Origin: Serinicoccus kebangsaanensis
Lineage (GTDB): Bacteria; Actinomycetota; Actinomycetes; Actinomycetales; Dermatophilaceae
Assembly (NCBI RefSeq): GCF_008919445.1
Contig: NZ_VSLG01000007.1
Span: forward strand, 1 to 64,000
Direction of reading: 5' to 3'
DNA length: 64,000 bases
This document shows, in pieces, positions 1 through 64,000 of the stretch; the stretch's first letter is position 1; every line of letters starts with the position of its first letter. Under the pieces are notes generated by a model. The model was not told the origin of the DNA, searched no databases, and saw nothing but the letters and a program-made list of their open reading frames with translations. The position numbers and the translations under genes were made by a program.

Positions 1-65
1 GCTGGAAAGCCGCCCTGGGAGAGCTCTCCCTCGTCTACCCCGACCGCATCAACGCCCACCTGTAA
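1..65 (+). CDS. Transposase C-terminal fragment (IS256-like), truncated by the window edge
   Basis: Only about the last 20 codons are present, in the frame starting at base 3 and ending with TAA at 63-65. The tail carries Trp, a Leu-rich helix and an Arg-Ile pair, as expected at the very end of mutator-type transposases, which cut and paste the element through a DDE active site. No catalytic residue lies in the visible part. The adjoining terminal repeat is the main support; the peptide alone is too short to be decisive. Confidence 0.45.
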   Translation, partial: WKAALGELSLVYPDRINAHL

Positions 66-111
66 ACCCACTGTGACTCACATCACTTACACAGACATCT
101 TGACAGGCTCC
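1..111 (+). mobile_element. Right end of an IS256-type (mutator) insertion sequence, partial
   Basis: The window opens inside an element. A reading frame ends at 65 with a peptide that fits the C-terminus of mutator-type transposases (W-x-x-A-L, then a hydrophobic-Y-P-D-R pattern). About 20 bases later comes a sequence (87-111) beginning TTACACAGA and containing TTGACAGGCTC, resembling IS256-family terminal inverted repeats. From about 112 onward the opposite strand reads as a DUF222 gene, so the boundary lies near 111. The left part of the element is outside the window. The family is inferred from a short tail and the terminal repeat. Confidence 0.6.
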
Positions 112-816
112 AGCCTGCACGAACTGCTTGGCGCCCCAGGGCGCATCGCAGACGTTGCCATCCCGGTCGAGGCGCTCGACGGCCAGCGAGCTGAGGTCAG
201 GGGCCGCATCCCCGATGTCCGGGTCCGCCCCGGCATCTGCGCCGCGACGGAGCGTCTCCTGGGTCCTGAACAGGGCCTGCGCGACCTGCCCGGCATCCTC
301 GTGCGGCAGCTGGGAGGCCTTGCGCCAGAAGTGCTCGACCTGCCCCCATGTCGCCACGCCTGCGCGGAGCGCGTCGCGGACCGGCCCACGCGTGGACACC
401 GGCGCCAGGGCGACCGCGACCAGCTGCCGGGCCGCGCCGCGGCCCATCCCGGTCAATGCGCAGATCTCGACCGCGGCCACCGACTTGGCCCTGGCCCGCC
501 ACCGGTCCCGCGCCGTCCGGGACAGCTCGGCCGGGTCGGCCACGTCCTGCCGCGCCAGCAGCTCCTCACCCGTGCGCGCAGCCAGCTCCCCGGCCCCGTG
601 CAACCGGGCACCCTCCACCCGCCGCGCGAGCAGATGCGCCGCCTCGATGCCGTCGAGGCACTCATCCGCAGACAGCCCCTCCCGCCCGGACAGCAGCGGG
701 CCAACCAGAGCCAACAGGGCCTCGTCGGTCAGACCCGACAGGGCACTCCCGTCATGCCCAGCGCCGCCCACGCCTGGCTCGTCTGCGCTCCCGCCCTGCA
801 CCGCCGTCGCGGTCAT
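49..816 (-). pseudogene. DUF222 (13E12 repeat) protein, 3' end replaced by an insertion sequence
   Basis: The frame from the ATG at 816 encodes the N-terminal DUF222 helices (for example a DRWRARAKSVAAVEICALTGMG stretch split across two helices, then RGPVRDALRAGVATWGQVEHF). These are typical of actinobacterial 13E12/DUF222 proteins of roughly 400-500 residues that usually end in an HNH nuclease domain. Here the reading frame runs into the IS end near 111 and stops at 49 after 255 residues. The last ~20 residues are IS-encoded and the HNH domain is missing. Upstream in-frame codons run through the tRNA-Ala gene and are not coding. The product is probably non-functional as a nuclease. Confidence 0.75.
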
Positions 817-855
817 GCCCCTCACCCCCCGGTGATCGAACTGATGCGATGATCT

Positions 856-871
856 TAGCACACATGTTCGA
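856..871 (-). promoter_or_regulatory. LexA (SOS) box-like site upstream of the DUF222 gene
   Basis: Read on the minus strand the site is TCGAAC-ATGT-GTGCTA, matching 10 of the 12 specified positions of the actinobacterial LexA consensus TCGAAC-N4-GTTCGA. It lies 40 bases upstream of the start at 816. 13E12/DUF222 genes are known LexA targets in mycobacteria, which supports the reading. One half site is imperfect. Confidence 0.5.
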
Positions 872-892
872 ACTCGGCAAGAAACTGTGGAC

Positions 893-925
893 AGCGAAAG
901 AGCCCGCCGATCAACGACGGGCTCT
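893..925 (-). terminator. Rho-independent-type terminator after tRNA-Ala
   Basis: Arms AGAGCCCG (899-906) and CGGGCTCT (918-925) form an 8-bp GC-rich hairpin. Read on the minus strand it is followed by a short TTTC tract and lies just downstream of the tRNA-Ala gene, so it probably ends that transcript. Confidence 0.6.
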
Positions 926-944
926 CTCCAGACGAACTGTCCGA

Positions 945-1020
945 TGGTGGAGCTGAGGGGAATCGAACCCCTGACCTTCTCATTGCGAACGAGACGCGCT
1001 ACCAACTGCGCCACAGCCCC
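945..1020 (-). tRNA. tRNA-Ala (anticodon CGC)
   Basis: On the minus strand the gene starts GGGGCTG and ends CAGCTCC-A-CCA, giving a seven-pair acceptor stem with one G-T pair, discriminator A and an encoded CCA. The anticodon arm is TCTCG-TTCGCAA-TGAGA, so the anticodon is CGC, reading GCG alanine codons. The D-loop (AGTTGGTAG) and T-loop (GGTTCGATTCC) are canonical. GCG is a frequent codon in such a GC-rich genome. Confidence 0.95.
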
Positions 1021-1082
1021 GTGTGCGTCACCAGACTATACAGACCAGCAGCTCACCAACCCAAACTGCTCAGGCGTCCCGA

Positions 1083-2159
1083 TCAGCCGACGCGGTGGAT
1101 CTGCGGAAGGTCCTCGAACTCCTCCTCGAGCGCCATCTCCGTGCCGTCCGCCGGCAGCTGCGTCGACCCGGTGGCCGGCTGCGCCGCGCCACGATATGCC
1201 TTCGCCTTGAGCGTGTAGGTGGGCGGCGGGACGGGGGTCGGGCTCCACGACCCGGGTGCGGCCGGGCTCTCGGCGTCGTCCGCCACCTGGGCTTGGGCGG
1301 AGGCGGCTCCTGCCGTCCGGGCGACGAGGCCGGCCTCGACCTCGTCGATGTCGAAGATGGCCGGGCGGGCCGGCTCGAGGTCCACGACGCGGCGTGCGGA
1401 TCGGGGCGCGGCCGCCGCCCGGGCCTGGGCGGCGAGGGGCGACTCGTCGGCCTCCGCCGTCACGGCCACCTCGGCCGGGGGCGCGACCTCGGCCTGGGGG
1501 CTCGTGCGGGTGTCCCCGTCCGTGGCCATCGCGGGCTGGGCCAAGGACGCCCCGGCCTTCCTCGACGGCGCTGCGGCTCGGGTCCGCGCACGACGAGCGC
1601 GCTGCGAGGCGGCCGACCGGCGCACGAGGAGCAGCGTCGCCGCCAGCACCCCGACGCCGACGAAGCCCCACCACCAGTCCAGCACCGGGCTCACGCCCAG
1701 CGAGACGAGCGCGACCATGACGACCGAGGCACCCAGGAGCGCGATCGCGCGCACCTGGGCGGCGCGGCGGGCGCGGCGCAGCGCGGGGGTCGGCCGGACC
1801 GCGGTGGCTCCGGTGAGCGGTCGCGTGGCGGCGGGTCGGCCCTGCTCCGACGTCGCGGGCCGGGCATCACGGCCGGCGGCGGGTCGGGTCTCGGCAGCCG
1901 GCGCGCTCACGCCCCGCTTGACCACGACCTCCGGGCGGGCGGGACGCAGCGGGGACACCGAGTAGGCGGCCGGAGCCTGCTCCGCGATGTCCGGCCGCGG
2001 CAGCGCGCGCCGACGCTCCAGCACGCGCATGGCATCGGAGAAGCGGTCCACCGACCGCGCGGTCGCGACGTGCTCACGGCGGCGGACCCAGTGCTGCACG
2101 AGATAGACAGCCCAGACCGCCAGGATGACGACGAAGATGAAGCTGCTGACCGGGGGCAC
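1083..2159 (-). CDS. sepX: Divisome/cell-envelope membrane protein SepX (GlpR)
   Basis: A 358-residue actinobacterial SepX/GlpR-type membrane protein. It has an N-terminal membrane helix ending in basic residues, a conserved DRFSDAMRVLERR segment, a long disordered Ala/Pro/Arg linker, and two further membrane helices near residues 140-180. An acidic disordered tail contains the PTYTLKAKAYRG motif. SepX acts at the septum in Streptomyces division. The neighbours rimJ, moaC and moeA match the family's usual locus. The start at 2159 is chosen because TACCGT (2167-2172) lies seven bases upstream, a leaderless-type promoter; an in-frame GTG at 2168 overlaps that hexamer. Confidence 0.8.
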   Translation of the reverse strand: MPPVSSFIFVVILAVWAVYLVQHWVRRREHVATARSVDRFSDAMRVLERRRALPRPDIAEQAPAAYSVSPLRPARPEVVVKRGVSAPAAETRPAAGRDARPATSEQGRPAATRPLTGATAVRPTPALRRARRAAQVRAIALLGASVVMVALVSLGVSPVLDWWWGFVGVGVLAATLLLVRRSAASQRARRARTRAAAPSRKAGASLAQPAMATDGDTRTSPQAEVAPPAEVAVTAEADESPLAAQARAAAAPRSARRVVDLEPARPAIFDIDEVEAGLVARTAGAASAQAQVADDAESPAAPGSWSPTPVPPPTYTLKAKAYRGAAQPATGSTQLPADGTEMALEEEFEDLPQIHRVG

Positions 2160-2302
2160 GAACCTCACGGTAGGTGCCGGTCCGGCAGGATGGAGTGAGG
2201 TTGCCGGAGTGTCGCGGGAGTTTCTGCTGTGACTGCCGTGAACGCCCCGCCCAGGCCCCGTCCCGCCCTGCTCCGCGCCCGGTCACGACGCGACCCGTCA
2301 GG

Positions 2303-2929
2303 TCACCCGGCCCGACCCTGCAGCAGCGGCACCAGGCCACCCGGGGCATACCCTCCCCGCCGCAGATCCTCGACCACCACCGCGAACGACCGGTGGTCGG
2401 CCCACCGGCCGTCCACGTGCATCAGGCCCCGCTGCCGCCCCTCCTCCGGCAGCCGCAGCCGCTCCACGACGGCGAGCGAGGCGGCATTCTCCGGCCGGAT
2501 CGCCACCTCCACCCGGTGCAGCCCCGCCTCCAGCAGCGCATGGTCCACGAGTGCCGCCAGCGCCCACGTCGCCACCCCGGTGCCGGTCGCCTCCCGGTCC
2601 AGCCAGTAGCCAGCCCACCCCGACCGGCGGGCACCCCACAGCACGTCGAAGAGCTGCATCTGGCCGACCAGCCCACCGTCCACCTCGATGACGAAGGGCA
2701 GCACCAGCCCGTCCCTCGCCCCCCGGTCCAGCACCCGCCGCATCTGGTGGAAGGGCAGGCTGTCGGTCGACTCCCCCGGAGCCGTCGACTCCCAGGGCCG
2801 GAGCCAGGCCTCGTTGCGCCGCCGCAGCTCCTCCCACGCCGACCGGTCGCCCCGGACCAGCGGGCGCAGCGCCAGCCGCCTCCCGTCAGGCAGCTCGTGC
2901 CGGACGGCGACCGGCCAGCGCCAGCTCAC
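2303..2929 (-). CDS. rimJ: GNAT-family N-acetyltransferase, RimJ/RimL type
   Basis: A 208-residue GNAT enzyme transferring acetyl from acetyl-CoA to an amino group, by homology a protein N-terminus. The N-terminal [11 protein letters not shown] strand-turn, the [19 protein letters not shown] pyrophosphate-binding loop region and the [14 protein letters not shown] helix are typical of the RimJ/RimL subfamily. The GTG start overlaps the moaC stop (GTGA), so it is translated in the moeA-moaC operon. The natural substrate cannot be read from sequence; ribosomal protein S5 is the substrate only of the namesake. Confidence 0.85.
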
Positions 2930-3408
2930 TCCTCACGCACCCAGTCCCCGGAGCGCCCGCCCGACTTCGCCACCACCCGCACGCCACCGATCACCGCGAG
3001 CCTGTCGACCGCCTTGATCATGTCCACCAGCGCCAGCCCGGCGACGCTGACGCAGGTCAGAGCCTCCATCTCGATCCCGGTGCGGTCGGCTGTGCGCACG
3101 GTCGCCGTGATCTCCACGCCCCCGTCGTCCACCTCCAGGTCGACCTCCACCCCGTGGATGGCGATCGGGTGGCACAGGGGCACCAGGTCAGGGGTGCGCT
3201 TCGCCGCCTGGATGCCGGCGATCCGCGCCACCCCGAGCGCGTCCCCCTTGGGCACGGTGCCCTCCCGCAGCGCGGCGACGGCGGCCGGCGCGAGGTCCAC
3301 CCTTCCCCGGGCGGTGGCGGAGCGCGCGGTGACCTCCTTCGCGCTGACGTCGACCATGTATGCCGTGCCGTCCGACCGCAGGTGGGTCAGACGCGGTGCG
3401 TCGGTCAT
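2926..3408 (-). CDS. moaC: Cyclic pyranopterin monophosphate synthase MoaC
   Basis: A 160-residue protein of normal MoaC length. It converts the MoaA product (3',8-cH2GTP) to cyclic pyranopterin monophosphate, the first stable intermediate of molybdenum cofactor synthesis. Diagnostic segments are [17 protein letters not shown], the active-site LCHP with flanking residues, [15 protein letters not shown] and DMIKAVD. The start ATG overlaps the moeA stop by one base (TGATG) and its own stop overlaps the rimJ start, so the three are translationally coupled. No moaA or molybdate transporter lies in the window. Confidence 0.95.
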
Positions 3409-4679
3409 CAGCCGTCCTCGTCGTGGTCGTCGTCCTCGGCGTGCAGCCGGGCGTCGATCTCGGCCTGCGGGCGCAGCAGCAGCAGCTCCACCTCGGAGCC
3501 GGCCGCGACCTCTGTGGCGTCCGCCCCGGAGATCGCCAGCGCGTCCGCCACGGCGAGCGGCCCGACCAGGTGCGAGCCCGGGCCACCCGCCGGCGACACG
3601 GCATACGCGCCGGTCGGGTCCCGGTCGACCCGCACCCGGGTGTAGGTCTGCCGCTCCGCCGAGCTGCGCCATCCGGTCGTGGCCAGTCCGCGCGCCAGCC
3701 GACCGCCCTCGCGCCGCCCGGCCCGCCGCTGGATGGCCGGTCGCACGAAGACCTCGAAGCTCACGAGCGTGCTCACCGGGTTGCCGGGCAGGGTGAAGAC
3801 CGGCACCTCCTGGCGCCCGAGCACACCGAAGCCCTGCGGCTTGCCCGGCTGCATCGCCACCTCCACGAACTCCATCGACCCCTGCCCGGTGAGCACCTTC
3901 TTGACGATGTCGAACTCCCCCTTGCTCACGCCGCCGGTCGTGATGACCAGGTCGGCGTGCTCCAGCTGGCGGTGCAGCTGCTTCTTGGTGGCGCTCTCGT
4001 CGTCGGGCAGGTGACCCACGTGCACGACGTAGGCCCCGGCGTCGCGCACCAGCGCCTCCAGCATCGGGCCGTTCGAGTCGATGATCTGCCCCGGGCCCAC
4101 CTCCTCGCCGGGACGCACGAGCTCGTCGCCCGTGGACAGGATCGCGACCCGCACGGGACCGACGACCTCGACCTCGTTCACGCCGGCGGACAGCAGCGCC
4201 GCGATCTCGCCGGCGCCGATCCGGCTCCCGGCCTCCAGGACGAGGTCACCCTCCCGCACGTCCTCACCGGCCCGTCGGATGTTGGCCCCCTCGTCCGGGT
4301 GGACGCGCAGCTGCGGCTCGTGCGGATGGGCGTCGGTGTCCTCGACCCGGACGACGGCGTCGGCGCCGGCCGGCACCGGCGCACCGGTCATGATCCGCCA
4401 CACCTGCCCGGGTGCCAGCTCGTGCGCCTCCTGGTCCCCCGCGGCGATGTCGCCCGCGACCGGGAGCACCACGGGGCTCTCCGGGCTCGCGCCGTCGAGG
4501 TCGGCGCGGCGCACGGCATACCCGTCCATCGAGGAGTTGTCGAAGCGCGGGAGGTCGGTGCGGCTGTGCACGTCGGTCGTGGTCACGAGGCCCTGGGCGC
4601 GACGGACCGGGAGCGTGACCGGGGCCACGGGTTCGATCTGGGCCAGCACGGAGTCCAGGTGCTCATCCACGGTGATCAT
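3408..4679 (-). CDS. moeA: Molybdopterin molybdotransferase MoeA (gephyrin-like)
   Basis: A 423-residue MoeA that inserts molybdate into adenylated molybdopterin. The [12 protein letters not shown] motif (residues 46-57), [25 protein letters not shown] and LPGNPVS signatures are all intact. The C-terminal domain is followed by an acidic tail (EDDDHDEDG). It is the first gene of an operon with moaC, rimJ and perhaps sepX. TAGGGT at 4686-4691 sits six bases before the ATG, suggesting leaderless transcription. In many actinobacteria galU lies between the cyclo-ligase gene and moeA; it is absent here. Confidence 0.95.
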
Positions 4680-4716
4680 GGCCCCACCCTAGGAGCATCG
4701 GCCACAATCGGGCGGC
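4680..4716. promoter_or_regulatory. 37-bp divergent promoter between moeA and the folate cyclo-ligase gene
   Basis: The gap between two oppositely transcribed starts is only 37 bases. On the minus strand TAGGGT ends six bases before the moeA ATG. On the plus strand the weaker CACAAT (4703-4708) ends eight bases before the ATG at 4717. Neither start has a Shine-Dalgarno sequence, so both mRNAs are probably leaderless and the two polymerase sites overlap. Promoter strength is inferred from sequence only. Confidence 0.5.
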
Positions 4717-5346
4717 ATGAGCCTGTCCCTCCCGCCCTACCGTCCGAGCGCCGACGTCGCCGCCGACAAGGCGGAGTGGCGGGCGCTCGTGCGGGCGGCC
4801 CGCCGTGAGCTGGTGTCGACCTGGACGGACGGGCGGCGGGACGAGGTCGCCCGCTCGCTCGGGGAGGGCGGTCTGTCGCACCTGCGCCGGTATGCCGCCG
4901 CCACCGGTCGCGCGGAACTCGCCGGGGCGACGGTCACCGCCTTCGAGCCGATGCGCACCGAGCCGCCCGTCGACGGGCTCACCTCGGTCCTGCGGCGGGC
5001 CGGCGTGCGGGTGCTCGTGCCCCTCACGCTGGAGCGTCCTCGGCTGGACTGGGCCGACCTGGCCGATCCGGACCGGCGCCCCCTCGGGGAGCAGGCGCTC
5101 GCACACGTCGACCTGGCCTTCGTCCCCGGACTGGCGGTCTCCCGCGCCGGGGTGCGGCTGGGCCAGGGCGGCGGCTACTACGACACCGTGCTGCCGCGGC
5201 TGCGCGAGCTCTCGGGCGGGGCACCGGTGGTCATCGTCCTGCACGACCACGAGGTCGTCCCCGACGTCCCCGCCGCGGGACACGACGCGGTCGTCGACGG
5301 GGTGCTGCGGCCGGCCAGCGGGGTCACCCCCCTCCCGCTGCCCTGA
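4717..5346 (+). CDS. fthC: 5-formyltetrahydrofolate cyclo-ligase
   Basis: A 209-residue enzyme that uses ATP to convert 5-formyl-THF to 5,10-methenyl-THF, returning this storage folate to one-carbon metabolism. The C-terminal GVRLGQGGGYYD loop, which binds ATP phosphate and folate, is the family signature. An N-terminal KAEWRALVRAAR helix supplies the basic residues typical of the family. The gene abuts the convergent penicillin acylase gene: the two stop codons are adjacent at 5344-5349. Start choice rests on the ATG with the -10-like hexamer just upstream. Confidence 0.93.
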   Translation: MSLSLPPYRPSADVAADKAEWRALVRAARRELVSTWTDGRRDEVARSLGEGGLSHLRRYAAATGRAELAGATVTAFEPMRTEPPVDGLTSVLRRAGVRVLVPLTLERPRLDWADLADPDRRPLGEQALAHVDLAFVPGLAVSRAGVRLGQGGGYYDTVLPRLRELSGGAPVVIVLHDHEVVPDVPAAGHDAVVDGVLRPASGVTPLPLP

Positions 5347-8031
5347 TCAGCCGTCCTGGGGGACCAGGGTGAGCGTGTCGGTGCCGGCCTCCTCGACGGC
5401 CGCGCGGGTGAACGCCCACGGGAAGGTCTCCCCCTCGACCCAGGCCTGGATCTGGTCGTCGTAGTGGGCGTGGAAGGGGTGGCCGGACATCCCGGTCTGG
5501 TTCACCCAGGTGGAGGCGTCCAGGTCGGCCAGGTCCACGACCATCCGCATGGAGGGGGCGGAGGTGACGTCGAAGCTGCCGCTCGCGGCGTCCCAGTTCA
5601 TCGCGTTGACCATGGCGCTGCTGCCCGAGACCGGCAACGGGCCGCGGTTCACCATGCCCTGCACCAGGCCGGGCACGCCCTCGGCCCCGAGGACCTCGTG
5701 CCGCAGGTGCGCCTGGTGCAACTGCCCCCAGCTCCAGTCGTCCGGGTTCTTGGAAATGGTGCGCGTCAGGTCCAGGCGGGCATCCACCAGGGCGGTGCGC
5801 AGCACCTCGTCCCGGGACTCGATGACGCCCGGCGTGCGCTGGTCGTCCCACCAGACACTCTCCGGCGTGGCCATCAGCTCGGACATCACCTGCATCGAGC
5901 GCGAGTTGCCGTCCGCTCCCAGGTCCGGCGGCAGCTCGTCGTCGAAGACCGCCTCCAGCAGGTTGTCGTAGACGGCGTAGAAGTAGGCCGCCGCGGCGGA
6001 CTGCTCACCCTCCGCGGGTGAGGTGCCGTCCCAGTCGCGCAGCAGGTCCTGGGGCTCGGTGTAGAACCCGCCGTCCAGGTCGATCGAGGTGAGGAACGGG
6101 ACCACCTCCAGCGCGAAGGTGCTGGTGTCGTCGAGCTGGATCGCGGTCATGTCGGCCGACGTCAGCGGGCCGTCGTCGAGGTGGCTTCGCAGCAGCTCGA
6201 GGATGCGGCTGGAGCGGTAGCCCTTGTCGAACTCGCTGGTGAGGAAGGGGGTCGACCCCCGGACGACGGCCTGGTTGGCCGCCACGACCATCCCGTCCTC
6301 GGGGTTGTATGCCGAGGGCAGGTCGTCGAAGTCGACCCACCCGGTCCAGGCATACTGCTCGTCCCAGCCGGGGGCCGGGTAGTAGCCCGGTGGGGTCGCG
6401 TGCGTGGCGGTGCGACGGATGGGCACCAGCCCCGGTGCCTGGTAGCCGATGTTGCCCTCGGTGTCGGCGTAGATGAGGTTTTGCGAGGGCACCGCGAAGA
6501 GCTCGGCGGCGCCGCGGAACCCCTCCCAGTCGGTCGCCGCGTTGAGGGCGAAGACGGCCTCGGCGGTGCGGGACGGCTCCAGGCCGGTCCACCGCAGCGC
6601 GACCTCGAAGTCGCGGGAAGTGTGCACCCCGTCGATCGGGCCGTTGTCACCCATGACGCCCACGTCGGCGAGGACGTCGGACACGATCGGGCCGTTGGAG
6701 GTCTCCCGCACCTGCAGCTGCACGTCGTCACCACCGGCCACCCGGATGGTCTCGGTGCGGACCTCCATCGGGACCCGCTCGTCGTCCCGCAGGACGGTGT
6801 CCCCGGAGGTGTCCTCGAGGTAGAAGTCGGTGACGTCCGGGTCGAGGTTGGTGAAGCCCCAGGCGATCGACTGGTTGTGGCCGATGATCACGCCCGGGAA
6901 GCCGGCGAAGGTGAAGCCGGTGACGTCGAACGGGCAGGCCGAGCTCACCTCGCGGCAGTGCAGCCCGGCCTGCATCCAGATGCCCGGCTGGGAGATCCCG
7001 AGATGCGGGTCGTTGGCGAGCAGGGGACGCCCGGACTCGGTGTGCTCGCCGGAGACGACCCACGAGTTGGACCCGATCCCCTCACCCCGACCCAGCAGCT
7101 GCGGCACCGCGGCCAGGACGGAGCCCGTGTCCTCGAGGGCCTCCTGCGCACCGCCGGCCAGCCACTGCCGCGTGGTGTCCGAGGTCGGCCCGTCGGGGGC
7201 CAGCGGCTCCCCGAGCCGCCCCAGCTCGGCCGGGTCGGTCTGCCCCGGCACCGGAGCGAGCACCGTGCCGCGGCTGCCACCCCTGGTGTCGGTCACACCG
7301 GGCGAGGGCCGCTCCGGCGGGGACCACTCGCTGGGAGACAGGATGGGCGGATGCTCGTCGAGGGGGTAGTCGGGGTAGAGGTTCTCCAGCTGGTCCAGCG
7401 AGACCTGCCCGACCAGGCGGCCACGGGCCAGCTCCTCGTCGTAGTTGCCCCTCAGGTCCCACGCCATCGCCTTCAGCCAGGCCAGCGAGTCCACCTCGTC
7501 CCAACTGCGGACGGTATACCCCGGGGCGCTCTGGGCGAGCGCGACGTACTCCACGCCCATGGCCGACGGCGCCCGCTTGCTGTCGATGTAGGCGTTGACC
7601 CCGGAGGCGTAGGCGGACAGGTAGGTCCGGGCGTCCGGGGAGAGCAGCGCGAGCTCCTGCTCGGCGACCCGCCGCCAGCCGAGGGTGCGGATGACCCGGT
7701 CGGTCTCGACCCCGGCCTCGCCCACGAGCTCGGACAACCGCCCGCTCACCACGTGCCGCCGCATGTCCATCTGGAAGAAGCGGTCCTGCGCGGCGACGTA
7801 ACCCTGGGCCCGGAACAGGTCCTCGGGGGTGTCGGCGTAGATGTGCGGGACGCCTCGCTCGTCCCGGATGACCTCCACCTGCCCGGCCAGCCCCGGGACC
7901 TCGAGCTCGCCCGAGACCTGGGGGAAGGCCCGCCGGGCCAGGCCGACGCCGATGACGGCCGTCGCCACGGCCACGACCACCAGGATCGCGACCGCCGGCA
8001 CGGCCACGCGCTGCCACAGGGGTCGGGACAC
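5347..8031 (-). CDS. Penicillin acylase family protein (Ntn hydrolase), membrane-anchored
   Basis: An 894-residue precursor of the penicillin/aculeacin/acyl-homoserine-lactone acylase family. Residues 10-32 form a membrane helix. The small-subunit part follows, then a spacer (about 225-320) and the autocleavage site G320-S321 in a GSNSW motif; Ser321 would be the N-terminal nucleophile of the large subunit. NDPHLG and the FTFAGFPGVIIGHNQSIAWG block are typical. It should hydrolyse amide bonds of acylated small molecules outside the membrane; the substrate is unknown. TAGGCT at 8039-8044 lies seven bases before the GTG start. Confidence 0.88.
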   Translation of the reverse strand: MSRPLWQRVAVPAVAILVVVAVATAVIGVGLARRAFPQVSGELEVPGLAGQVEVIRDERGVPHIYADTPEDLFRAQGYVAAQDRFFQMDMRRHVVSGRLSELVGEAGVETDRVIRTLGWRRVAEQELALLSPDARTYLSAYASGVNAYIDSKRAPSAMGVEYVALAQSAPGYTVRSWDEVDSLAWLKAMAWDLRGNYDEELARGRLVGQVSLDQLENLYPDYPLDEHPPILSPSEWSPPERPSPGVTDTRGGSRGTVLAPVPGQTDPAELGRLGEPLAPDGPTSDTTRQWLAGGAQEALEDTGSVLAAVPQLLGRGEGIGSNSWVVSGEHTESGRPLLANDPHLGISQPGIWMQAGLHCREVSSACPFDVTGFTFAGFPGVIIGHNQSIAWGFTNLDPDVTDFYLEDTSGDTVLRDDERVPMEVRTETIRVAGGDDVQLQVRETSNGPIVSDVLADVGVMGDNGPIDGVHTSRDFEVALRWTGLEPSRTAEAVFALNAATDWEGFRGAAELFAVPSQNLIYADTEGNIGYQAPGLVPIRRTATHATPPGYYPAPGWDEQYAWTGWVDFDDLPSAYNPEDGMVVAANQAVVRGSTPFLTSEFDKGYRSSRILELLRSHLDDGPLTSADMTAIQLDDTSTFALEVVPFLTSIDLDGGFYTEPQDLLRDWDGTSPAEGEQSAAAAYFYAVYDNLLEAVFDDELPPDLGADGNSRSMQVMSELMATPESVWWDDQRTPGVIESRDEVLRTALVDARLDLTRTISKNPDDWSWGQLHQAHLRHEVLGAEGVPGLVQGMVNRGPLPVSGSSAMVNAMNWDAASGSFDVTSAPSMRMVVDLADLDASTWVNQTGMSGHPFHAHYDDQIQAWVEGETFPWAFTRAAVEEAGTDTLTLVPQDG

Positions 8032-8091
8032 GGCCCCCAGCCTAGGCGACGGTGCGGAGGCACCGCGGGAGGCGACGTAGAATCGGCCCTC

Positions 8092-8496
8092 GTGCCCACG
8101 TATTCATACGTCTGCCGGGACTGCGGCCATGCCTTCGACATCCAGCAGGCCTTCACCGACGACGCGCTGACCGTATGCCCGGAGTGCGCGGGTTCGCTGC
8201 GCAAGGTCTTCAGCGCGGTGGGGGTGGTCTTCAAGGGGTCGGGCTTCTACCGCACCGACTCGCGCGGGTCCGGCACCAGCTCCTCCGGCAGGGGCGAGTC
8301 CGGCACGTCGGACTCGGGCAAGGGCGAGTCCGGCACGGGCGAGCGCACAGGTGGGACGAAGACCAAGGACGGCTCGGGGTCGACCGGCTCGTCCTCGGGG
8401 TCGTCCTCGACGACCGGGGCTTCGTCCTCGGGCACCGGCAGCTCCTCGTCCACACCCACCAAGCCCTCCGGCTCGTCGTCCACAGCCTCCCGCTGA
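8092..8496 (+). CDS. FmdB-family zinc ribbon protein with Ser/Gly-rich tail
   Basis: A 134-residue protein. The first ~55 residues are an FmdB-type zinc ribbon with two CxxC pairs (CRDC and CPEC) and the conserved PTYSYVC start and KGSGFYRTD end. The remainder is a low-complexity Ser/Gly/Thr tail with two near-identical GESGT units, presumably disordered. The GTG start at 8092 makes the ribbon begin exactly as in the family, and TAGAAT (8078-8083) lies eight bases upstream, so the mRNA is probably leaderless. Family function is not established beyond the name of its first member, a formamidase regulator. Confidence 0.85.
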   Translation: MPTYSYVCRDCGHAFDIQQAFTDDALTVCPECAGSLRKVFSAVGVVFKGSGFYRTDSRGSGTSSSGRGESGTSDSGKGESGTGERTGGTKTKDGSGSTGSSSGSSSTTGASSSGTGSSSSTPTKPSGSSSTASR

Positions 8497-8536
8497 CCCC
8501 TGGCCCGCCCGCGCGGGCCTGCCTACCGTCGGGAGG

Positions 8537-9175
8537 GTGACCCGACGAAGCGCCCGCTCCCCCGCGGTGCACCACCGCGCGCTCTCCCGGCTGCTCGGGA
8601 ACCCTGCTCTGCGACGCTGGCTGGCGGCCGCGCTCGCCGCGCTCACCGTCGGTGGGAGCCTGCACCTCGTGCTCCAACGGCCGGGGCCGGGCGAGGTGCC
8701 CGCCCTGGTGGCGGTGCGGGACCTCCCGGTCGGCACCGTCCCCCGCGCCGCCGACACCGAGCTGCGCCACCTGCCGCCGGACGCCCTGCCCGCCGGGGTG
8801 CTGACCGAGCGGCCACCGGCCGGTGCAGCCCTGGCGGTGCCGGTCCAGGCGGGCGAGGTGCTGACCGGGGCCGACCTGCGCGGCAGCGCGTTGCTCGACG
8901 GTCTGGCCGACGTGGTCGCCGTCTACCTGCCGGTCGCCGACGCGGCCGTCGCGCAGACCGCCGGTGCCGGTGACCGCGTCGACGTGCACAGCCCGGTCGA
9001 CGGGGCGGTGGTCGCCCGGGAGGCCCTGGTGCTCCGGTCCACGTCGGCGCAGAGCCCTGGCCTCTGGGTCGCCGTGGACGAGCCGACCGCCGCCGCGCTG
9101 GCGGCGGCGCGAGGGGCAGATCCGCTGGGCACCGCCCTCCTCGTCGCGCTCCACGCCCACGGCCCGCCTGGTTGA
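8537..9175 (+). CDS. SAF-domain protein (CpaB/RcpC-like), single-pass membrane
   Basis: A 212-residue protein with a basic N-terminus, one membrane helix (about residues 28-46) and an extracytoplasmic SAF-type domain (AVRDLPVGTVPRAADTELR, then a second beta region). SAF domains occur in CpaB/RcpC pilus-assembly proteins. No other pilus gene lies nearby, so a pilus role is not supported by context. It sits between fmdB and mscL, an arrangement I recall from related actinobacteria. Start: GTG at 8537 with TACCGT at 8524-8529 and a GGGAGG stretch just before it. Confidence 0.75.
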   Translation: MTRRSARSPAVHHRALSRLLGNPALRRWLAAALAALTVGGSLHLVLQRPGPGEVPALVAVRDLPVGTVPRAADTELRHLPPDALPAGVLTERPPAGAALAVPVQAGEVLTGADLRGSALLDGLADVVAVYLPVADAAVAQTAGAGDRVDVHSPVDGAVVAREALVLRSTSAQSPGLWVAVDEPTAAALAAARGADPLGTALLVALHAHGPPG

Positions 9176-9211
9176 CGCGTGAGTAACCTCACACGACGGC
9201 CTCCCCCGAAA

Positions 9212-9286
9212 GGGTGATCGTCATCGCTGGTGCGGTATACACTTCTCGACTGGCCCCAGGGGCGAGGTATCAGCGGGCCATCACCC
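9212..9286 (+). promoter_or_regulatory. Potential structured leader upstream of mscL
   Basis: The 164-base gap before mscL holds nested complementary segments. GGGTGAT (9212-9218) pairs with ATCACCC (9280-9286), and inside that CGCTG (9225-9229) pairs with CAGCG (9271-9275). Together these enclose a ~41-base internal region. A TATACA hexamer at 9236-9241 could instead be the mscL -10, in which case the fold would not be transcribed whole. It matches no riboswitch class that I can name. Confidence 0.35.
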
Positions 9287-9339
9287 AACACCCCTCCGAG
9301 CGAACCGCCCTGCCTGCGCTCGGGACGAAAGGAGAGGCC

Positions 9340-9747
9340 ATGCTCAGCGGCTTCAAGGACTTCATCATGCGCGGCAACGTGGTCGAGCTGGCCGTGGCCG
9401 TCGTCATCGGCTCGGCGTTCGCCGCGGTCGTGGACACCATCGTGTCCAGCATCATCACCCCGCTGCTCAACGCTGCCGGTGGCGCCGAGGCCTCCGGTCT
9501 CGGGTTCCGCATCATCTCGGGCAACGACGCGACCTACATGGACTTCGCGGCGATCGTCAACGCCCTCATCGTCTTCCTGCTCACCGCGGCCGTCGTGTAC
9601 TTCGTGCTCGTCGCCCCGATGAACAAGATGACCGAGCGCCTGAACCGCAACAAGCCGGTCGAGGAGGAGCCCGTCACCGACGAGGTGGCGACGCTCCGCG
9701 AGATCCGCGACCTGCTGGCCCAGCGCCGCGCCGACGGCTCGCTCTGA
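9340..9747 (+). CDS. mscL: Large-conductance mechanosensitive channel MscL
   Basis: A 135-residue channel opening under membrane tension to release solutes after osmotic downshock. The N-terminal amphipathic helix (LSGFKDFIMRGNVVELAVAV), the pore helix TM1 (VVIGSAFAAVVDTIVSSIITPLL), the periplasmic loop and TM2 (IVNALIVFLLTAAVVYFVLVAPMN) are in canonical order, and the cytoplasmic C-terminal helix is present. A strong Shine-Dalgarno AAAGGAGAGG precedes the ATG at 9340. A terminator follows at 9780, so it is probably a single-gene unit with its own leader. Confidence 0.97.
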   Translation: MLSGFKDFIMRGNVVELAVAVVIGSAFAAVVDTIVSSIITPLLNAAGGAEASGLGFRIISGNDATYMDFAAIVNALIVFLLTAAVVYFVLVAPMNKMTERLNRNKPVEEEPVTDEVATLREIRDLLAQRRADGSL

Positions 9748-9779
9748 GCGACCTCGCGCGGGCAGCCGCTCGCACCGGG

Positions 9780-9815
9780 ACGCCCCGGCACGGACCACGG
9801 TCCGGGCCGGGGCGT
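9780..9815 (+). terminator. Terminator after mscL
   Basis: ACGCCCCGGC (9780-9789) pairs with GCCGGGGCGT (9806-9815), enclosing a second hairpin CGGACC/GGTCCG; the stem is followed by TTCT. It sits between the end of mscL and the convergent gene ending at 9824 and may serve both. Confidence 0.75.
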
Positions 9816-9823
9816 TCTGCATG

Positions 9824-10081
9824 TCAGTCCCAGTGGGGCGGTCGTTGCTCGAGGATCCAGCTGTCCCGGGGGTCCAGACGGCGGGGGTGCGCAGTGTCGC
9901 GGGCGCGGCGGTCATCGGCCGCGGGGTCACGCCGCTTCCCAGAGGGCACGTCGTCCGACTGGTCCGAAGCGGGGTTGGTGGGCGGCGCCACCGCCCGTCG
10001 GCGACGGGTGCGCCGCCGCTCCCCCGGGTCCCGACCGGACGGCGCGGCAGCGCCCTCGTCGGGGCCGCCGTGCCCGCCCAT
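9824..10081 (-). CDS. Small basic protein coupled to the giant ATPase gene; function unknown
   Basis: An 85-residue protein, mostly Arg/Pro/Asp-rich and probably disordered, ending in a hydrophobic-aromatic motif WILEQRPPHWD. Its ATG overlaps the stop of the upstream 1191-residue ATPase gene by one base (TGATG), so the two are translationally coupled. The ordered C-terminal motif after a disordered stretch looks like a docking peptide, which is an inference. I do not recognise a named family. Confidence 0.6.
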   Translation of the reverse strand: MGGHGGPDEGAAAPSGRDPGERRRTRRRRAVAPPTNPASDQSDDVPSGKRRDPAADDRRARDTAHPRRLDPRDSWILEQRPPHWD

Positions 10082-13000
10082 CAGCCGCGCTCGCGCAGCG
10101 CCTGCAGCACCCGGGCGACCTCGCGGGCGGGGTCGGTGAAGACGTCCGTCGTCCGGATCCGCACCGGGGCCCAACCCATCCGGGTGAGCTGGTCGTGCCG
10201 CAGCCGGACGTCGTCGCGGCCGGGCGCGGGGGCGGAGCCGTCCCGTGCGTCGCCGTCGACGGCGACGGCATACACCCCCTCGTCCGTCGGCGAGACGACG
10301 GCGACGTCGACGGCGTGCGGGCCGTGGCCTACGCCCTCCTTGACCTGCAGCCCCTCCGCGCGCAGCCGACGCACGAGCTCGGTGAGCACCGCGGAGTGAT
10401 GACCGTGCTCCTCGGCGTCGGGCACCAGCGCCCGCCGCACGATGCCGCCCCCGTGGCTGCCGCCACCGGCCCAGCCCTCCACGGGCGTCGCCGTCACGAT
10501 GTCGACGCTGCGCCGGGCCCCGGCCAGCGCCGCCCCGGCGACCTCCGCCCGGGCGAGCGCCTCGGGCGAGCACACCCAGACCACGCGGTCCCGGGTCTGG
10601 CCCGCCACCCGGTGGACGGGGAGCACGAGGAAGGCCTCGCTGTCCCGCTCGTCGTCGGAGAGCGAGGCCGGCAGCTCGGTGCCGGCCAGCGCCGCCCGCA
10701 GCGCGATCCCGGCGTCCTCCGCACCCGCCTCGTCGTCGGTGACCAGCAGCAGGCTCTCCGGGCCTGACCTCGCATGCGCCAGGACGAGCTCGACCGCCTT
10801 CTCGACCCGCGCCTGGATGTGGCCGTCGACGACGTGCTCCCGCACGCAGGCACCCCGGGCGGTGCCCGGGAAGGAGTGCACCGGCCGGGGCATCAGCGGT
10901 GCGAGCGGCGCTACCAGCCCCTGGTCCAGGGCGCGGTAGTGGACGCCCAGGTGGCGCACGGGCAGCACGGCGGACGCCTGCTCCAGCAGTGACGCGCCGT
11001 CCGGCCGGCCGGGGTCGGTCTCCGCCCGGGGGTCGGCGACCACGGAGAAGGTGCGCGGTCCGGGTCCGCCGCTGTCACCGACGACGAAGACCTGCCGACC
11101 GCGCGCCAGCGCCGGGGCGCACCGCGCGGTGGTGGTCCTGGCGGCACCGTCGACGACGACCAGGTCGAGGGTGAGGTCGGGCGGCAGCACCGCCGGGACG
11201 GTCAGCGGACTGGTCAGCAGCACCGGCGCCGCGGCCAGCACGACGTCCGGGGCCCGGCTGATGATGTCGCGCGAGTCCACGGCGCCGACCCTGCTGGCCT
11301 CCAGGGCGCGCTGCCACGCCGCCAGCTGGGAGGCGTGCCCGGACAGGGTGCGGCGCAGCCGCCGCAGGACCGCCCGTCGCGCCCGCAGGGCGTTGCGGTG
11401 CAGGTGGGCTCGGTCCGCGGCGCGGAAGGTGCGCTCGGCCTCGCGCACGGCCTCGCCGCCCACCTGCTGCGGCACGGCGTCGGAGGTGAGGTGGTCCAGC
11501 ACGGAGCTGCGGTGCACGAAGCGCACCTCGGCGCCGACCCGCTCCGCGGGCACGCCCCGCCGGGCCAGGTCGTCGATCAGCTCGCCGAGACCCCGCTCCC
11601 GCAACGGGGCGAGCAAGGGGTGCGCGTGCGCAGCGACCGCCGCCCGGTCGGCTCGGGCGTCGAGCCGCACCAGGCGCTCGAGCACGGTGTCCAGGTGGGT
11701 GGTGGACAGCTCGTGGCCGGTCGAGGTGCCGCTCAGCGCCTGCTCCAGCCAGGCCAGGTCCTCCCCGATCGGGGTATGCGCCGCCAGCGCCTCGTCCCAG
11801 CCCTCCGGCGCGGTGGGGCGGGCCGCCTTCCCGGCGACCTCCTCCCACTCGCGGCGCTCGTCGCGCGCCATCCGGACGCGGTGCGCCAGGTCCGGGGGCG
11901 GAGTGCCCGGGCGCAGCTGCTGCCGCACCTGACGACGCAACCGGGCGCGGGCGACGGCACCGGGGCGCTGGACCGCGGTGTCGAGGTCGGTCGACCCGAG
12001 GGCCGCGACCATCTGGTCCAGCGGCGCGTCGTAGATGCCCGGTGAGAAGTGGTCGAGGGTGTCGCTGGCGCGCGCGATCAGCCCGAGGCGGTGGGCCCAC
12101 TGGGTCAGCGTCGACGGCGCCGGCATCCCCGCGGCCCGGCAGATGGCGTCCGCCTGGTCGCGAGCGGTGCTGAACTCGCCGGAGACGAGTCGAGCCACGA
12201 TCTCGCCGGCCCGGGAGGCCTCGTCCTCGCTGGTGAGGCGGGCGGCATACCACGGGTCCTCGGTGCGGGTGGTCGACCAGGCGCCGCCGTCCGCCGCCTC
12301 GATGAGCGCGTCGGTCACGGCGGACAGCTCGTCCTCGGTGAGGGTGCGCAGCACGTCGAGCGGGAGGCGGACCCGGGACGCCGGCGGGTGGTCCAGTGTC
12401 CCCAGCGCGGAGAGGTCGTCCTCGGTGCGGGCCAGGGTGAATCCCCATGGCTCGTGCTCGCGGTGCAGCACGTCCCGCTCCCGGCGCAGCACGGACAGGG
12501 CGTCGGTCCGGGCCGGCAGCGGGTCCGGACCGAGGTCAGGCTCGTCCTCGGCCGGCAGCCGGTCGAGCGCGTGGCGGACCGCCGCCAGGGTCGCGCGCAT
12601 GGACGCCGGGTCCTCGGCGAGGGAGAGGCACAGGTCGCCGAGGCCGACGTGGTCCAGCCGGCGGCGCAGCGCCTCCAGCGAGCTGCGGTCCTCCGAGCAC
12701 ACCATGACGGTCCGCCCCTCGGAGAGCGCCGCGACGACGACGTTGGCGATCGTCTGGGTGGCGCCCGTCCCGGACGGCGTGTCCAGCACCAGGTCACCGC
12801 CGTGCGAGACCTCGTCCACGACCAGCCGCTGCGAGGCGTCGGCGTCCAGCGCGCTCAGCTCACGTGCCGGGTCGTCGGCCCGCTCCGGGTCCGGGGCCGA
12901 GGTGCGTGGCGACACGTCCGCCCCGGCCAGCGCGGCCACGACGTCGTGCCCGGCGAGCGTCTCGGGGTCGCCGGTGTAGGAGGTGACCAGCGGCAGCTTC

Positions 13001-13656
13001 GCCCACGGGAAGGTGCTGATGACCATCTGCGGGCCGATGCCGAACCCGGCCATCTCGACGCAGATGTCCTCCAACGCCTGGTAGGTCAGCCGAGGGTCGA
13101 AGCCGTGGCTCTGCGAGGACAGACCGGCCAGCAGGGCCGGGTCGGGCTGCAGGTGCGCCTCGCTGCGCAGGTAGTGCTCCAGCACCGGGTTGAAGACGAC
13201 GTCCTCGTGCAGCTCGAGCACGAAGTCGGAGTGCGCGGCGTCCGTAGGGGTGATGGTGCAGGCCCGGAGCAGCACGGGGGCCCGTGGCGGGACGGGCACC
13301 CGGTGCAGCGTCCACGTGGCCAGCCCGATCGCGAGGAAGCTGGTCTCCAGCCCGTGCTCCCGCCGCATCTCGGTGACCTTGTCGCGGATCCCGCCGATCC
13401 GGCGCCGGGCGTCGGCGAAGGCGACCTGCTCGCGGACCAGGTCGGACAGCGGCGTCGGCCGACCGGACAGGAGCTTGGCGACCCCGCCCGGGTGGGCCAG
13501 GTTGAGGTCGAAGGTGCCGGTCAGAGACGTCCGGTGCCAGAGCAGGGTGTTCGGGCCACCGAGCTCGGCGACCTCGTGGCGCCACGTCGTGCGGGCGCGC
13601 TGCACCGCCTCGACGCGTGCCTCGTCGAGGGTGTGCGGGGGGCGCAGCGAACTCAC
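10081..13656 (-). CDS. Very large helicase-like AAA protein (DUF4011-like) with degenerate Walker A and Vsr-like C-terminus
   Basis: A 1191-residue protein resembling the DUF4011/superfamily 1 helicase-nuclease group. After a ~270-residue N-terminal domain comes a P-loop position reading TPSGTGATQT (about residues 293-302), where the invariant Lys-Ser/Thr of GxGK[ST] is replaced by Ala-Thr. A Walker B-like DLVVVDGA follows far downstream. The last ~80 residues resemble a Vsr-like nuclease domain (VAVDGDA, an Arg-rich helix, then GWAPVRIRTTDVF) but the usual acidic/His site is changed. It may bind rather than hydrolyse nucleotide. The GTG at 13656 is chosen because TAGCCT (13663-13668) lies six bases before it. 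Confidence 0.65.
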   Translation of the reverse strand: MSSLRPPHTLDEARVEAVQRARTTWRHEVAELGGPNTLLWHRTSLTGTFDLNLAHPGGVAKLLSGRPTPLSDLVREQVAFADARRRIGGIRDKVTEMRREHGLETSFLAIGLATWTLHRVPVPPRAPVLLRACTITPTDAAHSDFVLELHEDVVFNPVLEHYLRSEAHLQPDPALLAGLSSQSHGFDPRLTYQALEDICVEMAGFGIGPQMVISTFPWAKLPLVTSYTGDPETLAGHDVVAALAGADVSPRTSAPDPERADDPARELSALDADASQRLVVDEVSHGGDLVLDTPSGTGATQTIANVVVAALSEGRTVMVCSEDRSSLEALRRRLDHVGLGDLCLSLAEDPASMRATLAAVRHALDRLPAEDEPDLGPDPLPARTDALSVLRRERDVLHREHEPWGFTLARTEDDLSALGTLDHPPASRVRLPLDVLRTLTEDELSAVTDALIEAADGGAWSTTRTEDPWYAARLTSEDEASRAGEIVARLVSGEFSTARDQADAICRAAGMPAPSTLTQWAHRLGLIARASDTLDHFSPGIYDAPLDQMVAALGSTDLDTAVQRPGAVARARLRRQVRQQLRPGTPPPDLAHRVRMARDERREWEEVAGKAARPTAPEGWDEALAAHTPIGEDLAWLEQALSGTSTGHELSTTHLDTVLERLVRLDARADRAAVAAHAHPLLAPLRERGLGELIDDLARRGVPAERVGAEVRFVHRSSVLDHLTSDAVPQQVGGEAVREAERTFRAADRAHLHRNALRARRAVLRRLRRTLSGHASQLAAWQRALEASRVGAVDSRDIISRAPDVVLAAAPVLLTSPLTVPAVLPPDLTLDLVVVDGAARTTTARCAPALARGRQVFVVGDSGGPGPRTFSVVADPRAETDPGRPDGASLLEQASAVLPVRHLGVHYRALDQGLVAPLAPLMPRPVHSFPGTARGACVREHVVDGHIQARVEKAVELVLAHARSGPESLLLVTDDEAGAEDAGIALRAALAGTELPASLSDDERDSEAFLVLPVHRVAGQTRDRVVWVCSPEALARAEVAGAALAGARRSVDIVTATPVEGWAGGGSHGGGIVRRALVPDAEEHGHHSAVLTELVRRLRAEGLQVKEGVGHGPHAVDVAVVSPTDEGVYAVAVDGDARDGSAPAPGRDDVRLRHDQLTRMGWAPVRIRTTDVFTDPAREVARVLQALRERG

Positions 13657-13665
13657 CGGCACAGG

Positions 13666-14934
13666 CTAACGACTCGGGCTGGGTGCACCGACGCGCGCCA
13701 CGGTGTAGGCCCCGAGCAGCACCGCCGCGAGGGCCGCGAGAGCACAGAGCAGGGCATAGCCGAACAGGTCCATGACGACTCCGGCCAGGGCGCCGCCGGC
13801 TGCGGCGGTCAGCCCCATGACCAGGTCGGCCGCACCCTGCACGGATGCGCGCTGGCCGACCGGCACCGAGCCCGCGATCGTCCCCGAGCCGGCGACCATG
13901 GTGCAGGACCAGCCCAGCCCGAGGATGACGAGACCGGCCGTCAGCCCGCCGGAGAAGCCGGCGTGGCTCAGCCCGGCGAGCAGGCACGCCAGCACGAGCA
14001 GCCCGACCCCGATGAGCACCACCGGCCGGGCACCCAGCCGGTCGGTGAGCTGACCGGTGACCGGCGCCAGGCCGTACATGCCGAGGATGTGCAGGCTGAT
14101 GACCAGCCCGATCAGCTCGATCTCGGCCTGACCGTGCCGCATGTGCAGGGGTGTCATCACCATGACGGCGACCATGACCACGTGCCCGACGGTGAGCGCG
14201 GCCGTCCCCCAGAGCGCGGCAGGGGTGCGACGGATGAGCCGCAGCCCGTCCCCGACGTTGCCCTGCCGTCCCACCGGTTGCTCCGTGTCGACGCCGGCCA
14301 GGCGGCGTGCGGTGATGAGCGGATCCGGTCGCAGGGCGACGTGCAGCACCGCCGCGGCGAGCCCGAAGGCGATCGTCGAGAAGACCCACGCGCCGGCGAG
14401 CGGCGGCAGCCCCAGCCCGAGGGCGACCGCCCGGCCCGGGCCCACCATGTTCGGCCCCAGCACCGACCCGAGCGTCGTGGCCCACACCACCCAGCTGAGC
14501 TGACGGCCGCGCCGCTCGGGCACGGCGAGGTCGGTCGCGGCATACCGCGCCTGGCTGCCCGCCGTCGTCGACGCCCCGAAGAGCGTGGTGCCGACGAGCA
14601 GCAGCCAGAACGTCCCGCTGGCGGTCGCGGCGATCGCGAGCGCCGCCCCCAGGGCGCCTACGAGGTATGCCGTCGCGAGCCCGAGCCGGCGACCGTGCCG
14701 GCCCATGAGCGCGGCGATCGGGATGGTGAAGAGTGCTCCGCCGAGGACCTGGGTGGTGGTGGCCAGACCGGACAGGGCGTCCCGCCCGCTGACGTCGGCC
14801 GCGACGATCGCCCCGACCGCGATGCCGCTGGCCACCCCGATGCCGCCGAGGGTCTGGCTGCCCATGAGGGTCAGCACGGTCCGGGACTGGACCTGCGCCG
14901 GGTCGACGGCAGGGCGGAGGACGCGATCGGTCAC
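13666..14934 (-). CDS. MFS transporter
   Basis: A 422-residue major facilitator with about 12 hydrophobic segments, the loop 2-3 motif GRHGRRLG, and a matching GQLTDRLGARP motif between helices 8 and 9. It lacks strong substrate-specific signatures; families with this pattern export drugs or metabolites by proton antiport. The GTG at 14934 is preceded by GATAGT with six intervening bases, a leaderless-type promoter. It runs convergent with nothing and ends 9 bases upstream of the giant ATPase start, so the two could be co-transcribed. Confidence 0.82.
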   Translation of the reverse strand: MTDRVLRPAVDPAQVQSRTVLTLMGSQTLGGIGVASGIAVGAIVAADVSGRDALSGLATTTQVLGGALFTIPIAALMGRHGRRLGLATAYLVGALGAALAIAATASGTFWLLLVGTTLFGASTTAGSQARYAATDLAVPERRGRQLSWVVWATTLGSVLGPNMVGPGRAVALGLGLPPLAGAWVFSTIAFGLAAAVLHVALRPDPLITARRLAGVDTEQPVGRQGNVGDGLRLIRRTPAALWGTAALTVGHVVMVAVMVMTPLHMRHGQAEIELIGLVISLHILGMYGLAPVTGQLTDRLGARPVVLIGVGLLVLACLLAGLSHAGFSGGLTAGLVILGLGWSCTMVAGSGTIAGSVPVGQRASVQGAADLVMGLTAAAGGALAGVVMDLFGYALLCALAALAAVLLGAYTVARVGAPSPSR

Positions 14935-14968
14935 GGTGGCACTATCGCAGGCCGGAGAGCCACGCGGG

Positions 14969-15313
14969 TCAGTGGATGCGCATGCGCCAGTCGGCCGGGA
15001 CCCTGCCCGCGGGCCCGGGGACGGGCTGGTCCTCCGGCCGGCTGGTGGGGGCGGCGAGCGCCGGCCCGAGGACGCCCTTCTCCTTCGCGTAGGACCAGAA
15101 CCAGTCCTCACCCGGCTCGAAGCTCTGCACCACCGGGTGACCGCTGTCGCGGAAGTGGGCGCTCGCGTGCTGACCCGGTGAGCTGTCGCAGCAACCGACG
15201 TGGCCGCACTCGGCGCACCGGCGCAGATGGACCCACCACCCCTGTGCCTCCGTGCACTCGGCACACCCGGTGCCGCTCGGCGGCACCTCTGCCCTGATCC
15301 CCTCGATGCTCAT
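14969..15313 (-). CDS. UBP-type zinc finger protein
   Basis: A 114-residue protein almost wholly made of a UBP-type (ZnF-UBP) finger: CAEC, then CAECGHVGCCDSSPGQHASAHF and HPVVQSFEPGEDWFW, with the spaced Cys/His ligands of the family. In eukaryotes such fingers bind the ubiquitin C-terminus; bacterial stand-alone versions have no established ligand. A GAGAGGAG Shine-Dalgarno lies six bases before the ATG at 15313. It precedes the MFS gene on the same strand and is separated from it by 34 bases. Confidence 0.85.
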   Translation of the reverse strand: MSIEGIRAEVPPSGTGCAECTEAQGWWVHLRRCAECGHVGCCDSSPGQHASAHFRDSGHPVVQSFEPGEDWFWSYAKEKGVLGPALAAPTSRPEDQPVPGPAGRVPADWRMRIH

Positions 15314-15456
15314 CTGCGGCTCCTCTCGCGCCCGTCCCCCTATTCACGCACGCGGAGGGGTATGCCGTCCACGGGCGGCGAGACGCGGTGGCACCGATGA
15401 CTTGGGCGCTGCTCGTCGGTCACCATGGGCACGACCCGTCGCACGAGAGGACCCTC

Positions 15457-15933
15457 ATGTCGGAACAGACGTCGCCCACCCTGGAGACGGTCGGAACAGC
15501 CCGCGTGGCCGTGGTCAGCGGCACGGACGTGCCGGTGGCCGATGTCCGCACCTTCTTCGACTCCGGCTTCGGCACGCTCGCGGACGCGCTGCAGCAGCAG
15601 GGCGCCGAGCCCACCGGGCCGGCCTTCGCCCGCTACGCGCGCGAGCCGGGCGACACCATGGACGTGGAGGTCGGCTTCCCGGTCGGGCCCGCCGTCGAGG
15701 CCACCGATGCGGTCCAGGTCACCGAGCTCCCCGGCGGGCCGGCGGCGCGTCTGGTGCACGAGGGCGCGTACGACGACCTCGGCACGTCCTGGGAGCGACT
15801 GGTGAGCTGGGCGCGCGACCAGGGGGCGACGCCGCTGGGCTGGTTCTACGAGGAGTACCTCACCGAGCCCACCCCCGGTGCCGACCCGGCCGACATGCGG
15901 ACCCGGCTCACGCTGCCGCTCCAGGAGAGCTGA
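15457..15933 (+). CDS. GyrI-like / AraC effector-binding-domain protein
   Basis: A 158-residue stand-alone GyrI-like fold with no DNA-binding domain. The pattern includes an N-terminal strand (RVAVVSGTDVPVADV), a helix with FDSGFGTLADAL, a DVEVGFPV strand, a PGGPAARLVHEGAYDDLGTSW turn and GWFYEEYL near the end. These are hallmarks of the SOUL/GyrI-like family that binds small hydrophobic ligands. The ATG at 15457 has GAGAGGA seven bases upstream. It is a single gene, divergent from the UBP finger gene and convergent with the ion-channel-like gene. Confidence 0.8.
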   Translation: MSEQTSPTLETVGTARVAVVSGTDVPVADVRTFFDSGFGTLADALQQQGAEPTGPAFARYAREPGDTMDVEVGFPVGPAVEATDAVQVTELPGGPAARLVHEGAYDDLGTSWERLVSWARDQGATPLGWFYEEYLTEPTPGADPADMRTRLTLPLQES

Positions 15934-15953
15934 CCGCCGCCGGATCCGCACGG

Positions 15954-16580
15954 TCACGACCCGGCGACGTCGTCCGTCGAATCGCGTCGGCGGCGCCGCT
16001 GCCGCAGCACCACGAAGGTGGCCACGGCCAGCAGCAGCCCGGCGGTGATGGTCAGCACGGTGCTCGCGGTGCTGCCCAGCGCCTGCGAGAGCAGGATCCG
16101 GGTCTGCGAGGTAGGGTCGGCCAGGATCACCGCCACGAAGGCCGCGACCAGGACGGTGGCGAGCATCATCGGGACCCGCTCCCACCGCCCGGTGAGCCCG
16201 GCGCGCTGCTGCAGCAGACGTCCCGCCTTGAGGATGCGGCCGGCACGGACCAACCGGAGCGCGCCCACGACGCGCAGCAGCCGGAGCAGCTGCACCGGGC
16301 CGACCGCGAGGATCACGGCCACCACCACGGCCACGGTCAGGAGCACCAGCCACCAGTGCCTGGCGAGCCAGGCCTTCCGGTCCTCGGCGACGAGGAAGAG
16401 GATCAGGGTCTCCGCCACCAGCACCCCACCGGCCAGCCAGTTCGTGACCGTGCCGATGGTGGAGTAGGGCTCGGCGAGCAGGGTGAGGAACACCGCCGGG
16501 ACCGAGGCCAGGGCCGCGACCAGCACGGGCAGCGCCAGCCGCTCCTCCCAGGCATCCTCCCGGCTGCGCGCCACCGTCAC
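15954..16580 (-). CDS. Voltage-sensor/ion-channel-like membrane protein
   Basis: A 208-residue protein with about six hydrophobic helices. One helix, LLRLLRVVGALRLVRAGRIL, carries regularly spaced Arg/Lys like the S4 voltage sensor of cation channels, and the following KAGRLLQQR resembles an S4-S5 linker. The last two helices form the pore position, but no T-x-G-Y-G or similar selectivity filter is visible. It could be a divergent channel or a sensor-only protein. GTG at 16580 is the start; no obvious Shine-Dalgarno. It is a probable single gene. Confidence 0.6.
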   Translation of the reverse strand: MTVARSREDAWEERLALPVLVAALASVPAVFLTLLAEPYSTIGTVTNWLAGGVLVAETLILFLVAEDRKAWLARHWWLVLLTVAVVVAVILAVGPVQLLRLLRVVGALRLVRAGRILKAGRLLQQRAGLTGRWERVPMMLATVLVAAFVAVILADPTSQTRILLSQALGSTASTVLTITAGLLLAVATFVVLRQRRRRRDSTDDVAGS

Positions 16581-16623
16581 CTCCTGGTCCGCGGGCGGGC
16601 GACGCCACCGCCGGCCACAGGCG

Positions 16624-16696
16624 TGCCCCCGGCAGGATTCGAACCTGCGACACCCGCTTTAGGAGAGCGGTGCTCTATCCCCTGAGCTACGAGGGC
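16624..16696 (-). tRNA. tRNA-Arg (anticodon CCT)
   Basis: On the minus strand the acceptor GCCCTCG pairs with CGGGGGC with one T-G pair. The anticodon arm CCGCT-CTCCTAA-AGCGG gives CCT, reading AGG. D-loop (CAGGGGATAGAG) and T-loop (GGTTCGAATCC) are normal. The discriminator is A and CCA is not encoded (the next bases are CGC), unlike the tRNA-Ala gene in this window. Confidence 0.95.
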
Positions 16697-16764
16697 GGAC
16701 CGGGCTCGTGGCGCCGGAACCGGGCACATCGTCTCATGCCCGGATGCCGCCCTAGGGTGGGCTG

Positions 16765-17664
16765 GTGATCAGCTCCGAGGACCTGAGGCGAGCGGCCGCG
16801 GGCCTGGACGACCGCTTCGGCGCCGCCCGGGCGAGGGCCTTCGGGGAGGCACTGCCCGGGGTGGTCTCCGAGCTCACCGAGCGGTGGCAGCTCGAGGTGG
16901 AGGGCCGCTACGCCTCCGGCGCCACCTCGGTGGTCCTCGGGGCGACCACGGCGGGCCGCGGGCCTGCCGTCCTCAAGGTCAGCCCCGATGCCGCCTTCCT
17001 GCGCAGCCAGGTCCAGATGCTCCGTCACCTCGCGCCCACCGGTCGGGTCCCCCGGGTCCTGGCGGACGACCCCGCCATGGGCGCCGTGCTGCTGGAACGC
17101 GTCCTCCCGGGGCACACCCTCGACCGCACCCGCTCCTCCCCGCCGTCGGCGCAGGAGTGGGCGCTGCTGCTGGGCGACCTGCACGGGACGGCGGCGGCCG
17201 GGGTGGACGGCACCTTGGCCGCCCGGTGCGAGGAGATGATCGACCGCATCGGCGCCCGGCAGCAGCTGCCGTCGGTCCGCGCCGAGGTGCCGGACACGCT
17301 GTGGCAGCGGGCGGTCGCCGACTGCCGGGAGCTCCTCCGGCAGGGCCCCGACCCCGTGGTCATCCACGGTGACCTCCACCTGGGCAACGTGCTCGACGGT
17401 GGCAGCCGTGGGCTCGTGGCGATCGACCCCAAGCTGTGCCTCGGCGACCCGTGCTTCGACATGGTCGACTTCGTCATCGCCGACGGCGACCCTGCGGCCA
17501 TGCGGGCGCGCGCGGACGAGCTCGCCGTGCTCGTGGGCATCGACCCCGACCACCTGCACCGCTGGACCCGCGTCAATGCCGTGGTGACCGCGATCTCGTC
17601 GATCACCTGGGACGGCCCCACGGGCCGCAGCACGGCCCTGCTGGAGCTGGCGGCCGGCGGGTGA
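16765..17664 (+). CDS. Aminoglycoside phosphotransferase-family (streptomycin 6-kinase-like) protein
   Basis: A 299-residue kinase-fold protein. An ATP-lobe Lys sits in AVLKVSPD. The catalytic loop is VIHGDLHLGNVLD, followed by the metal-binding VAIDPK, which in APH/StrB-type enzymes reads IDP-K/D. Relatives phosphorylate aminoglycosides, but many chromosomal members act on unknown small molecules, so resistance should not be assumed. The GTG at 16765 is preceded by TAGGGT (16753-16758) at six bases, indicating a leaderless mRNA. It appears to be a single gene. Confidence 0.8.
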   Translation: MISSEDLRRAAAGLDDRFGAARARAFGEALPGVVSELTERWQLEVEGRYASGATSVVLGATTAGRGPAVLKVSPDAAFLRSQVQMLRHLAPTGRVPRVLADDPAMGAVLLERVLPGHTLDRTRSSPPSAQEWALLLGDLHGTAAAGVDGTLAARCEEMIDRIGARQQLPSVRAEVPDTLWQRAVADCRELLRQGPDPVVIHGDLHLGNVLDGGSRGLVAIDPKLCLGDPCFDMVDFVIADGDPAAMRARADELAVLVGIDPDHLHRWTRVNAVVTAISSITWDGPTGRSTALLELAAGG

Positions 17665-17688
17665 GGCGGACGCCGTCCTGCGGCGCCC

Positions 17689-18153
17689 TCAGCCGGTCGC
17701 CGCGGCCGCCAGGTTGCCGAGGCTGGCCTCCAGCTGCTCCTCCTCGACCAGGGGGAAGCTCACCTTCGCGAGCAGGTCCGGGTCGGTCACCTTGCCCCAG
17801 TCGTAGGTGAGGTGCACCTCGGTGCTGTCCGGGCCCTGCGGCGTCAGCTCCCACACCCACTCCCAGCCGGGGGGCTCGGTGCCGGCGGGAGCGGTCTGCC
17901 AGGCCAGCAGCTTGTCCTTGGCGTAGCCGGTGACGTGGTTGTCGGTCTGGTAGTCCCCACCCATGTGATCCCCGGACATGTTCATCGTGAAGACCTGCCC
18001 GGTCTCGGTGATGCGGTCGCCGTGGTCCACGGACCGCACGAAGCCGGACCCGTCGATCGCCACGTGGTTCTCCGGCAGGGTCAGCACCTCGAAGACGTCC
18101 TTGGCGGCGACGTCGATGGTGCGGGTGACCGTGATGGCTCGCTGTTCGCTCAT
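17689..18153 (-). CDS. SRPBCC-fold (START/polyketide-cyclase-like) protein
   Basis: A 154-residue SRPBCC protein: an N-terminal strand with RTIDVAAKDVFEVLTLPENH, a SGDHMGGDYQTDNHV region, a WEWVWELTPQGPDSTEVHLTYDW strand pair and a long C-terminal helix. The fold binds hydrophobic ligands in a deep cavity; many actinobacterial copies have no known role. ACGCTA at 18161-18166 reads TAGCGT on the minus strand seven bases before the ATG, suggesting leaderless transcription. It is divergent from the OsmC gene. Confidence 0.8.
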   Translation of the reverse strand: MSEQRAITVTRTIDVAAKDVFEVLTLPENHVAIDGSGFVRSVDHGDRITETGQVFTMNMSGDHMGGDYQTDNHVTGYAKDKLLAWQTAPAGTEPPGWEWVWELTPQGPDSTEVHLTYDWGKVTDPDLLAKVSFPLVEEEQLEASLGNLAAAATG

Positions 18154-18230
18154 GCTCTCGACGCTAACGAGGTGGGTGCCGGCGCGCGAGCCGAGACGGT
18201 GCAGCCGGCCCGACCTGCCACGCTGGGGAC

Positions 18231-18707
18231 ATGGCGACGCACACCTACCAGCTGGGCCTCTCGTGGACCGGCAACCGCGGCTCGGGCACCTCGGGCTACC
18301 GCGACTACGACCGGTCGGTGGTGGCCACCAGCGAGGGTATGCCCGACCTCCCGCTGTCGGCGGACCGCGCCTTCCGCGGGGACCGGGGGCGGTGGAACCC
18401 GGAGGTCCTGCTGGTCGCCGCGCTCAGCGAGTGCCACCTGCTGTCGCTGCTGCACGTCGCGGTCACCCACGGCGTCACGGTGGTGGCCTACGAGGATGCC
18501 CCGGTCGGCACGATGGAGCAGTCCGGGATCGGGGGGCGCTTCACCCGGGTCCTGCTGCGCCCGGTGGTGACCGTGGCCCGGGCCGCCGATCTGGAGCAGC
18601 TGCCCGCGCTGCACGCCGAGGCGGCGCAGGCCTGCTTCATCGCCGCGTCGGTGAACTTCCCGGTCGAGCACGAGCCGACCGGCCGCGTCGCGGTCCCGCC
18701 GTCCTGA
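18231..18707 (+). CDS. OsmC/Ohr-family peroxiredoxin
   Basis: A 158-residue OsmC-fold enzyme expected to reduce organic hydroperoxides with a Cys pair. Cys68 is in LSECHLLSLL and Cys135 in AAQACFIAASV, the two conserved catalytic positions. Arg49 or Arg52 in the FRGDRGRWNPE region may be the activating Arg. RWNPE-LL-AALS-C is the family signature. The divergent SRPBCC gene starts 77 bases away and the gap has no other feature. The subgroup (OsmC versus YhfA-like) is uncertain. Confidence 0.85.
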   Translation: MATHTYQLGLSWTGNRGSGTSGYRDYDRSVVATSEGMPDLPLSADRAFRGDRGRWNPEVLLVAALSECHLLSLLHVAVTHGVTVVAYEDAPVGTMEQSGIGGRFTRVLLRPVVTVARAADLEQLPALHAEAAQACFIAASVNFPVEHEPTGRVAVPPS

Positions 18708-18719
18708 CCGGGCACGCCG

Positions 18720-21479
18720 TCACGACGCCTCCAGGCGCACGGTCTGCGCGTCGGGGATCGAGGCATACCGGTCCGGGGTGCAGGTGAGCAGGATGACCTG
18801 GACGTCGCGGGGGTCCGCGCCCGCACCGCCGGCGAAGATCCCGCCCATCTGCTCCAGCCGCTGCGGATCGGAGTAGCCGAGCGCGTCGTCGATCACGACC
18901 GGCACCCCCTGGGTCGGGTCGACCAGGTGCGCCACCGCAATCCGGGCGAGGATGCCCAGCTGCTCCTTCGCGCCACCGGAGAGCTCGTCGAAGGGCACGG
19001 TCGTGCCGTGCAGCGTGCGGGCCTGGACGCTGAGCCGCTGGTCCACGGTGACCGCGAAGCTGTCGCCGTAGACCCGCCGACCCAGTCGCTCCAGCACGTC
19101 GGTGAACGGTCGGACGTAGGCCCGGTGCGCCGAGTCTCGGTGCTCGTGCAACGCGCCCCGCAGGTGCCGGACCGCCCGCGCGCGACGATCCACCGCGGCC
19201 AGCCGGCGCTCGGCCTCGTCCAGCCCAGCCTCCGCCAGCTCGTAGAGCTCCCGGCGTCCCTCGCTGGCCGCCAGCTCGACCTGCCCGGTCAGGGCGTGCA
19301 GGTGGTCCCGGGCGCGCTCACGCTCGGACCGGAGCCGGGCGAGCGCGGCCTCGTGCGCACGGACCTGCGCGGCCAGGCCCTCCACGTCCGCGTCGCTCAT
19401 CGCCTGCCGGGCCTGCGCCGCCCGGGCCTGCGCCTCGGCGAGCGCCGCCTCGTGCTCGGTGGCGCGGTCGTCGAGCTCGGAGTCCGGCAGCTGCGCCCGC
19501 TGCTGGTCCAGGAGCTCCTGCTCCTGCTCCGCACGGGCCCGCTCGCCGTCCAGCTGCCCCGCCAACCGGTCCAGGGCGGTGGTCACCTCCCGGGCCTGCC
19601 GACCGGCGGTGGCGAGCTCCGCCGAGGCGGCACGTCGGGCCTCGCGGCGGGTCCGGACCAGCGCGGCAGCCACCCGCTCGTCCTCGGCGACCTGCGCCCC
19701 CTCCGGGGCGGGGTCCGCCGCGGGGGGCAGGTCGGCGGCCAGCGCCTCCACCCGCGCCCGCAGGCCGTCCCGGCGATCCGTCAGGGCAGCCGGCACCGTG
19801 GCCGCCACCGCGCCCGTCAGGGGAGCGAGGTCGTGCGCCGCCAGCACCGCGGCCAGGTCCCGCTCCGCCTCCTCCAGGGCACGCTGCGCCGCGGCGGTGC
19901 TGGCGGCGCGCTGCTCGACCTCGTCGGCATCCCGGCAGCCGAGGTCGGCCACCGTGTCGGCCAGCGCGGACCGGGCTGCGGCCACCGCCGCGCGGCGCTC
20001 ACCCGCCTCCGCCGACCGGACCACCACGCGCGCGGCACCGGGCACCACGATCTCCAGGTCGTCCGTCGCGGCGACCTGCCGCGACTCACCGGGGGCGAGG
20101 GTGGCAGCACTCCCACGGCCCGACCGGCCCGGCGTCGGGTGGGCCGCGTCGGGCGACGGATCGGGCGCGGGCGAGCCGTCGCTGTCGACGGCACCGATCT
20201 CCACCGGGGCACCGAGGGACTCGACGAGGACCGCCGCGCTGGCCGACTCGTGGCGGGCCTCGAGCACGGCCAGTTCCTGCCGCAGCCGCTCGACCTCCCG
20301 CCGACGGGTCTCCGAGACCGGGACCTCGGGCATCGCCGCCCGCGCGCGGGTGAGCGTCTCGACGCGCCCGGCCACCTCGGCGACCGCCCGCTCCAGGGAC
20401 GCCAGCTCGTCGGTGGCCTCCGCCAGGGAGCGCCGCCGCCGGGCCTGCTCCAGGTCGTCCTCGGCCTGCTCCACCGCGGCCTCGGACGCCACCAGCCCGG
20501 CCTCCGCCTCACGCAGGGAGTCCGCGACCCGCTCCGCCTGCCGCTCCAGCGTGGTGACCTCCTGCTCGTGCTCGGCCACGGTCGCGCCCAGACGGGTGAG
20601 CGAGTCGACCTGCCGCCGTCTCGCCTGCTGCGCGTGCGCCGCGGCCCGGGCCATCGACCGCGCCGCGTCGCACCGCTCGGTGGCCCGCTGGTGCCCGGCG
20701 ACCAGCTCGGCGACCGCCTGGGACCTCTCCCGCGCACCCCGCAGCTCGGCCTCGGCGACGGCCAGCTCCTCGGTGCGGTGCTGGACGTCCGCCTGCGCCT
20801 GGGCCTGCCGGGTCAGCAGGTCCTCGGCCTCCACCATCCGCCGATGGGCCTCGGCCACGTCCTCCTGGGCCGCGGTCCAGGCCTCGATCGCGGCCCGGTA
20901 GTCCCCCGTCGGGCGGGCGGTCCGGGACGTGAAGTAGCGGAGGTACTCGTCCTCGACCAGGTCGAGGACCTGCTCACCGTCGCCGTCGTGCAGGTGGGCG
21001 TCCGCCGCCGCGTCAAGCGCCTCCTGCAGCACGCCGCTGGACATCAGCGGCACCAGGGTGCCGTCGTCGGACTGCGCCAGCCGCAGGGCCTCCCACAACG
21101 TGGTGTCCAGGGCCGCGGTGAGCTCCTCCAGCCTGGCCTGTGCCGCCGCGCCGGTGAGCTGCTCGGGCCGCTGCCCGAGGATCTCCAGCTCGGTGCGCGG
21201 GCTGCGCAACCACTGCTTGGCCAGCCGCACCCGCTGCCCCGCGAGGGAGAACTCCGCCTCGACGAAGGGTGCCACGTCCCGTCCGATCGGCTGCAGCGCC
21301 TGGGCCCTGGCGCTCCTCGAGGTCGCCTTGAGGTCCAGCAGCCGGTCGAAGGCCTCGAGCAGGGTGGACTTGCCGATCTCGTTGGGTCCCTCGACGACCA
21401 CCACCCCCGAGTCCGGGAAGTGGACGGTCCGCTCGGTGACGCCCCGCACGTCGCGCAGCGTGATCCGGTGCAACCTCAT
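18720..21479 (-). CDS. SbcC/YhaN-like SMC-type ATPase
   Basis: A 919-residue ATPase with Walker A GPNEIGKST (residues 31-39), about 650 residues of coiled coil, and a C-terminal ABC signature (LSGGAKEQLGIL) and Walker B (VPVVIDDALGYSD). It would partner the SbcD-like nuclease encoded just upstream, whose stop overlaps this ATG (ATGA). No CxxC zinc hook appears at the coil apex, only isolated Cys residues, so dimerisation at the hook must differ from Rad50/SbcC. That places it nearer the YhaN group. Expected role: processing of DNA ends or hairpins. Confidence 0.82.
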   Translation of the reverse strand: MRLHRITLRDVRGVTERTVHFPDSGVVVVEGPNEIGKSTLLEAFDRLLDLKATSRSARAQALQPIGRDVAPFVEAEFSLAGQRVRLAKQWLRSPRTELEILGQRPEQLTGAAAQARLEELTAALDTTLWEALRLAQSDDGTLVPLMSSGVLQEALDAAADAHLHDGDGEQVLDLVEDEYLRYFTSRTARPTGDYRAAIEAWTAAQEDVAEAHRRMVEAEDLLTRQAQAQADVQHRTEELAVAEAELRGARERSQAVAELVAGHQRATERCDAARSMARAAAHAQQARRRQVDSLTRLGATVAEHEQEVTTLERQAERVADSLREAEAGLVASEAAVEQAEDDLEQARRRRSLAEATDELASLERAVAEVAGRVETLTRARAAMPEVPVSETRRREVERLRQELAVLEARHESASAAVLVESLGAPVEIGAVDSDGSPAPDPSPDAAHPTPGRSGRGSAATLAPGESRQVAATDDLEIVVPGAARVVVRSAEAGERRAAVAAARSALADTVADLGCRDADEVEQRAASTAAAQRALEEAERDLAAVLAAHDLAPLTGAVAATVPAALTDRRDGLRARVEALAADLPPAADPAPEGAQVAEDERVAAALVRTRREARRAASAELATAGRQAREVTTALDRLAGQLDGERARAEQEQELLDQQRAQLPDSELDDRATEHEAALAEAQARAAQARQAMSDADVEGLAAQVRAHEAALARLRSERERARDHLHALTGQVELAASEGRRELYELAEAGLDEAERRLAAVDRRARAVRHLRGALHEHRDSAHRAYVRPFTDVLERLGRRVYGDSFAVTVDQRLSVQARTLHGTTVPFDELSGGAKEQLGILARIAVAHLVDPTQGVPVVIDDALGYSDPQRLEQMGGIFAGGAGADPRDVQVILLTCTPDRYASIPDAQTVRLEAS

Positions 21480-22711
21480 GCCCTGCTCCGGCCCAGGCGG
21501 TAGAGGAGGGAGAGCGCATCGCGCGCGCTCTCGTCGTCGTCGGGGCGGCCGACGACGAAGGCGGACCGGCCACCGGGCTCGTCCTCAGCCACGCTCTCGC
21601 CGCCGTCGCGGGGCGTCTGCGCGGAGTCGTGCGCCTGTGCCTGGATCTGGTCGACCGCCGAGGCGAGGTAGCCCCCCAGACCCAGCTCGCGCCATACCTC
21701 CTCGTCGGAGACCACGGCCACGTCGCGGTGCTGGTCCCGCTCGACCAGGGCACCCAGGTGGTCCCGGTGCCGCTCGCGCACCTCCTCCAGCCGGGCGTGC
21801 GCCGCGACCGACAGGGTGCCGCGCAGGTTGACGAAGGTGATGGTCCGCTCCTTGTCGGCCAGGGCCCCGAGCTCGGCGTCCAGCGCCTCGACGTCCGCGG
21901 GTGCGTCGACCTGGCGGTCCAGCGTCAGGAAGCGCCAGGTCGAGACCCGGTGCGGTCGGACGCGCGCCCGCTCGCCGGCCGGGCGGGAGGGGTCGACGTC
22001 CACCACCAGCACGTGCCCGGGGTCGACCTCGGTCTCCCGCGTGGGCTCGGGAGTGCCGGAGTAGACGATGTCACCGCGGCCCGCGACCTCGGTGTGCGAG
22101 TGCCGGTCCCCGAGCGCGACGTGATGCACCCGACCCTGGTCGAGGGCCTCCACCAGCGGAGCGGTCCGGATGGTGGCGGAGTGGCGCCACTCCGGGTCGA
22201 AGTCGTCCACCGCGCCGTGTCCCACGACCACCCGGGTCACGCCGTCGGGGGCCACCCCCTCGGGCAGGGTCGCCACCGCCTCGGCCACCAGGTCGCGGCC
22301 CGGATGCTTGCTCTCCCAGGGCGCGGCGACCAGCTCCACCCCGGGCGACACCTCGTGCGCGCCGGCGACCTCGAGCACGTGCACGTGCTCGGGACGCTCG
22401 GCGAGGAACAGCTCGGAGCGGTAGATCGACGCGGCGTCCAGCGGGTCGTGGTTGCCCGGCAGGAGGTAGACCGGGACGGGCACCGAGCGCAGCGCGTCCA
22501 GCGCGCGACGCACCGTCTGGCCGGTGAGGTGGTTGCTCTCGAAGACGTCCCCGCAGACGACGACGAACTCACAGCCCTGGTCGTGGGCGATCCGGCCCAG
22601 GCGACGGATGGCGTCCGCGCGAGCCGCGGTGAAGCGCGCCTGCGCCTCGGGCTCGAGGAAGCGGCGGGTCAAGCCGATCTGCCAGTCGGCCGTATGCAGG
22701 AAACGGACCAT
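21476..22711 (-). CDS. SbcD/YhaO-like DNA exonuclease subunit (metallophosphoesterase)
   Basis: A 411-residue calcineurin-type phosphoesterase. The metal-binding motifs are in order: HTADWQIG (6-13), GDVFESN, LPGNHD, VVVGHGAV and HVALGDRH. This matches the Mre11/SbcD group, nucleases working with an SMC-like ATPase. The start at 22711 is chosen for the AGGAGG Shine-Dalgarno about ten bases upstream and because it makes the first strand begin directly; an in-frame ATG at 22777 lacks support. It is the first gene of a two-gene operon. Confidence 0.87.
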   Translation of the reverse strand: MVRFLHTADWQIGLTRRFLEPEAQARFTAARADAIRRLGRIAHDQGCEFVVVCGDVFESNHLTGQTVRRALDALRSVPVPVYLLPGNHDPLDAASIYRSELFLAERPEHVHVLEVAGAHEVSPGVELVAAPWESKHPGRDLVAEAVATLPEGVAPDGVTRVVVGHGAVDDFDPEWRHSATIRTAPLVEALDQGRVHHVALGDRHSHTEVAGRGDIVYSGTPEPTRETEVDPGHVLVVDVDPSRPAGERARVRPHRVSTWRFLTLDRQVDAPADVEALDAELGALADKERTITFVNLRGTLSVAAHARLEEVRERHRDHLGALVERDQHRDVAVVSDEEVWRELGLGGYLASAVDQIQAQAHDSAQTPRDGGESVAEDEPGGRSAFVVGRPDDDESARDALSLLYRLGRSRA

Positions 22712-22816
22712 CTGGTGCGCCCTCCTCTCACCGGTCGACCAGGTCGTTCCTCCCACCGTAGGAGAGGACACCGACACTCCCCCGGACCTGGGGCACCCGT
22801 GTCTGTCCCCTCCGGC

Positions 22817-23188
22817 TCAGAGCAGCACGCTGGCGGCGCCGACGCCGAGCGCGGCGGCCAGCACCCCGAGGAGGAGGGACAGCCCGAGGTATGCCGCCGC
22901 GCGTCGCCGCGAGCGCCGGCCCAGCTGCCAGGTGTGGACCGCCAGGGTGCTCCACGTCGTCAGCGCCCCGCAGGCGCCCGTCCCGAGGAGCAGGAACGCC
23001 CACGTGGGGAGGCGGCCCCCGAGCCCGACCAGCACCCCGAGCGCGAGCGCGCCGACCACGTTGACGACCAGTGTCCCGCGCAGCGGCCCCAGCGGCGGCA
23101 GGGACGCCACGTGGCGCAGCAGCGCACCCAGCGCACCGCCGACGGCGACGCACGCGACGGCGAGCAGCACGGGCATACCCTCGATCAT
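22817..23188 (-). CDS. crcB: Fluoride channel CrcB/Fluc, second copy
   Basis: A 123-residue small membrane protein with four helices. GGALGALLRH near the N-terminus, VNVVGALALG and GACGALTTWSTLAVH are the Fluc signatures (Asn, the G-T-T-x-S-T motif, and a helix break). Two homologous Fluc subunits in one operon usually form a heterodimeric fluoride channel with antiparallel topology. Its ATG overlaps the stop of the first copy (ATGA), favouring 23188 over the in-frame ATG at 23176. Confidence 0.93.
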   Translation of the reverse strand: MIEGMPVLLAVACVAVGGALGALLRHVASLPPLGPLRGTLVVNVVGALALGVLVGLGGRLPTWAFLLLGTGACGALTTWSTLAVHTWQLGRRSRRRAAAYLGLSLLLGVLAAALGVGAASVLL

Positions 23189-23592
23189 CGGTCGTCCCGA
23201 CGGGTCGCGGCACCGCCGGCCAGCGCGGCGGCCGCCACGCACAGCAGCGGGGTCAGCACCAGGTAGAGACCTGCCAGCACCGGACGGTCGGCGCCCACCA
23301 CGGCGACCTGCACGGCATACGTGGAGAAGGTGGTGAAGCCGCCGAGCAGACCGGTGCCGACCCCGGGTCGCAGCCACGGGGGGTGCGCACGGCGGTCGGT
23401 GTGGACGACCAGCCAGGCCAGCGCGGCGCTGCCCGCGACATTGACGAGCAGGGTCGACCACGGCCAGCCCTGCCCCAGGGGGACGAGCACCTCGACCCCC
23501 CACCGCAGCAGCGCGCCCACGGCACCGCCCAGCCCCACCGACACGAGTGCGGTGGGACCCAGGTGGTGGCCATGACCGGGAGACGAGGACAC
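23185..23592 (-). CDS. crcB: Fluoride channel CrcB/Fluc, first copy
   Basis: A 135-residue Fluc protein: GGAVGALLRWG, VNVAGSAALAWLV and GLLGGFTTFSTYAVQ are conserved, including the Phe pair region lining the fluoride path. It exports fluoride and protects against acid-driven accumulation. The GTG start has TAGGGT (23599-23604) six bases upstream. The mRNA is therefore probably leaderless, leaving no room for the crcB-type fluoride riboswitch often seen before this gene. It shares its promoter region with the divergent 29-residue peptide/CNNM operon. Confidence 0.93.
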   Translation of the reverse strand: MSSSPGHGHHLGPTALVSVGLGGAVGALLRWGVEVLVPLGQGWPWSTLLVNVAGSAALAWLVVHTDRRAHPPWLRPGVGTGLLGGFTTFSTYAVQVAVVGADRPVLAGLYLVLTPLLCVAAAALAGGAATRRDDR

Positions 23593-23627
23593 GGGGCGAC
23601 CCTACCGACGGTCGTACACTGGACCAC
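23593..23627. promoter_or_regulatory. 35-bp divergent promoter between crcB and the CNNM operon
   Basis: Two hexamers face opposite ways: TAGGGT on the minus strand (23599-23604), six bases before the crcB GTG, and TACACT on the plus strand (23615-23620), seven bases before the ATG at 23628. With only 35 bases between the start codons, the two polymerases must compete for the same DNA. Confidence 0.55.
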
Positions 23628-23717
23628 ATGGATCGATCGGGCGCCGACGCGCAACCTCCGAGTCCCCAGCCGGGCGATGACCTCGCCCGGCTCACCCGAG
23701 GCGCGGGGGGCGCCTGA
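23628..23717 (+). CDS. 29-residue leader peptide/small protein, coupled to the CNNM transporter
   Basis: ATG at 23628 opens a frame of 29 codons rich in Asp, Gly, Ala and Pro with no membrane segment. Its TGA overlaps the ATG of the following transporter by one base (TGATG). TACACT ends seven bases before the ATG, so a leaderless mRNA would begin right at this codon. Translation of this peptide would therefore carry ribosomes to the transporter start, which has no Shine-Dalgarno of its own. I recognise no homologous family; the evidence is promoter geometry and stop-start coupling. Confidence 0.5.
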   Translation: MDRSGADAQPPSPQPGDDLARLTRGAGGA

Positions 23718-25162
23718 TGCTCATCGCGGGCGGCGTGGCCGTCATCGTGATCCTCACCCTGATGACCGGCTACTTCGTGGCCCAGGAGTTCGCCTACGTC
23801 AGCGTGGACCGCGGGCGGCTCCGGCACCTCGCCGACGGCGGGGATGCCGCGGCTCAGCGGGCGCTCAAGGTCACCTCCCGGCTCTCGTTCACCCTGTCCG
23901 GAGCACAGTTCGGGATCACCGTGACGGCGCTGATGGTCGGCTACCTGGGCGAGGCGCTGCTGGTCCGCGGGCTCACCGACAGCTACGCGGACGCCGGCTG
24001 GCTGGCCCGGGCGGCGATGATCTCGATCTTCTCGATCGGCACCCTGGTCTTCTCCACCGTGCTCCAGATGGTCATCGGTGAGCTCGGCCCCAAGAACTGG
24101 GCCATCGCCCGACCGGTGCCGCTGGCGCGCGCCCTGTCCCGCAGCACGCTGATCTACCTGGCCGTCCTCGGCCCGGTGATCGCGCTCTTCGACAAGGCCT
24201 CCAACGCCCTGCTCCGCTCGGTCGGCATCGAGCCGGTGGAGGAGCTCCCCCAGGGGGCCACACCGGAGGACCTGACCCGGATCATCGCCGAGTCGCACAG
24301 CGGCGGCACCCTGGACGAGGACCTGTCCACCCTGCTGGAGCGTGGGCTCGCGTTCCGCGACCGCGTCGCCGAGGAGGTCATGACGCCGCGCACCTCGGTG
24401 CAGACGATCCAGGCCGACGAGCTGGCCGGCGTCGTGCTCGCGGCCCTGGAGAGCGGGCACGCGCGCTTCCCGGTGATCGGCCGGGACATCGACGACATCG
24501 TGGGGGTCATCGGGCTGCACGACCTGCTGGACGTCGAGCCGGAGGCCCGGCACTCGACCCTGGTGCGAGACCTCGCCGACGACGCGCTGATCCTGCCCGA
24601 GTCGTTGCCGCTCCCGCGGGTGCTGGAGGCGCTGCGCGAGGGCCACCAGCAGCTGGCCGTGGTCGTGGACGAGTACGGCGGCTTCGCCGGGATCGTCACC
24701 TTCGAGGACGTCGCCGAGGAGGTCGTCGGCGAGATCTGGGACGAGGACGACGACGAGGAGGCGACGAGCGCCGCGCGGGCGGGGGGCATCTGGGACCTGT
24801 CCGCGCGACTGCGCATCGACGAGGTCGCCCAGCTCACCGGCGTGGAGCTGCCCGAGCACGAGCACTACGACACCCTGTCCGGCCTGGTCCTGGACCAGCT
24901 CGGTCGGACCGCCGAGGACGGTGACAGCGTCGTGGTGACCTGGACCAGTCGGGACGGGGACGGCGAGGAGTACGTCCACCTCACCCGGATCGACGTGGTG
25001 AGCACCCAGCGCTTCGTCCCGGACGTCGTGACCCTGCACCCGATGGTCACCCGGTCGGCCGACGAGTGGCGCGAGCTCGGCGACGAGGAGCGCGAGCAGC
25101 TCGGGGACGGGCTGGTCATCGCCGCACCGCACGTCGACGACGAGATGGAGGTGGCCCGGTGA
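23717..25162 (+). CDS. CNNM/CorC-family transporter with CBS domains (first of pair)
   Basis: A 481-residue HlyC/CorC-family protein. Residues 1-150 form the CNNM (DUF21) membrane domain with FVAQEFAYVSVDR, GAQFGITVTAL and IGELGPKNWAIARP. Two CBS domains follow (MTPRTSVQTI through a VVVDEYGGFAGIVTFED-EEVVGEI block), then a C-terminal CorC-HlyC domain. Homologues move Mg2+ or other divalent cations, or Na+. The start coincides with the stop of the 29-residue peptide, and its own stop overlaps the next gene (GTGA), so the three genes form one operon. Confidence 0.88.
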   Translation: MLIAGGVAVIVILTLMTGYFVAQEFAYVSVDRGRLRHLADGGDAAAQRALKVTSRLSFTLSGAQFGITVTALMVGYLGEALLVRGLTDSYADAGWLARAAMISIFSIGTLVFSTVLQMVIGELGPKNWAIARPVPLARALSRSTLIYLAVLGPVIALFDKASNALLRSVGIEPVEELPQGATPEDLTRIIAESHSGGTLDEDLSTLLERGLAFRDRVAEEVMTPRTSVQTIQADELAGVVLAALESGHARFPVIGRDIDDIVGVIGLHDLLDVEPEARHSTLVRDLADDALILPESLPLPRVLEALREGHQQLAVVVDEYGGFAGIVTFEDVAEEVVGEIWDEDDDEEATSAARAGGIWDLSARLRIDEVAQLTGVELPEHEHYDTLSGLVLDQLGRTAEDGDSVVVTWTSRDGDGEEYVHLTRIDVVSTQRFVPDVVTLHPMVTRSADEWRELGDEEREQLGDGLVIAAPHVDDEMEVAR

Positions 25163-26259
25163 GCACCACCCAGGCCCTGCTGGTCAGCCTGGTGCTGCTG
25201 ATCGCCAACGGCTTCTTCGTGGGAGCCGAGTTCGCCGTGGTCGCCGCGAAGCGGCACCGGCTGGAGGAGCGCGCCGAGGCCGGGAGCCGCGCGGCCCGGG
25301 CCGCCGTGGACGCCTCGCGCGAGCTCTCGCTCATGCTCGCCGGTGCGCAGCTGGGCATCACCCTGTGCACCCTGGCGCTGGGCGCCCTGGCCAAGCCGGC
25401 CGTCGCCTACCTGCTCGAGCCGGTGATCCACGCCCTGGGCGTCCCCGACGTGGCGGTGCACGCCATCGCCGTCGTCATCGCGGTCTCGATCGTCGTCTTC
25501 CTGCACATGGTGGTCGGTGAGATGGCGCCCAAGTCCTGGGCCATCTCCCACCCCGAGAGCTCGGCGATGATGCTGGCGCTGCCGTTCCGCGCCTTCACCT
25601 GGCTCGCCAGGCCGGTGCTCTGGCTGATGAACACGCTGGCCAACCTGCTGCTGCGGATCGGTGGCATCGACCCGGTGGACGCGCTGGGCAACGCCCAGAC
25701 GCCCGCCGACCTGCAGCTGCTGCTGGCCCAGTCCTACGAGCACGGTGTGCTGGAGGACGCGGACCACCAGATCCTCACCGGCGCCCTGCGGCTGGAGGAG
25801 GAGACGGTCGAGGCGGTGATGTTCCCCACCACCGACGCGGTGACCGTCCCCCGGACCGCCACCGCGGCCGACGTGGAGCACATCAGTCACGACAGCGGCC
25901 GGTCCCGCCTCTTCGTGGTGGAGCCGACCGGGCGCCAGGGCCAGCAGCGCATCCGCGGGCTGGTCCACGTCCGCGACGCCATCCTGGCCTCCGCCCAGGG
26001 GCGTGGCGACCGGTCGCTGGGCGACTTCCTGCAGCCGGTGGCCTCCCTCCCCGCCTCGATGCCGTTGATCGATGCGGTCTCGAGCCTGCGGCAGCAGCGC
26101 GGTCAGCTGGCCCTGGTGCGCGACGACGCGGGCCGCGTGGTGGGCATGGCCTCGATGGAGGACATCCTGGAGCAGATCCTCGGCGAGTTCGACGACGAGT
26201 CGGACCCCGACACAACGGACGAGGCGGTCACCGCCCGGGCCCAGCCCTCCCCCGCCTGA
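25159..26259 (+). CDS. CNNM/CorC-family transporter with CBS domains (second of pair)
   Basis: A 366-residue paralogue of the preceding gene: FFVGAEFAVVAAKRHRLEERA, GAQLGITLCTLALGALAKPAV and VVGEMAPKSWAISHP in the membrane domain, then two CBS domains ending DAGRVVGMASMEDILEQILGEFDDE. It lacks the C-terminal CorC-HlyC domain present in its neighbour, ending in a short disordered tail. Paired genes of unequal length are common in actinobacteria and may form a heteromer. GTG overlaps the upstream stop. It is the last gene before the copper/Nuo segment. Confidence 0.88.
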   Translation: MSTTQALLVSLVLLIANGFFVGAEFAVVAAKRHRLEERAEAGSRAARAAVDASRELSLMLAGAQLGITLCTLALGALAKPAVAYLLEPVIHALGVPDVAVHAIAVVIAVSIVVFLHMVVGEMAPKSWAISHPESSAMMLALPFRAFTWLARPVLWLMNTLANLLLRIGGIDPVDALGNAQTPADLQLLLAQSYEHGVLEDADHQILTGALRLEEETVEAVMFPTTDAVTVPRTATAADVEHISHDSGRSRLFVVEPTGRQGQQRIRGLVHVRDAILASAQGRGDRSLGDFLQPVASLPASMPLIDAVSSLRQQRGQLALVRDDAGRVVGMASMEDILEQILGEFDDESDPDTTDEAVTARAQPSPA

Positions 26260-26429
26260 CTGAGACCCGGACCGCAGCTTGCCCGAAGGCCGGAAGCAGC
26301 GACGACGGAGACCGTCCTTCGCGCAGGCCGGCACAGAAGCAGCCCTCGCATGCGTGTCTCCGTCTGCTCGCGCTGCCCGGGTACGCACGACAGGCGACTC
26401 ATCCTGTGACCGAGCGCGACGACCTCCAG
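26260..26429. other. Non-coding spacer marking the left edge of the copper/Nuo segment
   Basis: No convincing reading frame, hairpin terminator or direct repeat is visible in these 170 bases between the CNNM operon and the copper promoter. No tRNA, integrase or attachment-site duplication was seen. Confidence 0.5.
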
Positions 26430-26458
26430 TTGCTGGATACCCCATGGGGGTATAGAGT
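26430..26458 (+). promoter_or_regulatory. Copper-type promoter with CsoR-like palindrome
   Basis: TTGCTG (26430-26435) and TAGAGT (26453-26458) form -35 and -10 elements with a 17-base spacer. Between them lies the palindrome ATACCCC-ATG-GGGGTAT (26437-26453). TACCCC/GGGGTA half sites are those of CsoR/RcnR-type metal repressors, so a repressor would sit exactly on the core promoter and be released by Cu(I). No csoR gene lies in the window, so the regulator must be elsewhere. Confidence 0.75.
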
Positions 26459-26496
26459 GCAACCGTCAGGACCCAACGACGTGAGGAGATCAGGAC

Positions 26497-26709
26497 ATGG
26501 CGACCACGACCGAGTTTCAGGTGACCGGGATGACCTGCGGACACTGCGAGGGATCGGTACGATCCGAGGTCTCGCAGGTCCCGGGCGTCACCGCGATCGA
26601 GGTCAGTGCTCAGACCGGGCAACTGGCCGTGACCAGCGAGCAGCCGGTCGATGATGCCGCCGTGATCGCGGCGGTCGACGAGGCTGGCTACGCCGCTGTC
26701 AGGAGCTGA
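26497..26709 (+). CDS. copZ: Copper chaperone CopZ (heavy-metal-associated domain)
   Basis: A 70-residue single HMA domain with the Cu(I) site MTCGHC (residues 12-17) and the ferredoxin-like beta-alpha-beta-beta-alpha-beta pattern. It would carry cytosolic Cu(I) to the ATPase CopA encoded two genes downstream. A GTGAGGAG Shine-Dalgarno lies eight bases before the ATG. It is the first gene after the copper-type promoter and is followed one base later by the next start. Confidence 0.93.
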   Translation: MATTTEFQVTGMTCGHCEGSVRSEVSQVPGVTAIEVSAQTGQLAVTSEQPVDDAAVIAAVDEAGYAAVRS

Positions 26710-26710
26710 G

Positions 26711-27703
26711 ATGCAGGCGCCTGCGCGGCTCGGCCTCTACTCCGCCGGGCTGGTGGCCGTGTTCGCCGTGGCGTTCGCCACGGCGGGCGCGGTCGTCCCT
26801 GCCGACACCGTGCAGGCCTGGGCAGAGGGCAGCGGCGACCACGCCACCCACGACCAGGCAGCAGAGGATGTGACCGGCGCGGGCGGACGCGCCGGCCACG
26901 ACGCGGCCCCGTCGCCCCTAGGACTGGGCGTGGCCTCCGACGGCTACCAGCTCACCGGCATCAGTGCCCCGACCGGCGCCGGCACCGACGGAGAGCTGTC
27001 GCTGACGGTGACCGGACCCGACGGGGCAGCAGTGACGGACTTCGAGACCGAGCACGAGGAGGAGCTGCACCTGATCGTCGTCCGCGCCGACGGGCAGCAG
27101 TTCCGCCACGTGCACCCCGAGAGGGACGCCGACGGCGCCTGGTCGATCCCGTGGCAGTGGGACGCGGCCGGCAGCTACCGGGTGTTCGCGGACTTCGTGC
27201 CCGGCCAGACCGGGGAGGGCATCACGCTCTCGACCACGCTGCAGGTGCCCGGCGACTACGCCTCGGTACCGGCCGAACCACTCGCCGAGACCACCGTGGA
27301 CGGCTTCGACGTCGCGGTGACCGGTGACCTGGTCGCGGGCGAGTCCTCGGCGCTGACCATGACTATCACCCGCGACGGGGAGCCGGTCACGACGCTGGAG
27401 CCCTACCTGGGCGCGTACGGGCACCTGGTCGCGCTGCGCGACGGCGACCTGGCCTACCTGCACGTCCACCCCCACGGCGACGCACCTGCCGCCGGGCAGA
27501 CGTCGGGACCGGAGGTCGCGTTCGATGTCACCGCGCCGACCGAGGGGCGATACCTGTTGTTCCTGGACTTCCAGACGGGCGGCCAGGTGCACACCGCGCC
27601 GCTGGTGATCGACACCGCCGGCACCAGCAGCGGCGGCCCGACCAGCACCGGCGACGGGCAGCGTCAGGACGAGCACGAGGCAGGAGAGGACCATGACCAC
27701 TGA
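26711..27703 (+). CDS. Membrane-anchored copper-operon protein with duplicated HxHP domain
   Basis: A 330-residue protein with an N-terminal membrane helix (about 8-30), a His-containing linker (HATHDQ, GHD) and two similar beta-rich domains. Each carries an HVHP motif (133-136 and 251-254) in the context HL-V-R-G...HVHP...G-Y--F-DF--G. The C-terminus is Asp/Glu/His-rich and ends HDH. Placement between copZ and copA and the paired His motifs point to extracytoplasmic copper binding, for instance receiving Cu(I) from CopA. No named enzyme family is assigned. Its 3' end overlaps copA by 11 bases. Confidence 0.7.
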
Positions 27704-30089
27704 GAACGCGAGTACGGGCGGCATCGGTACGGAGAACGTCGGTGCCGGGAGCGTCGGCACCAGGGTCGATCTGACCGGCGTCGAGCTGCAGATCGGTGGC
27801 ATGACGTGTGCGTCGTGCGCGAACCGGATCGAGAAGAAGCTGAACAAGCTCGACGGCATCACCGCGAGCGTGAACTACGCGACCGAGAAGGCCAGCGTCA
27901 CCGCCCCGGAGGGCTATGACCCGCAGCTGCTGATCGCGGAGGTGGAGAAGACCGGCTACACCGCCGAGCTCCCTACCCCCAAGGGTGAGAAGCCCAGCGA
28001 CGGGGATGAGGGCGAGTCCCGTGAGGACGCCGAGCTGCGCACGCTGCGCCAGCGGCTCATCGGTTCGGCGGTGCTCGCGGTCCCGGTGATCGCGATGGCG
28101 ATGATCCCGGCGTTGCAGTTCGACTACTGGGGTTTCGCCTCCCTGGTCCTGGCCGCACCCGTGGTGGTGTGGGCGGGGTGGCCGTTCCACAAGGCGGCCT
28201 GGATGAACCTCAAGCACGGTGCCGCCACGATGGACACGCTCATCTCCGTGGGCACGAGCGCGGCGATGATCTGGTCGATCGTGGCGCTGTTCTTCGGCAC
28301 CGCCGGCGACCGCGGCGTGGTCCACCCGTTCGAGCTCACCATTTCCCGCTCCGACGGCCTCGGGCACATCTACCTGGAGGTCGCCGCCGGGGTGATCACG
28401 TTCATCCTGCTGGGCCGCTACTTCGAGAAGCGTTCCAAGCGCCGCGCCGGAGCAGCCCTCCGTGCGCTGCTCGAGCTCGGCGCGAAGGAGGTCTCCGTCC
28501 TGCGGGGCGGCAAGGAGGAGCGGATCTCCACTGAGGAGTTGAGCGTCGGGGACGAGTTCGTGGTTCGGCCCGGCGAGAAGATCGCCACCGACGGCACCAT
28601 CACCTCCGGTTCCAGCGCCATCGATGCGTCCTTGCTCACCGGCGAGTCGGTCCCGGTCGAGGTCGGCGAGGGCGACAGTGTCACCGGCGCGACCGTCAAC
28701 GCCGGCGGACGCCTCGTCGTCCGCGCCACCCGCGTCGGGTCCGACACCCAGCTGGCGCAGATGGCCAAGCTCGTCGAGGACGCCCAGTCCGGCAAGGCCG
28801 AGATCCAGCGCCTGGCCGACCGCGTCTCCGGGGTGTTCGTGCCGATCGCGATCGCGATCGCCGTCGCCGCTCTCGGCGCCTGGATCGGTGCCGGGTTCCC
28901 GCTCAGTGCCGGGTTCACCGCCGCCGTGGCGGTGCTGATCATCGCCTGCCCGTGCGCCCTGGGCCTGGCCACCCCGACCGCGCTGCTGGTCGGCACCGGC
29001 CGCGGCGCCCAGATGGGTGTGCTCATCAAGGGCCCCGAGGTGCTGGAGTCCACCCGCAAGGTCGACACGATCGTCCTGGACAAGACCGGCACCGTCACCA
29101 CCGGCAAGATGACCCTGACCGACGTGATCACCGCCGACGACACCGACCGGGCCGAGCTGCTGCGCCTGGCCGGCGGGCTGGAGGACTACTCCGAGCACCC
29201 CATCGCCCAGGCCGTCGCCACCGGCGCCGTCGCCGAGGTCGGCGACCTGCCGACCCCGGAGTCCTTCGACAACATCGAGGGCAAGGGCGTCCAAGGCGTC
29301 ATCGACGGCCACGCCGTCCTGGCCGGCCGCGAGTCGCTGCTGGCGGACTGGTCGATCCACCTCGACGAGGACCTCAAGGCCGCGAAGCAGGCCGCCGAGG
29401 CCGAGGGCAAGACGGCCATCGCTGTCGGCTGGGACGGGGCAGCCCGCGGCGTGCTGGTCGTGTCCGACCAGATCAAGCCCACCTCTGCCGAGGCGATCCG
29501 CCAGTTCACCGACCTGGGGCTGACGCCGGTGCTGCTGACCGGCGACAACCAGGCCGTGGCTCAGCAGGTCGCCGCCGAGGTCGGCATCACCCAGGTGATC
29601 GCCGAAGTCATGCCCAAGGACAAGGTCGATGTCGTCGCCCGCCTGCAGGGCGAGGGCAAGGTCGTCGCCATGGTGGGCGACGGCGTCAACGACGCCCCCG
29701 CCCTGGCTCAGGCCGACCTCGGCCTGGCGATGGGGACCGGCACCGACGTCGCGATCGAGGCCGCCGACATCACCCTGGTGCGCGGCGACCTGCGCGCCGC
29801 CGCGGACGCGATCCGGCTGTCGCGCAAGACGCTGGGCACGATCAAGACCAACCTGTTCTGGGCCTTCGCCTACAACACCGCCGCCATCCCCCTGGCCGCC
29901 TTCGGGCTGCTCAACCCCATGCTCGCCGGTGCCGCGATGGCCCTCTCGTCGGTGTTCGTCGTCTCCAACAGCCTGCGGCTGCGGACCTTCAAGGCCAAGG
30001 CCGACGACCAGGCCGCACCCGCCGGCGGCACTCCGACACCGGCACGTGCACCCGTGGACGCGCCGTCGACAGCAGGCTCGGCGCGCTGA
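27693..30089 (+). CDS. copA: Copper-exporting P1B-type ATPase CopA
   Basis: A 798-residue P1B-1 ATPase. It has one N-terminal metal-binding domain (MTCASC, Cys39/Cys42), eight membrane helices with the ion-path CPC (about residue 420), the actuator TGES, the phosphorylation loop DKTGT (about 462), the nucleotide-domain SEHPIA and the hinge [10 protein letters not shown]. Conserved Tyr-Asn and Met-Ser residues in the last two helices ([11 protein letters not shown] and [12 protein letters not shown]) specify Cu(I). It pumps Cu(I) out of the cytosol. Only 9 bases separate it from the nuoA-like gene, so transcription likely continues. Confidence 0.95.
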
Positions 30090-30098
30090 GGGCGATCG

Positions 30099-30443
30099 AT
30101 GTATCTCGGGATCATCGTGGTGGCTGCCGTCGTCGTGACCTCGGTGCTGGGGATGTATGCCCTGCACCGGGCGACGACGCTGGCCGCGCATCCCCTGCAC
30201 GCCTTGCCCTTCGAGTCGGGATCTGTCCCCCAGCAACATGCTCTGTCCCGCTACCACGTGCGGTGGTACGTCGCGTCAGTGATCTTCCTCGCCTTCGACG
30301 TGGAGATGCTCTTCATGTACCCCTGGGCCGTTGTCGTGGTCCAGGTCGGGGTGTCCGCGATCCTGGAGATGTTCCTCTTCCTCGGCGCCCTGTTCGTCGC
30401 CGTTCTCTGGGCCTGGCGCGAGGGGGCGTTCCGATGGGTCTGA
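30099..30443 (+). CDS. nuoA: NuoA-like membrane subunit
   Basis: A 114-residue protein with three membrane helices. The loop/TM2 motif FDVEMLFMYPWA (from residue 66) is the NuoA signature, with both acidic residues of the family (Asp67, Glu69) kept. In complex I NuoA sits at the junction of membrane arm and quinone module. It follows copA by 9 bases and its 3' end overlaps the next gene by 10 bases. As there is no NADH module here, the usual enzyme name should not be applied. Confidence 0.88.
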   Translation: MYLGIIVVAAVVVTSVLGMYALHRATTLAAHPLHALPFESGSVPQQHALSRYHVRWYVASVIFLAFDVEMLFMYPWAVVVVQVGVSAILEMFLFLGALFVAVLWAWREGAFRWV

Positions 30444-31597
30444 GGGACGCCATGGCCAGGTCGGCGGCCCGCCACGCGCACGTCCTGGTCGTGGAGACAC
30501 CCGGGTGGGACGGGACCCGAATGGCTGCCGAGCGCGCGGTGCTGGACCGCGGGTGGCGGCTCGCCCGGTCACCGGCAGACGCGGACGTCCTTGTCGTCTG
30601 CGGGTCGCCCGGTCCGACGCTGAACGAGGCGGTAGACCTTGTATGGCACCAGATGCCGGGCCCGCGGGTGCGGGTCGACATCCGCGACCGTAGCGATGTC
30701 TCCCCAGCCCTCGTGGACGCGCAGGCCAGGTTGCTCGACGAGGACCGCCACCGGCGCGACGCCCATGATCGTCCCGAGGCGCCAGACCTGCTCGACGGGC
30801 GCCGAACTGGCGACGGGGCAGGGCACCGGGGGTCCGAGGATCCTGGGGCAGGCGAAGCCCCGCAAAGGAGTGAGGACCACCGGAACGACGACCACGTCGA
30901 GGGGCACGCAGACCACGACGCCCACGCGGGTCACGGGGACATGGGGATGTCGCCGGGTGGCATCCGCCTGGCGGAGGGGGCTGAAGACCGGGACGGGCTG
31001 GAGATGGACCTCCTCGAGGTGCGGCTGGGGCCGGTCTTGCCGCACTGGCCGGCAGGCCTGGTGCTGCACTGCTCGCTGCAGGGGGACATCGTCACGGACG
31101 CGCGCGCCGAGGTGGTCAGCGCCGCGGACCAGGGTGGAGATCGGGTTGGGCCGCGGGCCAGGGCGCTGGACCAGGTCGTGTCCATGCTGACGATCGCCGG
31201 GTGGGACGACGCAGCGGAGCAGGCCCGGCGGGTCCGAGACTCCTCACCAGTCAGTAGGGTCGGGCGAGCAGGGCTCGCGCGGCTGCGGCGTCGGGTGCGT
31301 CGCTCCTGGCCGTTGCGCTGGTCGATGCGTGGCCTGGGACCACTGACCGCGGACGACGTCCGTCTCCTTGGCCTTCCCGCGGACGTCGCGGGTGATGCCT
31401 ACGACCGGCTCGTCGGTCTGCTGGCGCGCGCTGAGGCGGCGCCGCCGCCCGAGGACCGTCCAGGGATCCCGGTCGACGAACTGGCCGGGGTGGTCGTGGG
31501 TCTGGACCTCGCCGCCGTGCGTCTCATCATCGCCGGTCTCGACGTCGGCCCGCGGCGCGCCGCTCTGGGAGCTCTGCCGGAGGCAAACCGTGGGTGA
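30434..31597 (+). CDS. Degenerate NuoB-NuoD-like fusion with His-rich linker
   Basis: A 387-residue protein. Residues 14-85 follow the NuoB fold (ARSPADADVLVVCGSPGPT, then VDLVWHQMPGPRVRVDI) but lack all cluster N2 cysteines: the usual CC pair position reads ETPGWDG. Residues 100-170 are a charged linker with nine His between 149 and 167 (DHRNDDHVEGH, ADHDAHAGH). Residues 190-225 match the start of NuoD (LEVRLGPVLPHWPAGLVL then QGDIV), and MRGLGPLTADDVRLLGLP recalls a later NuoD segment. The quinone-site and NiFe-type motifs are absent. Redox activity is therefore unlikely; a structural or metal-sensing cap is an inference. Confidence 0.65.
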   Translation: MGLRDAMARSAARHAHVLVVETPGWDGTRMAAERAVLDRGWRLARSPADADVLVVCGSPGPTLNEAVDLVWHQMPGPRVRVDIRDRSDVSPALVDAQARLLDEDRHRRDAHDRPEAPDLLDGRRTGDGAGHRGSEDPGAGEAPQRSEDHRNDDHVEGHADHDAHAGHGDMGMSPGGIRLAEGAEDRDGLEMDLLEVRLGPVLPHWPAGLVLHCSLQGDIVTDARAEVVSAADQGGDRVGPRARALDQVVSMLTIAGWDDAAEQARRVRDSSPVSRVGRAGLARLRRRVRRSWPLRWSMRGLGPLTADDVRLLGLPADVAGDAYDRLVGLLARAEAAPPPEDRPGIPVDELAGVVVGLDLAAVRLIIAGLDVGPRRAALGALPEANRG

Positions 31598-32570
31598 GTC
31601 GCTCGAGTCCTCGCTCCCGCGGGACGGGGTCCTACCGGTCGTCACTGTCGCGCCCGGCTGGGGGATCGGGGTGGTGGCCGTGCTCGGCGCCCTGGTCATC
31701 GTCGCGGCTGTGCTCGATGGCGTCCTGTGCGCGCGCTCTGCGGGATCATCGCTGGGTGTCGGCGGCGGAGCTGGCCGGCCGTTGGGCGAGGCGGCTCGGT
31801 TGATGCGGCAGCGCCGCCGCACCACCGTGCAGGCTGACACCCTGCTCTGGCGCGTCGGTGGAGCTGGGCTCGTCGTCGCAGCGGCCCTGATGGTTGCGGT
31901 GGTGCCCCTGGGCCGGTGGACGGTCGCCGACCTCGACGTGGGCGTCGTCTGGTTCAACGCGATGGACGTCATGGTCTGGGCCGTGGTGTGGCTGACCGGG
32001 TGGGGCGCCAACTCGACGCACGCGCTGGTCGGGGGGTACCGGTTCCTGGCGCATGGCCTGGGTTACGAGTTGCCTCTGATGTTTGCCCTCGTCGCCCCGG
32101 CGATCGCTGCGGGAAGCCTCAACGTCGGCATGGTCGCCGCCGCGCAGGACGGGGTGTGGTTCGCCGTCTGGATGCCGGTGGCGTTCGCTGTATACCTGCT
32201 GGGGGTGGCCGGATTCTCGGTGTGGGGGCCGTTCGCCCCGGCGCTGGGTGTTGACATCGCCGGCGGCGTGCGGGCCGAGCTGTCCGGGGTGGACCGGCTG
32301 CTGTTCGAGACAGGACGCTACGCGCTGCTCGCCGCCGGGGCAGCCTTCGCGGTTCCGATGTTTCTGGGCGGTGGGGCCGGGCCGGTGCTGCCGGGCTGGG
32401 CCTGGGTCCTGCTCAAGACCCTGGCCGTGCTCTCCCTGCTGGTCTGGGCACGCCGCAAGCTCCCCGCCCTGCGTCCGGACACGTTCATGGAGCTGGGCTG
32501 GTTGGTGCTGCTCCCCGCAGTGCTGGTGCAGGACCTGCTCGTCGCCGTCGTCGCGGTATGGAGGTCCTGA
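31590..32570 (+). CDS. nuoH: NuoH-like membrane subunit
   Basis: A 326-residue, eight-helix NuoH homologue: GGYRFLAHGLGYELPLMFALVAPAI corresponds to the conserved helix with SYELP, and MELGWLVLLPAVLVQ to the C-terminal helix. The acidic quinone-channel loop (PFDLPEAE in normal NuoH) is replaced by ALGVDIAGGVRAELSG, and the MAEY element by LLAAGAAF. The link from quinone site to proton path is thus altered. GTG at 31590 has GGAGG nine bases upstream and overlaps the preceding stop by eight bases. Confidence 0.82.
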   Translation: MGESLESSLPRDGVLPVVTVAPGWGIGVVAVLGALVIVAAVLDGVLCARSAGSSLGVGGGAGRPLGEAARLMRQRRRTTVQADTLLWRVGGAGLVVAAALMVAVVPLGRWTVADLDVGVVWFNAMDVMVWAVVWLTGWGANSTHALVGGYRFLAHGLGYELPLMFALVAPAIAAGSLNVGMVAAAQDGVWFAVWMPVAFAVYLLGVAGFSVWGPFAPALGVDIAGGVRAELSGVDRLLFETGRYALLAAGAAFAVPMFLGGGAGPVLPGWAWVLLKTLAVLSLLVWARRKLPALRPDTFMELGWLVLLPAVLVQDLLVAVVAVWRS

Positions 32571-33139
32571 CCGTGGTGGTCGTCGACGTCGCTTTCTGGG
32601 TGCTGGGTCTGGTGGCGGTCCTGGGCGGTGCGGTGGTCTTCGTCGTGGACTCGATGGCCCGGGCCACGTACGGCCTCGCCGTGTCCTTCGTCGCGGTAGG
32701 GGTGCAGGTGCTGATGCTTCAGCAGAGCTATGTCGGCGTGGTCATCATCCTCATGATGGTCATGGAGATGGCGGTCATGGCGGTCTACATGGTGATGTTC
32801 ATGGGGATGAACCCGGCCCTGATGCCGATGAGCATGGTGCACAGCAACCGGACCGCCCTCGCCGCAGCGGTTCTGGCCTTCCTCATCCTGGCGGCCGGGA
32901 TCCTGCTGGTGGACTGGCCCACCCGTCGGGGCAATCCTCAACCCGACGTCACGGTGGCGTTGGGTGAAGCTCTCATGGGGCGGCAGATGCTGGTCATGGC
33001 CGTCATCAGCCCGGTCATGGTCGCCACCATCGTGGCCGGGGTGGTGCTCGCCGCGCCCCGCACCCGGTACGACCGGCTCGGCGACGACCTAAGGCGGCGC
33101 CCGGCCGACGACCACCAGCCCGGTGGGGTGGGCCGATGA
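32558..33139 (+). CDS. nuoJ: NuoJ-like membrane subunit with Met-rich helix
   Basis: A 193-residue protein with five predicted helices, in the NuoJ place between H and K. TM1-TM3 follow the NuoJ pattern (DSMARATYGLAVSFVAVGVQ, then SYVGVVIILMM). Residues 66-93 contain 12 methionines in 28 positions, including MVMFMGM and MPMSM, far above the normal Leu/Val/Phe-rich NuoJ helix. Methionine clusters bind Cu(I)/Ag(I) in copper proteins, so copper binding is conceivable but unproven. It starts inside the nuoH 3' end (13-base overlap). Confidence 0.82.
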   Translation: MEVLTVVVVDVAFWVLGLVAVLGGAVVFVVDSMARATYGLAVSFVAVGVQVLMLQQSYVGVVIILMMVMEMAVMAVYMVMFMGMNPALMPMSMVHSNRTALAAAVLAFLILAAGILLVDWPTRRGNPQPDVTVALGEALMGRQMLVMAVISPVMVATIVAGVVLAAPRTRYDRLGDDLRRRPADDHQPGGVGR

Positions 33140-33438
33140 CCCTGGAAGCCGCTCTGCTCATCGCCGCGGCGATCTTCTCCGTCGGTCTCTACGGCGCGAT
33201 CTCTCAACAGGTCGTGGTGATGGTGATGATGGGCCTGGAGCTGATGATCAACGCGGTCATCCTCGCCGCGGCCGCCTGCTGGTGGTTCCTGGCGCCCGAC
33301 CCTACGGGACAGGTCTTGCTCCTGGTCATCATCGCCGCGATGACGCTGGAGATGGCTATGGGGTTCGCCGTCGCCACCTTGCTGCACCGGTCCCGCCGGG
33401 TCGACATGACCGACATGGCGACGGACCTCACCCGATGA
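33136..33438 (+). CDS. nuoK: NuoK-like membrane subunit
   Basis: A 100-residue, three-helix NuoK/MrpC-type subunit. Both membrane glutamates of the complex I proton path are present: Glu35 in MMGLELMINAV and Glu72 in MTLEMAMGF, equivalent to Glu36/Glu72 of E. coli. This argues that ion translocation is retained. The ATG overlaps the nuoJ stop (ATGA) and the stop overlaps nuoL (ATGA). Confidence 0.9.
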   Translation: MTLEAALLIAAAIFSVGLYGAISQQVVVMVMMGLELMINAVILAAAACWWFLAPDPTGQVLLLVIIAAMTLEMAMGFAVATLLHRSRRVDMTDMATDLTR

Positions 33439-35294
33439 GTCAGTCCACCGCTGAGACCGCTCTGTGGCTCCTCGTGCTGCTGCCAGCGCTGGTCGGTGCC
33501 GCTCTGACGCTCCTTCGTCCACAGCGCGCGGCGGTCACCGCCTCCCTGGTCACGGCAGGAGTCACGGCTGCTCTGGCGCTCTTCGTGAGCGTGACCGGGC
33601 CGCAGGTGGGAGTGCCGTTCATGGCCGGCAGCCACCTCGCGCTCGGGGTCGACCCCCTGTCGGCGCTCGTCGTCCCCACGATCGCGGTCGTGACCCTTCT
33701 GGTGCTCCTCTTCTCCGCGGGTGAGATCCAACGGTCCCGCGCCCGCTTCCATGGGCTCATGCTCCTCTTCGCCGCCGGTGCGTTGCTGACTGCCACCGCG
33801 CAGACGCTGCCCGCGCTTCTCCTGGCCTGGGAGGTCATGGGCGCGACCTCCTTCGCCCTCGTCGGCTTCTGGTGGCACGAGCAGCGCAGGGTCCGCGCCG
33901 GCACCACCGCCTTCCTGGTGACCCGGGCGGCTGACCTGGGCCTCTACCTGGCGGGTGGGGCGGCTCTCGCCGGCGGCGGCGGGCTGGCACTGACGGATCT
34001 GTCGGCCGCGGACGACGCCTGGCGGCACGTCCTGGCCGGTGGTGTGCTCGTCGCTGCCCTCGGCAAGGCGGCCCAGCTCCCGTTCTCGTTCTGGCTGTCC
34101 AGGGCGATGGAGGGCCCCAGCCCGGTCAGCGCGCTGCTGCACTCGGCCGCGATGGTGGCCATGGGCGGCTACCTGCTGCTACGCACCGAGCCGCTGCTCG
34201 CCTCGACGGGATGGGCCGGGCCTGCCGCCGCCTGGGTCGGCGCGAGCACCGCGCTCCTCCTGGGTGCTGTGGCGCTAGCCCAGCAGGACCTCAAACAGCT
34301 GCTCGCTGCTTCCACCTCGGCCCAGCTGGGCTTCGTCGTGATGGGGGCCGGGCTGGGCACGGTGGGTGGGGGCGCCGCTCACCTCGTGGCGCACGCCTCG
34401 ACCAAGGCGCTGCTCTTCCTCGCTGCCGGGGCCTGGCTCAACGCCTTGGGCACCAAGCACCTGACCGGCCTGCGCGGGGTCGCCCGGCGCTGGCCGCTGG
34501 TCGGCTGGGCCAGCACCCTGGGGGTGCTCTCGCTGGCTGGGGTGGCACCCCTCGCGCTGTGGGCGACCAAGGATGCCGTGCTGGCCGCGGCGCTGGCCCG
34601 GTCACCCTGGTTGTTTGCCGTGGGCATGGCCGCGGCTGCCTTGTCCGCCGCCTACTCCGGCAGGATCCTTCTCGCCGTCTGGGGTCGCGTCCCCGCGCAG
34701 GACCGCACCCGCGTGAAGGAGCATCTCGACGAGGAGCAGCCGGGCACCGGCCACATCGGCCTGCTCGAGCGTCTGCCGATGCTGGCGCTCGCCCTCGGCG
34801 CGGTGACCTTGGGTCTGCTCGCGCTCCCCCCGGTGGGTGACACCTTCGCCCGCGCCCTCGGGGAGGAACCCGCGCACCCGGGCATGGCTGAGATGGCCGG
34901 GTCCGCGGGCATCGCGCTCCTCATGCTCGCCCTCGTCTGGTGGCGCCCGCCTCCCCGCCCCCGCTTGGCCCGCCACTGGCTCGGGCTGGAGACGGCAGCC
35001 CGGACCACCGTCGTGGTCCCGACGCTGGCGCTGGCCCGGGCTCTTGCACGGTTCGACGACCGGGTCCTGGACCGGGGGGTCGGCGCGATGGCGGTGGGTG
35101 CCATCAGCGTGGCGCGGCAGGTGGCCGCTGTCGACGACCACCGGGTCGACGGTCTGGTGGAAGGGCTTGCGGCCCGCGTCCGTCGGCTGGGCCAGGTGGC
35201 GCGGCGCCCCCAGAGCGGGCAGCTTCATCACTACTACGTCCAAGCCGTCGCCGTCCTCGTGGTCGGCGTCCTTCTCCTGCTCACGGTGAGGTGA
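33435..35294 (+). CDS. nuoL: NuoL-like antiporter subunit
   Basis: A 619-residue, ~15-helix antiporter-like subunit. The key acidic residue Glu133 (AWEVMGATSFALVGFWW), the broken-helix Lys211 in GKAAQLPFSFWLSRAMEGPSPVSALLH and His236 are all intact. These match the residues essential for proton translocation in NuoL/MrpA. The C-terminal part has helices and a charged stretch where normal NuoL has its long lateral helix. Start and stop overlap neighbours (ATGA, GTGA). It probably moves H+ or Na+ through the membrane. Confidence 0.9.
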   Translation: MSQSTAETALWLLVLLPALVGAALTLLRPQRAAVTASLVTAGVTAALALFVSVTGPQVGVPFMAGSHLALGVDPLSALVVPTIAVVTLLVLLFSAGEIQRSRARFHGLMLLFAAGALLTATAQTLPALLLAWEVMGATSFALVGFWWHEQRRVRAGTTAFLVTRAADLGLYLAGGAALAGGGGLALTDLSAADDAWRHVLAGGVLVAALGKAAQLPFSFWLSRAMEGPSPVSALLHSAAMVAMGGYLLLRTEPLLASTGWAGPAAAWVGASTALLLGAVALAQQDLKQLLAASTSAQLGFVVMGAGLGTVGGGAAHLVAHASTKALLFLAAGAWLNALGTKHLTGLRGVARRWPLVGWASTLGVLSLAGVAPLALWATKDAVLAAALARSPWLFAVGMAAAALSAAYSGRILLAVWGRVPAQDRTRVKEHLDEEQPGTGHIGLLERLPMLALALGAVTLGLLALPPVGDTFARALGEEPAHPGMAEMAGSAGIALLMLALVWWRPPPRPRLARHWLGLETAARTTVVVPTLALARALARFDDRVLDRGVGAMAVGAISVARQVAAVDDHRVDGLVEGLAARVRRLGQVARRPQSGQLHHYYVQAVAVLVVGVLLLLTVR

Positions 35295-36787
35295 CTGTGC
35301 TCAGTCTGATCATCTTCCTGCCCCTGCTCGGCGCGGTGGCCCTCGTCGTCATCCCACGCCTGGACGGTGCAGCCGCACGGTGGCTCTGGGTGGTGGTCGC
35401 GGCCGCCGACCTGGCCCTCGTCACCGGCCTGTGGCTGGCCTACGAGCCACCGGGGGCAGGCCGGCTGGCCTTCGAGGAGCGGGCGCGGTGGATCCCGGGG
35501 GTCGACAGCAGCTACCACGTAGGTGTGGACGGCCTGTCGCTGCCGCTCATGGCGATGACAGCCGTGATCTTCCTGGCCTGCGCGGTCTTCGCCCTCCGCG
35601 ACCAGGACCGGCCTCGCACCCGGGCGGCGCTCTTCCTCTTCCTGCAGAGCGTGAGCCTGGGCCTGTTCGCCGCCGCCGACCTCATCCTGTTCTTCCTCTT
35701 CTTCGACCTGTCCATCGTCGGGATGTACTTCGTCATCGCCGGGTGGGGCCACGGGGACCGCGGCCGCTCGGCGATGAAGTTCTTCCTCTACACCTTCCTG
35801 GGTTCGCTGTCCCTGCTCGCAGGGTTCATCGGGCTCTACGTCGCTGCTGAGCCGCATACCTTCGACATGGTCGAGCTGGCCGAGCAGACCCCGCTCGACG
35901 GGTCGCCGACGGCCGGCGGGCTGGTGCTCGCGGCGATCCTGCTGGGGCTGGCGGTCAAGACGCCCACGGTGCCGTTCCACACCTGGTTGCCGCCGGCGCA
36001 TACCGACGCCCCCGCGGTCGGGTCGGCAGTGCTCGCCGGTGTCCTGCTGAAGATGGGCACCTATGGATTCGTCCGGATCGCGATGCCGATGCTGCCCGAG
36101 GCCTGGCGGGCCTGGGCCTGGGTGGTCCTCGTGGTCGGCATCGTCTCGGTCGTGTACGGCGCGCTGGTCGCGCTCGCCCAGACCGACCTCAAGCGGATGA
36201 TCGCCTACACCTCGGTCAACCACATGGGCTATGTGGTGCTGGCCGTCGGTGCCGCGGGCATCCTGACCGAGGGCACCGCCCAGGCTCGGTCGGTCGCAGT
36301 CACCGGTGCGGTGACGCAGATGGTCAGCCACGGCCTCATCACTGCCGCCCTGTTCCTGCTCGTTGGCGTGTTCTGGGAGCGCGCGGGCACCTACGATCTG
36401 GGCTCCTACGGCGGACTGGCCGGTCCCGCACCGCGCCTGGCCACGCTCTTCGCCCTCGGCGCGTTCGCATCACTCGGGCTGCCCGGCCTGTCCGGGTTCA
36501 TCGCCGAGTTCCAGGTCTTCGCCGGGAGCATCGCCGTGGCGCCAGTGACCGCGATCGCGCTGGTCGGCCTCCTGCTCACCGCCGCGCTGTTCCTGCGGGC
36601 CCTGCAACGCCTCTTCTCCGGCCCCACCGACGGCGCCTCACGAGGATTCGGCGACCTGCGTCCGGCCGAACTCTGGTCGGTGGCTCCGCTGCTGGCGCTC
36701 TCTCTGCTCATCGGAGTCTTGCCACGGCCACTGCTCGGCGTGGTCGAGCCCGCTGCAGACCTCGTCGTCCAGCTCGTCGGGAGGTAG
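35291..36787 (+). CDS. nuoM: NuoM-like antiporter subunit
   Basis: A 498-residue NuoM homologue with ~14 helices. The position of the TM5 glutamate holds Asp139 (LFFDLSIVGMYFVIAGWG), a conservative change. LAVKTPTVPFHTWLPPAHTDAP keeps the first Lys and the broken helix, and VLLKMGTYGF keeps the second. QTDLKRMIAYTSVNHMG is standard. The GTG at 35291 overlaps the nuoL stop. A later GTG at 35297 would shorten the protein by two residues. Confidence 0.9.
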   Translation: MTVLSLIIFLPLLGAVALVVIPRLDGAAARWLWVVVAAADLALVTGLWLAYEPPGAGRLAFEERARWIPGVDSSYHVGVDGLSLPLMAMTAVIFLACAVFALRDQDRPRTRAALFLFLQSVSLGLFAAADLILFFLFFDLSIVGMYFVIAGWGHGDRGRSAMKFFLYTFLGSLSLLAGFIGLYVAAEPHTFDMVELAEQTPLDGSPTAGGLVLAAILLGLAVKTPTVPFHTWLPPAHTDAPAVGSAVLAGVLLKMGTYGFVRIAMPMLPEAWRAWAWVVLVVGIVSVVYGALVALAQTDLKRMIAYTSVNHMGYVVLAVGAAGILTEGTAQARSVAVTGAVTQMVSHGLITAALFLLVGVFWERAGTYDLGSYGGLAGPAPRLATLFALGAFASLGLPGLSGFIAEFQVFAGSIAVAPVTAIALVGLLLTAALFLRALQRLFSGPTDGASRGFGDLRPAELWSVAPLLALSLLIGVLPRPLLGVVEPAADLVVQLVGR

Positions 36788-36793
36788 GCCGCG

Positions 36794-38197
36794 GTGGAGT
36801 CCATGGCGATGCGACCACTGCTGTTGCTGCCGGAGATCGTGCTCTTCGTCGGCGGGCTCGCGGTGCTGCTCGGCGGGTCCTTCCTGCCGCGCACCCGCCA
36901 GTGGGTCACCCGGGTCATCGCCGGTGTCGCCTCGGTCGTCGCGGCCGTCCTCGGCGCGGTCGCCATGTCCGGTACGTCGACGACGGCCATGGAGGGAACC
37001 TTCATCGTGGACACGACCACCGGGGTCGCGCGTCTCGTCGCCGCGCTCGGTGCCTTGGTGGTGCTCGCGCTGGCGGCGGACGAGATCGATGCCAGCCCCC
37101 GGGAGAGCGAAGCCTATGCGCTGCTGCTCTTCTCCACCGCCGGGACACTGGTCCTCGCCGGAGCGGACGACCTGCTCGTCGTCGCGGTCGGGTTCCTCCT
37201 GGCCAGCGTTCCGCTCTACGGGCTCATCGGCATCACGGGCACCGCCCTGGGGGCTGAGGCTGCGATGAAGACCTACTTGCTCGGCGCGCTCCTCGGCATC
37301 CTCCTGCTGGCCGGTATCACCCTGCTCTACGGTGTGGCGGCCACCACGTCGTACGCAGAGCTGACCGACCGGCTCGCCGAGGCGCCGACAGGGGTGGTCG
37401 CCGCAGGCCTCGTCGGGGTGCTGGGCGGGCTGATGTTCAAGGCTGGTGGCGTTCCGGGACACTTCTGGGTCCCCGATGCGGCGCAGGGAGCCGGCGGTGC
37501 GGTCGCGGCCTTTCTCACGACCGTGCCGAAGATCGGTGCGGTCATCGCCGTGTACCGCCTCGTCAGCGTCCTGCCCGGCACGCTGGCCTGGCCGGCTCTG
37601 GTCGCCGCTCTGGCGGTCGCGAGCATGACGTTGGGCAACCTCGCCGCCTACGGGCAGACCGATCCCAGACGACTTCTCGGCTGGTCCACCGTCAGCCAGG
37701 TGGGCTACCTGCTCGTCCCGGTCGCGGTCGCCGGGCGCAGCGACCTGGCGCTGCCTTCGCTACTGCTCTACCTGGCCGGCTACACCGTGACCAACCTGGC
37801 AGCCTTCGCCGTGACGACCGCTCTTCCGACAGGGCGCGAGCTGGCCGCCTACCGCGGGATGGCCAGGTCCTACCCGTGGCTCGGGGCGGCGCTGGCCGTG
37901 GCGCTGCTCGGGCTGCTGGGGACCCCGCCCACCGTGGTCTTCGTCGGCAAGCTGACGATCACAGCCGCGGCCTGGGACGCCGGCTACGCCTGGCTAGGCG
38001 TACTCGCCCTCCTCAACACCCTCGTCAGCCTGTTCTACTACCTGCGCTGGATCGCCGCCCTCTACGCCCACCCCACGGGGCAGCTCCCGGAGACCCGCGC
38101 ACCACTCTCCTGGTCACGCACGGCTGCCCTCGTCACCGCCGCCCTCAGCGTGCTCCTCGGCATCGGCGCCGGACCCCTGTGGACCATCTTGGCCTGA
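36794..38197 (+). CDS. nuoN: NuoN-like antiporter subunit
   Basis: A 467-residue NuoN homologue, last gene of the cluster. The Lys of MFKAGGVPGHFWVPDA (Lys216) and TVPKIGA are kept, but the TM5 glutamate of the family (GLELLSLPLY) is replaced: residues 133-142 read GFLLASVPLY, with Leu135 in the Glu place. The channel in this subunit may be impaired or rewired. The start may be GTG 36794 or ATG 36803. A terminator follows at 38305. Confidence 0.88.
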   Translation: MESMAMRPLLLLPEIVLFVGGLAVLLGGSFLPRTRQWVTRVIAGVASVVAAVLGAVAMSGTSTTAMEGTFIVDTTTGVARLVAALGALVVLALAADEIDASPRESEAYALLLFSTAGTLVLAGADDLLVVAVGFLLASVPLYGLIGITGTALGAEAAMKTYLLGALLGILLLAGITLLYGVAATTSYAELTDRLAEAPTGVVAAGLVGVLGGLMFKAGGVPGHFWVPDAAQGAGGAVAAFLTTVPKIGAVIAVYRLVSVLPGTLAWPALVAALAVASMTLGNLAAYGQTDPRRLLGWSTVSQVGYLLVPVAVAGRSDLALPSLLLYLAGYTVTNLAAFAVTTALPTGRELAAYRGMARSYPWLGAALAVALLGLLGTPPTVVFVGKLTITAAAWDAGYAWLGVLALLNTLVSLFYYLRWIAALYAHPTGQLPETRAPLSWSRTAALVTAALSVLLGIGAGPLWTILA

Positions 38198-38304
38198 CTC
38201 CCCGTCTCAGAGGCGGTCCCGGAGGAGCTCCGCCCCGGGCACAGCACCTCGGCGAGCGGGACACCGCATTGGGGGCGCCCTCGCGACGCACCCTCACGGG
38301 GATG

Positions 38305-38341
38305 CCGATAGGCCCCGACCAGTGCGGTCGGGGCCTATCGG
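38305..38341. terminator. Strong bidirectional terminator at the end of the Nuo-like cluster
   Basis: A perfect 15-base inverted repeat (CCGATAGGCCCCGAC at 38305-38319 and its complement at 38327-38341) with a 7-base loop separates nuoN from the convergent NlpC gene. There is no T tract on either side, as is usual for actinobacterial terminators. The preceding 107 bases contain no gene I can support. Confidence 0.85.
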
Positions 38342-38361
38342 TCAGGCTGGTGCGTGCTCGG

Positions 38362-39189
38362 TCAGCCCACGCGGCCGTAGCCGGAGACGCCGGGGAAAAC
38401 CTCGCGCAGGGATAGCACCTTGCCCGGGGTCGGCGAGTCGTACATCATGCCGTTCCCGGCGTAGATGCCGATGTGGTAGGCCGGGTACCCGTAGAAGACC
38501 AGGTCACCGGGCTGCGGGGTGCTCACCGGCGTGGCGAAGGCCTGCTGCTGGGCTGCCGTGCGCGGCAGACTGATACCCACCTGGGCGAAGACATAGCTCG
38601 TGAAGCCAGAGCAGTCGAAGCCGGCAGGCGTGCTGCCACCCCACTGGTAAGGGGTACCGACGTACTGCGAGGCGATGCCTACCACCCCACCGGTAGCGGC
38701 GGGCGCGGCGGCAGCGGCCGGCTGCGGCTCCGGCTCGGCCTGCACGGCGGGCTCGGGCTCGGCCGCGGGCTCCGCGGTGGCGGCGCGCTCGTTGGTCCGG
38801 CTGGCGCTGGTCTCCTCACGGGTGGCGACCTGCTCGGCGACCGGCTCCTCGACGGTGGGCTCGGCCTCGGCGACCGGCTCCTCCTCGACGGGGGTGTAGG
38901 CGCTGAACCCGCTGATCCCGAAGGAGGCGAGCTCGATGTCCTCGGGGGCGGCCGCGGCCTCGGCCGGGCGGTCCACCGTCACGGTGCGGTCGGCGCTGAC
39001 TCCCGCGCCCAGGCGCAGCAGGCCCTCGCCCCGCTCCTGGGACAGGTCGGGGGTGGCCGTGGCGCTCAGGGTGGCGCCGGCCAGCAGGCCCGTGGACGTG
39101 GCCGCGACGGCGGCGGTGCGGGTCAGGGTGCTTCCGGTCGCGCTGAGGCGACTGGGCCGACGGTGGCGGCCCGTGGTGCGCTGCGTCAT
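38362..39189 (-). CDS. NlpC/P60 peptidoglycan hydrolase (secreted)
   Basis: A 275-residue secreted endopeptidase. The N-terminus is basic followed by a signal-type helix (about 21-45). Then comes a long acidic Glu/Pro/Ala linker (100-165) and the NlpC/P60 domain from about 168. Cys193 in FDCSGF and His239 in AYHIGIY are the catalytic pair. It should cleave stem-peptide bonds in the cell wall. GGAGG lies six bases before the ATG, and a c-di-AMP riboswitch covers the leader, so expression follows the nucleotide second messenger that reports turgor and wall status. Confidence 0.9.
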   Translation of the reverse strand: MTQRTTGRHRRPSRLSATGSTLTRTAAVAATSTGLLAGATLSATATPDLSQERGEGLLRLGAGVSADRTVTVDRPAEAAAAPEDIELASFGISGFSAYTPVEEEPVAEAEPTVEEPVAEQVATREETSASRTNERAATAEPAAEPEPAVQAEPEPQPAAAAAPAATGGVVGIASQYVGTPYQWGGSTPAGFDCSGFTSYVFAQVGISLPRTAAQQQAFATPVSTPQPGDLVFYGYPAYHIGIYAGNGMMYDSPTPGKVLSLREVFPGVSGYGRVG

Positions 39190-39200
39190 GTAGATCCTCC

Positions 39201-39330
39201 AGTGCCTGCGGGGTCAGCTGTCGGGCTAGGGCTGGAGTGCCCCTGGGCCAACGTCTGCGGCCCTACGCCCCGAGGAGCGACACGGCTCCATGAGGTGGTT
39301 CCCCCGCTCCTGTCAAGCGGTGTTGTTACG
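39201..39330 (-). ncRNA. c-di-AMP riboswitch (ydaO-yuaA type)
   Basis: The minus-strand leader of the NlpC gene contains the class landmarks in order: GCTTGACAGGAGCGGGGGAACC, then CTCGGGGCGTAGGG, then AGCCCTAGCCCGACAGCTGACC and CGCAGGC just before the Shine-Dalgarno. CGGGGGAACC, GGGGCGnA and CCGACAGCTnACC are the conserved ligand-pocket segments of ydaO-type riboswitches. In actinobacteria the class is found before cell-wall hydrolase and Rpf genes, switching them off when c-di-AMP is high. Ends are approximate. Confidence 0.85.
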
Positions 39331-39555
39331 TGCCACGGCCCCGAGTGCGCGCGGACAGGATTAGGCGGTCACGCGCCGGGGATCCCCCCAGGGAGGAGGA
39401 CTCGACGAGACTACACAGAGCGGCTGACAAATGTCACGTTCAGGTAACGACGTTGTGGACAACTCGTGAAGACCTCACCCGTCACAAGCCCTGTGACCTG
39501 CATAGATGCCGATGTAGTTGACCGCTTTCCCAGGTTACGCGTGAGCCATCTCACA
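39331..39555. other. Intergenic region upstream of the riboswitch
   Basis: This stretch should hold the NlpC promoter (minus strand, above about 39335) and the 3' region of the IdeR-type gene. It is more AT-rich than its surroundings. No reading frame, repeat or clear terminator hairpin was recognised. Confidence 0.5.
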
Positions 39556-40251
39556 TCACGACGACGTCTCGGCGACGCAGAAGATGTGTGCGGCGACGTC
39601 GGTCGGGAGCGACACCGCCTCACCGTCGGCGGCCTCCACGATGGTCCGGCCGTCCTCGCCCCAGACGTCGACCGCTGCCCCGGGACGCACCCCTGACTCG
39701 AGCAGCAGCCCCAGCACCTCGGGGTCGACCTGGACCGGCTCCCCCAGCCGGACGATCTGGGTGGAGGTGCGCCCGTCGCGCTCGGCGACCTCGCTGCTCG
39801 GGATCCCGTGCGCGGCGGGTGCGGCGGCCTGCCCCAGCTCGTCCAGCCCGGGGATCGGGTTGCCGTAGGGAGAGCAGGCGCCGTCCTCGACGAGCTCCAG
39901 GATGCGCTTCTCCACCTGCTCGCTCATGACGTGCTCCCACCGGCACGCCTCGTCGTGGACGTAGGCGGGGTCGAGCCCGATGACGTCCGTCAGCAGGCGC
40001 TCGGCGAGCCGGTGCTTGCGCATCACCCGGACCGCCGCCCCGCGACCCTTCCCGGTGAGCACCAGGTGCCGGTCCTCGGCCAGCTCCAGCAGGCCGTCGC
40101 GCTCCATCCGCGCCACCGTCTGCGAGACGGTGGGCCCGGACTGGCCGAGCCGCTCCGCGATGCGGGCGCGCATCGGCAGCACGCCGTCCTCCTCCAGCTC
40201 GAAGATGGTCTTGAGGTACATCTCGGTCGTGTCGATGAGATCGCCGCTCAC
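39556..40251 (-). CDS. ideR: Iron-dependent transcriptional regulator, DtxR/IdeR family
   Basis: A 231-residue, three-domain regulator of the length of IdeR/DtxR. It has an N-terminal winged helix (ERLGQSGPTVSQTVARMERDGLL), a dimerisation/metal domain with CRWEHVMSEQVEKRI, and a C-terminal SH3-like domain. The Cys, Glu and His residues of the metal sites are present. With Fe2+ it represses siderophore and uptake genes. The GTG start has TAGGAT (40258-40263) six bases upstream. Mn-type MntR is shorter and lacks the SH3 domain, which favours the iron role. Confidence 0.88.
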   Translation of the reverse strand: MSGDLIDTTEMYLKTIFELEEDGVLPMRARIAERLGQSGPTVSQTVARMERDGLLELAEDRHLVLTGKGRGAAVRVMRKHRLAERLLTDVIGLDPAYVHDEACRWEHVMSEQVEKRILELVEDGACSPYGNPIPGLDELGQAAAPAAHGIPSSEVAERDGRTSTQIVRLGEPVQVDPEVLGLLLESGVRPGAAVDVWGEDGRTIVEAADGEAVSLPTDVAAHIFCVAETSS

Positions 40252-40300
40252 GGTGCCATCCTAAGCGTCCTCGGGGACAGTCGTCGGCTCGCTCCGGCGC

Positions 40301-40987
40301 TCACGGCTGGATCCTGGACCGGCGCCAGCAGTCCGGGTCGTCCAGGCCACCCTGCCCGACCCGGTCCCAGACCAGGCGGTCGTGCAGCCGGTTCCGGCGA
40401 CCGGCCCAGACCTCCACCCGGTCGGCCAGGATGCGATACCCGCCCCAGCCGTCGGGGACGGGCACGTCGTCCGCCGAGCCGTGGTCCGGCCAGCGGCGTT
40501 CGCAGGCGGCGTAGGCACGCTCCAGGGAGTCGCGGTCCGCGACGGGCCGGCTCTGCTCGGAGGCGTGCGCGCTGATCCGGGAGCCGTAGGGGCGGCTACG
40601 GAAGTACTCGGTCACCAGGGCGCGGTCGAGCAGCGCCGCACGGCCGCGGAACCGCACCGCGCGGAACATCGAGGGCCAGGTGAGGGACGCGGCCACGGCG
40701 TCGTTCTGCCCCAGCTGCAGACCCTTGGCGGAGCCGGTGTTGGTGAGGAACGCCGGCCCCGTCCCGTCGAGGAAGCGCATGAGCACGGTGCGGACGTCCG
40801 GCATACCGTCCCCGTCCACGGTGGCCACCGACAGGGCCGACGGCTCCGGCACGTCGCCCCGGTCCTGCTGCCGCGCCGAGGCCTGCTCCAGCCACGCCCG
40901 CACCAGCGGGAGCGGCGCGTCCGGGGCGTCCTGCTCGGCGATCCCCTCGCCGGTGTAGTCGGTGCGCCCCCCGAGCGTCCCGCTCAC
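40301..40987 (-). CDS. pdxH: Pyridoxamine 5'-phosphate oxidase PdxH
   Basis: A 228-residue FMN enzyme oxidising PNP/PMP to pyridoxal phosphate with O2. Motifs include the RTVLMRFLDGTG FMN-binding segment, TNTGSAKGLQL, RAVRFRGRAALLD, RPYGSRISAHASEQSRPV and a C-terminal RRNRLHDRLVWDR followed by WRRSRIQP, which reads as the classical PdxH ending (RL.P). GTG overlaps the stop of the upstream small gene (GTGA), making a two-gene operon. Confidence 0.93.
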   Translation of the reverse strand: MSGTLGGRTDYTGEGIAEQDAPDAPLPLVRAWLEQASARQQDRGDVPEPSALSVATVDGDGMPDVRTVLMRFLDGTGPAFLTNTGSAKGLQLGQNDAVAASLTWPSMFRAVRFRGRAALLDRALVTEYFRSRPYGSRISAHASEQSRPVADRDSLERAYAACERRWPDHGSADDVPVPDGWGGYRILADRVEVWAGRRNRLHDRLVWDRVGQGGLDDPDCWRRSRIQP

Positions 40988-41382
40988 CGCTTCCCCCTGC
41001 GCGGCAGGTGGACGGTGCGCCGCAGCTCGTCCGGGGTATGCCGCTTCTCCGGGTCGGCGTTCAGCAGCAGGCTGTCGAAGGGCGCGTCGGTGTGGGGATG
41101 CACGCCGACCGGCTCGTTGCGGGAGAAGACGACCCAGTAGGGCTGGCCGCGGTAGAACACCTGCTGCAGCGAGCCCTCCACCACGGTGTCGGCATGGGCG
41201 AGGGCGTGCTTGCGGGGGTTGGTGCGGGCCTTCGCCGCCTGGTCCTGCACGAACCTGGTCGCCGGCTCGCGCTGCTTGAGGATCTGGTCGACGACCTGCG
41301 GGCCGTACTTCTGGGCCATGGCGTAGACGACGGGTCCGTACTTGATCGCCTGCTTGGCCAGCCGGGTCTTGCCACCGGGCAC
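40984..41382 (-). CDS. Conserved small basic protein preceding pdxH; function unknown
   Basis: A 132-residue hydrophilic protein: a Lys/Arg-rich N-terminal part with IKYGPVVYAMAQKYGPQVVDQI, an ESLQQVFYRGQPYWVVFS-type strand pair (GSLQQVFYRGQP), and a C-terminal LRRTVHLPRRGKR. The VFYRGQPYWVVFSRNEPV segment suggests a small beta-sheet. No family name comes to mind. The GTG at 41382 is chosen because AGGAGG (41387-41392 on the complement) lies four bases before it; an upstream GTG at 41409 has no such site. It is translationally coupled to pdxH. Confidence 0.65.
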   Translation of the reverse strand: MPGGKTRLAKQAIKYGPVVYAMAQKYGPQVVDQILKQREPATRFVQDQAAKARTNPRKHALAHADTVVEGSLQQVFYRGQPYWVVFSRNEPVGVHPHTDAPFDSLLLNADPEKRHTPDELRRTVHLPRRGKR

Positions 41383-41433
41383 GGGTCCTCCTGCGGATCT
41401 GGGGTGCACCGCCAGCCTAGGCGGTCTCCTCAG

Positions 41434-43248
41434 TCAACGCCCGACGGCATACCCCTGCATCCCCCTGGGGTTTGCCGCCGCGCTCAGCACGCCGGTCTCC
41501 GGGTCCCGGGCGACCGCACACATCCGGCCCAGGCTCCACGGACCCTGGTCGAGCACCTCGTGGCCCCGGTCCCGCAACCCCGAGAGGACCTCCGGACCGA
41601 GCCGCGACTCCGCGACGAGCACGCCGGGCTCGCTGGCGCGCGGGTGGAAGGACCCGGGGAAGCTCGTGGTGTGGAAGACCGGGGCGTCGACCGCCTCCTG
41701 CAGCCCGGCGCCCCCCGCGAGGTGGCGCAGCAGGAAGACGCTCTGCCACTGGTCCTGCTGGTCGCCGCCGGGGGTGCCGCAGGCCAGGACGGGTATGCCG
41801 TCGCGCAGCACCATGGTCGGCGACAGGGTCGTGCGCGGCCGGCGGCCCGGGACGAGCGAGCTGGGAAGCCCCTGCTCCAGCCACATCATCTGCAACCGGC
41901 TGCCGAGGGCGAAGCCGAGCTCGGGGATGAACGGGCTGGACTGCAGCCAGCCGCCGCTGGGCGTGGCCGAGACGAGCATCCCCCAGCGGTCCACGACGTC
42001 CACGTGGCAGGTGTCGCCGCGGGTCGCGCCGTCCCGCTGCACGGTGGGCTCGCCGGCGCTCCCGTCGGCGGGGTCCAGCGCCGCGCCCTCGGCCGCCACG
42101 GCCTGGGCGGCCAGTCGCGGCGGTCGTCCACCGGGGGAGCCGGGCCGCAGCTCTCGCGAGGCGCGGTCGCCGATGAGCGCGGCACGCCCGCGCAGGTAGT
42201 CCGCGCCGAGCAGCTCCTCCATCGGCACGAGGTCGTCGTCGGCGGCGCTGTCGCCGAGCCAGGCCTCGCGGTCGGCCATCGCCAGCTTCCAGGCCTCCAC
42301 CAGGACATGCACACCCTCGACCGTGTCGAGGTCGACCGGCCCGCCGCCCGGCGCGACCTCGTCGACCATCGCCAGCACCTGCAGCAGGGTCGGCCCCTGG
42401 CCCCACCGGCCGGTCTTGGCGATGGTGTGTCCACGCCAGGTGGCGGTGACGGCGTCCTCCCACGTGGCCTCGAAGCCGGAGACGTCCTCGGCGGTGATGA
42501 CCCCTGGCAGCACCGCGCCGCCGCTGTGCCGGAAGGCCCGCTGCGCGAAGGCACCGATCGCCTCGGCCACGAAGCCGTGGCGCCAGGCGGCGAGGACGGC
42601 GTCGATGCCCGCCTCCCGCGAGCCCCCGGCACGCACGGCGTCACGCTCGGCCGCGATGAGCCGCTCCAGCGTGTCCGCCCAGGCGGGGTTGCTGACCATG
42701 CTCCCGGGCTCGGGCGCTCGCCCGGCGGTGAGCCACTGGTCGGCCGAGGTGTGCCAGTCGGCGGTGAACAGCTCCCGCACTGACTCGATCGTCGAGCTCA
42801 CCCGCGCCACCACAGGGTGACCGTGGCGGGCGTAGTGGACCGCCGGGGCCAGTGCCTCCTGCGCGCTGAGCGTCCCCGTGTCGCGGAGCAGCGTCAGCCA
42901 CGCGTCGACCGCGCCGGGCACCGCCGTGGCCAGCGGTCCCGAGCCGGGCACCCGTTCCAGACCCGCCTCGGCGAAATGCTGCGGTGTCGCCCCGGCGGGT
43001 GCCGGCCCCTGGCCGCACAGGACGCGCGGGGTGGGGTCGTCGACGGAGGAGACGATGAGCGGCAGGTCGCCCCCGGGGCCGTTCAGGTGCGGCTCCACGA
43101 CCTGCAGCACGAAGCCGGCGGCGACCGCTCCGTCCGCGGCGTTGCCGCCGAGCTCGAGCATGCGCATCCCGGCGGAGGAGGCGATCCAGTGGGTGCTGGA
43201 CACCATGCCGACGGTGCCGGTCAGGGTCGGGCGGGTGGTGAAGCTCAT
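41434..43248 (-). CDS. Gamma-glutamyltransferase family protein (Ntn hydrolase)
   Basis: A 604-residue GGT-type precursor without an evident signal peptide. GTVGMVSSTHWIASSAGMRMLELGGNAADGAVA begins the large subunit. The autocleavage/nucleophile Thr is in RGDTCHVDVVD (about residue 413), followed by the small subunit with SATPSGGWLQSSPFIP and RPRTTLSPTMVLRDG. Such enzymes cleave gamma-glutamyl amides; some family members act on other acylated substrates. It is the last gene of an operon after the 27-residue peptide (3-base gap), an MFS exporter and a MarR regulator, suggesting defence against or metabolism of an exported compound. Confidence 0.85.
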   Translation of the reverse strand: MSFTTRPTLTGTVGMVSSTHWIASSAGMRMLELGGNAADGAVAAGFVLQVVEPHLNGPGGDLPLIVSSVDDPTPRVLCGQGPAPAGATPQHFAEAGLERVPGSGPLATAVPGAVDAWLTLLRDTGTLSAQEALAPAVHYARHGHPVVARVSSTIESVRELFTADWHTSADQWLTAGRAPEPGSMVSNPAWADTLERLIAAERDAVRAGGSREAGIDAVLAAWRHGFVAEAIGAFAQRAFRHSGGAVLPGVITAEDVSGFEATWEDAVTATWRGHTIAKTGRWGQGPTLLQVLAMVDEVAPGGGPVDLDTVEGVHVLVEAWKLAMADREAWLGDSAADDDLVPMEELLGADYLRGRAALIGDRASRELRPGSPGGRPPRLAAQAVAAEGAALDPADGSAGEPTVQRDGATRGDTCHVDVVDRWGMLVSATPSGGWLQSSPFIPELGFALGSRLQMMWLEQGLPSSLVPGRRPRTTLSPTMVLRDGIPVLACGTPGGDQQDQWQSVFLLRHLAGGAGLQEAVDAPVFHTTSFPGSFHPRASEPGVLVAESRLGPEVLSGLRDRGHEVLDQGPWSLGRMCAVARDPETGVLSAAANPRGMQGYAVGR

Positions 43249-43251
43249 GGA

Positions 43252-43335
43252 TCAGCCCAGCGCCGCCAGGACGGGGACGAGGATGAGGGCCGCCAGCGCG
43301 AGCAGCACGACGACACGACGGGTTCGGGCACTCAT
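43252..43335 (-). CDS. 27-residue single-helix membrane peptide
   Basis: ATG at 43335 opens a frame of 27 codons: a basic head (SARTRR) then a continuous hydrophobic helix (VVVLLALAALILVPVLAAL). The ATG overlaps the MFS stop (TGATG) and its stop lies three bases before the GGT start, so it is embedded in the operon and translationally coupled. The composition is that of a small membrane peptide that could sit against the transporter. No homologous family is known to me. Confidence 0.55.
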   Translation of the reverse strand: MSARTRRVVVLLALAALILVPVLAALG

Positions 43336-44615
43336 CAGGTCACCTTCTCAGGAAGTGGCTCGGTCAGCCGCACCAGGTAGACCGGGCGCGGCCAGCTGGC
43401 CCGGAACCGCAGCCGCAGGTGGTCGTGCCGCATCACGTGCAGGGCCGCGAGGGCAGCCGTGGCACCGCACATCACCGTCGCGATGAGCACGGTGGGCCGG
43501 GCACCGAACTGCTCGGCGAACCAGCCGAGGAAGGGCGAGCCGAGCGGCGTGCCGCCCATGAAGACGGCCATGTAGAGCGCCATCACCCGCCCGCGCACGG
43601 CGGGGTCGACGGTCAGCTGCACCATCGCGTTGGCGCTGACCATGACGGTGAGCGCGCACAGGCCGGTGGGGATGAGCAGCAGGGTGTATGCCGTGAACGT
43701 CGGCGCGAGCGCGATGAGCGCCGTGCAGCCGGAGAACGCCGCGAGCGAGCCCAGCAGCAACCGCCAGCGGGGCCGCTCCCGCCGGGCCGCGAGCAGGGCC
43801 CCCGCGAGCGACCCGATCGCCATGACCGAGCCGGTGATGCCGAACTCGGTGACGTCCTTGCCGAAGACCTCCGTGGACATGAGGGCGTTGAAGATCTGGA
43901 AGTTCATCCCGAAGGTGCCGTGCATGAAGGCGATGACCAGGATGAGCTGGATGTCGGAGCGACCGCGGACGTAGGCGATGCCCTCGCGCACGCGACCGCG
44001 GGGGCCGGTGCGGTCCCGGGTGGCCAGCTGGGACGGGTCCATCGCCAGCAGCGCGACGATCACCGCGACGAAGGTCAGCGCGTTGAGCAGCAGCGTCGGT
44101 CCGGTGCCGAAGGCGGCGATGAGCAGTCCGGCGGCCCCGGGGCCGATCAGCCGGCCGGAGTGGAAGGACGCGGAGTTGAGCCCGACCGCGTTCGTGATCT
44201 GCGCCTTCGGGACCATCTCGGAGACGAAGGCCTGACGGGCGGGGGCGTCCACGGCGGCCGCGGTGCCGGAGAGGAAGGCGAGCACGAACATGTGCCACAG
44301 CTCCATCTGGCCCGTGAGGACCGCCACCCCCATGACCGTCGCGAAGAAGGCCATTGCCGACTGGCTGACCAGCATCACGGCACGCTTGGAGAAGTTGTCG
44401 CTGATCGCGCCGGCCAGCGGCGAGAAGAGGAGGATCGGCAGGAACTGCAGGCCGGTGACCAGGCCGAGCGCCTGCGCCGAGTTGTCGGTGAGCTCGGTGA
44501 GCACCACCCAGTCCTGGGCGACGCGGCCCATCCAGGTCCCCGTGTTGGAGATGATGCCGCCGGTGGCGTAGATCCGGTAGTTGCGCACCGAGAGCGCGGA
44601 GAACATCGCGCTCAT
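43335..44615 (-). CDS. MFS exporter (enterobactin-exporter-like MFS_3 type)
   Basis: A 426-residue MFS protein of the EntS/DUF894-like type: the N-terminal FSALSVRNYRIYATGGIISNTGTWMGRVAQDWVVL block is characteristic. Helices 1-12 follow, with loop motif SDNFSKRAVM and a RVREGIAYVRGRSD middle segment. It would export a small molecule or drug. Its ATG overlaps the stop of the MarR gene (ATGA), and the operon continues into the small peptide and GGT genes. Confidence 0.87.
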   Translation of the reverse strand: MSAMFSALSVRNYRIYATGGIISNTGTWMGRVAQDWVVLTELTDNSAQALGLVTGLQFLPILLFSPLAGAISDNFSKRAVMLVSQSAMAFFATVMGVAVLTGQMELWHMFVLAFLSGTAAAVDAPARQAFVSEMVPKAQITNAVGLNSASFHSGRLIGPGAAGLLIAAFGTGPTLLLNALTFVAVIVALLAMDPSQLATRDRTGPRGRVREGIAYVRGRSDIQLILVIAFMHGTFGMNFQIFNALMSTEVFGKDVTEFGITGSVMAIGSLAGALLAARRERPRWRLLLGSLAAFSGCTALIALAPTFTAYTLLLIPTGLCALTVMVSANAMVQLTVDPAVRGRVMALYMAVFMGGTPLGSPFLGWFAEQFGARPTVLIATVMCGATAALAALHVMRHDHLRLRFRASWPRPVYLVRLTEPLPEKVT

Positions 44616-45094
44616 CGGGCCTCCCCGCTCCCGCTCGCCCGACTCTGCGCCCCGCCGCGGTCGGCCTCGAGCAGTCCTTCCAGCAGGTCGGTGGCGCGGC
44701 GCAGCACGGTCCGGTCGGCATCGCTCAGGCCCTCGATCCGGGCCGCCATCCAGGCGTCCCGCAGCTCCCGCTCCCTGCCCACCACGTCCCTGCCCTCGCC
44801 GGTCAGCGACAGCCGCACGAGGCGACCGTCGTCGGGGTCCGGGGAGCGGACGACATACCCGAGGTCGGCGAGCTGGTCGATGCTGCGGCTCATGCTCGGT
44901 GGGCTCACCTGCTCGATCGCCGCCAGCTCACCCAGGGTCCGCGGTTGCTCGTGCAGGCGGACCAGCACGCTGAAGTGGTGCGGGGCGATGGTGTTGCCGA
45001 CGTCGAAGCGCACCCTACGGGCGACCCGCATGCAGGCCATGCGCAGGTCGTGCGCCAGGGCTGCGGTGGCAGGGTCCGGGGCAGGGTCACTCAT
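44612..45094 (-). CDS. MarR-family transcriptional regulator
   Basis: A 160-residue winged-helix repressor with LGELAAIEQVSPPSMSRSIDQLADLGYVVR (recognition helix) and DPDDGRLVRLSLTGEG (wing), and a dimerisation helix at each end. It heads an operon encoding an efflux pump and probably represses it until a ligand binds. TAGACT on the minus strand lies nine bases before the ATG and falls within inverted repeats at 45098-45131, consistent with autoregulation. Confidence 0.9.
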   Translation of the reverse strand: MSDPAPDPATAALAHDLRMACMRVARRVRFDVGNTIAPHHFSVLVRLHEQPRTLGELAAIEQVSPPSMSRSIDQLADLGYVVRSPDPDDGRLVRLSLTGEGRDVVGRERELRDAWMAARIEGLSDADRTVLRRATDLLEGLLEADRGGAQSRASGSGEAR

Positions 45095-45097
45095 ACG

Positions 45098-45131
45098 ATC
45101 GTTAGTCTAACTCATTACCCGATCTAACGAT
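45098..45131. promoter_or_regulatory. Nested palindromes at the MarR operon promoter (probable operator)
   Basis: ATCGTTAG (45098-45105) and CTAACGAT (45124-45131) form an 8-base inverted repeat 34 bases long overall. Inside it GTTAG-T-CTAAC (45101-45111) is a second palindrome overlapping the minus-strand -10 TAGACT (45104-45109). A repressor bound here would occlude the promoter. Confidence 0.65.
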
Positions 45132-45147
45132 AGCTGAGCGGTGCGGT

Positions 45148-46611
45148 TCAGACCCCGAGGAGCCCTCGGATGGGGTCGATCCCGAAGTAGAGGAGGAAGA
45201 GCACGGCGACGAGCCACATCAGCGGGTGGATCTGGCCCGCCTTGCCGCGCACCACCTTGAGCAGCACCCAGGTGACGAAGCCTGCCCCGATGCCAGCCGT
45301 GATCGAGTAGGTGAAGGGCATGAAGACGATGGTCAGGAAGGCGGGGAAGGCGATCTCCATGTCGCCCCAGTCGATCCCGACCACCTGCTGCATCATGAGG
45401 AACCCCACGACCACCAGCGCCGGGGTCGCCGCCTCGTGCGGCACGATCGCCACCAGCGGGGAGAGGAACGTCGTGAGCAGGAAGAGCACCCCGGTCACCA
45501 TCGAGGCGAGGCCGGTCCGGGCGCCCTCGCCGACCCCGGACGCGCTCTCGATGTACGAGGTGTTGCTGCTCACCCCACCGGCACCGCCGGCGATCGCGCC
45601 GATCGAGTCGACGACCAGGATCTGCCGGGTCCGGGGCGGGTTGCCCTCCTCGTCCAGCAGACCGGCCTCCGCGCCGATCGCGACCATCGTGCCCATCGTG
45701 TCGAAGAAGTCGGCGAGCATGAGGGTGAAGACGAGCAGGAAGCAGGCGGTGATGCCGATCGCCTCGATCGAGCCGAGCAGGCTGAACTGCCCGAGCAGCG
45801 AGAAGTCCGGGGTGGACACGACGCTCTCCGGGAGCGCCGGCACACCGAGCCCCCAGCCCGTCGGGTTGTCCCCCTCCGGGGTCTGCGGCCCGACGGCGAA
45901 GACCGCCTCCACGAGGATCGCCAGCAGGGTGCCCCCGACGATGCCGTAGAGGATGGCGCCCTGCACCCGCAGCGCCATGAGGACCGCGATGGCGAACAGC
46001 GCCACGAGGAAGACGACCGTCGGCCAGCCCGAGAGGAACCCGCCCACGCCCAGCTCGACCGGCACCGGCCCCCCGGCGGGCTTGCGCACGATCCCCGCGT
46101 CGACCAGGCCGATGATGGTGATGAACAGCCCGATGCCCACGCTGATCGCCGTCTTGAGCTGGGTCGGCACGGCCCGGAAGACGGCCTCCCGGAATCCGGT
46201 GAGCACGAGCACCAGGATGATCAGCCCCTCGAGCACCACCAGACCCATCGCGTCGGCCCAGGTCATCCCCTCGAGGCTGGCGATGCCGTAGGCCACGAAG
46301 GCGTTCAGCCCCAGTCCGGTCGCCAGTGCGAGGGGGTAGTTGGCGACCACCCCCATGAGGATGGACAGCACCCCGGCGACGAGGGCTGTGCAGGCGGCGA
46401 TGACGGCGAGGTCTCCCCCGGCGAGCAGCTCACCGGTGCCGTCCGGCACCGTGCCGATGATCAGTGGGTTCAGGACGACGATGTAGGCCATCGTGAAGAA
46501 GGTCGCCAGCCCACCGCGCAGCTCACGCGCCAGCGTGGAGCCGCGCTGCGAGATCTGGAAGAACCTGTCGAGGGAGCCGGAGGGGCGCGCGTCCCGGGCG
46601 GTGGTCGACAT
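45148..46611 (-). CDS. NCS2-family purine/xanthine permease (AzgA-like)
   Basis: A 487-residue permease of the NCS2/AzgA type with 14 helices. MAYIVVLNPLII, GVVANYPLALATGLGLNAFVAY, LADFFDTMGTMVAIGAEAGLLDEEG and SNTSYIESASGVGEGARTGLAS are signatures of the guanine/hypoxanthine group, transporting purine bases with protons. The start at 46611 is chosen because TACGCT (46619-46624) lies seven bases before it and an upstream GTG at 46650 runs into the divergent gene. It shares an 18-bp intergenic region with DUF2530. Confidence 0.9.
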   Translation of the reverse strand: MSTTARDARPSGSLDRFFQISQRGSTLARELRGGLATFFTMAYIVVLNPLIIGTVPDGTGELLAGGDLAVIAACTALVAGVLSILMGVVANYPLALATGLGLNAFVAYGIASLEGMTWADAMGLVVLEGLIILVLVLTGFREAVFRAVPTQLKTAISVGIGLFITIIGLVDAGIVRKPAGGPVPVELGVGGFLSGWPTVVFLVALFAIAVLMALRVQGAILYGIVGGTLLAILVEAVFAVGPQTPEGDNPTGWGLGVPALPESVVSTPDFSLLGQFSLLGSIEAIGITACFLLVFTLMLADFFDTMGTMVAIGAEAGLLDEEGNPPRTRQILVVDSIGAIAGGAGGVSSNTSYIESASGVGEGARTGLASMVTGVLFLLTTFLSPLVAIVPHEAATPALVVVGFLMMQQVVGIDWGDMEIAFPAFLTIVFMPFTYSITAGIGAGFVTWVLLKVVRGKAGQIHPLMWLVAVLFLLYFGIDPIRGLLGV

Positions 46612-46629
46612 GCGGGCTAGCGTAGCGGC
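46612..46629. promoter_or_regulatory. 18-bp divergent promoter with shared -10 element
   Basis: The heptamer TAGCGTA (46618-46624) reads TAGCGT on the plus strand, six bases before the DUF2530 GTG, and TACGCT on the minus strand, seven bases before the NCS2 ATG. Both starts lack a Shine-Dalgarno. Two leaderless transcripts therefore seem to use overlapping -10 hexamers in opposite directions and cannot be initiated together. Confidence 0.55.
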
Positions 46630-46905
46630 GTGGACAGTCAGTCGGGACACGTCGAGGGGCCGGGGCCGGGCGACGAGCAGCAGGCGGACCCGGTGCGCCC
46701 TCCGGAGGTCACGCTGCGGACGATCACGCTGGTCCGCTGGGGCATCCTCGCGTGGTTCGTCGTCCTGGCGGTCCTGGTGCTCGTCCCCTCCCTGCGCAGC
46801 GGCGAGCGGGACTGGTGGGTCTGGGTGCCGGTGGCAGGGATCGTGCTCGGCACGCTGGGGTATGCCTACCTGCGGCGGGGCAAGGGCAACGCCGCCGAGG
46901 CGTGA
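46630..46905 (+). CDS. DUF2530 membrane protein
   Basis: A 91-residue actinobacterial protein with a disordered Pro/Gly/Asp head and two membrane helices (WGILAWFVVLAVLVLVPSL and VWVPVAGIVLGTLGYAYL) separated by a short RSGERDWW loop. This matches DUF2530, whose function is unknown. It is flanked by NCS2, cold-shock and DUF3027 genes, an order I recall as conserved in actinobacteria. Confidence 0.85.
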   Translation: MDSQSGHVEGPGPGDEQQADPVRPPEVTLRTITLVRWGILAWFVVLAVLVLVPSLRSGERDWWVWVPVAGIVLGTLGYAYLRRGKGNAAEA

Positions 46906-46920
46906 GCGTTCGTCCCCTGG

Positions 46921-47667
46921 TCAGCGCTCGCTGAAGACGATCTCGGTCTCGTCGTCGAGCACCGGTGGGTCGATCTTCTCCGAGGACCGCTTCTCGACAT
47001 CCACCTCGCTGTGCGCCCCGCAGCCGAAGTCGAGGGCCACCACACCGCCGTCGGCGGGCGACCACTCGTTGGCGCACACGCCGAAGACCGAGCGCAGGGC
47101 ACCGGACATGGGCAGGAAGTAGCCGCAGGTACGGCACGGCGCCGGCGCCTTCCGTGCGCTCTCGCTGCCCGGACCGCGGTCACCGTCCTGCCACCGCGTG
47201 GCCGCGGCCTCCCGACCCTCGGCGGACAGCACCCGGGGGCGCCCGAGGCCGAGCTCCCACAGGGCGAGGGCGTCGACCTCCTCGTCCCCGGTCGCCTCGA
47301 AACCGGGCTCCAGGTGGGGGTCCTCCTCGACGAACGCGGTGCGGTCGCCCGGGCCGATGTCGCCGGGGGCCAGCCGCTCGGCATACGGCACCCACTCGGG
47401 AGAGAGCAGGGCGTCCTCCCCGGGCAGCAGGTGCACCTCGCTGACGGTCGCCGTCCGTGCCCGCGGCACGCGCGACAGGGTGACCGCCCAGCGCCAGCCG
47501 GGGTAGGCCCCGGCCGTGCAGGCGAAGTAGTGCGTCGCGAGCCGCTCGGCCTCGAGGACGACCTCGAGGTGCTCCCCGACGGTCCCGGGCTCGGCGATCT
47601 CGCCCGCCGCGGCGCGCGCCACCTCGACGGCACCGGTCAGCACGGCATCGCTCCTGGGGGTGGGCAT
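46921..47667 (-). CDS. DUF3027 family protein
   Basis: A 248-residue protein of the actinobacterial DUF3027 family. The N-terminal half has HYFACTAGAYPGWRWAVTLSRVPRA and VSEVHLLPGEDALLSPEWVPYAERLAPGDIGPGD blocks. The C-terminal half carries a small metal-binding-like site (CRTCGYFLPMSGALR, FGVCANEWSPADG, DFGCGAHSE) with CxxC and further Cys/His, probably zinc. Function unknown. It is translated from the cold-shock gene's transcript, five bases downstream of that stop. Confidence 0.87.
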   Translation of the reverse strand: MPTPRSDAVLTGAVEVARAAAGEIAEPGTVGEHLEVVLEAERLATHYFACTAGAYPGWRWAVTLSRVPRARTATVSEVHLLPGEDALLSPEWVPYAERLAPGDIGPGDRTAFVEEDPHLEPGFEATGDEEVDALALWELGLGRPRVLSAEGREAAATRWQDGDRGPGSESARKAPAPCRTCGYFLPMSGALRSVFGVCANEWSPADGGVVALDFGCGAHSEVDVEKRSSEKIDPPVLDDETEIVFSER

Positions 47668-47672
47668 GCGGA

Positions 47673-48074
47673 CTACTTCCCCGCCTCGAACTGGTCGGCG
47701 ACGGCGCGCAGCGCCTTCGCCATGGCCATCCCGTGGGTGCGGTCCGGGTAGTGACCCTTGCGCAGCGACGTGGACGCCTGGTCGAGCAGGGTGATGAGGT
47801 CCTCGACGACGACCACCATCTCCTCGGCCGGCTTGCGGTCCCGCATGGACAGGCCGCGGGTGACCGACGGCGCGGGGTCGAGCAGCCGGACGTGCAGGGC
47901 CTGGTCGCCGCGCTTGCCGGCGACGATGTCGAACTCCACCTTGCTGCCGCGCTGCAGCGCACCCACGCCCTCGGGCAGCGCGGAGCGGGGCACGTAGACG
48001 TCGTTGCCCTCGTCGCTGGACAGGAAGCCGAAGCCCTTGTCCTCGTCGAAGAACCTGACCTTGCCGGTGGGCAC
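47673..48074 (-). CDS. Cold-shock domain protein with C-terminal extension
   Basis: A 133-residue protein. Residues 1-65 are a cold-shock domain with the RNP1-like GKVRFFDEDKGFGFLSS, RNP2-like VYVPRSAL and KVEFDIVAG. A ~65-residue helical C-terminal extension follows (VEDLITLLDQASTSLRKGHYPDRTHGMAMAKALRAVADQF), found in one actinobacterial subgroup. It binds single-stranded RNA or DNA. The GTG at 48074 makes it start as the family does (PTGKVRFF). DUF3027 follows on the same transcript. Confidence 0.9.
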   Translation of the reverse strand: MPTGKVRFFDEDKGFGFLSSDEGNDVYVPRSALPEGVGALQRGSKVEFDIVAGKRGDQALHVRLLDPAPSVTRGLSMRDRKPAEEMVVVVEDLITLLDQASTSLRKGHYPDRTHGMAMAKALRAVADQFEAGK

Positions 48075-48169
48075 GGGACACCTCACGGAGTGCTGGGGAT
48101 GGAACGCCGGACACCAGAGGATATCGCCCGCACCGCCCGGGGGGCGAATGCCTTTGCCGCCGGGATGCC

Positions 48170-50026
48170 TCAGGCCGCCAGGGCGACCTCGCCGGCGGGC
48201 TCCCGCGAGCCCGCCCGGACGAGGTCGGCATACGCTCCCCCGGCGCGCAGCAGCTCGCCGTGGGAGCCCTGCTCGACGATCCGGCCGGCCTCCAGGACGA
48301 CGACCAGGTCGGCGTTCCGCACGGTGGAGAGACGGTGCGCGATGGCGATCACGGTGCGGTCCCGCCCGAGCCGGTCCAGGGCGACCTGCACCGCGGCCTC
48401 GGTCCGGGTGTCCAGCGCGCTGGTGGCCTCGTCGAGGACGAGGACCTGGGGGTCGCGCAGCAGGGTGCGGGCCAGGGCGAGCCGCTGCTGCTCACCGCCG
48501 GAGAAGCGGTGGCCGCGGGCTCCGACGATCGTGTCGTAGCCCTCGGGCAGGGAGGTGATCAGGTCGTGGATCTGCGCGTCGGACGCGGCCTGCTCGATCT
48601 GCGCGTCGCTCGCGTCCGGGCGGGCGAACCGCAGGTTGTCGCGGACGCTGGCGTGCAGCAGGTAGGTCTCCTGGGTGACGACGCCGACGACCGCGGCCCG
48701 TTCGGCGGCCGGGAGGTCACGCAGGTCGACACCGTCGAGGGTGACCCGGCCCGTGGTGGGGTCGTCCAGCCGGGTGAGCAGGGAGGCGAGGGTGCTCTTG
48801 CCGGATCCGGTGTGCCCGACGAGGGCGACGGTCGACCCGGCGGGGATGGTGAGGTCGATGTCGGTGAGCGCGTCCTGCCCGGCGTCGGTATGCCGGTAGC
48901 TCACCCCCTCGAGGCGCAGCTGGCCGCGGACGGGCTCGGACAGGTGGCGCACCTGGGCGCCGGTGGGCTCGGCGACGTCGACCGGCAGGTCGAGGTACTC
49001 GAAGATCCGGCTGAACAGCGCCATCGACGCCGTCACCTGGACGCCGGTGGACAGCAGTCCCATGACCGGCCGGAACAGCCCGGCCTGGAGCGTGGTGACG
49101 GCGACGAGCGTGCCGATGGTGATGCCGTCGCCGGTGACGGGCAGACCGGCGACGAGGTAGAGCGCGGCCGGCACGACGGCGAAGACGATGCCCATGGTGG
49201 CCTGCCTCCAGCGGCCGGCGATCTGGGCCGCCACCTCCAGGTCGAGCAGGCCGGAGCTGGTGCCCTCGAACCGCTCGGCGAGCTGGCCCCCCGCCCCCAG
49301 GGTCTTGCTCAGCCGGGCACCGCTCACCGACAGCGACTCCTCCACCTGCGCGTGCAGACCGGCCAGCGCACGCTGGCGCTTCTCCGTGGCCTCCCGGCGC
49401 AGCCGGGCCACGGAGCGGGTGACCAGCACGGCCGGCGGGATCACGACGAGGGAGAGCAGGGCCAGCGTCGGGCTCAGGGCGAGCATGGCGATCAGGGTGC
49501 CCAGCACGGTCGCCACGTTGCCCGCCCACGAGGTGGCGGTGGAGGTGACCACGCCTTGGAGGCCCGACACGTCGTGGGTGAGGCGGGACTGGACCTCACC
49601 GGAGCGGGTGCGGGTGAAGAAGGACAGGGGCTGACGCTGCAGATGGGTGAAGAGGTCGCTGCGCAGCCCGTGCATGATGCGCTGGCCCATGGTCGTGGAC
49701 AGCCAGGTCTGGATCACGCCCAGGACGGCGCTGACGACGGCCACGCCGACCATCAGGCCGACGAGGACGAGCAGCAGCCGGACGTCCTGGTCCGGGATCG
49801 CCACGTCGACGATCTCCTTGGTGAGGAAGGGCGCGGCCAGCCCGAGCGTGGAGGTGGTGACGATGAGGACGAGCACCGCGGCGATGGTGCGACGGTGCGG
49901 CGCGAAGAGGGCGAGCACGCGTCGGGCGCTCACCGGGTGCGCGGCGAGCTGGGCGGTGTCCTTCGGGTCACGGCGGGTTCGGCCGCCGGAGCCACGTCCG
50001 GATGTGGGCAGGAGATCGGGGTCCAT
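48170..50026 (-). CDS. ABC exporter, membrane-ATPase fusion
   Basis: A 618-residue half-transporter: six membrane helices (48-330) then a nucleotide-binding domain. Walker A GHTGSGKST, Q-loop VTQETYLLHAS, signature FSGGEQQRLALARTLL, Walker B VLVLDEATSALD and the switch His in AHRLSTVR are intact, so it is catalytically competent as a homodimer. It likely expels lipids, drugs or peptides. It is divergent from a MarR gene whose product may control it. GAGGAGG precedes the ATG. Confidence 0.92.
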   Translation of the reverse strand: MDPDLLPTSGRGSGGRTRRDPKDTAQLAAHPVSARRVLALFAPHRRTIAAVLVLIVTTSTLGLAAPFLTKEIVDVAIPDQDVRLLLVLVGLMVGVAVVSAVLGVIQTWLSTTMGQRIMHGLRSDLFTHLQRQPLSFFTRTRSGEVQSRLTHDVSGLQGVVTSTATSWAGNVATVLGTLIAMLALSPTLALLSLVVIPPAVLVTRSVARLRREATEKRQRALAGLHAQVEESLSVSGARLSKTLGAGGQLAERFEGTSSGLLDLEVAAQIAGRWRQATMGIVFAVVPAALYLVAGLPVTGDGITIGTLVAVTTLQAGLFRPVMGLLSTGVQVTASMALFSRIFEYLDLPVDVAEPTGAQVRHLSEPVRGQLRLEGVSYRHTDAGQDALTDIDLTIPAGSTVALVGHTGSGKSTLASLLTRLDDPTTGRVTLDGVDLRDLPAAERAAVVGVVTQETYLLHASVRDNLRFARPDASDAQIEQAASDAQIHDLITSLPEGYDTIVGARGHRFSGGEQQRLALARTLLRDPQVLVLDEATSALDTRTEAAVQVALDRLGRDRTVIAIAHRLSTVRNADLVVVLEAGRIVEQGSHGELLRAGGAYADLVRAGSREPAGEVALAA

Positions 50027-50085
50027 ACGGGCCTCCTCGGGGGTGGGCCGGTCGTCGTCGCCGGCCGGAGCAGTCAGGTTTCAGA

Positions 50086-50134
50086 GGAGACAACACTGTG
50101 AGGTTACCTCTTTATTTCCTGGCCTCGCTAGACT
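50086..50134. promoter_or_regulatory. Promoter/operator region between the ABC exporter and MarR genes
   Basis: TAGACT (50129-50134) is the MarR -10, six bases before its ATG. Upstream lie the odd-length palindrome AGGT-T-ACCT (50102-50110), in the -35 region, and a wider AGAGG/CCTCT pair flanking it. These are candidate MarR binding sites that would affect both divergent genes. Confidence 0.45.
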
Positions 50135-50140
50135 GGCCCC

Positions 50141-50605
50141 ATGAGCGGCACCGACGGCGACTCCCCGGCACGCGAGGACGAGCCGACCGAGGTCGACCTG
50201 CTCCTGCGCGTGGCCCGGCAGTGGCGGCACTCGGGGCACCCTGGGGACGCGACCGGGCAGGCCCTCTCCCCCCACCAGGAGCGGGCCCTGCTCGCGCTGT
50301 CCCGCCTCTCCCGCCGCGCCGAGCAGCCCGGCATCCGGATCTCGGTGCTGGCCCAGCACCTGGGCATCGCACCCCGCTCCGCGACCGAGGTCGCCGACGC
50401 CCTCGAACGGGCCGGCCTGGTCGGCCGGTCCCCCGACCCGAGCGACCGTCGCGCCGTTCTCCTCACGCCCACCGCGCGGGCACGGCATACCGTCGAGCGG
50501 GTCCAGGAGCGCCGCCGGGCCGCCGCCGAGCAGGAGGTCTCGACCCTCTCCCCCGCCGACCGGGCCGAGCTGCGGCGGATCCTGACCCTGCTGCTGCAGG
50601 GATGA
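50141..50605 (+). CDS. MarR-family transcriptional regulator
   Basis: A 154-residue MarR protein with RISVLAQHLGIAPRSATEVADALERAGLV (helix-turn-helix) and DPSDRRAVLLTPTA (wing). Opposite the ABC exporter gene, it is the likely local regulator, a common arrangement for drug-efflux control. TAGACT six bases before the ATG suggests a leaderless mRNA. A strong hairpin follows at 50629. Confidence 0.9.
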   Translation: MSGTDGDSPAREDEPTEVDLLLRVARQWRHSGHPGDATGQALSPHQERALLALSRLSRRAEQPGIRISVLAQHLGIAPRSATEVADALERAGLVGRSPDPSDRRAVLLTPTARARHTVERVQERRRAAAEQEVSTLSPADRAELRRILTLLLQG

Positions 50606-50628
50606 GCACCCGCCCGAGGGCCGACCCA

Positions 50629-50677
50629 CGACGAACGGGGCACCCGCGGCCGCTGCCGCAGGTGCCCCGCCGTCGTA
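50629..50677. terminator. Bidirectional terminator between MarR and amtB
   Basis: Nested arms ACGACG/CGTCGT (50629-50634, 50672-50677) and GGGGCACC/GGTGCCCC (50638-50645, 50662-50669), with a further GCGGC/GCCGC inner stem, form a long GC-rich hairpin between two convergent genes. Confidence 0.8.
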
Positions 50678-50702
50678 CCGGCTCGCGAGTCGCCCCGAGC
50701 GA

Positions 50703-51971
50703 CTAGACGCGGGCCTCCTCGGCAATGGGGTCGTAGGAGGCAGCCTCATCACCGAAGGCGTAGGCGGACTCGCTGTGCTCGGACAGGTCGATCCCGCGGG
50801 CCTCGTCCTCGGCGCTGACCCGGAAGCCGATGGTCTTGGCGATCGCCAGACCGATCAGCGCGGTCATCACGCCGGTGAAGACGAGGGTGAAGAGAGTAGC
50901 CACGACCTGGGCGACCAGCTGCCCGGCGCCGCCGCCGTAGAACAGACCACCGCCCTCGCCGTCGACCGGCAGCGCCAGGAAGCCGATCATCACGGTGCCG
51001 ATGACACCGGACACCAGGTGGACCCCGACGACGTCCAGGGCGTCGTCGTAGCCGAACTTGTACTTCAGGCCGACCGCCAGGGCGGAGCCGACACCGGCCA
51101 CCACGCCGATGAGGATCGCGCCGAGGGCCGAGACGTTGGCGCAGGCCGGGGTGATCGCGACCAGACCGGCCACCACACCGGAGGCGGCGCCCAGGGAGGT
51201 GGCGTGACCGTCGCGGACGCGCTCGGTGACCAACCAGGCCAGCATCGCCGCGCCCGGCGCCACCAGGGTGTTGACCCAGATCAGGCCGGCCTCCTCGGCG
51301 GTCCCGGCGGCACCGCCGTTGAAGCCGAACCAGCCGAACCACAGCAGCGCGGCGCCGAGCATCATCAGCGGGATGTTGTGCGGCTTGTGGGCACCCTTGG
51401 GGCCGAAGTCGCTGCGCGAGCCGATGATGTAGACGAGCACCAGGGCGGCCAGGCCGGCGTTGATGTGGACCACGGTGCCGCCGGCGAAGTCGATCGCCTC
51501 GCCGAAGGTGGAGCCGATGGCGCCGTCGGCGGAGAGCAGCCCGCCGCCCCAGACCATGAAGGCGAGCGGGCAGTAGACGAGGGTGACCCAGATCGGCACG
51601 AAGACCGACCAGGACCCGAAGCGGGTGCGGTCGGCGACCGCACCGGAGATGAGGGCCACGGTGATGATCGCGAAGGTCGCGCCGAAGCCGATGCCGATCA
51701 GATCCGCGGTGCCCATGTAGTTGACCAGACCGAAGTCCGAGGCCGGGTTGCCGACGAGCCCGCCGAGCAGCGGCGGGGCGGCGGACATGCCGTAGCCCCA
51801 CAGCACCCAGACGACGCCGACCAGCCCGATCGAGACGAAGCTCATCAGGATCATGTTGGTCGAGGCCTTGGCCCGCGCCATGCCGCCGTAGAAGAACGCC
51901 AGCCCGGGAGTCATCAGCAGCACCAGCGCTGCCGACACCATGACCCAGACGTCGCTTGTCGAGAGTTCCAT
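50703..51971 (-). CDS. amtB: Ammonium transporter AmtB
   Basis: A 422-residue Amt/Mep channel with 11 helices. MTPGLAFFYGGMARAKAS, WSVFVPIWVTLVYCPLAFMVWGGG, DFAGGTVVHINAGLAALV (pore His), NIPLMMLGAALLWFGWFGFNGG and GVHLVSGVIGT (second pore His) are all present. It takes up ammonium/ammonia. GGAGG precedes the ATG. No glnK or glnD follows in the window: the gene is the last of its strand before the convergent MarR, so regulation by a coupled GlnK is not visible here. Confidence 0.95.
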   Translation of the reverse strand: MELSTSDVWVMVSAALVLLMTPGLAFFYGGMARAKASTNMILMSFVSIGLVGVVWVLWGYGMSAAPPLLGGLVGNPASDFGLVNYMGTADLIGIGFGATFAIITVALISGAVADRTRFGSWSVFVPIWVTLVYCPLAFMVWGGGLLSADGAIGSTFGEAIDFAGGTVVHINAGLAALVLVYIIGSRSDFGPKGAHKPHNIPLMMLGAALLWFGWFGFNGGAAGTAEEAGLIWVNTLVAPGAAMLAWLVTERVRDGHATSLGAASGVVAGLVAITPACANVSALGAILIGVVAGVGSALAVGLKYKFGYDDALDVVGVHLVSGVIGTVMIGFLALPVDGEGGGLFYGGGAGQLVAQVVATLFTLVFTGVMTALIGLAIAKTIGFRVSAEDEARGIDLSEHSESAYAFGDEAASYDPIAEEARV

Positions 51972-52099
51972 CGTTCCGTGCCTCCAGTGAGTGGTGCGTT
52001 GCCGGGCGGGCTCCCCGTGTCACGCCGTCGGGGATGGGAGGTCCGCTCGCTGTGCGCCCCAGTCAAGACCCACGATGTTTCAGGCCGTGTCGCCCTGGT

Positions 52100-52135
52100 G
52101 TAAAAGTTGCGTTACGGATGTTTCCGTCGCGTAAA
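52100..52135 (-). promoter_or_regulatory. Possible GlnR binding site upstream of amtB
   Basis: On the minus strand TTTAC-N6-GAAAC (52120-52135) is followed, after four bases, by GTAAC-N6-TTTAC (52100-52115). Actinobacterial GlnR sites follow GTnAC-N6-GAAAC repeated. The elements lie about 130-165 bases before the amtB start, as expected for activation under nitrogen limitation. Two half sites deviate from consensus and the spacing between the pairs is short. Confidence 0.4.
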
Positions 52136-52165
52136 TCTTTCGCCGGACGTCTCCCCGGGGGCGCC

Positions 52166-53173
52166 TCAGAGGAGCGCGTGGGCACGGGTCAGGCGGTCCC
52201 GCCACCAGGTCACGCGCTCCTCCTCCGGCCGGTATGCCGCGAGCGCGCCGGCGTCGACCCCCTCCCGGGCGGCGTCCGCCCGGGCGACGGTGAGCCGGCC
52301 GGCGACCGGGAGCAACGGGTCGCCCACGACGTCGGCGGCGAGCAGCGCCCCGGTGCCGAGGCCGCAGTCGTGGCGCAGCCCGGGGAGGGCGGCGGCGAGG
52401 CGGACGCCGAGGGCGAGCCCGACCGAGGTGTCCAGCGCCGAGGACACCACCGCCGGGAGGCCGCACCGGTCGATGAGCTCGAGCGCCCGTCCGACGCCAC
52501 CCAGCGGGGCCGCCTTCACCACGACCAGGTCCGCGGCAGCCAACCGGGCGACCCGCAGCGGGTCCTCGGCGCGGCGGATGGACTCGTCCGCGGCGACGGG
52601 GACGCCGATCCCGCCCCGGGCCAGGGCCAGCCGCAGCTCGGCCAGCTCCTCGACGGTGCGGCAGGGCTGCTCGGCATACTCCAGGTCCAGGGGGGCCAGC
52701 GCGGTCAGCGCCGAGACTGCCTGCTCCACGGTCCATCCGCCGTTCGCGTCGACCCGGACGCGGGCGGCCGGTCCGAGCACGCGGCGCACCTCGGTCACCC
52801 GCGCCACGTCGTCGCGCAGCGACTGACCCGTCTCGGCGACCTTCACCTTCGCGGTGCGGCGCGCGTCCACCCCGGAGAGCAGGGTCTCCACGTCACCGGC
52901 CGGGACGGCCGGCACGGTCGCATTCACCCCGATCTCCTCGCGCACCGGCGCGGGGAGCCGGCCCCACCCGGCCTCCACCGCCGCGGCCAGCCAGCGCGCG
53001 GCGTCGCGGTCGGCATACTCGGCGAACGGGGCCCACTCAGCCCAGCCGTGCGGTCCGTCGAGCAGCACCGCCTCACGCTCGGTCACCCCGCGGAAGCGCA
53101 CCCGCATCGGCAGCCGGACCACCCGCGCCGCGGCGAGCAGCTCGTCCAGGTCGGGCGTGGGGTGTGACGACAC
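52166..53173 (-). CDS. menC: o-Succinylbenzoate synthase MenC (enolase superfamily)
   Basis: A 335-residue enolase-superfamily enzyme that dehydrates SHCHC to o-succinylbenzoate in menaquinone synthesis. The catalytic Lys pair K109-x-K111 (TAKVKVAE), metal ligands D142 (DANGGW), E168 and D196, and the second-site Lys220 (VVVKAAPLGG) are all present. The GTG at 53173 is chosen because TACCCT (53180-53185) lies six bases upstream; the open frame extends further but without support. menB, menE and menA lie within 7 kb. Confidence 0.9.
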   Translation of the reverse strand: MSSHPTPDLDELLAAARVVRLPMRVRFRGVTEREAVLLDGPHGWAEWAPFAEYADRDAARWLAAAVEAGWGRLPAPVREEIGVNATVPAVPAGDVETLLSGVDARRTAKVKVAETGQSLRDDVARVTEVRRVLGPAARVRVDANGGWTVEQAVSALTALAPLDLEYAEQPCRTVEELAELRLALARGGIGVPVAADESIRRAEDPLRVARLAAADLVVVKAAPLGGVGRALELIDRCGLPAVVSSALDTSVGLALGVRLAAALPGLRHDCGLGTGALLAADVVGDPLLPVAGRLTVARADAAREGVDAGALAAYRPEEERVTWWRDRLTRAHALL

Positions 53174-53277
53174 GGCTCCAGGGTAGAGAACGACACCGTG
53201 GAGGTAGCGGACAGCACGTGTCCGCGGCAAGGGTCGGGGCGCCGACGGCCGCCACCGCGCTGCGGCAGGATGTCGCC

Positions 53278-53688
53278 ATGGCACTCAAGTGGTACACCGT
53301 CGTCGTCGACTGCGCGGACCCGCAGGCCCAGGCCCACTGGTGGGCGGAGGCGCTGGACTGGACCGTCGTCTACGACACCCCGGACGAGGCGGTCGCCGTC
53401 CCCCGGCACGCGATGGAGGGCCCCGAGCACGAGCCCGACCTGGACGCCTGGATGCGACGCGGCCAGGGTCTGGTCTTCGTCCCCGTCCCGGAGGGCAAGC
53501 AGGTGAAGAACCGCCTGCACATCGACCTCGCACCGCACCTGTCCCAGGACCGGGACGCCGAGGTGCAGCGTCTGCTCGACCTGGGCGCCAGCCACGTGGA
53601 CGTCGGCCAGAGCGAGGAGGACACCTTCACCGTGCTGGCCGACCCGGAGGGCAACGAGTTCTGCGTGCTCTCCAGCCGCGACGGCTGA
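53278..53688 (+). CDS. VOC-superfamily (glyoxalase-like) protein
   Basis: A 136-residue protein of the VOC fold, two beta-alpha-beta-beta-beta repeats. It has KWYTVVVDCADPQAQAHWWAEALDW, VPVPEGKQVKNRLHIDLAP and FTVLADPEGNEFCVLSS. The conserved His and Glu positions (HIDL, GNEFCV) could bind a metal. This 'glyoxalase-like domain' group is frequent in actinobacteria and its substrates are not known. ATG at 53278 has CAGGAT six bases before it. Confidence 0.83.
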   Translation: MALKWYTVVVDCADPQAQAHWWAEALDWTVVYDTPDEAVAVPRHAMEGPEHEPDLDAWMRRGQGLVFVPVPEGKQVKNRLHIDLAPHLSQDRDAEVQRLLDLGASHVDVGQSEEDTFTVLADPEGNEFCVLSSRDG

Positions 53689-53748
53689 CCCTCGGCCGGT
53701 GCGTCGTCCCGCGTCCGCCGAGCACGGACCGGATCACGAGGGGAGCCC

Positions 53749-54669
53749 GTGAGCCGGAGGGTGCACGTCGTCGGTGCGGCCACCTCGGCCGGGGCGCACG
53801 GCCCTGGTCAGGAGCTGGCGCCCGCAGCGCTGCGCGAGGCGGGCCTGCTCCGTCGACTGCAGGACCGGGGGCTGGAGGTCGTCGAGCACGGTGACGTCGT
53901 GCAGCTGCGCATGCGGCCCGACGACGAGCACCCAGCCCTGCGCAGCGCCGCCCGCGTCGTCGCGGCCGCGACCACCGTGGCCGACCACGTCGAGCGTCTG
54001 CTCACGGAATCCGCGGAGGACCGCATCCTCGTCCTCGGGGGTGACTGCACCATCCAGCTCGGGGTCGTGGCCGGGGCGAGGGCCGCGAGGGGCGACCGGG
54101 TCGGGCTGGCCTACGTCGACCTGGACTGCGACCTCACCTCGCCGGTCGAGGGCAACGGGTTCGCCGACTGGATGGGGGTGACCCACCTGGTGGGTGCGCC
54201 CGATGCGGACCCGCGCCTCGCCGGACTCGGCGGACCCCCGCCGATGGTGACCCCCGACACCCTCCGCCTGGTCGGCGCAGACCTGGCCACGCCCTACGAG
54301 CAGCGACGCCTGGCGGACCTCGCTCTCACCCGGTACACCACCGAGGAGATCACGACCGACACGGCAGGAGTCGTCGCGGAGCTGACCGCGTGGGCCGACG
54401 ACCTGGACCTGCTCTCGGTCCACGTCGACGTCGACGTCCTCGACCAGAGGCTGTTCCCCGTCGCCGAAGAGCAACGGGACACCCCCGGGCTGGGCCTCGA
54501 GACGCTCGGAGTGCTCACGGCCGGCCTGATGGGCCACCCGGCGGCCCGCGTGCTCACGGTCTGCGAGGTCAACCCCGCACGCCCCCCTGACCCCGGGACC
54601 GCCCTCGCGTCCCTGAACGACCTGCTGGCGGGGGCCATGACCGCCCCACCTGCGGGGCGGCGTGACTGA
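53749..54669 (+). CDS. Arginase/agmatinase-superfamily protein with altered metal ligands
   Basis: A 306-residue ureohydrolase-fold protein. Family metal motifs are present but modified: GGDC (97-100) where arginase has GGDH, DLDCD (124-128) where arginase has DAHxD, and HVDVDVLD (225-232) for SxDxDxxDP. Asp residues of the bimetal site remain, while two His ligands are changed to Cys and Asp. Relatives with GGDC are known in actinobacteria as 'arginase family' without proven activity, so ureohydrolase activity is doubtful. A GAGGGGAG element precedes the GTG. Confidence 0.75.
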   Translation: MSRRVHVVGAATSAGAHGPGQELAPAALREAGLLRRLQDRGLEVVEHGDVVQLRMRPDDEHPALRSAARVVAAATTVADHVERLLTESAEDRILVLGGDCTIQLGVVAGARAARGDRVGLAYVDLDCDLTSPVEGNGFADWMGVTHLVGAPDADPRLAGLGGPPPMVTPDTLRLVGADLATPYEQRRLADLALTRYTTEEITTDTAGVVAELTAWADDLDLLSVHVDVDVLDQRLFPVAEEQRDTPGLGLETLGVLTAGLMGHPAARVLTVCEVNPARPPDPGTALASLNDLLAGAMTAPPAGRRD

Positions 54670-54733
54670 CAGCCGGTTCGTCATCTACGAGCGTGTTCGA
54701 GCAGGCTCTCAGTTGACGAACCGGCTGGCAGTC
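54664..54733. repeat. 20-bp near-perfect inverted repeat with 30-base loop
   Basis: Arms at 54664-54683 and 54714-54733 match in 19 of 20 positions, with a perfect 13-base core AGCCGGTTCGTCA. The left arm overlaps the stop codon of the arginase-like gene. There is no T tract. It could be a terminator hairpin, a regulatory RNA or a small repeat element; a terminator is the plainest reading. Confidence 0.7.
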
Positions 54734-54765
54734 GCACTCGGGTGACGTCGCGCATACTCGTCGGT

Positions 54766-55497
54766 ATGCCCGCCCCGTCCCCCGACCGCTTCCCCCGGTC
54801 CGCGACCTACGACCTCGACTGGGTCCGGTCGCTCGACATGGGGCCGCACCCGTTGTGGCAGCTCGAGGACCTCCTCTCCTCGATGGCCCTCCCCGCGGGC
54901 TGCCGGGTGCTGGACCTGGGCTGCGGCAGGGGCGCCACCTCGGTCTTCCTGGCACGCGAGCTCGGGGCCACGGTCACGGCGTGCGACCTGTGGGTCGGCG
55001 AGGAGGAGATGGGTCGGACCATGCGCGGGGCCGGGGTCGAGGGGTCGGTGCGGGTCGTCAACGCCGATGCCCGCGACCTGCCGTTCGAGGACGACGAGTT
55101 CGACGCCGTCGTGAGCATCGACGCCTTCGAGTACTTCGGCACCGACGTCCACTTACTCCCCTCCCTGCTGCGGGTGCTCCGCCCAGGGGGACACGTCGGC
55201 ATGACCACACCTGCCCTGCGCACCGACCCCTACGACCAGCCGCCGCCTGCCCACGTCTCGCAGGTCGTCGGGTGGGAGGCCGCCGCCTGGCACTCGCCCC
55301 AGTGGTGGACGACCCACTGGGAGCGTTCCGGCCTGGTGACCGACATCCACGGATCGATGCAGCGCGACGGCTTCGCGTCCTGGGTGGCCTGGTGCGAGCT
55401 GGTCGGGGAGCCGCCGACCGATCCGGTGCCGACCATGCTCGCGACCGACGGCGGTGAGCAGCTCGGCTTCGCGATGGTCCACGCGACCAAGCTGTGA
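54766..55497 (+). CDS. SAM-dependent class I methyltransferase
   Basis: A 243-residue methyltransferase with motif I VLDLGCGRGATSVF, an acidic post-I (VTACDL), motif II-type NADARDLPFEDDEFDAVVSIDAFEYF and LRVLRPGGHVG. It belongs to the Methyltransf_11 type; substrate unknown. The ATG at 54766 is chosen because CATACT (54753-54758) lies seven bases upstream; a GTG at 54742 is also in frame. The menB gene follows, but it has its own promoter-like hexamer. Confidence 0.87.
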   Translation: MPAPSPDRFPRSATYDLDWVRSLDMGPHPLWQLEDLLSSMALPAGCRVLDLGCGRGATSVFLARELGATVTACDLWVGEEEMGRTMRGAGVEGSVRVVNADARDLPFEDDEFDAVVSIDAFEYFGTDVHLLPSLLRVLRPGGHVGMTTPALRTDPYDQPPPAHVSQVVGWEAAAWHSPQWWTTHWERSGLVTDIHGSMQRDGFASWVAWCELVGEPPTDPVPTMLATDGGEQLGFAMVHATKL

Positions 55498-55518
55498 CGG
55501 GACGCCTAGGCTGACCGC

Positions 55519-56457
55519 GTGAGCGAGCAGAGCACCCCGACCACCCACCCCGAGTCCCCCTTCGACCCCACCGCGTGGGATCCGGTCCCGGGCTTCGACC
55601 TGACCGACATCACCTACCACCGGCACGTGGAGTTGGGCTGCGTGCGGATCGCCTTCGACCGGCCGGAGGTGCGCAACGCCTTCCGCCCGCACACCGTCGA
55701 TGAGCTCTACCGCGTGCTCGACCACGCCCGGCAGAGCCCCGACGTCGGCGTGGTGCTGCTCACCGGCAACGGGCCGTCCGCCAAGGACGGCGGCTGGGCC
55801 TTCTGCTCCGGCGGCGACCAGCGCATCCGCGGCCGCAGCGGATACCAGTATGCGCAGGGAGACACGGCCGCCGACGTGGACACCGCGCGGGTCCGCGCCG
55901 AGGGCGGTCGGCTGCACATCCTCGAGGTCCAGCGGCTCATCCGCACCATGCCCAAGGTCGTCATCGCGGTGGTCAGCGGCTGGGCCGCGGGAGGTGGGCA
56001 CAGCCTGCACGTGGTCTGCGACCTGACCATCGCCTCGCGGGAGCACGCCCGGTTCAAGCAGACCGACGCGGACGTCGGCAGCTTCGACGCCGGCTACGGG
56101 TCGGCCTACCTCGCGAAGATGGTGGGGCAGAAGGCGGCCCGGGAGATCTTCTTCCTCGGGCGGGCCTACGACGCGGAGCAGATGCAGCGGATGGGTGCGG
56201 TCAACATCGTCGCCGACCACGCCGAGCTCGAGGTCGAGGCGGTCCAGGCGGCCCGCGAGATCCTCGGCAAGAGCCCGACGGCGCAGCGGATGCTCAAGTT
56301 CGCCTTCAACCTGGCCGACGACGGCCTCATGGGCCAGCAGGTCTTCGCCGGCGAGGCGACCCGGCTCGCCTACATGACGGACGAGGCGGTCGAGGGCCGC
56401 GACTCCTTCCTGGAGAAGCGTGACCCGGACTGGCGGCCCTTCCCCTGGTACTTCTGA
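55519..56457 (+). CDS. menB: 1,4-Dihydroxy-2-naphthoyl-CoA synthase MenB
   Basis: A 312-residue crotonase-fold enzyme that closes the second ring of menaquinone. RIAFDRPEVRNAFRPHTVDEL, WAFCSGGDQRIRGRSGYQYA, VVSGWAAGGGHSLHVVCDLTIAS and QTDADVGSFDAGYGSAYLAKMVGQ are MenB hallmarks, and the DPDWRPFPWYF-like C-terminus is typical. TAGGCT (55507-55512) lies six bases before the GTG, so the mRNA is probably leaderless. Confidence 0.95.
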   Translation: MSEQSTPTTHPESPFDPTAWDPVPGFDLTDITYHRHVELGCVRIAFDRPEVRNAFRPHTVDELYRVLDHARQSPDVGVVLLTGNGPSAKDGGWAFCSGGDQRIRGRSGYQYAQGDTAADVDTARVRAEGGRLHILEVQRLIRTMPKVVIAVVSGWAAGGGHSLHVVCDLTIASREHARFKQTDADVGSFDAGYGSAYLAKMVGQKAAREIFFLGRAYDAEQMQRMGAVNIVADHAELEVEAVQAAREILGKSPTAQRMLKFAFNLADDGLMGQQVFAGEATRLAYMTDEAVEGRDSFLEKRDPDWRPFPWYF

Positions 56458-56521
56458 CCCCGGGCCGTCCGGGCGCCCGTGAGAGACTGTGCGGAACGCC
56501 GCGACCAGGGAGGACGACCGG

Positions 56522-57109
56522 ATGCGACGCTCACTGATGCCACTGCTGGCGGCACCGGCGCTGCTGCTCGCCGCCTGCGACGGGGGCAGCGACGTCGCCG
56601 ACAGCACCGGGGAGGAGATGTCGACGCCCGCGGGGCCCACGACCGACGACGCGGCCGGGGAGACCGGCGCGCCCCCCGACGACGCAGCCATCACCACCGG
56701 CGGCTCAGGTGTCGAGGGTGGCGAGGAGGGCCAGGCCGCCGCCGACCGCGCCAAGGAGTTCCTGCTCGCGCTGGTCGATGCCGACCCCGCCGCGTGCGGG
56801 CACATCCTCTCCTTCAGCGACACCACGCTGCCGATGCGCGAGGTCCCCGAGGACCTCGAGCTGTGCGAGGAGCAGCTGCCCGAGACGATGGCCTCCGCCG
56901 TCCAGGCGCAGGGCCTGGGCGAGGAGGGACGGGACATCCTGGACGCCATGCAGATCAGGGGAGCGGACGTCGAGGGCGACACCGCCGTCATCGACCAGGA
57001 CAACTACAGCGAGCTCTTCGCCGAGTCGATGGGCGACTCGACGATCACTCTGGTCCGGATCGACGGCGAGTGGTTCGTCGACGTCGACCGCTTCCTGGCT
57101 GAGCCGTGA
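56522..57109 (+). CDS. Putative lipoprotein in the menaquinone region
   Basis: A 195-residue exported lipoprotein: a signal sequence ending in a lipobox LLAAC (Cys19), an acidic disordered spacer rich in Asp/Glu/Gly/Thr (20-75), then a ~110-residue domain with two Cys (CGHIL and ELCEEQ) and a C-terminal GEWFVDVDRFL, reminiscent of DUF4878/Mce-associated-type domains, though I cannot assign it. The ATG at 56522 has GGGAGGACG eight bases upstream. Its stop overlaps the menE start (GTGA). Confidence 0.75.
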   Translation: MRRSLMPLLAAPALLLAACDGGSDVADSTGEEMSTPAGPTTDDAAGETGAPPDDAAITTGGSGVEGGEEGQAAADRAKEFLLALVDADPAACGHILSFSDTTLPMREVPEDLELCEEQLPETMASAVQAQGLGEEGRDILDAMQIRGADVEGDTAVIDQDNYSELFAESMGDSTITLVRIDGEWFVDVDRFLAEP

Positions 57110-58224
57110 CGGACCGGGCCGCCGACCTGACGATCCCTGACGCAGCCGGCTGGTCCGAGCTGGGCGAACCGCTACGACGTCTGCTGCATCACCACGCCGA
57201 GGGCGAGACCGGTGCCGTCGTGGTCGCCACCTCCGGGTCCAGCGGGGCGCCGAAACGGGTGCGGCTGAGCGCGTCGGCGTTGCGGGCCTCCGCCCAGGCC
57301 ACCGCCGAGGTCCTGGGTGACGTGTCGGGCGGCCAGTGGTTGCTGGCCCTGCCCACCCGGCACGTCGCCGGGCTGCAGGTGCTGGTCCGGTCCGCGCTGG
57401 CCGGCACCACCCCGGTCGAGCTGGACCAGCGGGCCTCCTTCACCGCCGCCGGCTTCGCCGCCGCCGTCGGACGCATGGACGACGGCAGGCGCCGGTATGC
57501 CTCCCTCGTCCCGACCCAGCTGCGGCGGGCGCTCGCCGACCCCGAGGGCGTCGAGGCGCTGCTGCGGCTGGACGCCGTGCTCGTCGGTGGCGCAGCGGCG
57601 GACACCGGCCTGCTGACCCGGGCGCGCGGCGCAGGGGTCAAGGTGGTGACGACCTACGGTATGTCCGAGACCTGCGGCGGCTGCGTCTACGACGGCCGGC
57701 CGCTCCCCGGCGTCCGGATCGCCGTCGACGACGACGGACTGATCCGGATCGGTGGCCCCGTGCTGGCCGACGGCTACGTCGACGACCCCGGTCTGACCGC
57801 GGAGAGGTTCGTGGACGAGGGGACCCGCTGGTTCGTCACCGGCGACCGGGGGGAGCTCCACGACTCCCACCTCGTGGTCCTCGGCCGTGCCGACGACGTC
57901 ATCGTCACCGGTGGGCACAAGGTCGAGCCCGGCGACGTGGAGGCCGCACTGCTGGCGCTCCCGGAGGTGGCCGAGGCACTGGTCCTGGGGGTGCCGGACG
58001 CCGAGTGGGGAGAGCGGGTGAGCGCCCTGGTGACGCTGACGGAGGGCGAGCCGGGTGCGGCGGTGCCGGGCCGGCTGACTGCGGTGGACCTGCCGCCGCA
58101 CGCGGTCCCGAAGCAGGTCGAGGTGGTGGACGGCATACCCCTGCTGCCCAGCGGCAAGCCGGACCGCGCGGCGGCGCGGCGGCTGCTCGACCGCGGTGGC
58201 AGAATGGGATCTCCCCCACCATGA
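57106..58224 (+). CDS. menE: o-Succinylbenzoate-CoA ligase MenE (ANL superfamily)
   Basis: A 372-residue short ANL enzyme joining o-succinylbenzoate to CoA through an adenylate. Motifs: ATSGSSGAPKRVRLS (ATP-binding loop), TYGMSETCGGCVYDG, WFVTGDRGELHDSHLVVLGRADDVIVTGGHKVEP and the C-terminal Lys in PLLPSGKPDR. It is shorter than E. coli MenE, as is normal in actinobacteria. GTG overlaps the lipoprotein stop, so the two share a transcript. Confidence 0.92.
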   Translation: MTDRAADLTIPDAAGWSELGEPLRRLLHHHAEGETGAVVVATSGSSGAPKRVRLSASALRASAQATAEVLGDVSGGQWLLALPTRHVAGLQVLVRSALAGTTPVELDQRASFTAAGFAAAVGRMDDGRRRYASLVPTQLRRALADPEGVEALLRLDAVLVGGAAADTGLLTRARGAGVKVVTTYGMSETCGGCVYDGRPLPGVRIAVDDDGLIRIGGPVLADGYVDDPGLTAERFVDEGTRWFVTGDRGELHDSHLVVLGRADDVIVTGGHKVEPGDVEAALLALPEVAEALVLGVPDAEWGERVSALVTLTEGEPGAAVPGRLTAVDLPPHAVPKQVEVVDGIPLLPSGKPDRAAARRLLDRGGRMGSPPP

Positions 58225-58244
58225 CCTGGAAGGACGGGTGAGAA

Positions 58245-58523
58245 GTGCTTCGCGTGGCCATCCCCGTGGCGCTGCTGGCGTTCACCGTCTTCTGCGTCGT
58301 GGACGCGGTCCAGACCGACGAGCACGAGGTGCGCGGTCTGCCGAAGCCGTTCTGGGTGATCATCTGCCTGATCTTCCCGGGCGCGGGCGGGATCGCCTGG
58401 CTCATCGCCGGTCGTCCGCGCAGCATCCTGGACATCATCTTCGGCGGCCGCGGCGGGCGCTCCGGACCCCCGCGCGGTCCGCTGGGACCGGACGACGACC
58501 CCGACTTCCTGAGAGACCTCTAA
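58245..58523 (+). CDS. PLDc_N-domain small membrane protein
   Basis: A 92-residue protein with two membrane helices and the PLDc_N pattern (ALLAFTVFCVVDAVQTDEHEVRGLPKPFWVIICLIFPGAGGIAWLIAGRP), but without the catalytic domain found in cardiolipin synthases. The C-terminal tail is Gly/Pro/Asp-rich. The family is widespread in actinobacteria and of unknown function. GTG 58245 follows menE by 20 bases; menA starts 12 bases after its end, so it lies in the menE-menA operon. Confidence 0.85.
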   Translation: MLRVAIPVALLAFTVFCVVDAVQTDEHEVRGLPKPFWVIICLIFPGAGGIAWLIAGRPRSILDIIFGGRGGRSGPPRGPLGPDDDPDFLRDL

Positions 58524-58535
58524 GGGGCACATCCC

Positions 58536-59408
58536 ATGGCATCCCTCGCCCAGTGGATCGAGGGGGCGCGCCCGCGCACGCTCCCCGCCGCCGTCGCACC
58601 GGTGCTGGTCGGCACCGCCGCCGCGCACGCGATCGGCGACGCCGAACTCGGGTATGCCGTGCTCGCCCTGTGCGTCGCCCTCGGCTTCCAGATCGGCGTC
58701 AACTACGCCAACGACTACTCCGACGGGATCCGGGGGACGGACGAGGACCGGGTGGGCCCGGTGCGGCTGGTGGGGCAGCGCCTGGCGGAGCCGGGCAACG
58801 TCCGGACCGCGGCCTTCGCCGCCTTCTTCGGGGCAGGTCTGGCCGGCTTCGCGCTGGTGGCCCTCTCCGGTGCCTGGTGGCTGCTGGCGCTGGGGCTGGC
58901 CTGCCTGTGGGCGGCCTGGCACTACACCGGTGGCAAGAACCCCTACGGCTACCGCGGCTGGGGCGAGGTCATGGTCTTCGTCTTCTTCGGGCTGGTGGCC
59001 GTGCTGGCCACCACCTGGACCCAGGCGCACGTCCTGGACCTGGGCGCGATCGGCGGGGCCTTCGGCTGCGGCTTCTTGGCCAGCGCCATCCTGGTGACCA
59101 ACAACCTGCGCGACCTGGAGGGTGACCGGGCCGCGGGCAAGCGCACCCTCGCGGTCCGGATGGGCTTCCGCCGGACGCGGCGGCTGTATGCCTCGTTGCT
59201 GGTCGGCGCGTTCCTCGCGGTCGGCGTCGCCGCGGTCGCCCACCCGTTCGCCCTGCTCGGGCTGCTCGCCGCACCCCTGGCCTGGCGGCCGCTCCGGCTG
59301 GTGACGAGCGACGCCTACGGGCCGGCGCTGCTGCCGGCCCTGGTGCAGACCGGGATCCTGCAGCTGGGCTACGCCGTGGCCCTGTCGCTGGGCCTGGTCC
59401 TGTCCTGA
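58536..59408 (+). CDS. menA: 1,4-Dihydroxy-2-naphthoate polyprenyltransferase MenA
   Basis: A 290-residue, eight-to-nine-helix UbiA-family enzyme that attaches the polyprenyl chain to DHNA, giving demethylmenaquinone. The two Asp-rich motifs are NYANDYSDGIRGTDEDR and ILVTNNLRDLEGDRAAGKRTLA, and YRGWGEVMVFVFFG is typical of MenA. It ends the run of men genes; menD, menF, menG/ubiE are not in the window. Confidence 0.94.
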   Translation: MASLAQWIEGARPRTLPAAVAPVLVGTAAAHAIGDAELGYAVLALCVALGFQIGVNYANDYSDGIRGTDEDRVGPVRLVGQRLAEPGNVRTAAFAAFFGAGLAGFALVALSGAWWLLALGLACLWAAWHYTGGKNPYGYRGWGEVMVFVFFGLVAVLATTWTQAHVLDLGAIGGAFGCGFLASAILVTNNLRDLEGDRAAGKRTLAVRMGFRRTRRLYASLLVGAFLAVGVAAVAHPFALLGLLAAPLAWRPLRLVTSDAYGPALLPALVQTGILQLGYAVALSLGLVLS

Positions 59409-59413
59409 CCGCC

Positions 59414-60319
59414 GTGCTGCGCGTCGTCGGCAAGGTCCTCCTGGCCCTGGTGGTCGTGTCCCTGGCGGCCTTCGGGATCGCCGTGCTGGTGGCCGACGAC
59501 GCGCCCGAGCACCCGGTGTGGAGCCAGGGCCGCCCGCTCGTCATCGCGCACCAGGGCGGGGACGGCCTGCGCCCCTCCAACACCCTGGCGGCCTTCGACC
59601 ACGCCGCCGGGCTCGGCGCCGACGTGCTCGAGATGGACGTCCACCGCTCGGCCGACGGCCACCTCGTGCTCATCCACGACGCCACCCTGGACCGGACGAC
59701 CGACGGGACCGGGCCCGTGGCCGACCACACGGTGGAGCAGCTGCGGCAGCTGGACGCCGGCTACCGGTGGCCCACCCTGGAGGGACATCCGCAGACCGGC
59801 ACGACGCCATACCGTGGCCGGGGCCTCACCATCCCCACCGTCGCCGAGGTGCTCCGGGCGCACCCGGACCTGCCGGTCAACATCGAGATCAAGCCCACCG
59901 GAGAGCCGACCGCGCTCGCCCTCTGCGACGAGCTGCGCCGGCTCGGCGCCGGCCCGCGCGCCCTCGTGGCCTCCTTCCACGACGACGCGATGGCCGCCTT
60001 CCGCGAGGCCTGCCCCGAGATCGCGACCTCGTCCACGCGCGGCGAGATCCTGCCGTTCTACGTGGCGGCCCGGCTCCAGCTCGAGGCCGGGCTGTCGGCG
60101 CCCAGCCAGGCGCTGCAGGTCCCGCTGCAGGAGGGGCGGTTCGCCCTCGTCACGCCCGATGTCGTCGACGCCGCGCACGACCGCGGCATGGCGGTGCACG
60201 CGTGGACGATCAACGAGGAGGCGCAGATCCGTGAGGTCCTGGCGGCCGGGGTCGACGGGGTGATCACCGACTACCCCGACCGGGTCCTGGAGCTGCGGGA
60301 CGCCCGGGTCGACCCCTGA
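59414..60319 (+). CDS. Glycerophosphodiester phosphodiesterase
   Basis: A 301-residue GDPD with an N-terminal membrane helix (residues 6-27). IAHQGGDGLRPSNTLAAF, ADVLEMDVHRSADGHLVLIHDATLDRTTDGTG and INIEIKP-type NIEIKPTGEP hold the catalytic His pair and metal-binding Glu/Asp residues; VHAWTINEEAQI and GVDGVITDYPD close the barrel. The HRG motif of other GDPDs reads HQGG here, one residue changed. It hydrolyses glycerophosphodiesters at the outer membrane face. GTG starts 5 bases after menA. Confidence 0.9.
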   Translation: MLRVVGKVLLALVVVSLAAFGIAVLVADDAPEHPVWSQGRPLVIAHQGGDGLRPSNTLAAFDHAAGLGADVLEMDVHRSADGHLVLIHDATLDRTTDGTGPVADHTVEQLRQLDAGYRWPTLEGHPQTGTTPYRGRGLTIPTVAEVLRAHPDLPVNIEIKPTGEPTALALCDELRRLGAGPRALVASFHDDAMAAFREACPEIATSSTRGEILPFYVAARLQLEAGLSAPSQALQVPLQEGRFALVTPDVVDAAHDRGMAVHAWTINEEAQIREVLAAGVDGVITDYPDRVLELRDARVDP

Positions 60320-60330
60320 GGGCGCGCTGC

Positions 60331-60579
60331 TCAGTCCTCCTCGTCGACCCGCTCGGCGTCGACCTGCGCCCGTCGCCGGGCGACGCGGTCCTCGACCCGC
60401 CGCTCCAACCCGGCCTCGAGCCGGCGCCGGTCCGGGGCCAGCACGAAGTAGGACACCACCATCGACACCAGGGCCGCGGCGACCGCGGCCCAGATGACCT
60501 CGAGGCGCAGCAGCCGGAAGAGCGCGAAGAAGCCGATGAAGATCAGCAGCCGCAGCACCGTGTAGCGGGCAGCGATCAC
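60331..60579 (-). CDS. DUF4229 membrane protein
   Basis: An 82-residue two-helix protein (TVLRLLIFIGFFALFRLLRL and VIWAAVAAALVSMVVSYFVLAP) with a charged helical tail of Arg/Glu/Asp. It matches the actinobacterial DUF4229 family, function unknown. GTG at 60579 overlaps the ccsB stop (GTGA), so it is the last gene of the ccdA-resB-ccsB transcript. Confidence 0.83.
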   Translation of the reverse strand: MIAARYTVLRLLIFIGFFALFRLLRLEVIWAAVAAALVSMVVSYFVLAPDRRRLEAGLERRVEDRVARRRAQVDAERVDEED

Positions 60580-61547
60580 GTGGCCACCCCGGAGTAGGAG
60601 TGCAGCCCGGTCATCAGCAGGTTGACGCCGACGTAGTTGAAGACGACGCACCCGAACCCGGCCAGCGCGATCCAGGTGGCCCGGCGGGTGGACCAGCTGC
60701 TGGTGGCGCGGGCGTGCAGGTAGGCGGCGTAGACCACCCAGATGATGAAGGTCCACACTTCCTTGGGGTCCCAGCCCCAGTAGCGCCCCCACGCCTGCTC
60801 GGCCCAGATGGCGCCGGCGATGAGGGTGAAGGTCCACAGCGGGAAGGCCACGATGTGGATGCCGTAGGTGATCCGCTCCAGCCGGGTCGCCTCCGGCAGC
60901 GCCGCGATCCAGCCGCGGACCCGGTCGCGGGTCTCCGCCCGGTCGCGCAGCAGGTATGCCGTCGCCAGCGCCGCCCCGATCGTGAACAGCGCGGTGGCCA
61001 GGATGGCGATGGTCACGTGGATGACCAGCCAGATGCTGTTGAGCGCGGGCATCAGCTGGGACGCCTCGGTGTACCACGCGACCTTCGCCGCGCCGAGGAT
61101 CACCAGCACCGGAAGGGTGACGAAGGCCCCGAGCCAGAGCCGGTCCCGGCGCAGGCTCCAGCCGGAGAAGATCACCAGCGCGAAGGAGGCGGTCACGAGC
61201 GCGAACTCATACATGTTGCCCAGCGGTGGACGTCCCACCGAGACGCCACGCAGCACGGTCCCGGCGAGGGTGAGGAAGGTCGCCAACCAGGTCAGCTGGA
61301 GACCGACCACGCCCCACCGGCGCGAGGCGCGGGCCGCGCCGGCACCGGGGTGCTGCGCGGCCGGGGGCTGCGGCAGGCCCGGGCTCCCGGCCACGGTGAG
61401 GGCGGGCTCGCGCTGGTCCGCGCGTCGGCCGGCCGCCGAGCCGGAGACGGCCAGGTGCACGAGGAAGGCGAGCATCGCCGGGACCAGCACCACCACGGCG
61501 CCCCAGATCGCCAGGTCGCTGGCCTCCGCCAGGGTCTCGTTCGTCAT
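60576..61547 (-). CDS. ccsB: Cytochrome c synthase subunit CcsB (ResC)
   Basis: A 323-residue integral membrane subunit with eight helices. RPPLGNMYEFALVTASF and the haem-handling tryptophan-rich segment WGRYWGWDPKEVWTFIIW are the family signatures, with external His residues nearby (HVTIAI, GIHIVAF). With ResB it ligates haem to CXXCH motifs of exported apocytochromes. The start overlaps the resB stop (ATGA). Confidence 0.93.
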   Translation of the reverse strand: MTNETLAEASDLAIWGAVVVLVPAMLAFLVHLAVSGSAAGRRADQREPALTVAGSPGLPQPPAAQHPGAGAARASRRWGVVGLQLTWLATFLTLAGTVLRGVSVGRPPLGNMYEFALVTASFALVIFSGWSLRRDRLWLGAFVTLPVLVILGAAKVAWYTEASQLMPALNSIWLVIHVTIAILATALFTIGAALATAYLLRDRAETRDRVRGWIAALPEATRLERITYGIHIVAFPLWTFTLIAGAIWAEQAWGRYWGWDPKEVWTFIIWVVYAAYLHARATSSWSTRRATWIALAGFGCVVFNYVGVNLLMTGLHSYSGVAT

Positions 61548-63220
61548 GCCTCGTCCTCGTCTCGTGCGTCGTCGGTGGTCCGGGCCGGGCCCGGCCCGGG
61601 GTCGAGCACCCGGGCTCCGGACGCCGACGTGATCTGCTCCACGAGGCCGTCCACCAGGTCGTCCAGGCCGGGGTCGGTGCCCTTGGGCAGGGCCGCGATG
61701 CTCAGACCAGTATGCCGCGCCCCCGGCGCGGACGGGTCGCCGGCCGGGGCGGTCACCCGCACGAAGACCCGGCGGCGGCGCACCCCCAGCATGAGGACCA
61801 GCCCGACCAGGGCGGCACCGGCGAAGATCAGCGCCGGCAGCCGGCCCGGGTCATGCCGGACGAGCATGCCGCCCCAGCGGATCACCGACTCCAGCTCGAT
61901 GGTCCCGCGCCCTCCCGGGACCTCGAGGACGTCGCCGGGCCGCAGCAGCATCCTGCTCGGCTCGCCGTCCGCCTGCATCACCTGCTCCATCGACTCGGTG
62001 TCGATGGAGAAGACCGACTGCGAGCGGCCCTCGGGGAAGAGGTCGCCCTCGTAGGCCGTGAGGACCAGCGCCGGGTCCACCAGGCCGGGGAAGGAGGAGG
62101 TCATGCCGTCCTCGCCGATCGACAGGGTCGGCAGGAAGCCGCCGGCGAAGCCGAGGCTGGGCTCGGCCGCCGGCACCTTGATGACGCCGTCCGAGCCGTA
62201 GGTGTTGTCCTGCGGCAGGAAGGTCACGGCGTCGGAGAAGAGGATGTCGCCCGCGTCGTCCCGCACGGTGACGACGGGGGCATACCCGTTGCCGAGGAGG
62301 AACATCGAGGTGCCGTCGATCGAGAGCGGGTCGTTGACCCCGAAGCCGCGCTGGCGCGGCTGCTCACCCTGCCGCTCGATCGTGGCGACCCCCTCGAAGA
62401 CGCGGGGCTGGCCGAACTGCGCCCCCTGGGCCTCGCTCTCGAACTCCACCCGCAGGTCGTCGAGGCGCACCGTGAAGCTCGGGATGTCGCTCTGGTCCAC
62501 CAGCGGGCCCAGGCTCAGGGTGTCGTAGCTGCCGGCGGCCGAGGTCCACGACTCCCTCTCCTTGATGATGATCTCCCCGCGCCAGCCGAAGAGGTGACCC
62601 ACCGCGACCGCGACGATCACCCCGAGCACGGCGACGTGGAAGAGCAGGTTGCCGGCCTCCTTGAGATAGCCCTTCTCCGCGGACACGACCAGCGCGCCGT
62701 CACCCGCCTCCCGCAGCCGGAAGCGCCGCCGCCCCAGGGTGGCGCGGGCCGCCGCCACCACGTCGTCCGGGTCCGCCTCCAGCTCCACCTGGCGGTTCAC
62801 CGGAAGCCGGTCGAACCGGGCGGGGGCACGGGGCGGCTGCGCGCGCAGCGACCTGGCGTGCTGGCGCATGCGGGGCAGCACGCAGCCGATCAGGCTGACC
62901 ATCAGCAGCAGGTAGATGGAGGCGAACCACGGCGAAGAGTAGACCTCGAACATGCCGAGCCGGTCCAGCCAGCGGGCCCGCTCCGGGGTGTCCTCGAAGT
63001 ACTGCCGCACCCGCACCGGGTCGACGCCGCGCTGGGGGAAGACCGAGCCGGGCACGGCGGCGACGGCGAGCAGGAGCAGCAGCACGAGGGCGGTCCGCAT
63101 GCTGGTGAGCTGGCGCCAGACCCAGCGGGCCCAGCCGACCGGTCCGAGGCGCGGCCCGCCCAGGGCCGTGCGGTTCTTGGGGTAGCTGGGCTCGATCCGC
63201 TGCTGCTGCTCGGTGACCAT
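61544..63220 (-). CDS. resB: Cytochrome c biogenesis protein ResB (Ccs1)
   Basis: A 558-residue partner of CcsB with four membrane helices (about 30-60, 80-115, 185-205 and near 485-500) around a ~270-residue extracytoplasmic domain. LTSMRTALVLLLLLAVAAVPGSVFPQRGVD and FEVYSSPWFASIYLLLMVSLIGCVLPR are typical of ResB. The last TM is followed by a disordered acidic tail. It helps deliver reduced haem and apocytochrome to the synthase. Confidence 0.93.
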   Translation of the reverse strand: MVTEQQQRIEPSYPKNRTALGGPRLGPVGWARWVWRQLTSMRTALVLLLLLAVAAVPGSVFPQRGVDPVRVRQYFEDTPERARWLDRLGMFEVYSSPWFASIYLLLMVSLIGCVLPRMRQHARSLRAQPPRAPARFDRLPVNRQVELEADPDDVVAAARATLGRRRFRLREAGDGALVVSAEKGYLKEAGNLLFHVAVLGVIVAVAVGHLFGWRGEIIIKERESWTSAAGSYDTLSLGPLVDQSDIPSFTVRLDDLRVEFESEAQGAQFGQPRVFEGVATIERQGEQPRQRGFGVNDPLSIDGTSMFLLGNGYAPVVTVRDDAGDILFSDAVTFLPQDNTYGSDGVIKVPAAEPSLGFAGGFLPTLSIGEDGMTSSFPGLVDPALVLTAYEGDLFPEGRSQSVFSIDTESMEQVMQADGEPSRMLLRPGDVLEVPGGRGTIELESVIRWGGMLVRHDPGRLPALIFAGAALVGLVLMLGVRRRRVFVRVTAPAGDPSAPGARHTGLSIAALPKGTDPGLDDLVDGLVEQITSASGARVLDPGPGPARTTDDARDEDEA

Positions 63221-63991
63221 CTACAGCACCGTCTCGAAACCGCTGACCAGGTGGGCCTGGACCCAGGCGGTCAGCCCGGCCCAGACGCCGGTGACCATGA
63301 GCAGGCCGAGCAGCACCAGCAGTGTCCCGCCGGTCCGCTGGATGAGCAGGTAGTGGTCCCGCAGCCACCGGGACACGCGGCTGACCTGCCCCAGCCCGGC
63401 GGCGACGAGCAGGAAGGGCAACCCCAGGCCCAGGCTGTAGGCCGTGCCCAGGACCACCGCGCGCGTCAGCTGCCCCTCCCCGGGCAGGATGGAGGTGGCC
63501 AGGGTCTGGATCGCGGCCAGGGCCGGGCCGGTGCAGGCGGTGAAGCCGAGCCCGAAGGCGACGCCGAGCAGGGGCGCCCCGGCCAGCCCCGCCGCGGGGC
63601 GCCACCGCAGCTGCCAGGACGCACCCGGCTGGACGATCATCACCAGACCCAGCGCAATCACCACCGCCCCGGCCACCCGCAGCAGCAGCCCCTGGTGCTC
63701 GACGAGGGTCAGCCCCAGGCCGGAGATGGCCACGCTCATGAGCAGGAAGACCGCGGTGAAGCCGAGCACGAAGAGGAACGCCCCGAGCAGCAGCCTCCAT
63801 CGGCCGACACCCGGGGCCGGCCCGCCGGCCTCCTGCGCGACCCCGGGGCGACCAGGGGTCATCCCCCCGAGGTAGCCGAGGAACCCGGGGACGAGGGGGA
63901 GCACGCACGGCGAGGCGAAGGACACCACGCCGGCCAGCGCGGCGACACCCACGGCCAGCAGCAGCGGGCCGGAGAGGACCAGCTCGTTCAC
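63221..63991 (-). CDS. ccdA: Cytochrome c biogenesis protein CcdA
   Basis: A 256-residue, six-helix thiol-disulfide transporter of the CcdA/DsbD-gamma type. The redox Cys pair is in SPCVLPLVPGF and GFTACTGP. It moves electrons from cytosolic thioredoxin outward to keep the cytochrome haem-binding cysteines reduced, normally through a ResA/TlpA-like partner whose gene would lie just beyond the window. Its stop is directly followed by the resB start, and GTG at 63991 is nine bases from the window edge, so the start is probable but not confirmed. Confidence 0.92.
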   Translation of the reverse strand: MNELVLSGPLLLAVGVAALAGVVSFASPCVLPLVPGFLGYLGGMTPGRPGVAQEAGGPAPGVGRWRLLLGAFLFVLGFTAVFLLMSVAISGLGLTLVEHQGLLLRVAGAVVIALGLVMIVQPGASWQLRWRPAAGLAGAPLLGVAFGLGFTACTGPALAAIQTLATSILPGEGQLTRAVVLGTAYSLGLGLPFLLVAAGLGQVSRVSRWLRDHYLLIQRTGGTLLVLLGLLMVTGVWAGLTAWVQAHLVSGFETVL

Positions 63992-64000
63992 CCGCCGGCT

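Follow-up and report, generated by a model that had tools for sequence, protein, structure and literature searches.

A copper-linked complex I-like membrane module in Serinicoccus and other bacteria, and its possible role as a proton-coupled Cu(I)-translocating complex

What does a complex I membrane arm that lacks its redox subunits do in one run with copper-efflux genes? The question is raised by the window, the 64,000-nucleotide stretch of Serinicoccus kebangsaanensis DNA analysed here, in which the reading frames at positions 26430–38341 comprise copZ, a gene for an HxHP protein, copA, nuoA, a NuoB/NuoD fusion (BD) and nuoHJKLMN, all on the plus strand. A first-pass annotation had described a continuous run, with overlaps or gaps of at most 9 bases, from a CsoR-type promoter through copZ, the HxHP gene and copA to nuoN, in which NuoC, E, F, G and I are missing; the ORF list bears out both the continuity and the absence, as copA and nuoA are separated by 9 bases and the remaining adjacent genes overlap or lie no more than 8 bases apart. 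The run is preceded by an exact TACCC-N5-GGGTA match (TACCCCATGGGGGTA, 26438–26452), a candidate that we take to be a CsoR/RicR-type operator. It begins with copZ (26497–26709), encoding a 70-aa HMA-type copper chaperone with a GMTCGHC motif, and continues with the HxHP gene (26711–27703), whose product is probably exported, as judged from its hydrophobic N-terminal stretch, and for which searches of Pfam and NCBIfam returned no family. The product of copA (27693–30089) is a Cu(I) P1B-type ATPase scoring above the cut-off of TIGR01511.

The complex I-like genes start with nuoA (30099–30443; PF00507, E 1.8e-24), followed by BD (30434–31597), which consists of a NuoB-like domain devoid of Fe-S cysteines, a His/Met-rich linker and a shortened NuoD-like domain. 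BD probably starts at 30434 rather than at the later, also possible, position 30452, because in many homologues the automatically chosen start gives a 10-base overlap with nuoA and an ATG stands at the corresponding place in the window. The run then proceeds through nuoH (31590–32570; PF00146, E 1e-42), nuoJ (32558–33139; PF00499, above cut-off), nuoK (33136–33438; PF00420) and the genes for the antiporter-like subunits NuoL (33435–35294), NuoM (35291–36787; TIGR01972, above cut-off) and NuoN (36794–38197; recognised by family profiles). The strong hairpin said to close the run corresponds to a 16-bp perfect inverted repeat at 38305–38341, found by eye; it is a possible terminator without a T-tail, and a simple T-tail terminator scan of 26300–38500 gave zero matches.

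The entire series A-BD-H-J-K-L-M-N stood in this order in 110 of the 126 loci fetched, which argues that the arrangement is not due to chance, and no locus had the genes on mixed strands. One of the other 16 loci has N and M swapped, while the 15 that are short of one or more subunits are taken to reflect stretch ends or missed matches; one match, L059 (in genome G215), was spurious. The module is widespread in Actinomycetota and is plasmid-borne there and in Alpha- and Gammaproteobacteria, the plasmids being partly conjugative, and full copies were located on opened plasmids of Rubrobacter, Sulfitobacter, Paracoccus, Halomonas, Arthrobacter, Rhodococcus and Mycobacterium. A NuoM tree gave weak support for monophyly of the module, since it held 30 crown rows and only four canonical rows, and the mis-extracted NuoM of L054 appears in it as a false long branch. 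A phage origin was rejected, as viral contigs yielded no match to the BD of the window in a scan sensitive to close relatives only. In public records the module proteins go under names such as 'heavy metal-binding domain-containing protein', 'DUF4779', 'NADH-quinone oxidoreductase' or simply 'hypothetical protein'.

The first-pass annotation had asked whether copA and copZ recur beside such clusters, and copper genes do recur beside the module in distant genomes. In 55 of 109 non-redundant loci (46/91 in the crown clade, 4/12 and 5/6 in the two deeper clades), a gene for CopA, CsoR, CopZ or a multicopper oxidase (MCO) lay no more than 8 kb away, compared to none of 20 canonical nuo regions and none of 20 random regions. 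This co-location exceeds chance (55/109 versus 0/40 control regions), although the count is biased towards positives because the copper query proteins came from the module's own neighbourhoods. The possibility that clusters of this type occur mostly without copper genes thus receives a mixed answer, with all four families absent from the flank sequence at hand, approximately 9 kb per locus as bounded by the fetched stretch or contig, in the other 54 loci. Among all 126 loci, the flanks contained CopA in 29, CopZ relatives in 33 and an MCO in 27, and HxHP relatives adjoined the module in four. In Rubrobacter tropicus the module is preceded, in order, by genes for a DUF305 protein, a P-type ATPase, a metal-sensitive regulator and a copper-binding protein; in Sulfitobacter it neighbours CusA and CopB/MCO, and in Halomonas copC, copD, azurin, regulators, an MCO and copB, while the opened Rhodococcus plasmid copy lies alongside transposases and a relaxase, without copper genes. 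Of 102 non-redundant loci, 13 had the TACCC-N5-GGGTA palindrome in the 500 bp preceding nuoA, versus 20 of 1020 random windows, an enrichment that may partly mirror intergenic position since the random windows, drawn anywhere in the same loci, were mostly coding. Thiol-redox and cytochrome-assembly-type genes were seen by eye near some copies, one of them annotated as CcdA; a Pfam search of one CcdA-like neighbour, with the coordinates used, gave no match. The earlier suggestion that the complex energises or balances CopA is not supported, given that CopA adjoins only 29 of the 126 loci and is itself powered by ATP.

Comparison with canonical subunits showed which ligands of complex I have been lost. 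Across 22 aligned BD proteins the tandem Cys is absent and the N2 cysteines are gone, the only common Cys being the single one of a VCG motif. In 14 module rows, the His of the NuoD HPSTHG motif and the Tyr of the DYL motif have been substituted or are missing, crown BD proteins reading GPVLPHWPAG at this place. Furthermore, NuoH has lost the counterparts of canonical E209, R212, D216 and E219 (13 canonical NuoH aligned), the charges of the quinone loop. The proton-channel residues, as judged from alignments, are kept in L, M, N, K and A: the module has a membrane arm of seven subunits (A, H, J, K, L, M and N) with conserved channel Lys and Glu. The window copy retains FDVE in NuoA, E35 in NuoK (the position of E72 being Glu or Asp across the 122 aligned sequences), E133, K211, H236 and K379 in NuoL, K223, K254 and E406 in NuoM (with Asp139 in place of the canonical Glu), and K246 and K386 in NuoN.

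The window's own genome possesses a canonical nuo operon with NuoF elsewhere, on contig C37. Of 56 module-bearing genomes, 36 were tested; ten lacked a NuoF match, and nine of these, each with a stated completeness of at least 99%, also lacked NuoB and NuoD family matches, so that in these nine a canonical operon cannot provide the missing hydrophilic subunits. Redox function via subunits borrowed from the canonical operon was therefore rejected as a general rule. The earlier description of a complex I relative without redox parts and with a link to copper is upheld by the copper neighbours in distant genomes and by these nine genomes.

The BD linker of the window (HADHDAHAGHGDMGM, 30863–30955, plus strand) is rich in His, Met and Asp, is predicted to be disordered from its low pLDDT, and is proposed to bind copper. 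In relatives this linker varies in length, and its position is occupied by MDHGGMDH repeats or by HMBD domains (PF19335; HMBD E 8e-23). In most copies such repeats, His repeats or HMBD domains are found either in the linker of BD or in the tail of NuoJ; loci L111, L179, L180 and L089 did not match the linker pattern. Of 98 non-redundant loci, 88 encode a BD with a His/Met-rich or HMBD segment or a NuoJ with a His-rich tail, a clear metal-binding appendage being missing from the other ten at the thresholds used. None of the 59 canonical proteins in the control, which comprised A, H, J, K, L and M but not NuoB and NuoD, reached the His threshold; near the module loci, His-rich segments are not rare, occurring in 108 of 1253 flanking ORFs. 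The NuoD fold is kept in BD. The structure prediction for BD used 43 of 63 distinct rows, and the alignments exclude L050 (masked bases), L056, L057 and L058 (cut) and L112 and L141 (unread letters).

The membrane subunits carry a further signature, namely methionine. Ten of the 19 invariant NuoJ columns among 106 non-redundant sequences are Met (a binomial on these columns was computed with 20 invariant columns), and M66, M67, E70, M71, M74, M78, M82, M84, M91, M93 and H95 are invariant in 123 of 123 aligned sequences. The invariant Met persist in six deep loci at 30–44% identity to the window and occur in every NuoJ aligned whether or not the locus has a copper neighbour, and the residues of this segment are retained in three alphaproteobacterial copies and one gammaproteobacterial copy. 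The invariant Met are absent from canonical NuoJ (two in the alignment; those of E. coli, M. smegmatis and a cyanobacterium by pairwise alignment only). Additionally, M73 and M91 are invariant in NuoA (120 sequences), as are M29, M31 and M69 in NuoK (122 sequences). Mean Met content is 9.2% versus 2.2% in canonical proteins for J (two canonical sequences), 9.7 versus 4.8% for K (five) and 4.6 versus 2.4% for A (13), whereas H, L and M lie below their canonical counterparts; for NuoN a canonical row was lacking. Codons 66–95 of nuoJ (32753–32842, plus strand) cover most of helix 3 and the next loop, the proposed Cu(I) path. M67, M71, M74, M78 and M82 fall inside 80 degrees of the helical wheel, while the six invariant Met in residues 66–82 taken together cluster only weakly on one face, 3% of random draws doing as well. 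The predicted NuoJ model, built from 41 of 55 rows, is of modest confidence (pLDDT 68) and was used only for the helix limits.

The link of the module to copper is strong. The strongest evidence, and the decisive features, lie within the proteins: the invariant Met in NuoJ, K and A, together with the His/Met-rich or heavy-metal-binding inserts of BD, suggest a complex that acts on copper directly. We consider it reasonably probable that it is a proton-coupled Cu(I)-translocating complex of complex I descent that handles Cu(I) without redox chemistry. We infer which ion is bound (copper), that the complex transports it and that this transport is coupled to protons, and likewise the topology and the direction. 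In the proposed mechanism, a cytoplasmic appendage (by lineage, the His/Met-rich linker of BD, its HMBD domains or a His-rich NuoJ tail) would gather Cu(I) while the degenerate NuoB/NuoD body remains seated on the heel formed by NuoH, A, J and K. Cu(I) would then be handed to the Met-rich loop 3-4 of NuoJ and travel over the helix 3 Met stripe and the adjacent Met in NuoK and NuoA, a route that crosses the former coupling (E-channel) region. Because the proton-channel residues of L, M and N are retained, it is proposed that proton flow through these subunits would be coupled to the passage of Cu(I). Export of Cu(I), driven by the proton-motive force, is the most likely direction in the cell and would complement the ATP-driven CopA.

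These data would look no different for an importer or for a gated proton channel. In the latter case, Cu(I) on BD and NuoJ would gate the passage of protons via L, M and N as a means of regulating pH or potential, with copper itself not being moved; the metal-binding-type appendages, the Met sites in or near the coupling region and the retained channel residues would all suit such a device. However, approximately ten invariant Met distributed over a helix and the following loop are not obviously needed by a sensor, and a proton leak would presumably be a poor response to copper stress, and we regard this reading as unlikely. The same anatomy could also operate in reverse, bringing copper in or delivering it to cuproenzymes, to which the thiol-redox and cytochrome-assembly-type genes near some copies might point. 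This appears quite improbable, as the neighbours are mostly of the resistance type (CopA, CsoR, CusA, CopB, MCO and DUF305), the appendages lie on the predicted cytoplasmic side, and plasmid carriage fits detoxification.

A redox enzyme, in which BD-bound Cu(I) as electron carrier would replace the Fe-S chain and feed quinone, coupling cuprous oxidation to proton pumping, would account for the retained NuoD fold and for the MCOs flanking 27 of the 126 loci, but the loss of the NuoD quinone His and Tyr and of the NuoH quinone-loop charges, and a BD linker that is disordered and of variable length, make it very improbable. Least credible of all, to the point of being highly improbable, is an ordinary cation/proton antiporter of the Mrp or Ehr kind, carried along on metal-resistance islands and functionally unlinked to copper. 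Cation-moving redox-less relatives of complex I do exist, and in about half of the loci the flank at hand shows none of the core copper genes; yet every aligned NuoJ has the invariant Met, whether such a gene lies nearby or not, and metal-binding-type inserts occur in 88 of 98 loci.

Among known systems, complex I (NDH-1) shares with the module A, H, J, K, L, M and N in the same relative order, the B- and D-like folds and the channel residues, but the module differs in having no C, E, F, G or I, a fused and shortened B and D without N2 and quinone ligands, Met-rich J, K and A and metal-binding-type inserts. Ehr complexes are described as having hydrogenase-type NuoB/C/D-like subunits without NiFe ligands, together with NuoH and antiporter subunits. 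By this description they would share with the module the loss of redox ligands from a NuoB/D-like core and the retained antiporter subunits, but they derive from the hydrogenase side and are not known to have the NuoA/J/K/N set, whereas the subunit set of the module is that of complex I; we know of no link of Ehr to copper. Mrp antiporters also have antiporter-like subunits without redox partners, but they are not known to contain equivalents of NuoA, NuoH, NuoB and NuoD, all of which the module has; with its NuoA, NuoH and BD, and with Nuo families as best matches, the module does not correspond to an MrpA-G set. DabAB/MpsAB similarly couple a NuoL-like subunit to a non-redox partner, although these are two-subunit systems for inorganic carbon whereas the module comprises a whole membrane arm and BD. 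Transmembrane Met, His/Met repeats and HMBD domains as ligands are familiar from CTR1, CusA, CopA and PF19335 proteins; the membrane subunits here, in contrast, are complex I relatives outside the CTR1, CusA and CopA families. No description of this gene set was present among the literature matches listed, as judged from titles and abstract openings (most subscription papers and bioRxiv lay outside the search), and the module is unmentioned in the parts seen of PMC11877719, PMC8115904 and PMC8525567. To our knowledge, no account of copper homeostasis includes a proton-driven Cu(I) export machine of this kind.

The preferred reading of proton-coupled Cu(I) translocation suggests a respiratory engine turned by evolution into a copper-handling machine. 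On balance we lean, by a little over even, towards a complex I membrane arm in which Cu(I) has replaced the redox driver, the proton-motive force acting via three antiporter-like subunits to move Cu(I) along a Met path formed by the NuoJ gating helix, NuoK and NuoA, and which would constitute a new class of metal transport machinery across its actinobacterial and plasmid-borne range. If this is true, nature has separated the halves of complex I, with the membrane arm and E-channel run by an ion instead of quinone chemistry, and the module would offer a direct handle on the mechanism by which the heel of complex I is linked to three remote proton channels, a matter that has long been disputed. 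Bacteria would then possess a proton-driven Cu(I) export machine hidden under complex I-type and hypothetical names, partly on conjugative plasmids, and because copper is widely used as an antimicrobial, such an uncounted tolerance determinant would matter in practice.

The operon proposed in the first-pass annotation was found in the window as one unbroken run, comprising an exact CsoR-type palindrome (TACCC-N5-GGGTA, 26438-26452), copZ, the gene of an HxHP protein, copA, nuoA, the gene of a fused NuoB-like and NuoD-like subunit (BD), and nuoH, J, K, L, M and N, with a 16-bp inverted repeat at its end (38305-38341). Simple scans of 26300-38500 detected neither a sigma-70-type promoter nor a T-tail terminator, and the spacing between copA and nuoA is nine bases, so that a terminator cannot fit between them. 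The HxHP protein (26711-27703) matched no Pfam or NCBIfam family; its relatives flank 4/126 loci bearing the module (nuoA to nuoN), including one of the Rubrobacter family (L100). In the NuoM tree, the closest named sequences to that of the window were from Serinicoccus and Ornithinimicrobium, with identity of up to 90%.

The loss of the redox parts, likewise claimed in that annotation, was borne out at the level of individual residues. The tandem cysteine of cluster N2 was present in none of 22 aligned BD proteins; the NuoD HPSTHG motif (with the quinone histidine) and the tyrosine of DYL, found in the canonical complex I sequences, were replaced or deleted in 14 module sequences; and five charges of the NuoH quinone loop that 12-13 of the 13 canonical sequences have in common were lost or altered. 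In complex I, these NuoB, NuoD and NuoH residues bind cluster N2 and quinone. A second NuoD-like gene (PF00346, 389 aa), with an intact HPATHG motif, is located approximately 75 kb downstream of the operon (G000:C35:105679-106437; 10272-11441 in the fetched locus L060), and the contig that bears it, C35, yielded no NuoB family match. Among 36 module-bearing genomes tested, ten gave no NuoF match, and nine of these ten, each stated to be at least 99% complete, also gave no match to the NuoB and NuoD families; in these nine hosts the module must therefore function without complex I hydrophilic parts of those families.

Among 297 genomes from the same order as the window, 26 matched BD (one of these matches being spurious), and in a phylum-wide set of 396 genomes 33 matched its D-part; of the latter, 19 genomes contributed the 20 regions that were examined. 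Across 84,980 species genomes, 242 relatives were detected, of which 80 were kept, and the complete gene order was observed in 110/126 loci. The BD D-part of one locus (L105), on a contig titled as an Acidobacteria MAG, is 60% identical to the Actinomycetota query set, and the label is perhaps a binning error. In a plasmid collection, 16 records matched the BD of the window and 16 a NuoJ of Sulfitobacter, the hosts being Mycobacterium, Rhodococcus, Gordonia, Arthrobacter, Rubrobacter, Sulfitobacter, Paracoccus, Roseovarius, Thioclava, Nitratireductor, Halomonas and others. Nine plasmid records were examined by annotation: eight carry the full module, three of them on plasmids typed as conjugative, and the ninth was too fragmented to tell. 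On a plasmid of Vreelandella sulfidaeris, an isolate from metal-sulfide rock (AP019515.1, L240), a NuoJ-like match lies amid many small hypothetical ORFs, as if the stretch were frameshifted or poorly sequenced.

CopA, CsoR, CopZ or a multicopper oxidase was encoded within 8 kb of the module, or within the shorter flank where less had been fetched, in 65/126 loci. Following removal of near-copies, this applied to 55/109 loci (46/91 in the main, or crown, clade, and 4/12 and 5/6 in the two deeper clades), as compared to 0/40 control regions, which totalled 769 kb and consisted of 20 canonical nuo regions and 20 regions drawn at random from module-bearing genomes. The module loci had about 9 kb of flank each, only half as much as the control regions; the copper query proteins, being taken from module neighbourhoods, favoured detection near the module. 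The copper link that had been proposed is upheld; the proposal that the complex serves CopA is unsupported. The operator motif was present in the 500 bp preceding nuoA in 13/102 loci versus 20/1020 random windows (23/102 versus 44/1020 with one mismatch allowed). The module lies amid copper genes in Rubrobacter, Sulfitobacter, Halomonas and Arthrobacter FB24, and near a heavy-metal ATPase in Mycobacterium avium and Paracoccus; none surrounded it on the Rhodococcus plasmid examined. Further recurrent neighbours were DUF305, a DUF326 Cys-rich protein and, by eye, CopCD- and YdhK-like proteins. DUF305 adjoins the module in 41/126 loci (neighbour clusters 0, 5, 7, 28 and 34 include DUF305 and the types that follow), and DUF326 proteins, small membrane proteins rich in His and beta-propeller proteins, which bear the annotation F510_1955 in Arthrobacter FB24, also recur; these may be further uncharacterised copper proteins.

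Ten methionines of NuoJ (residues 33, 66, 67, 71, 74, 78, 82, 84, 91 and 93 of the window protein), together with E70 and H95, were present in 123/123 sequences, and methionine accounts for 10 of the 19 invariant columns among 106 non-redundant sequences. These methionines are common to all three clades, including six deep loci with 30-44% identity to the window, and to two Sulfitobacter, one Paracoccus and one Halomonas copies, and are absent from the two canonical NuoJ sequences aligned. In canonical NuoJ, the position of M67 is occupied by the tyrosine of the VYTGA turn, the pi-bulge gate of complex I. The predicted model of NuoJ has five helices, with helix 3 spanning residues 57-81; on a helical wheel, M67, M71, M74, M78 and M82 share a sector of 80 degrees, and the loop between helices 3 and 4 and the C-terminus would be cytoplasmic by the positive-inside rule. 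M29, M31 and M69 of NuoK and M73 and M91 of NuoA are also invariant. Relative to canonical proteins, methionine content is higher in J, K and A and lower in H, L and M, NuoN having no canonical sequence for comparison.

The residues that form the proton channels in complex I are retained: NuoL E133, K211, H236 and K379 (120-121/121), NuoM K223, K254 and E406 (116-118/119, with Asp139 replacing the canonical Glu in 112/119), NuoN K246 (117/117) and K386 (116/117), NuoK E35 (122/122) and position 72 (Glu in 116/122, Asp in 6/122), and NuoA E69 (120/120) and position 67 (Asp or Glu in 119/120; D67 in the window). Appendages of metal-binding type were found in 88/98 non-redundant loci. In the crown, 74/81 loci carry a His-rich or His/Met-rich stretch in BD, typically of MDHGGMDH-like repeats; CPMHP...CPxCGM motifs occur in BD at all six loci of the Rubrobacter-including family, with an HMBD recognised in both proteins scanned (E 8e-23 and 9.5e-15); and in the third clade, where BD is without such motifs, 8/11 loci possess a His-rich C-terminal tail on NuoJ. 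The control set, 59 canonical proteins drawn from subunits A, H, J, K, L and M and without NuoB and NuoD, contained none that reached the His threshold. The occurrence of a similar segment at different places in different clades suggests that the appendage matters. In the BD of one genome (G249; L043, 9354-10979) near-identical MDHSGMDHST repeats form a long array of many copies, and at the third-clade loci (L085-L096) the BD linker mostly reads GGEGMMGG..GRPMAM where others have His repeats.

It is very likely that the module has its place, broadly speaking, in the handling of copper (or Cu/Ag). The appendage, on the cytoplasmic side, would act as a collector of soft metal, and the methionines would line a membrane route for Cu(I) adjoining the retained proton channels; such a combination is what would be expected of a Cu(I)/proton antiporter that uses the complex I arm as its scaffold. 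We somewhat favour a putative translocation of Cu(I) coupled to protons, with export as the most likely direction. No description of the module was found in the literature searched, among the matches listed. In its ancestry the module is a member of the complex I superfamily, as are Mrp, Ehr and the hydrogenases; by function, if this reading is true, it would represent a new kind of metal transporter.
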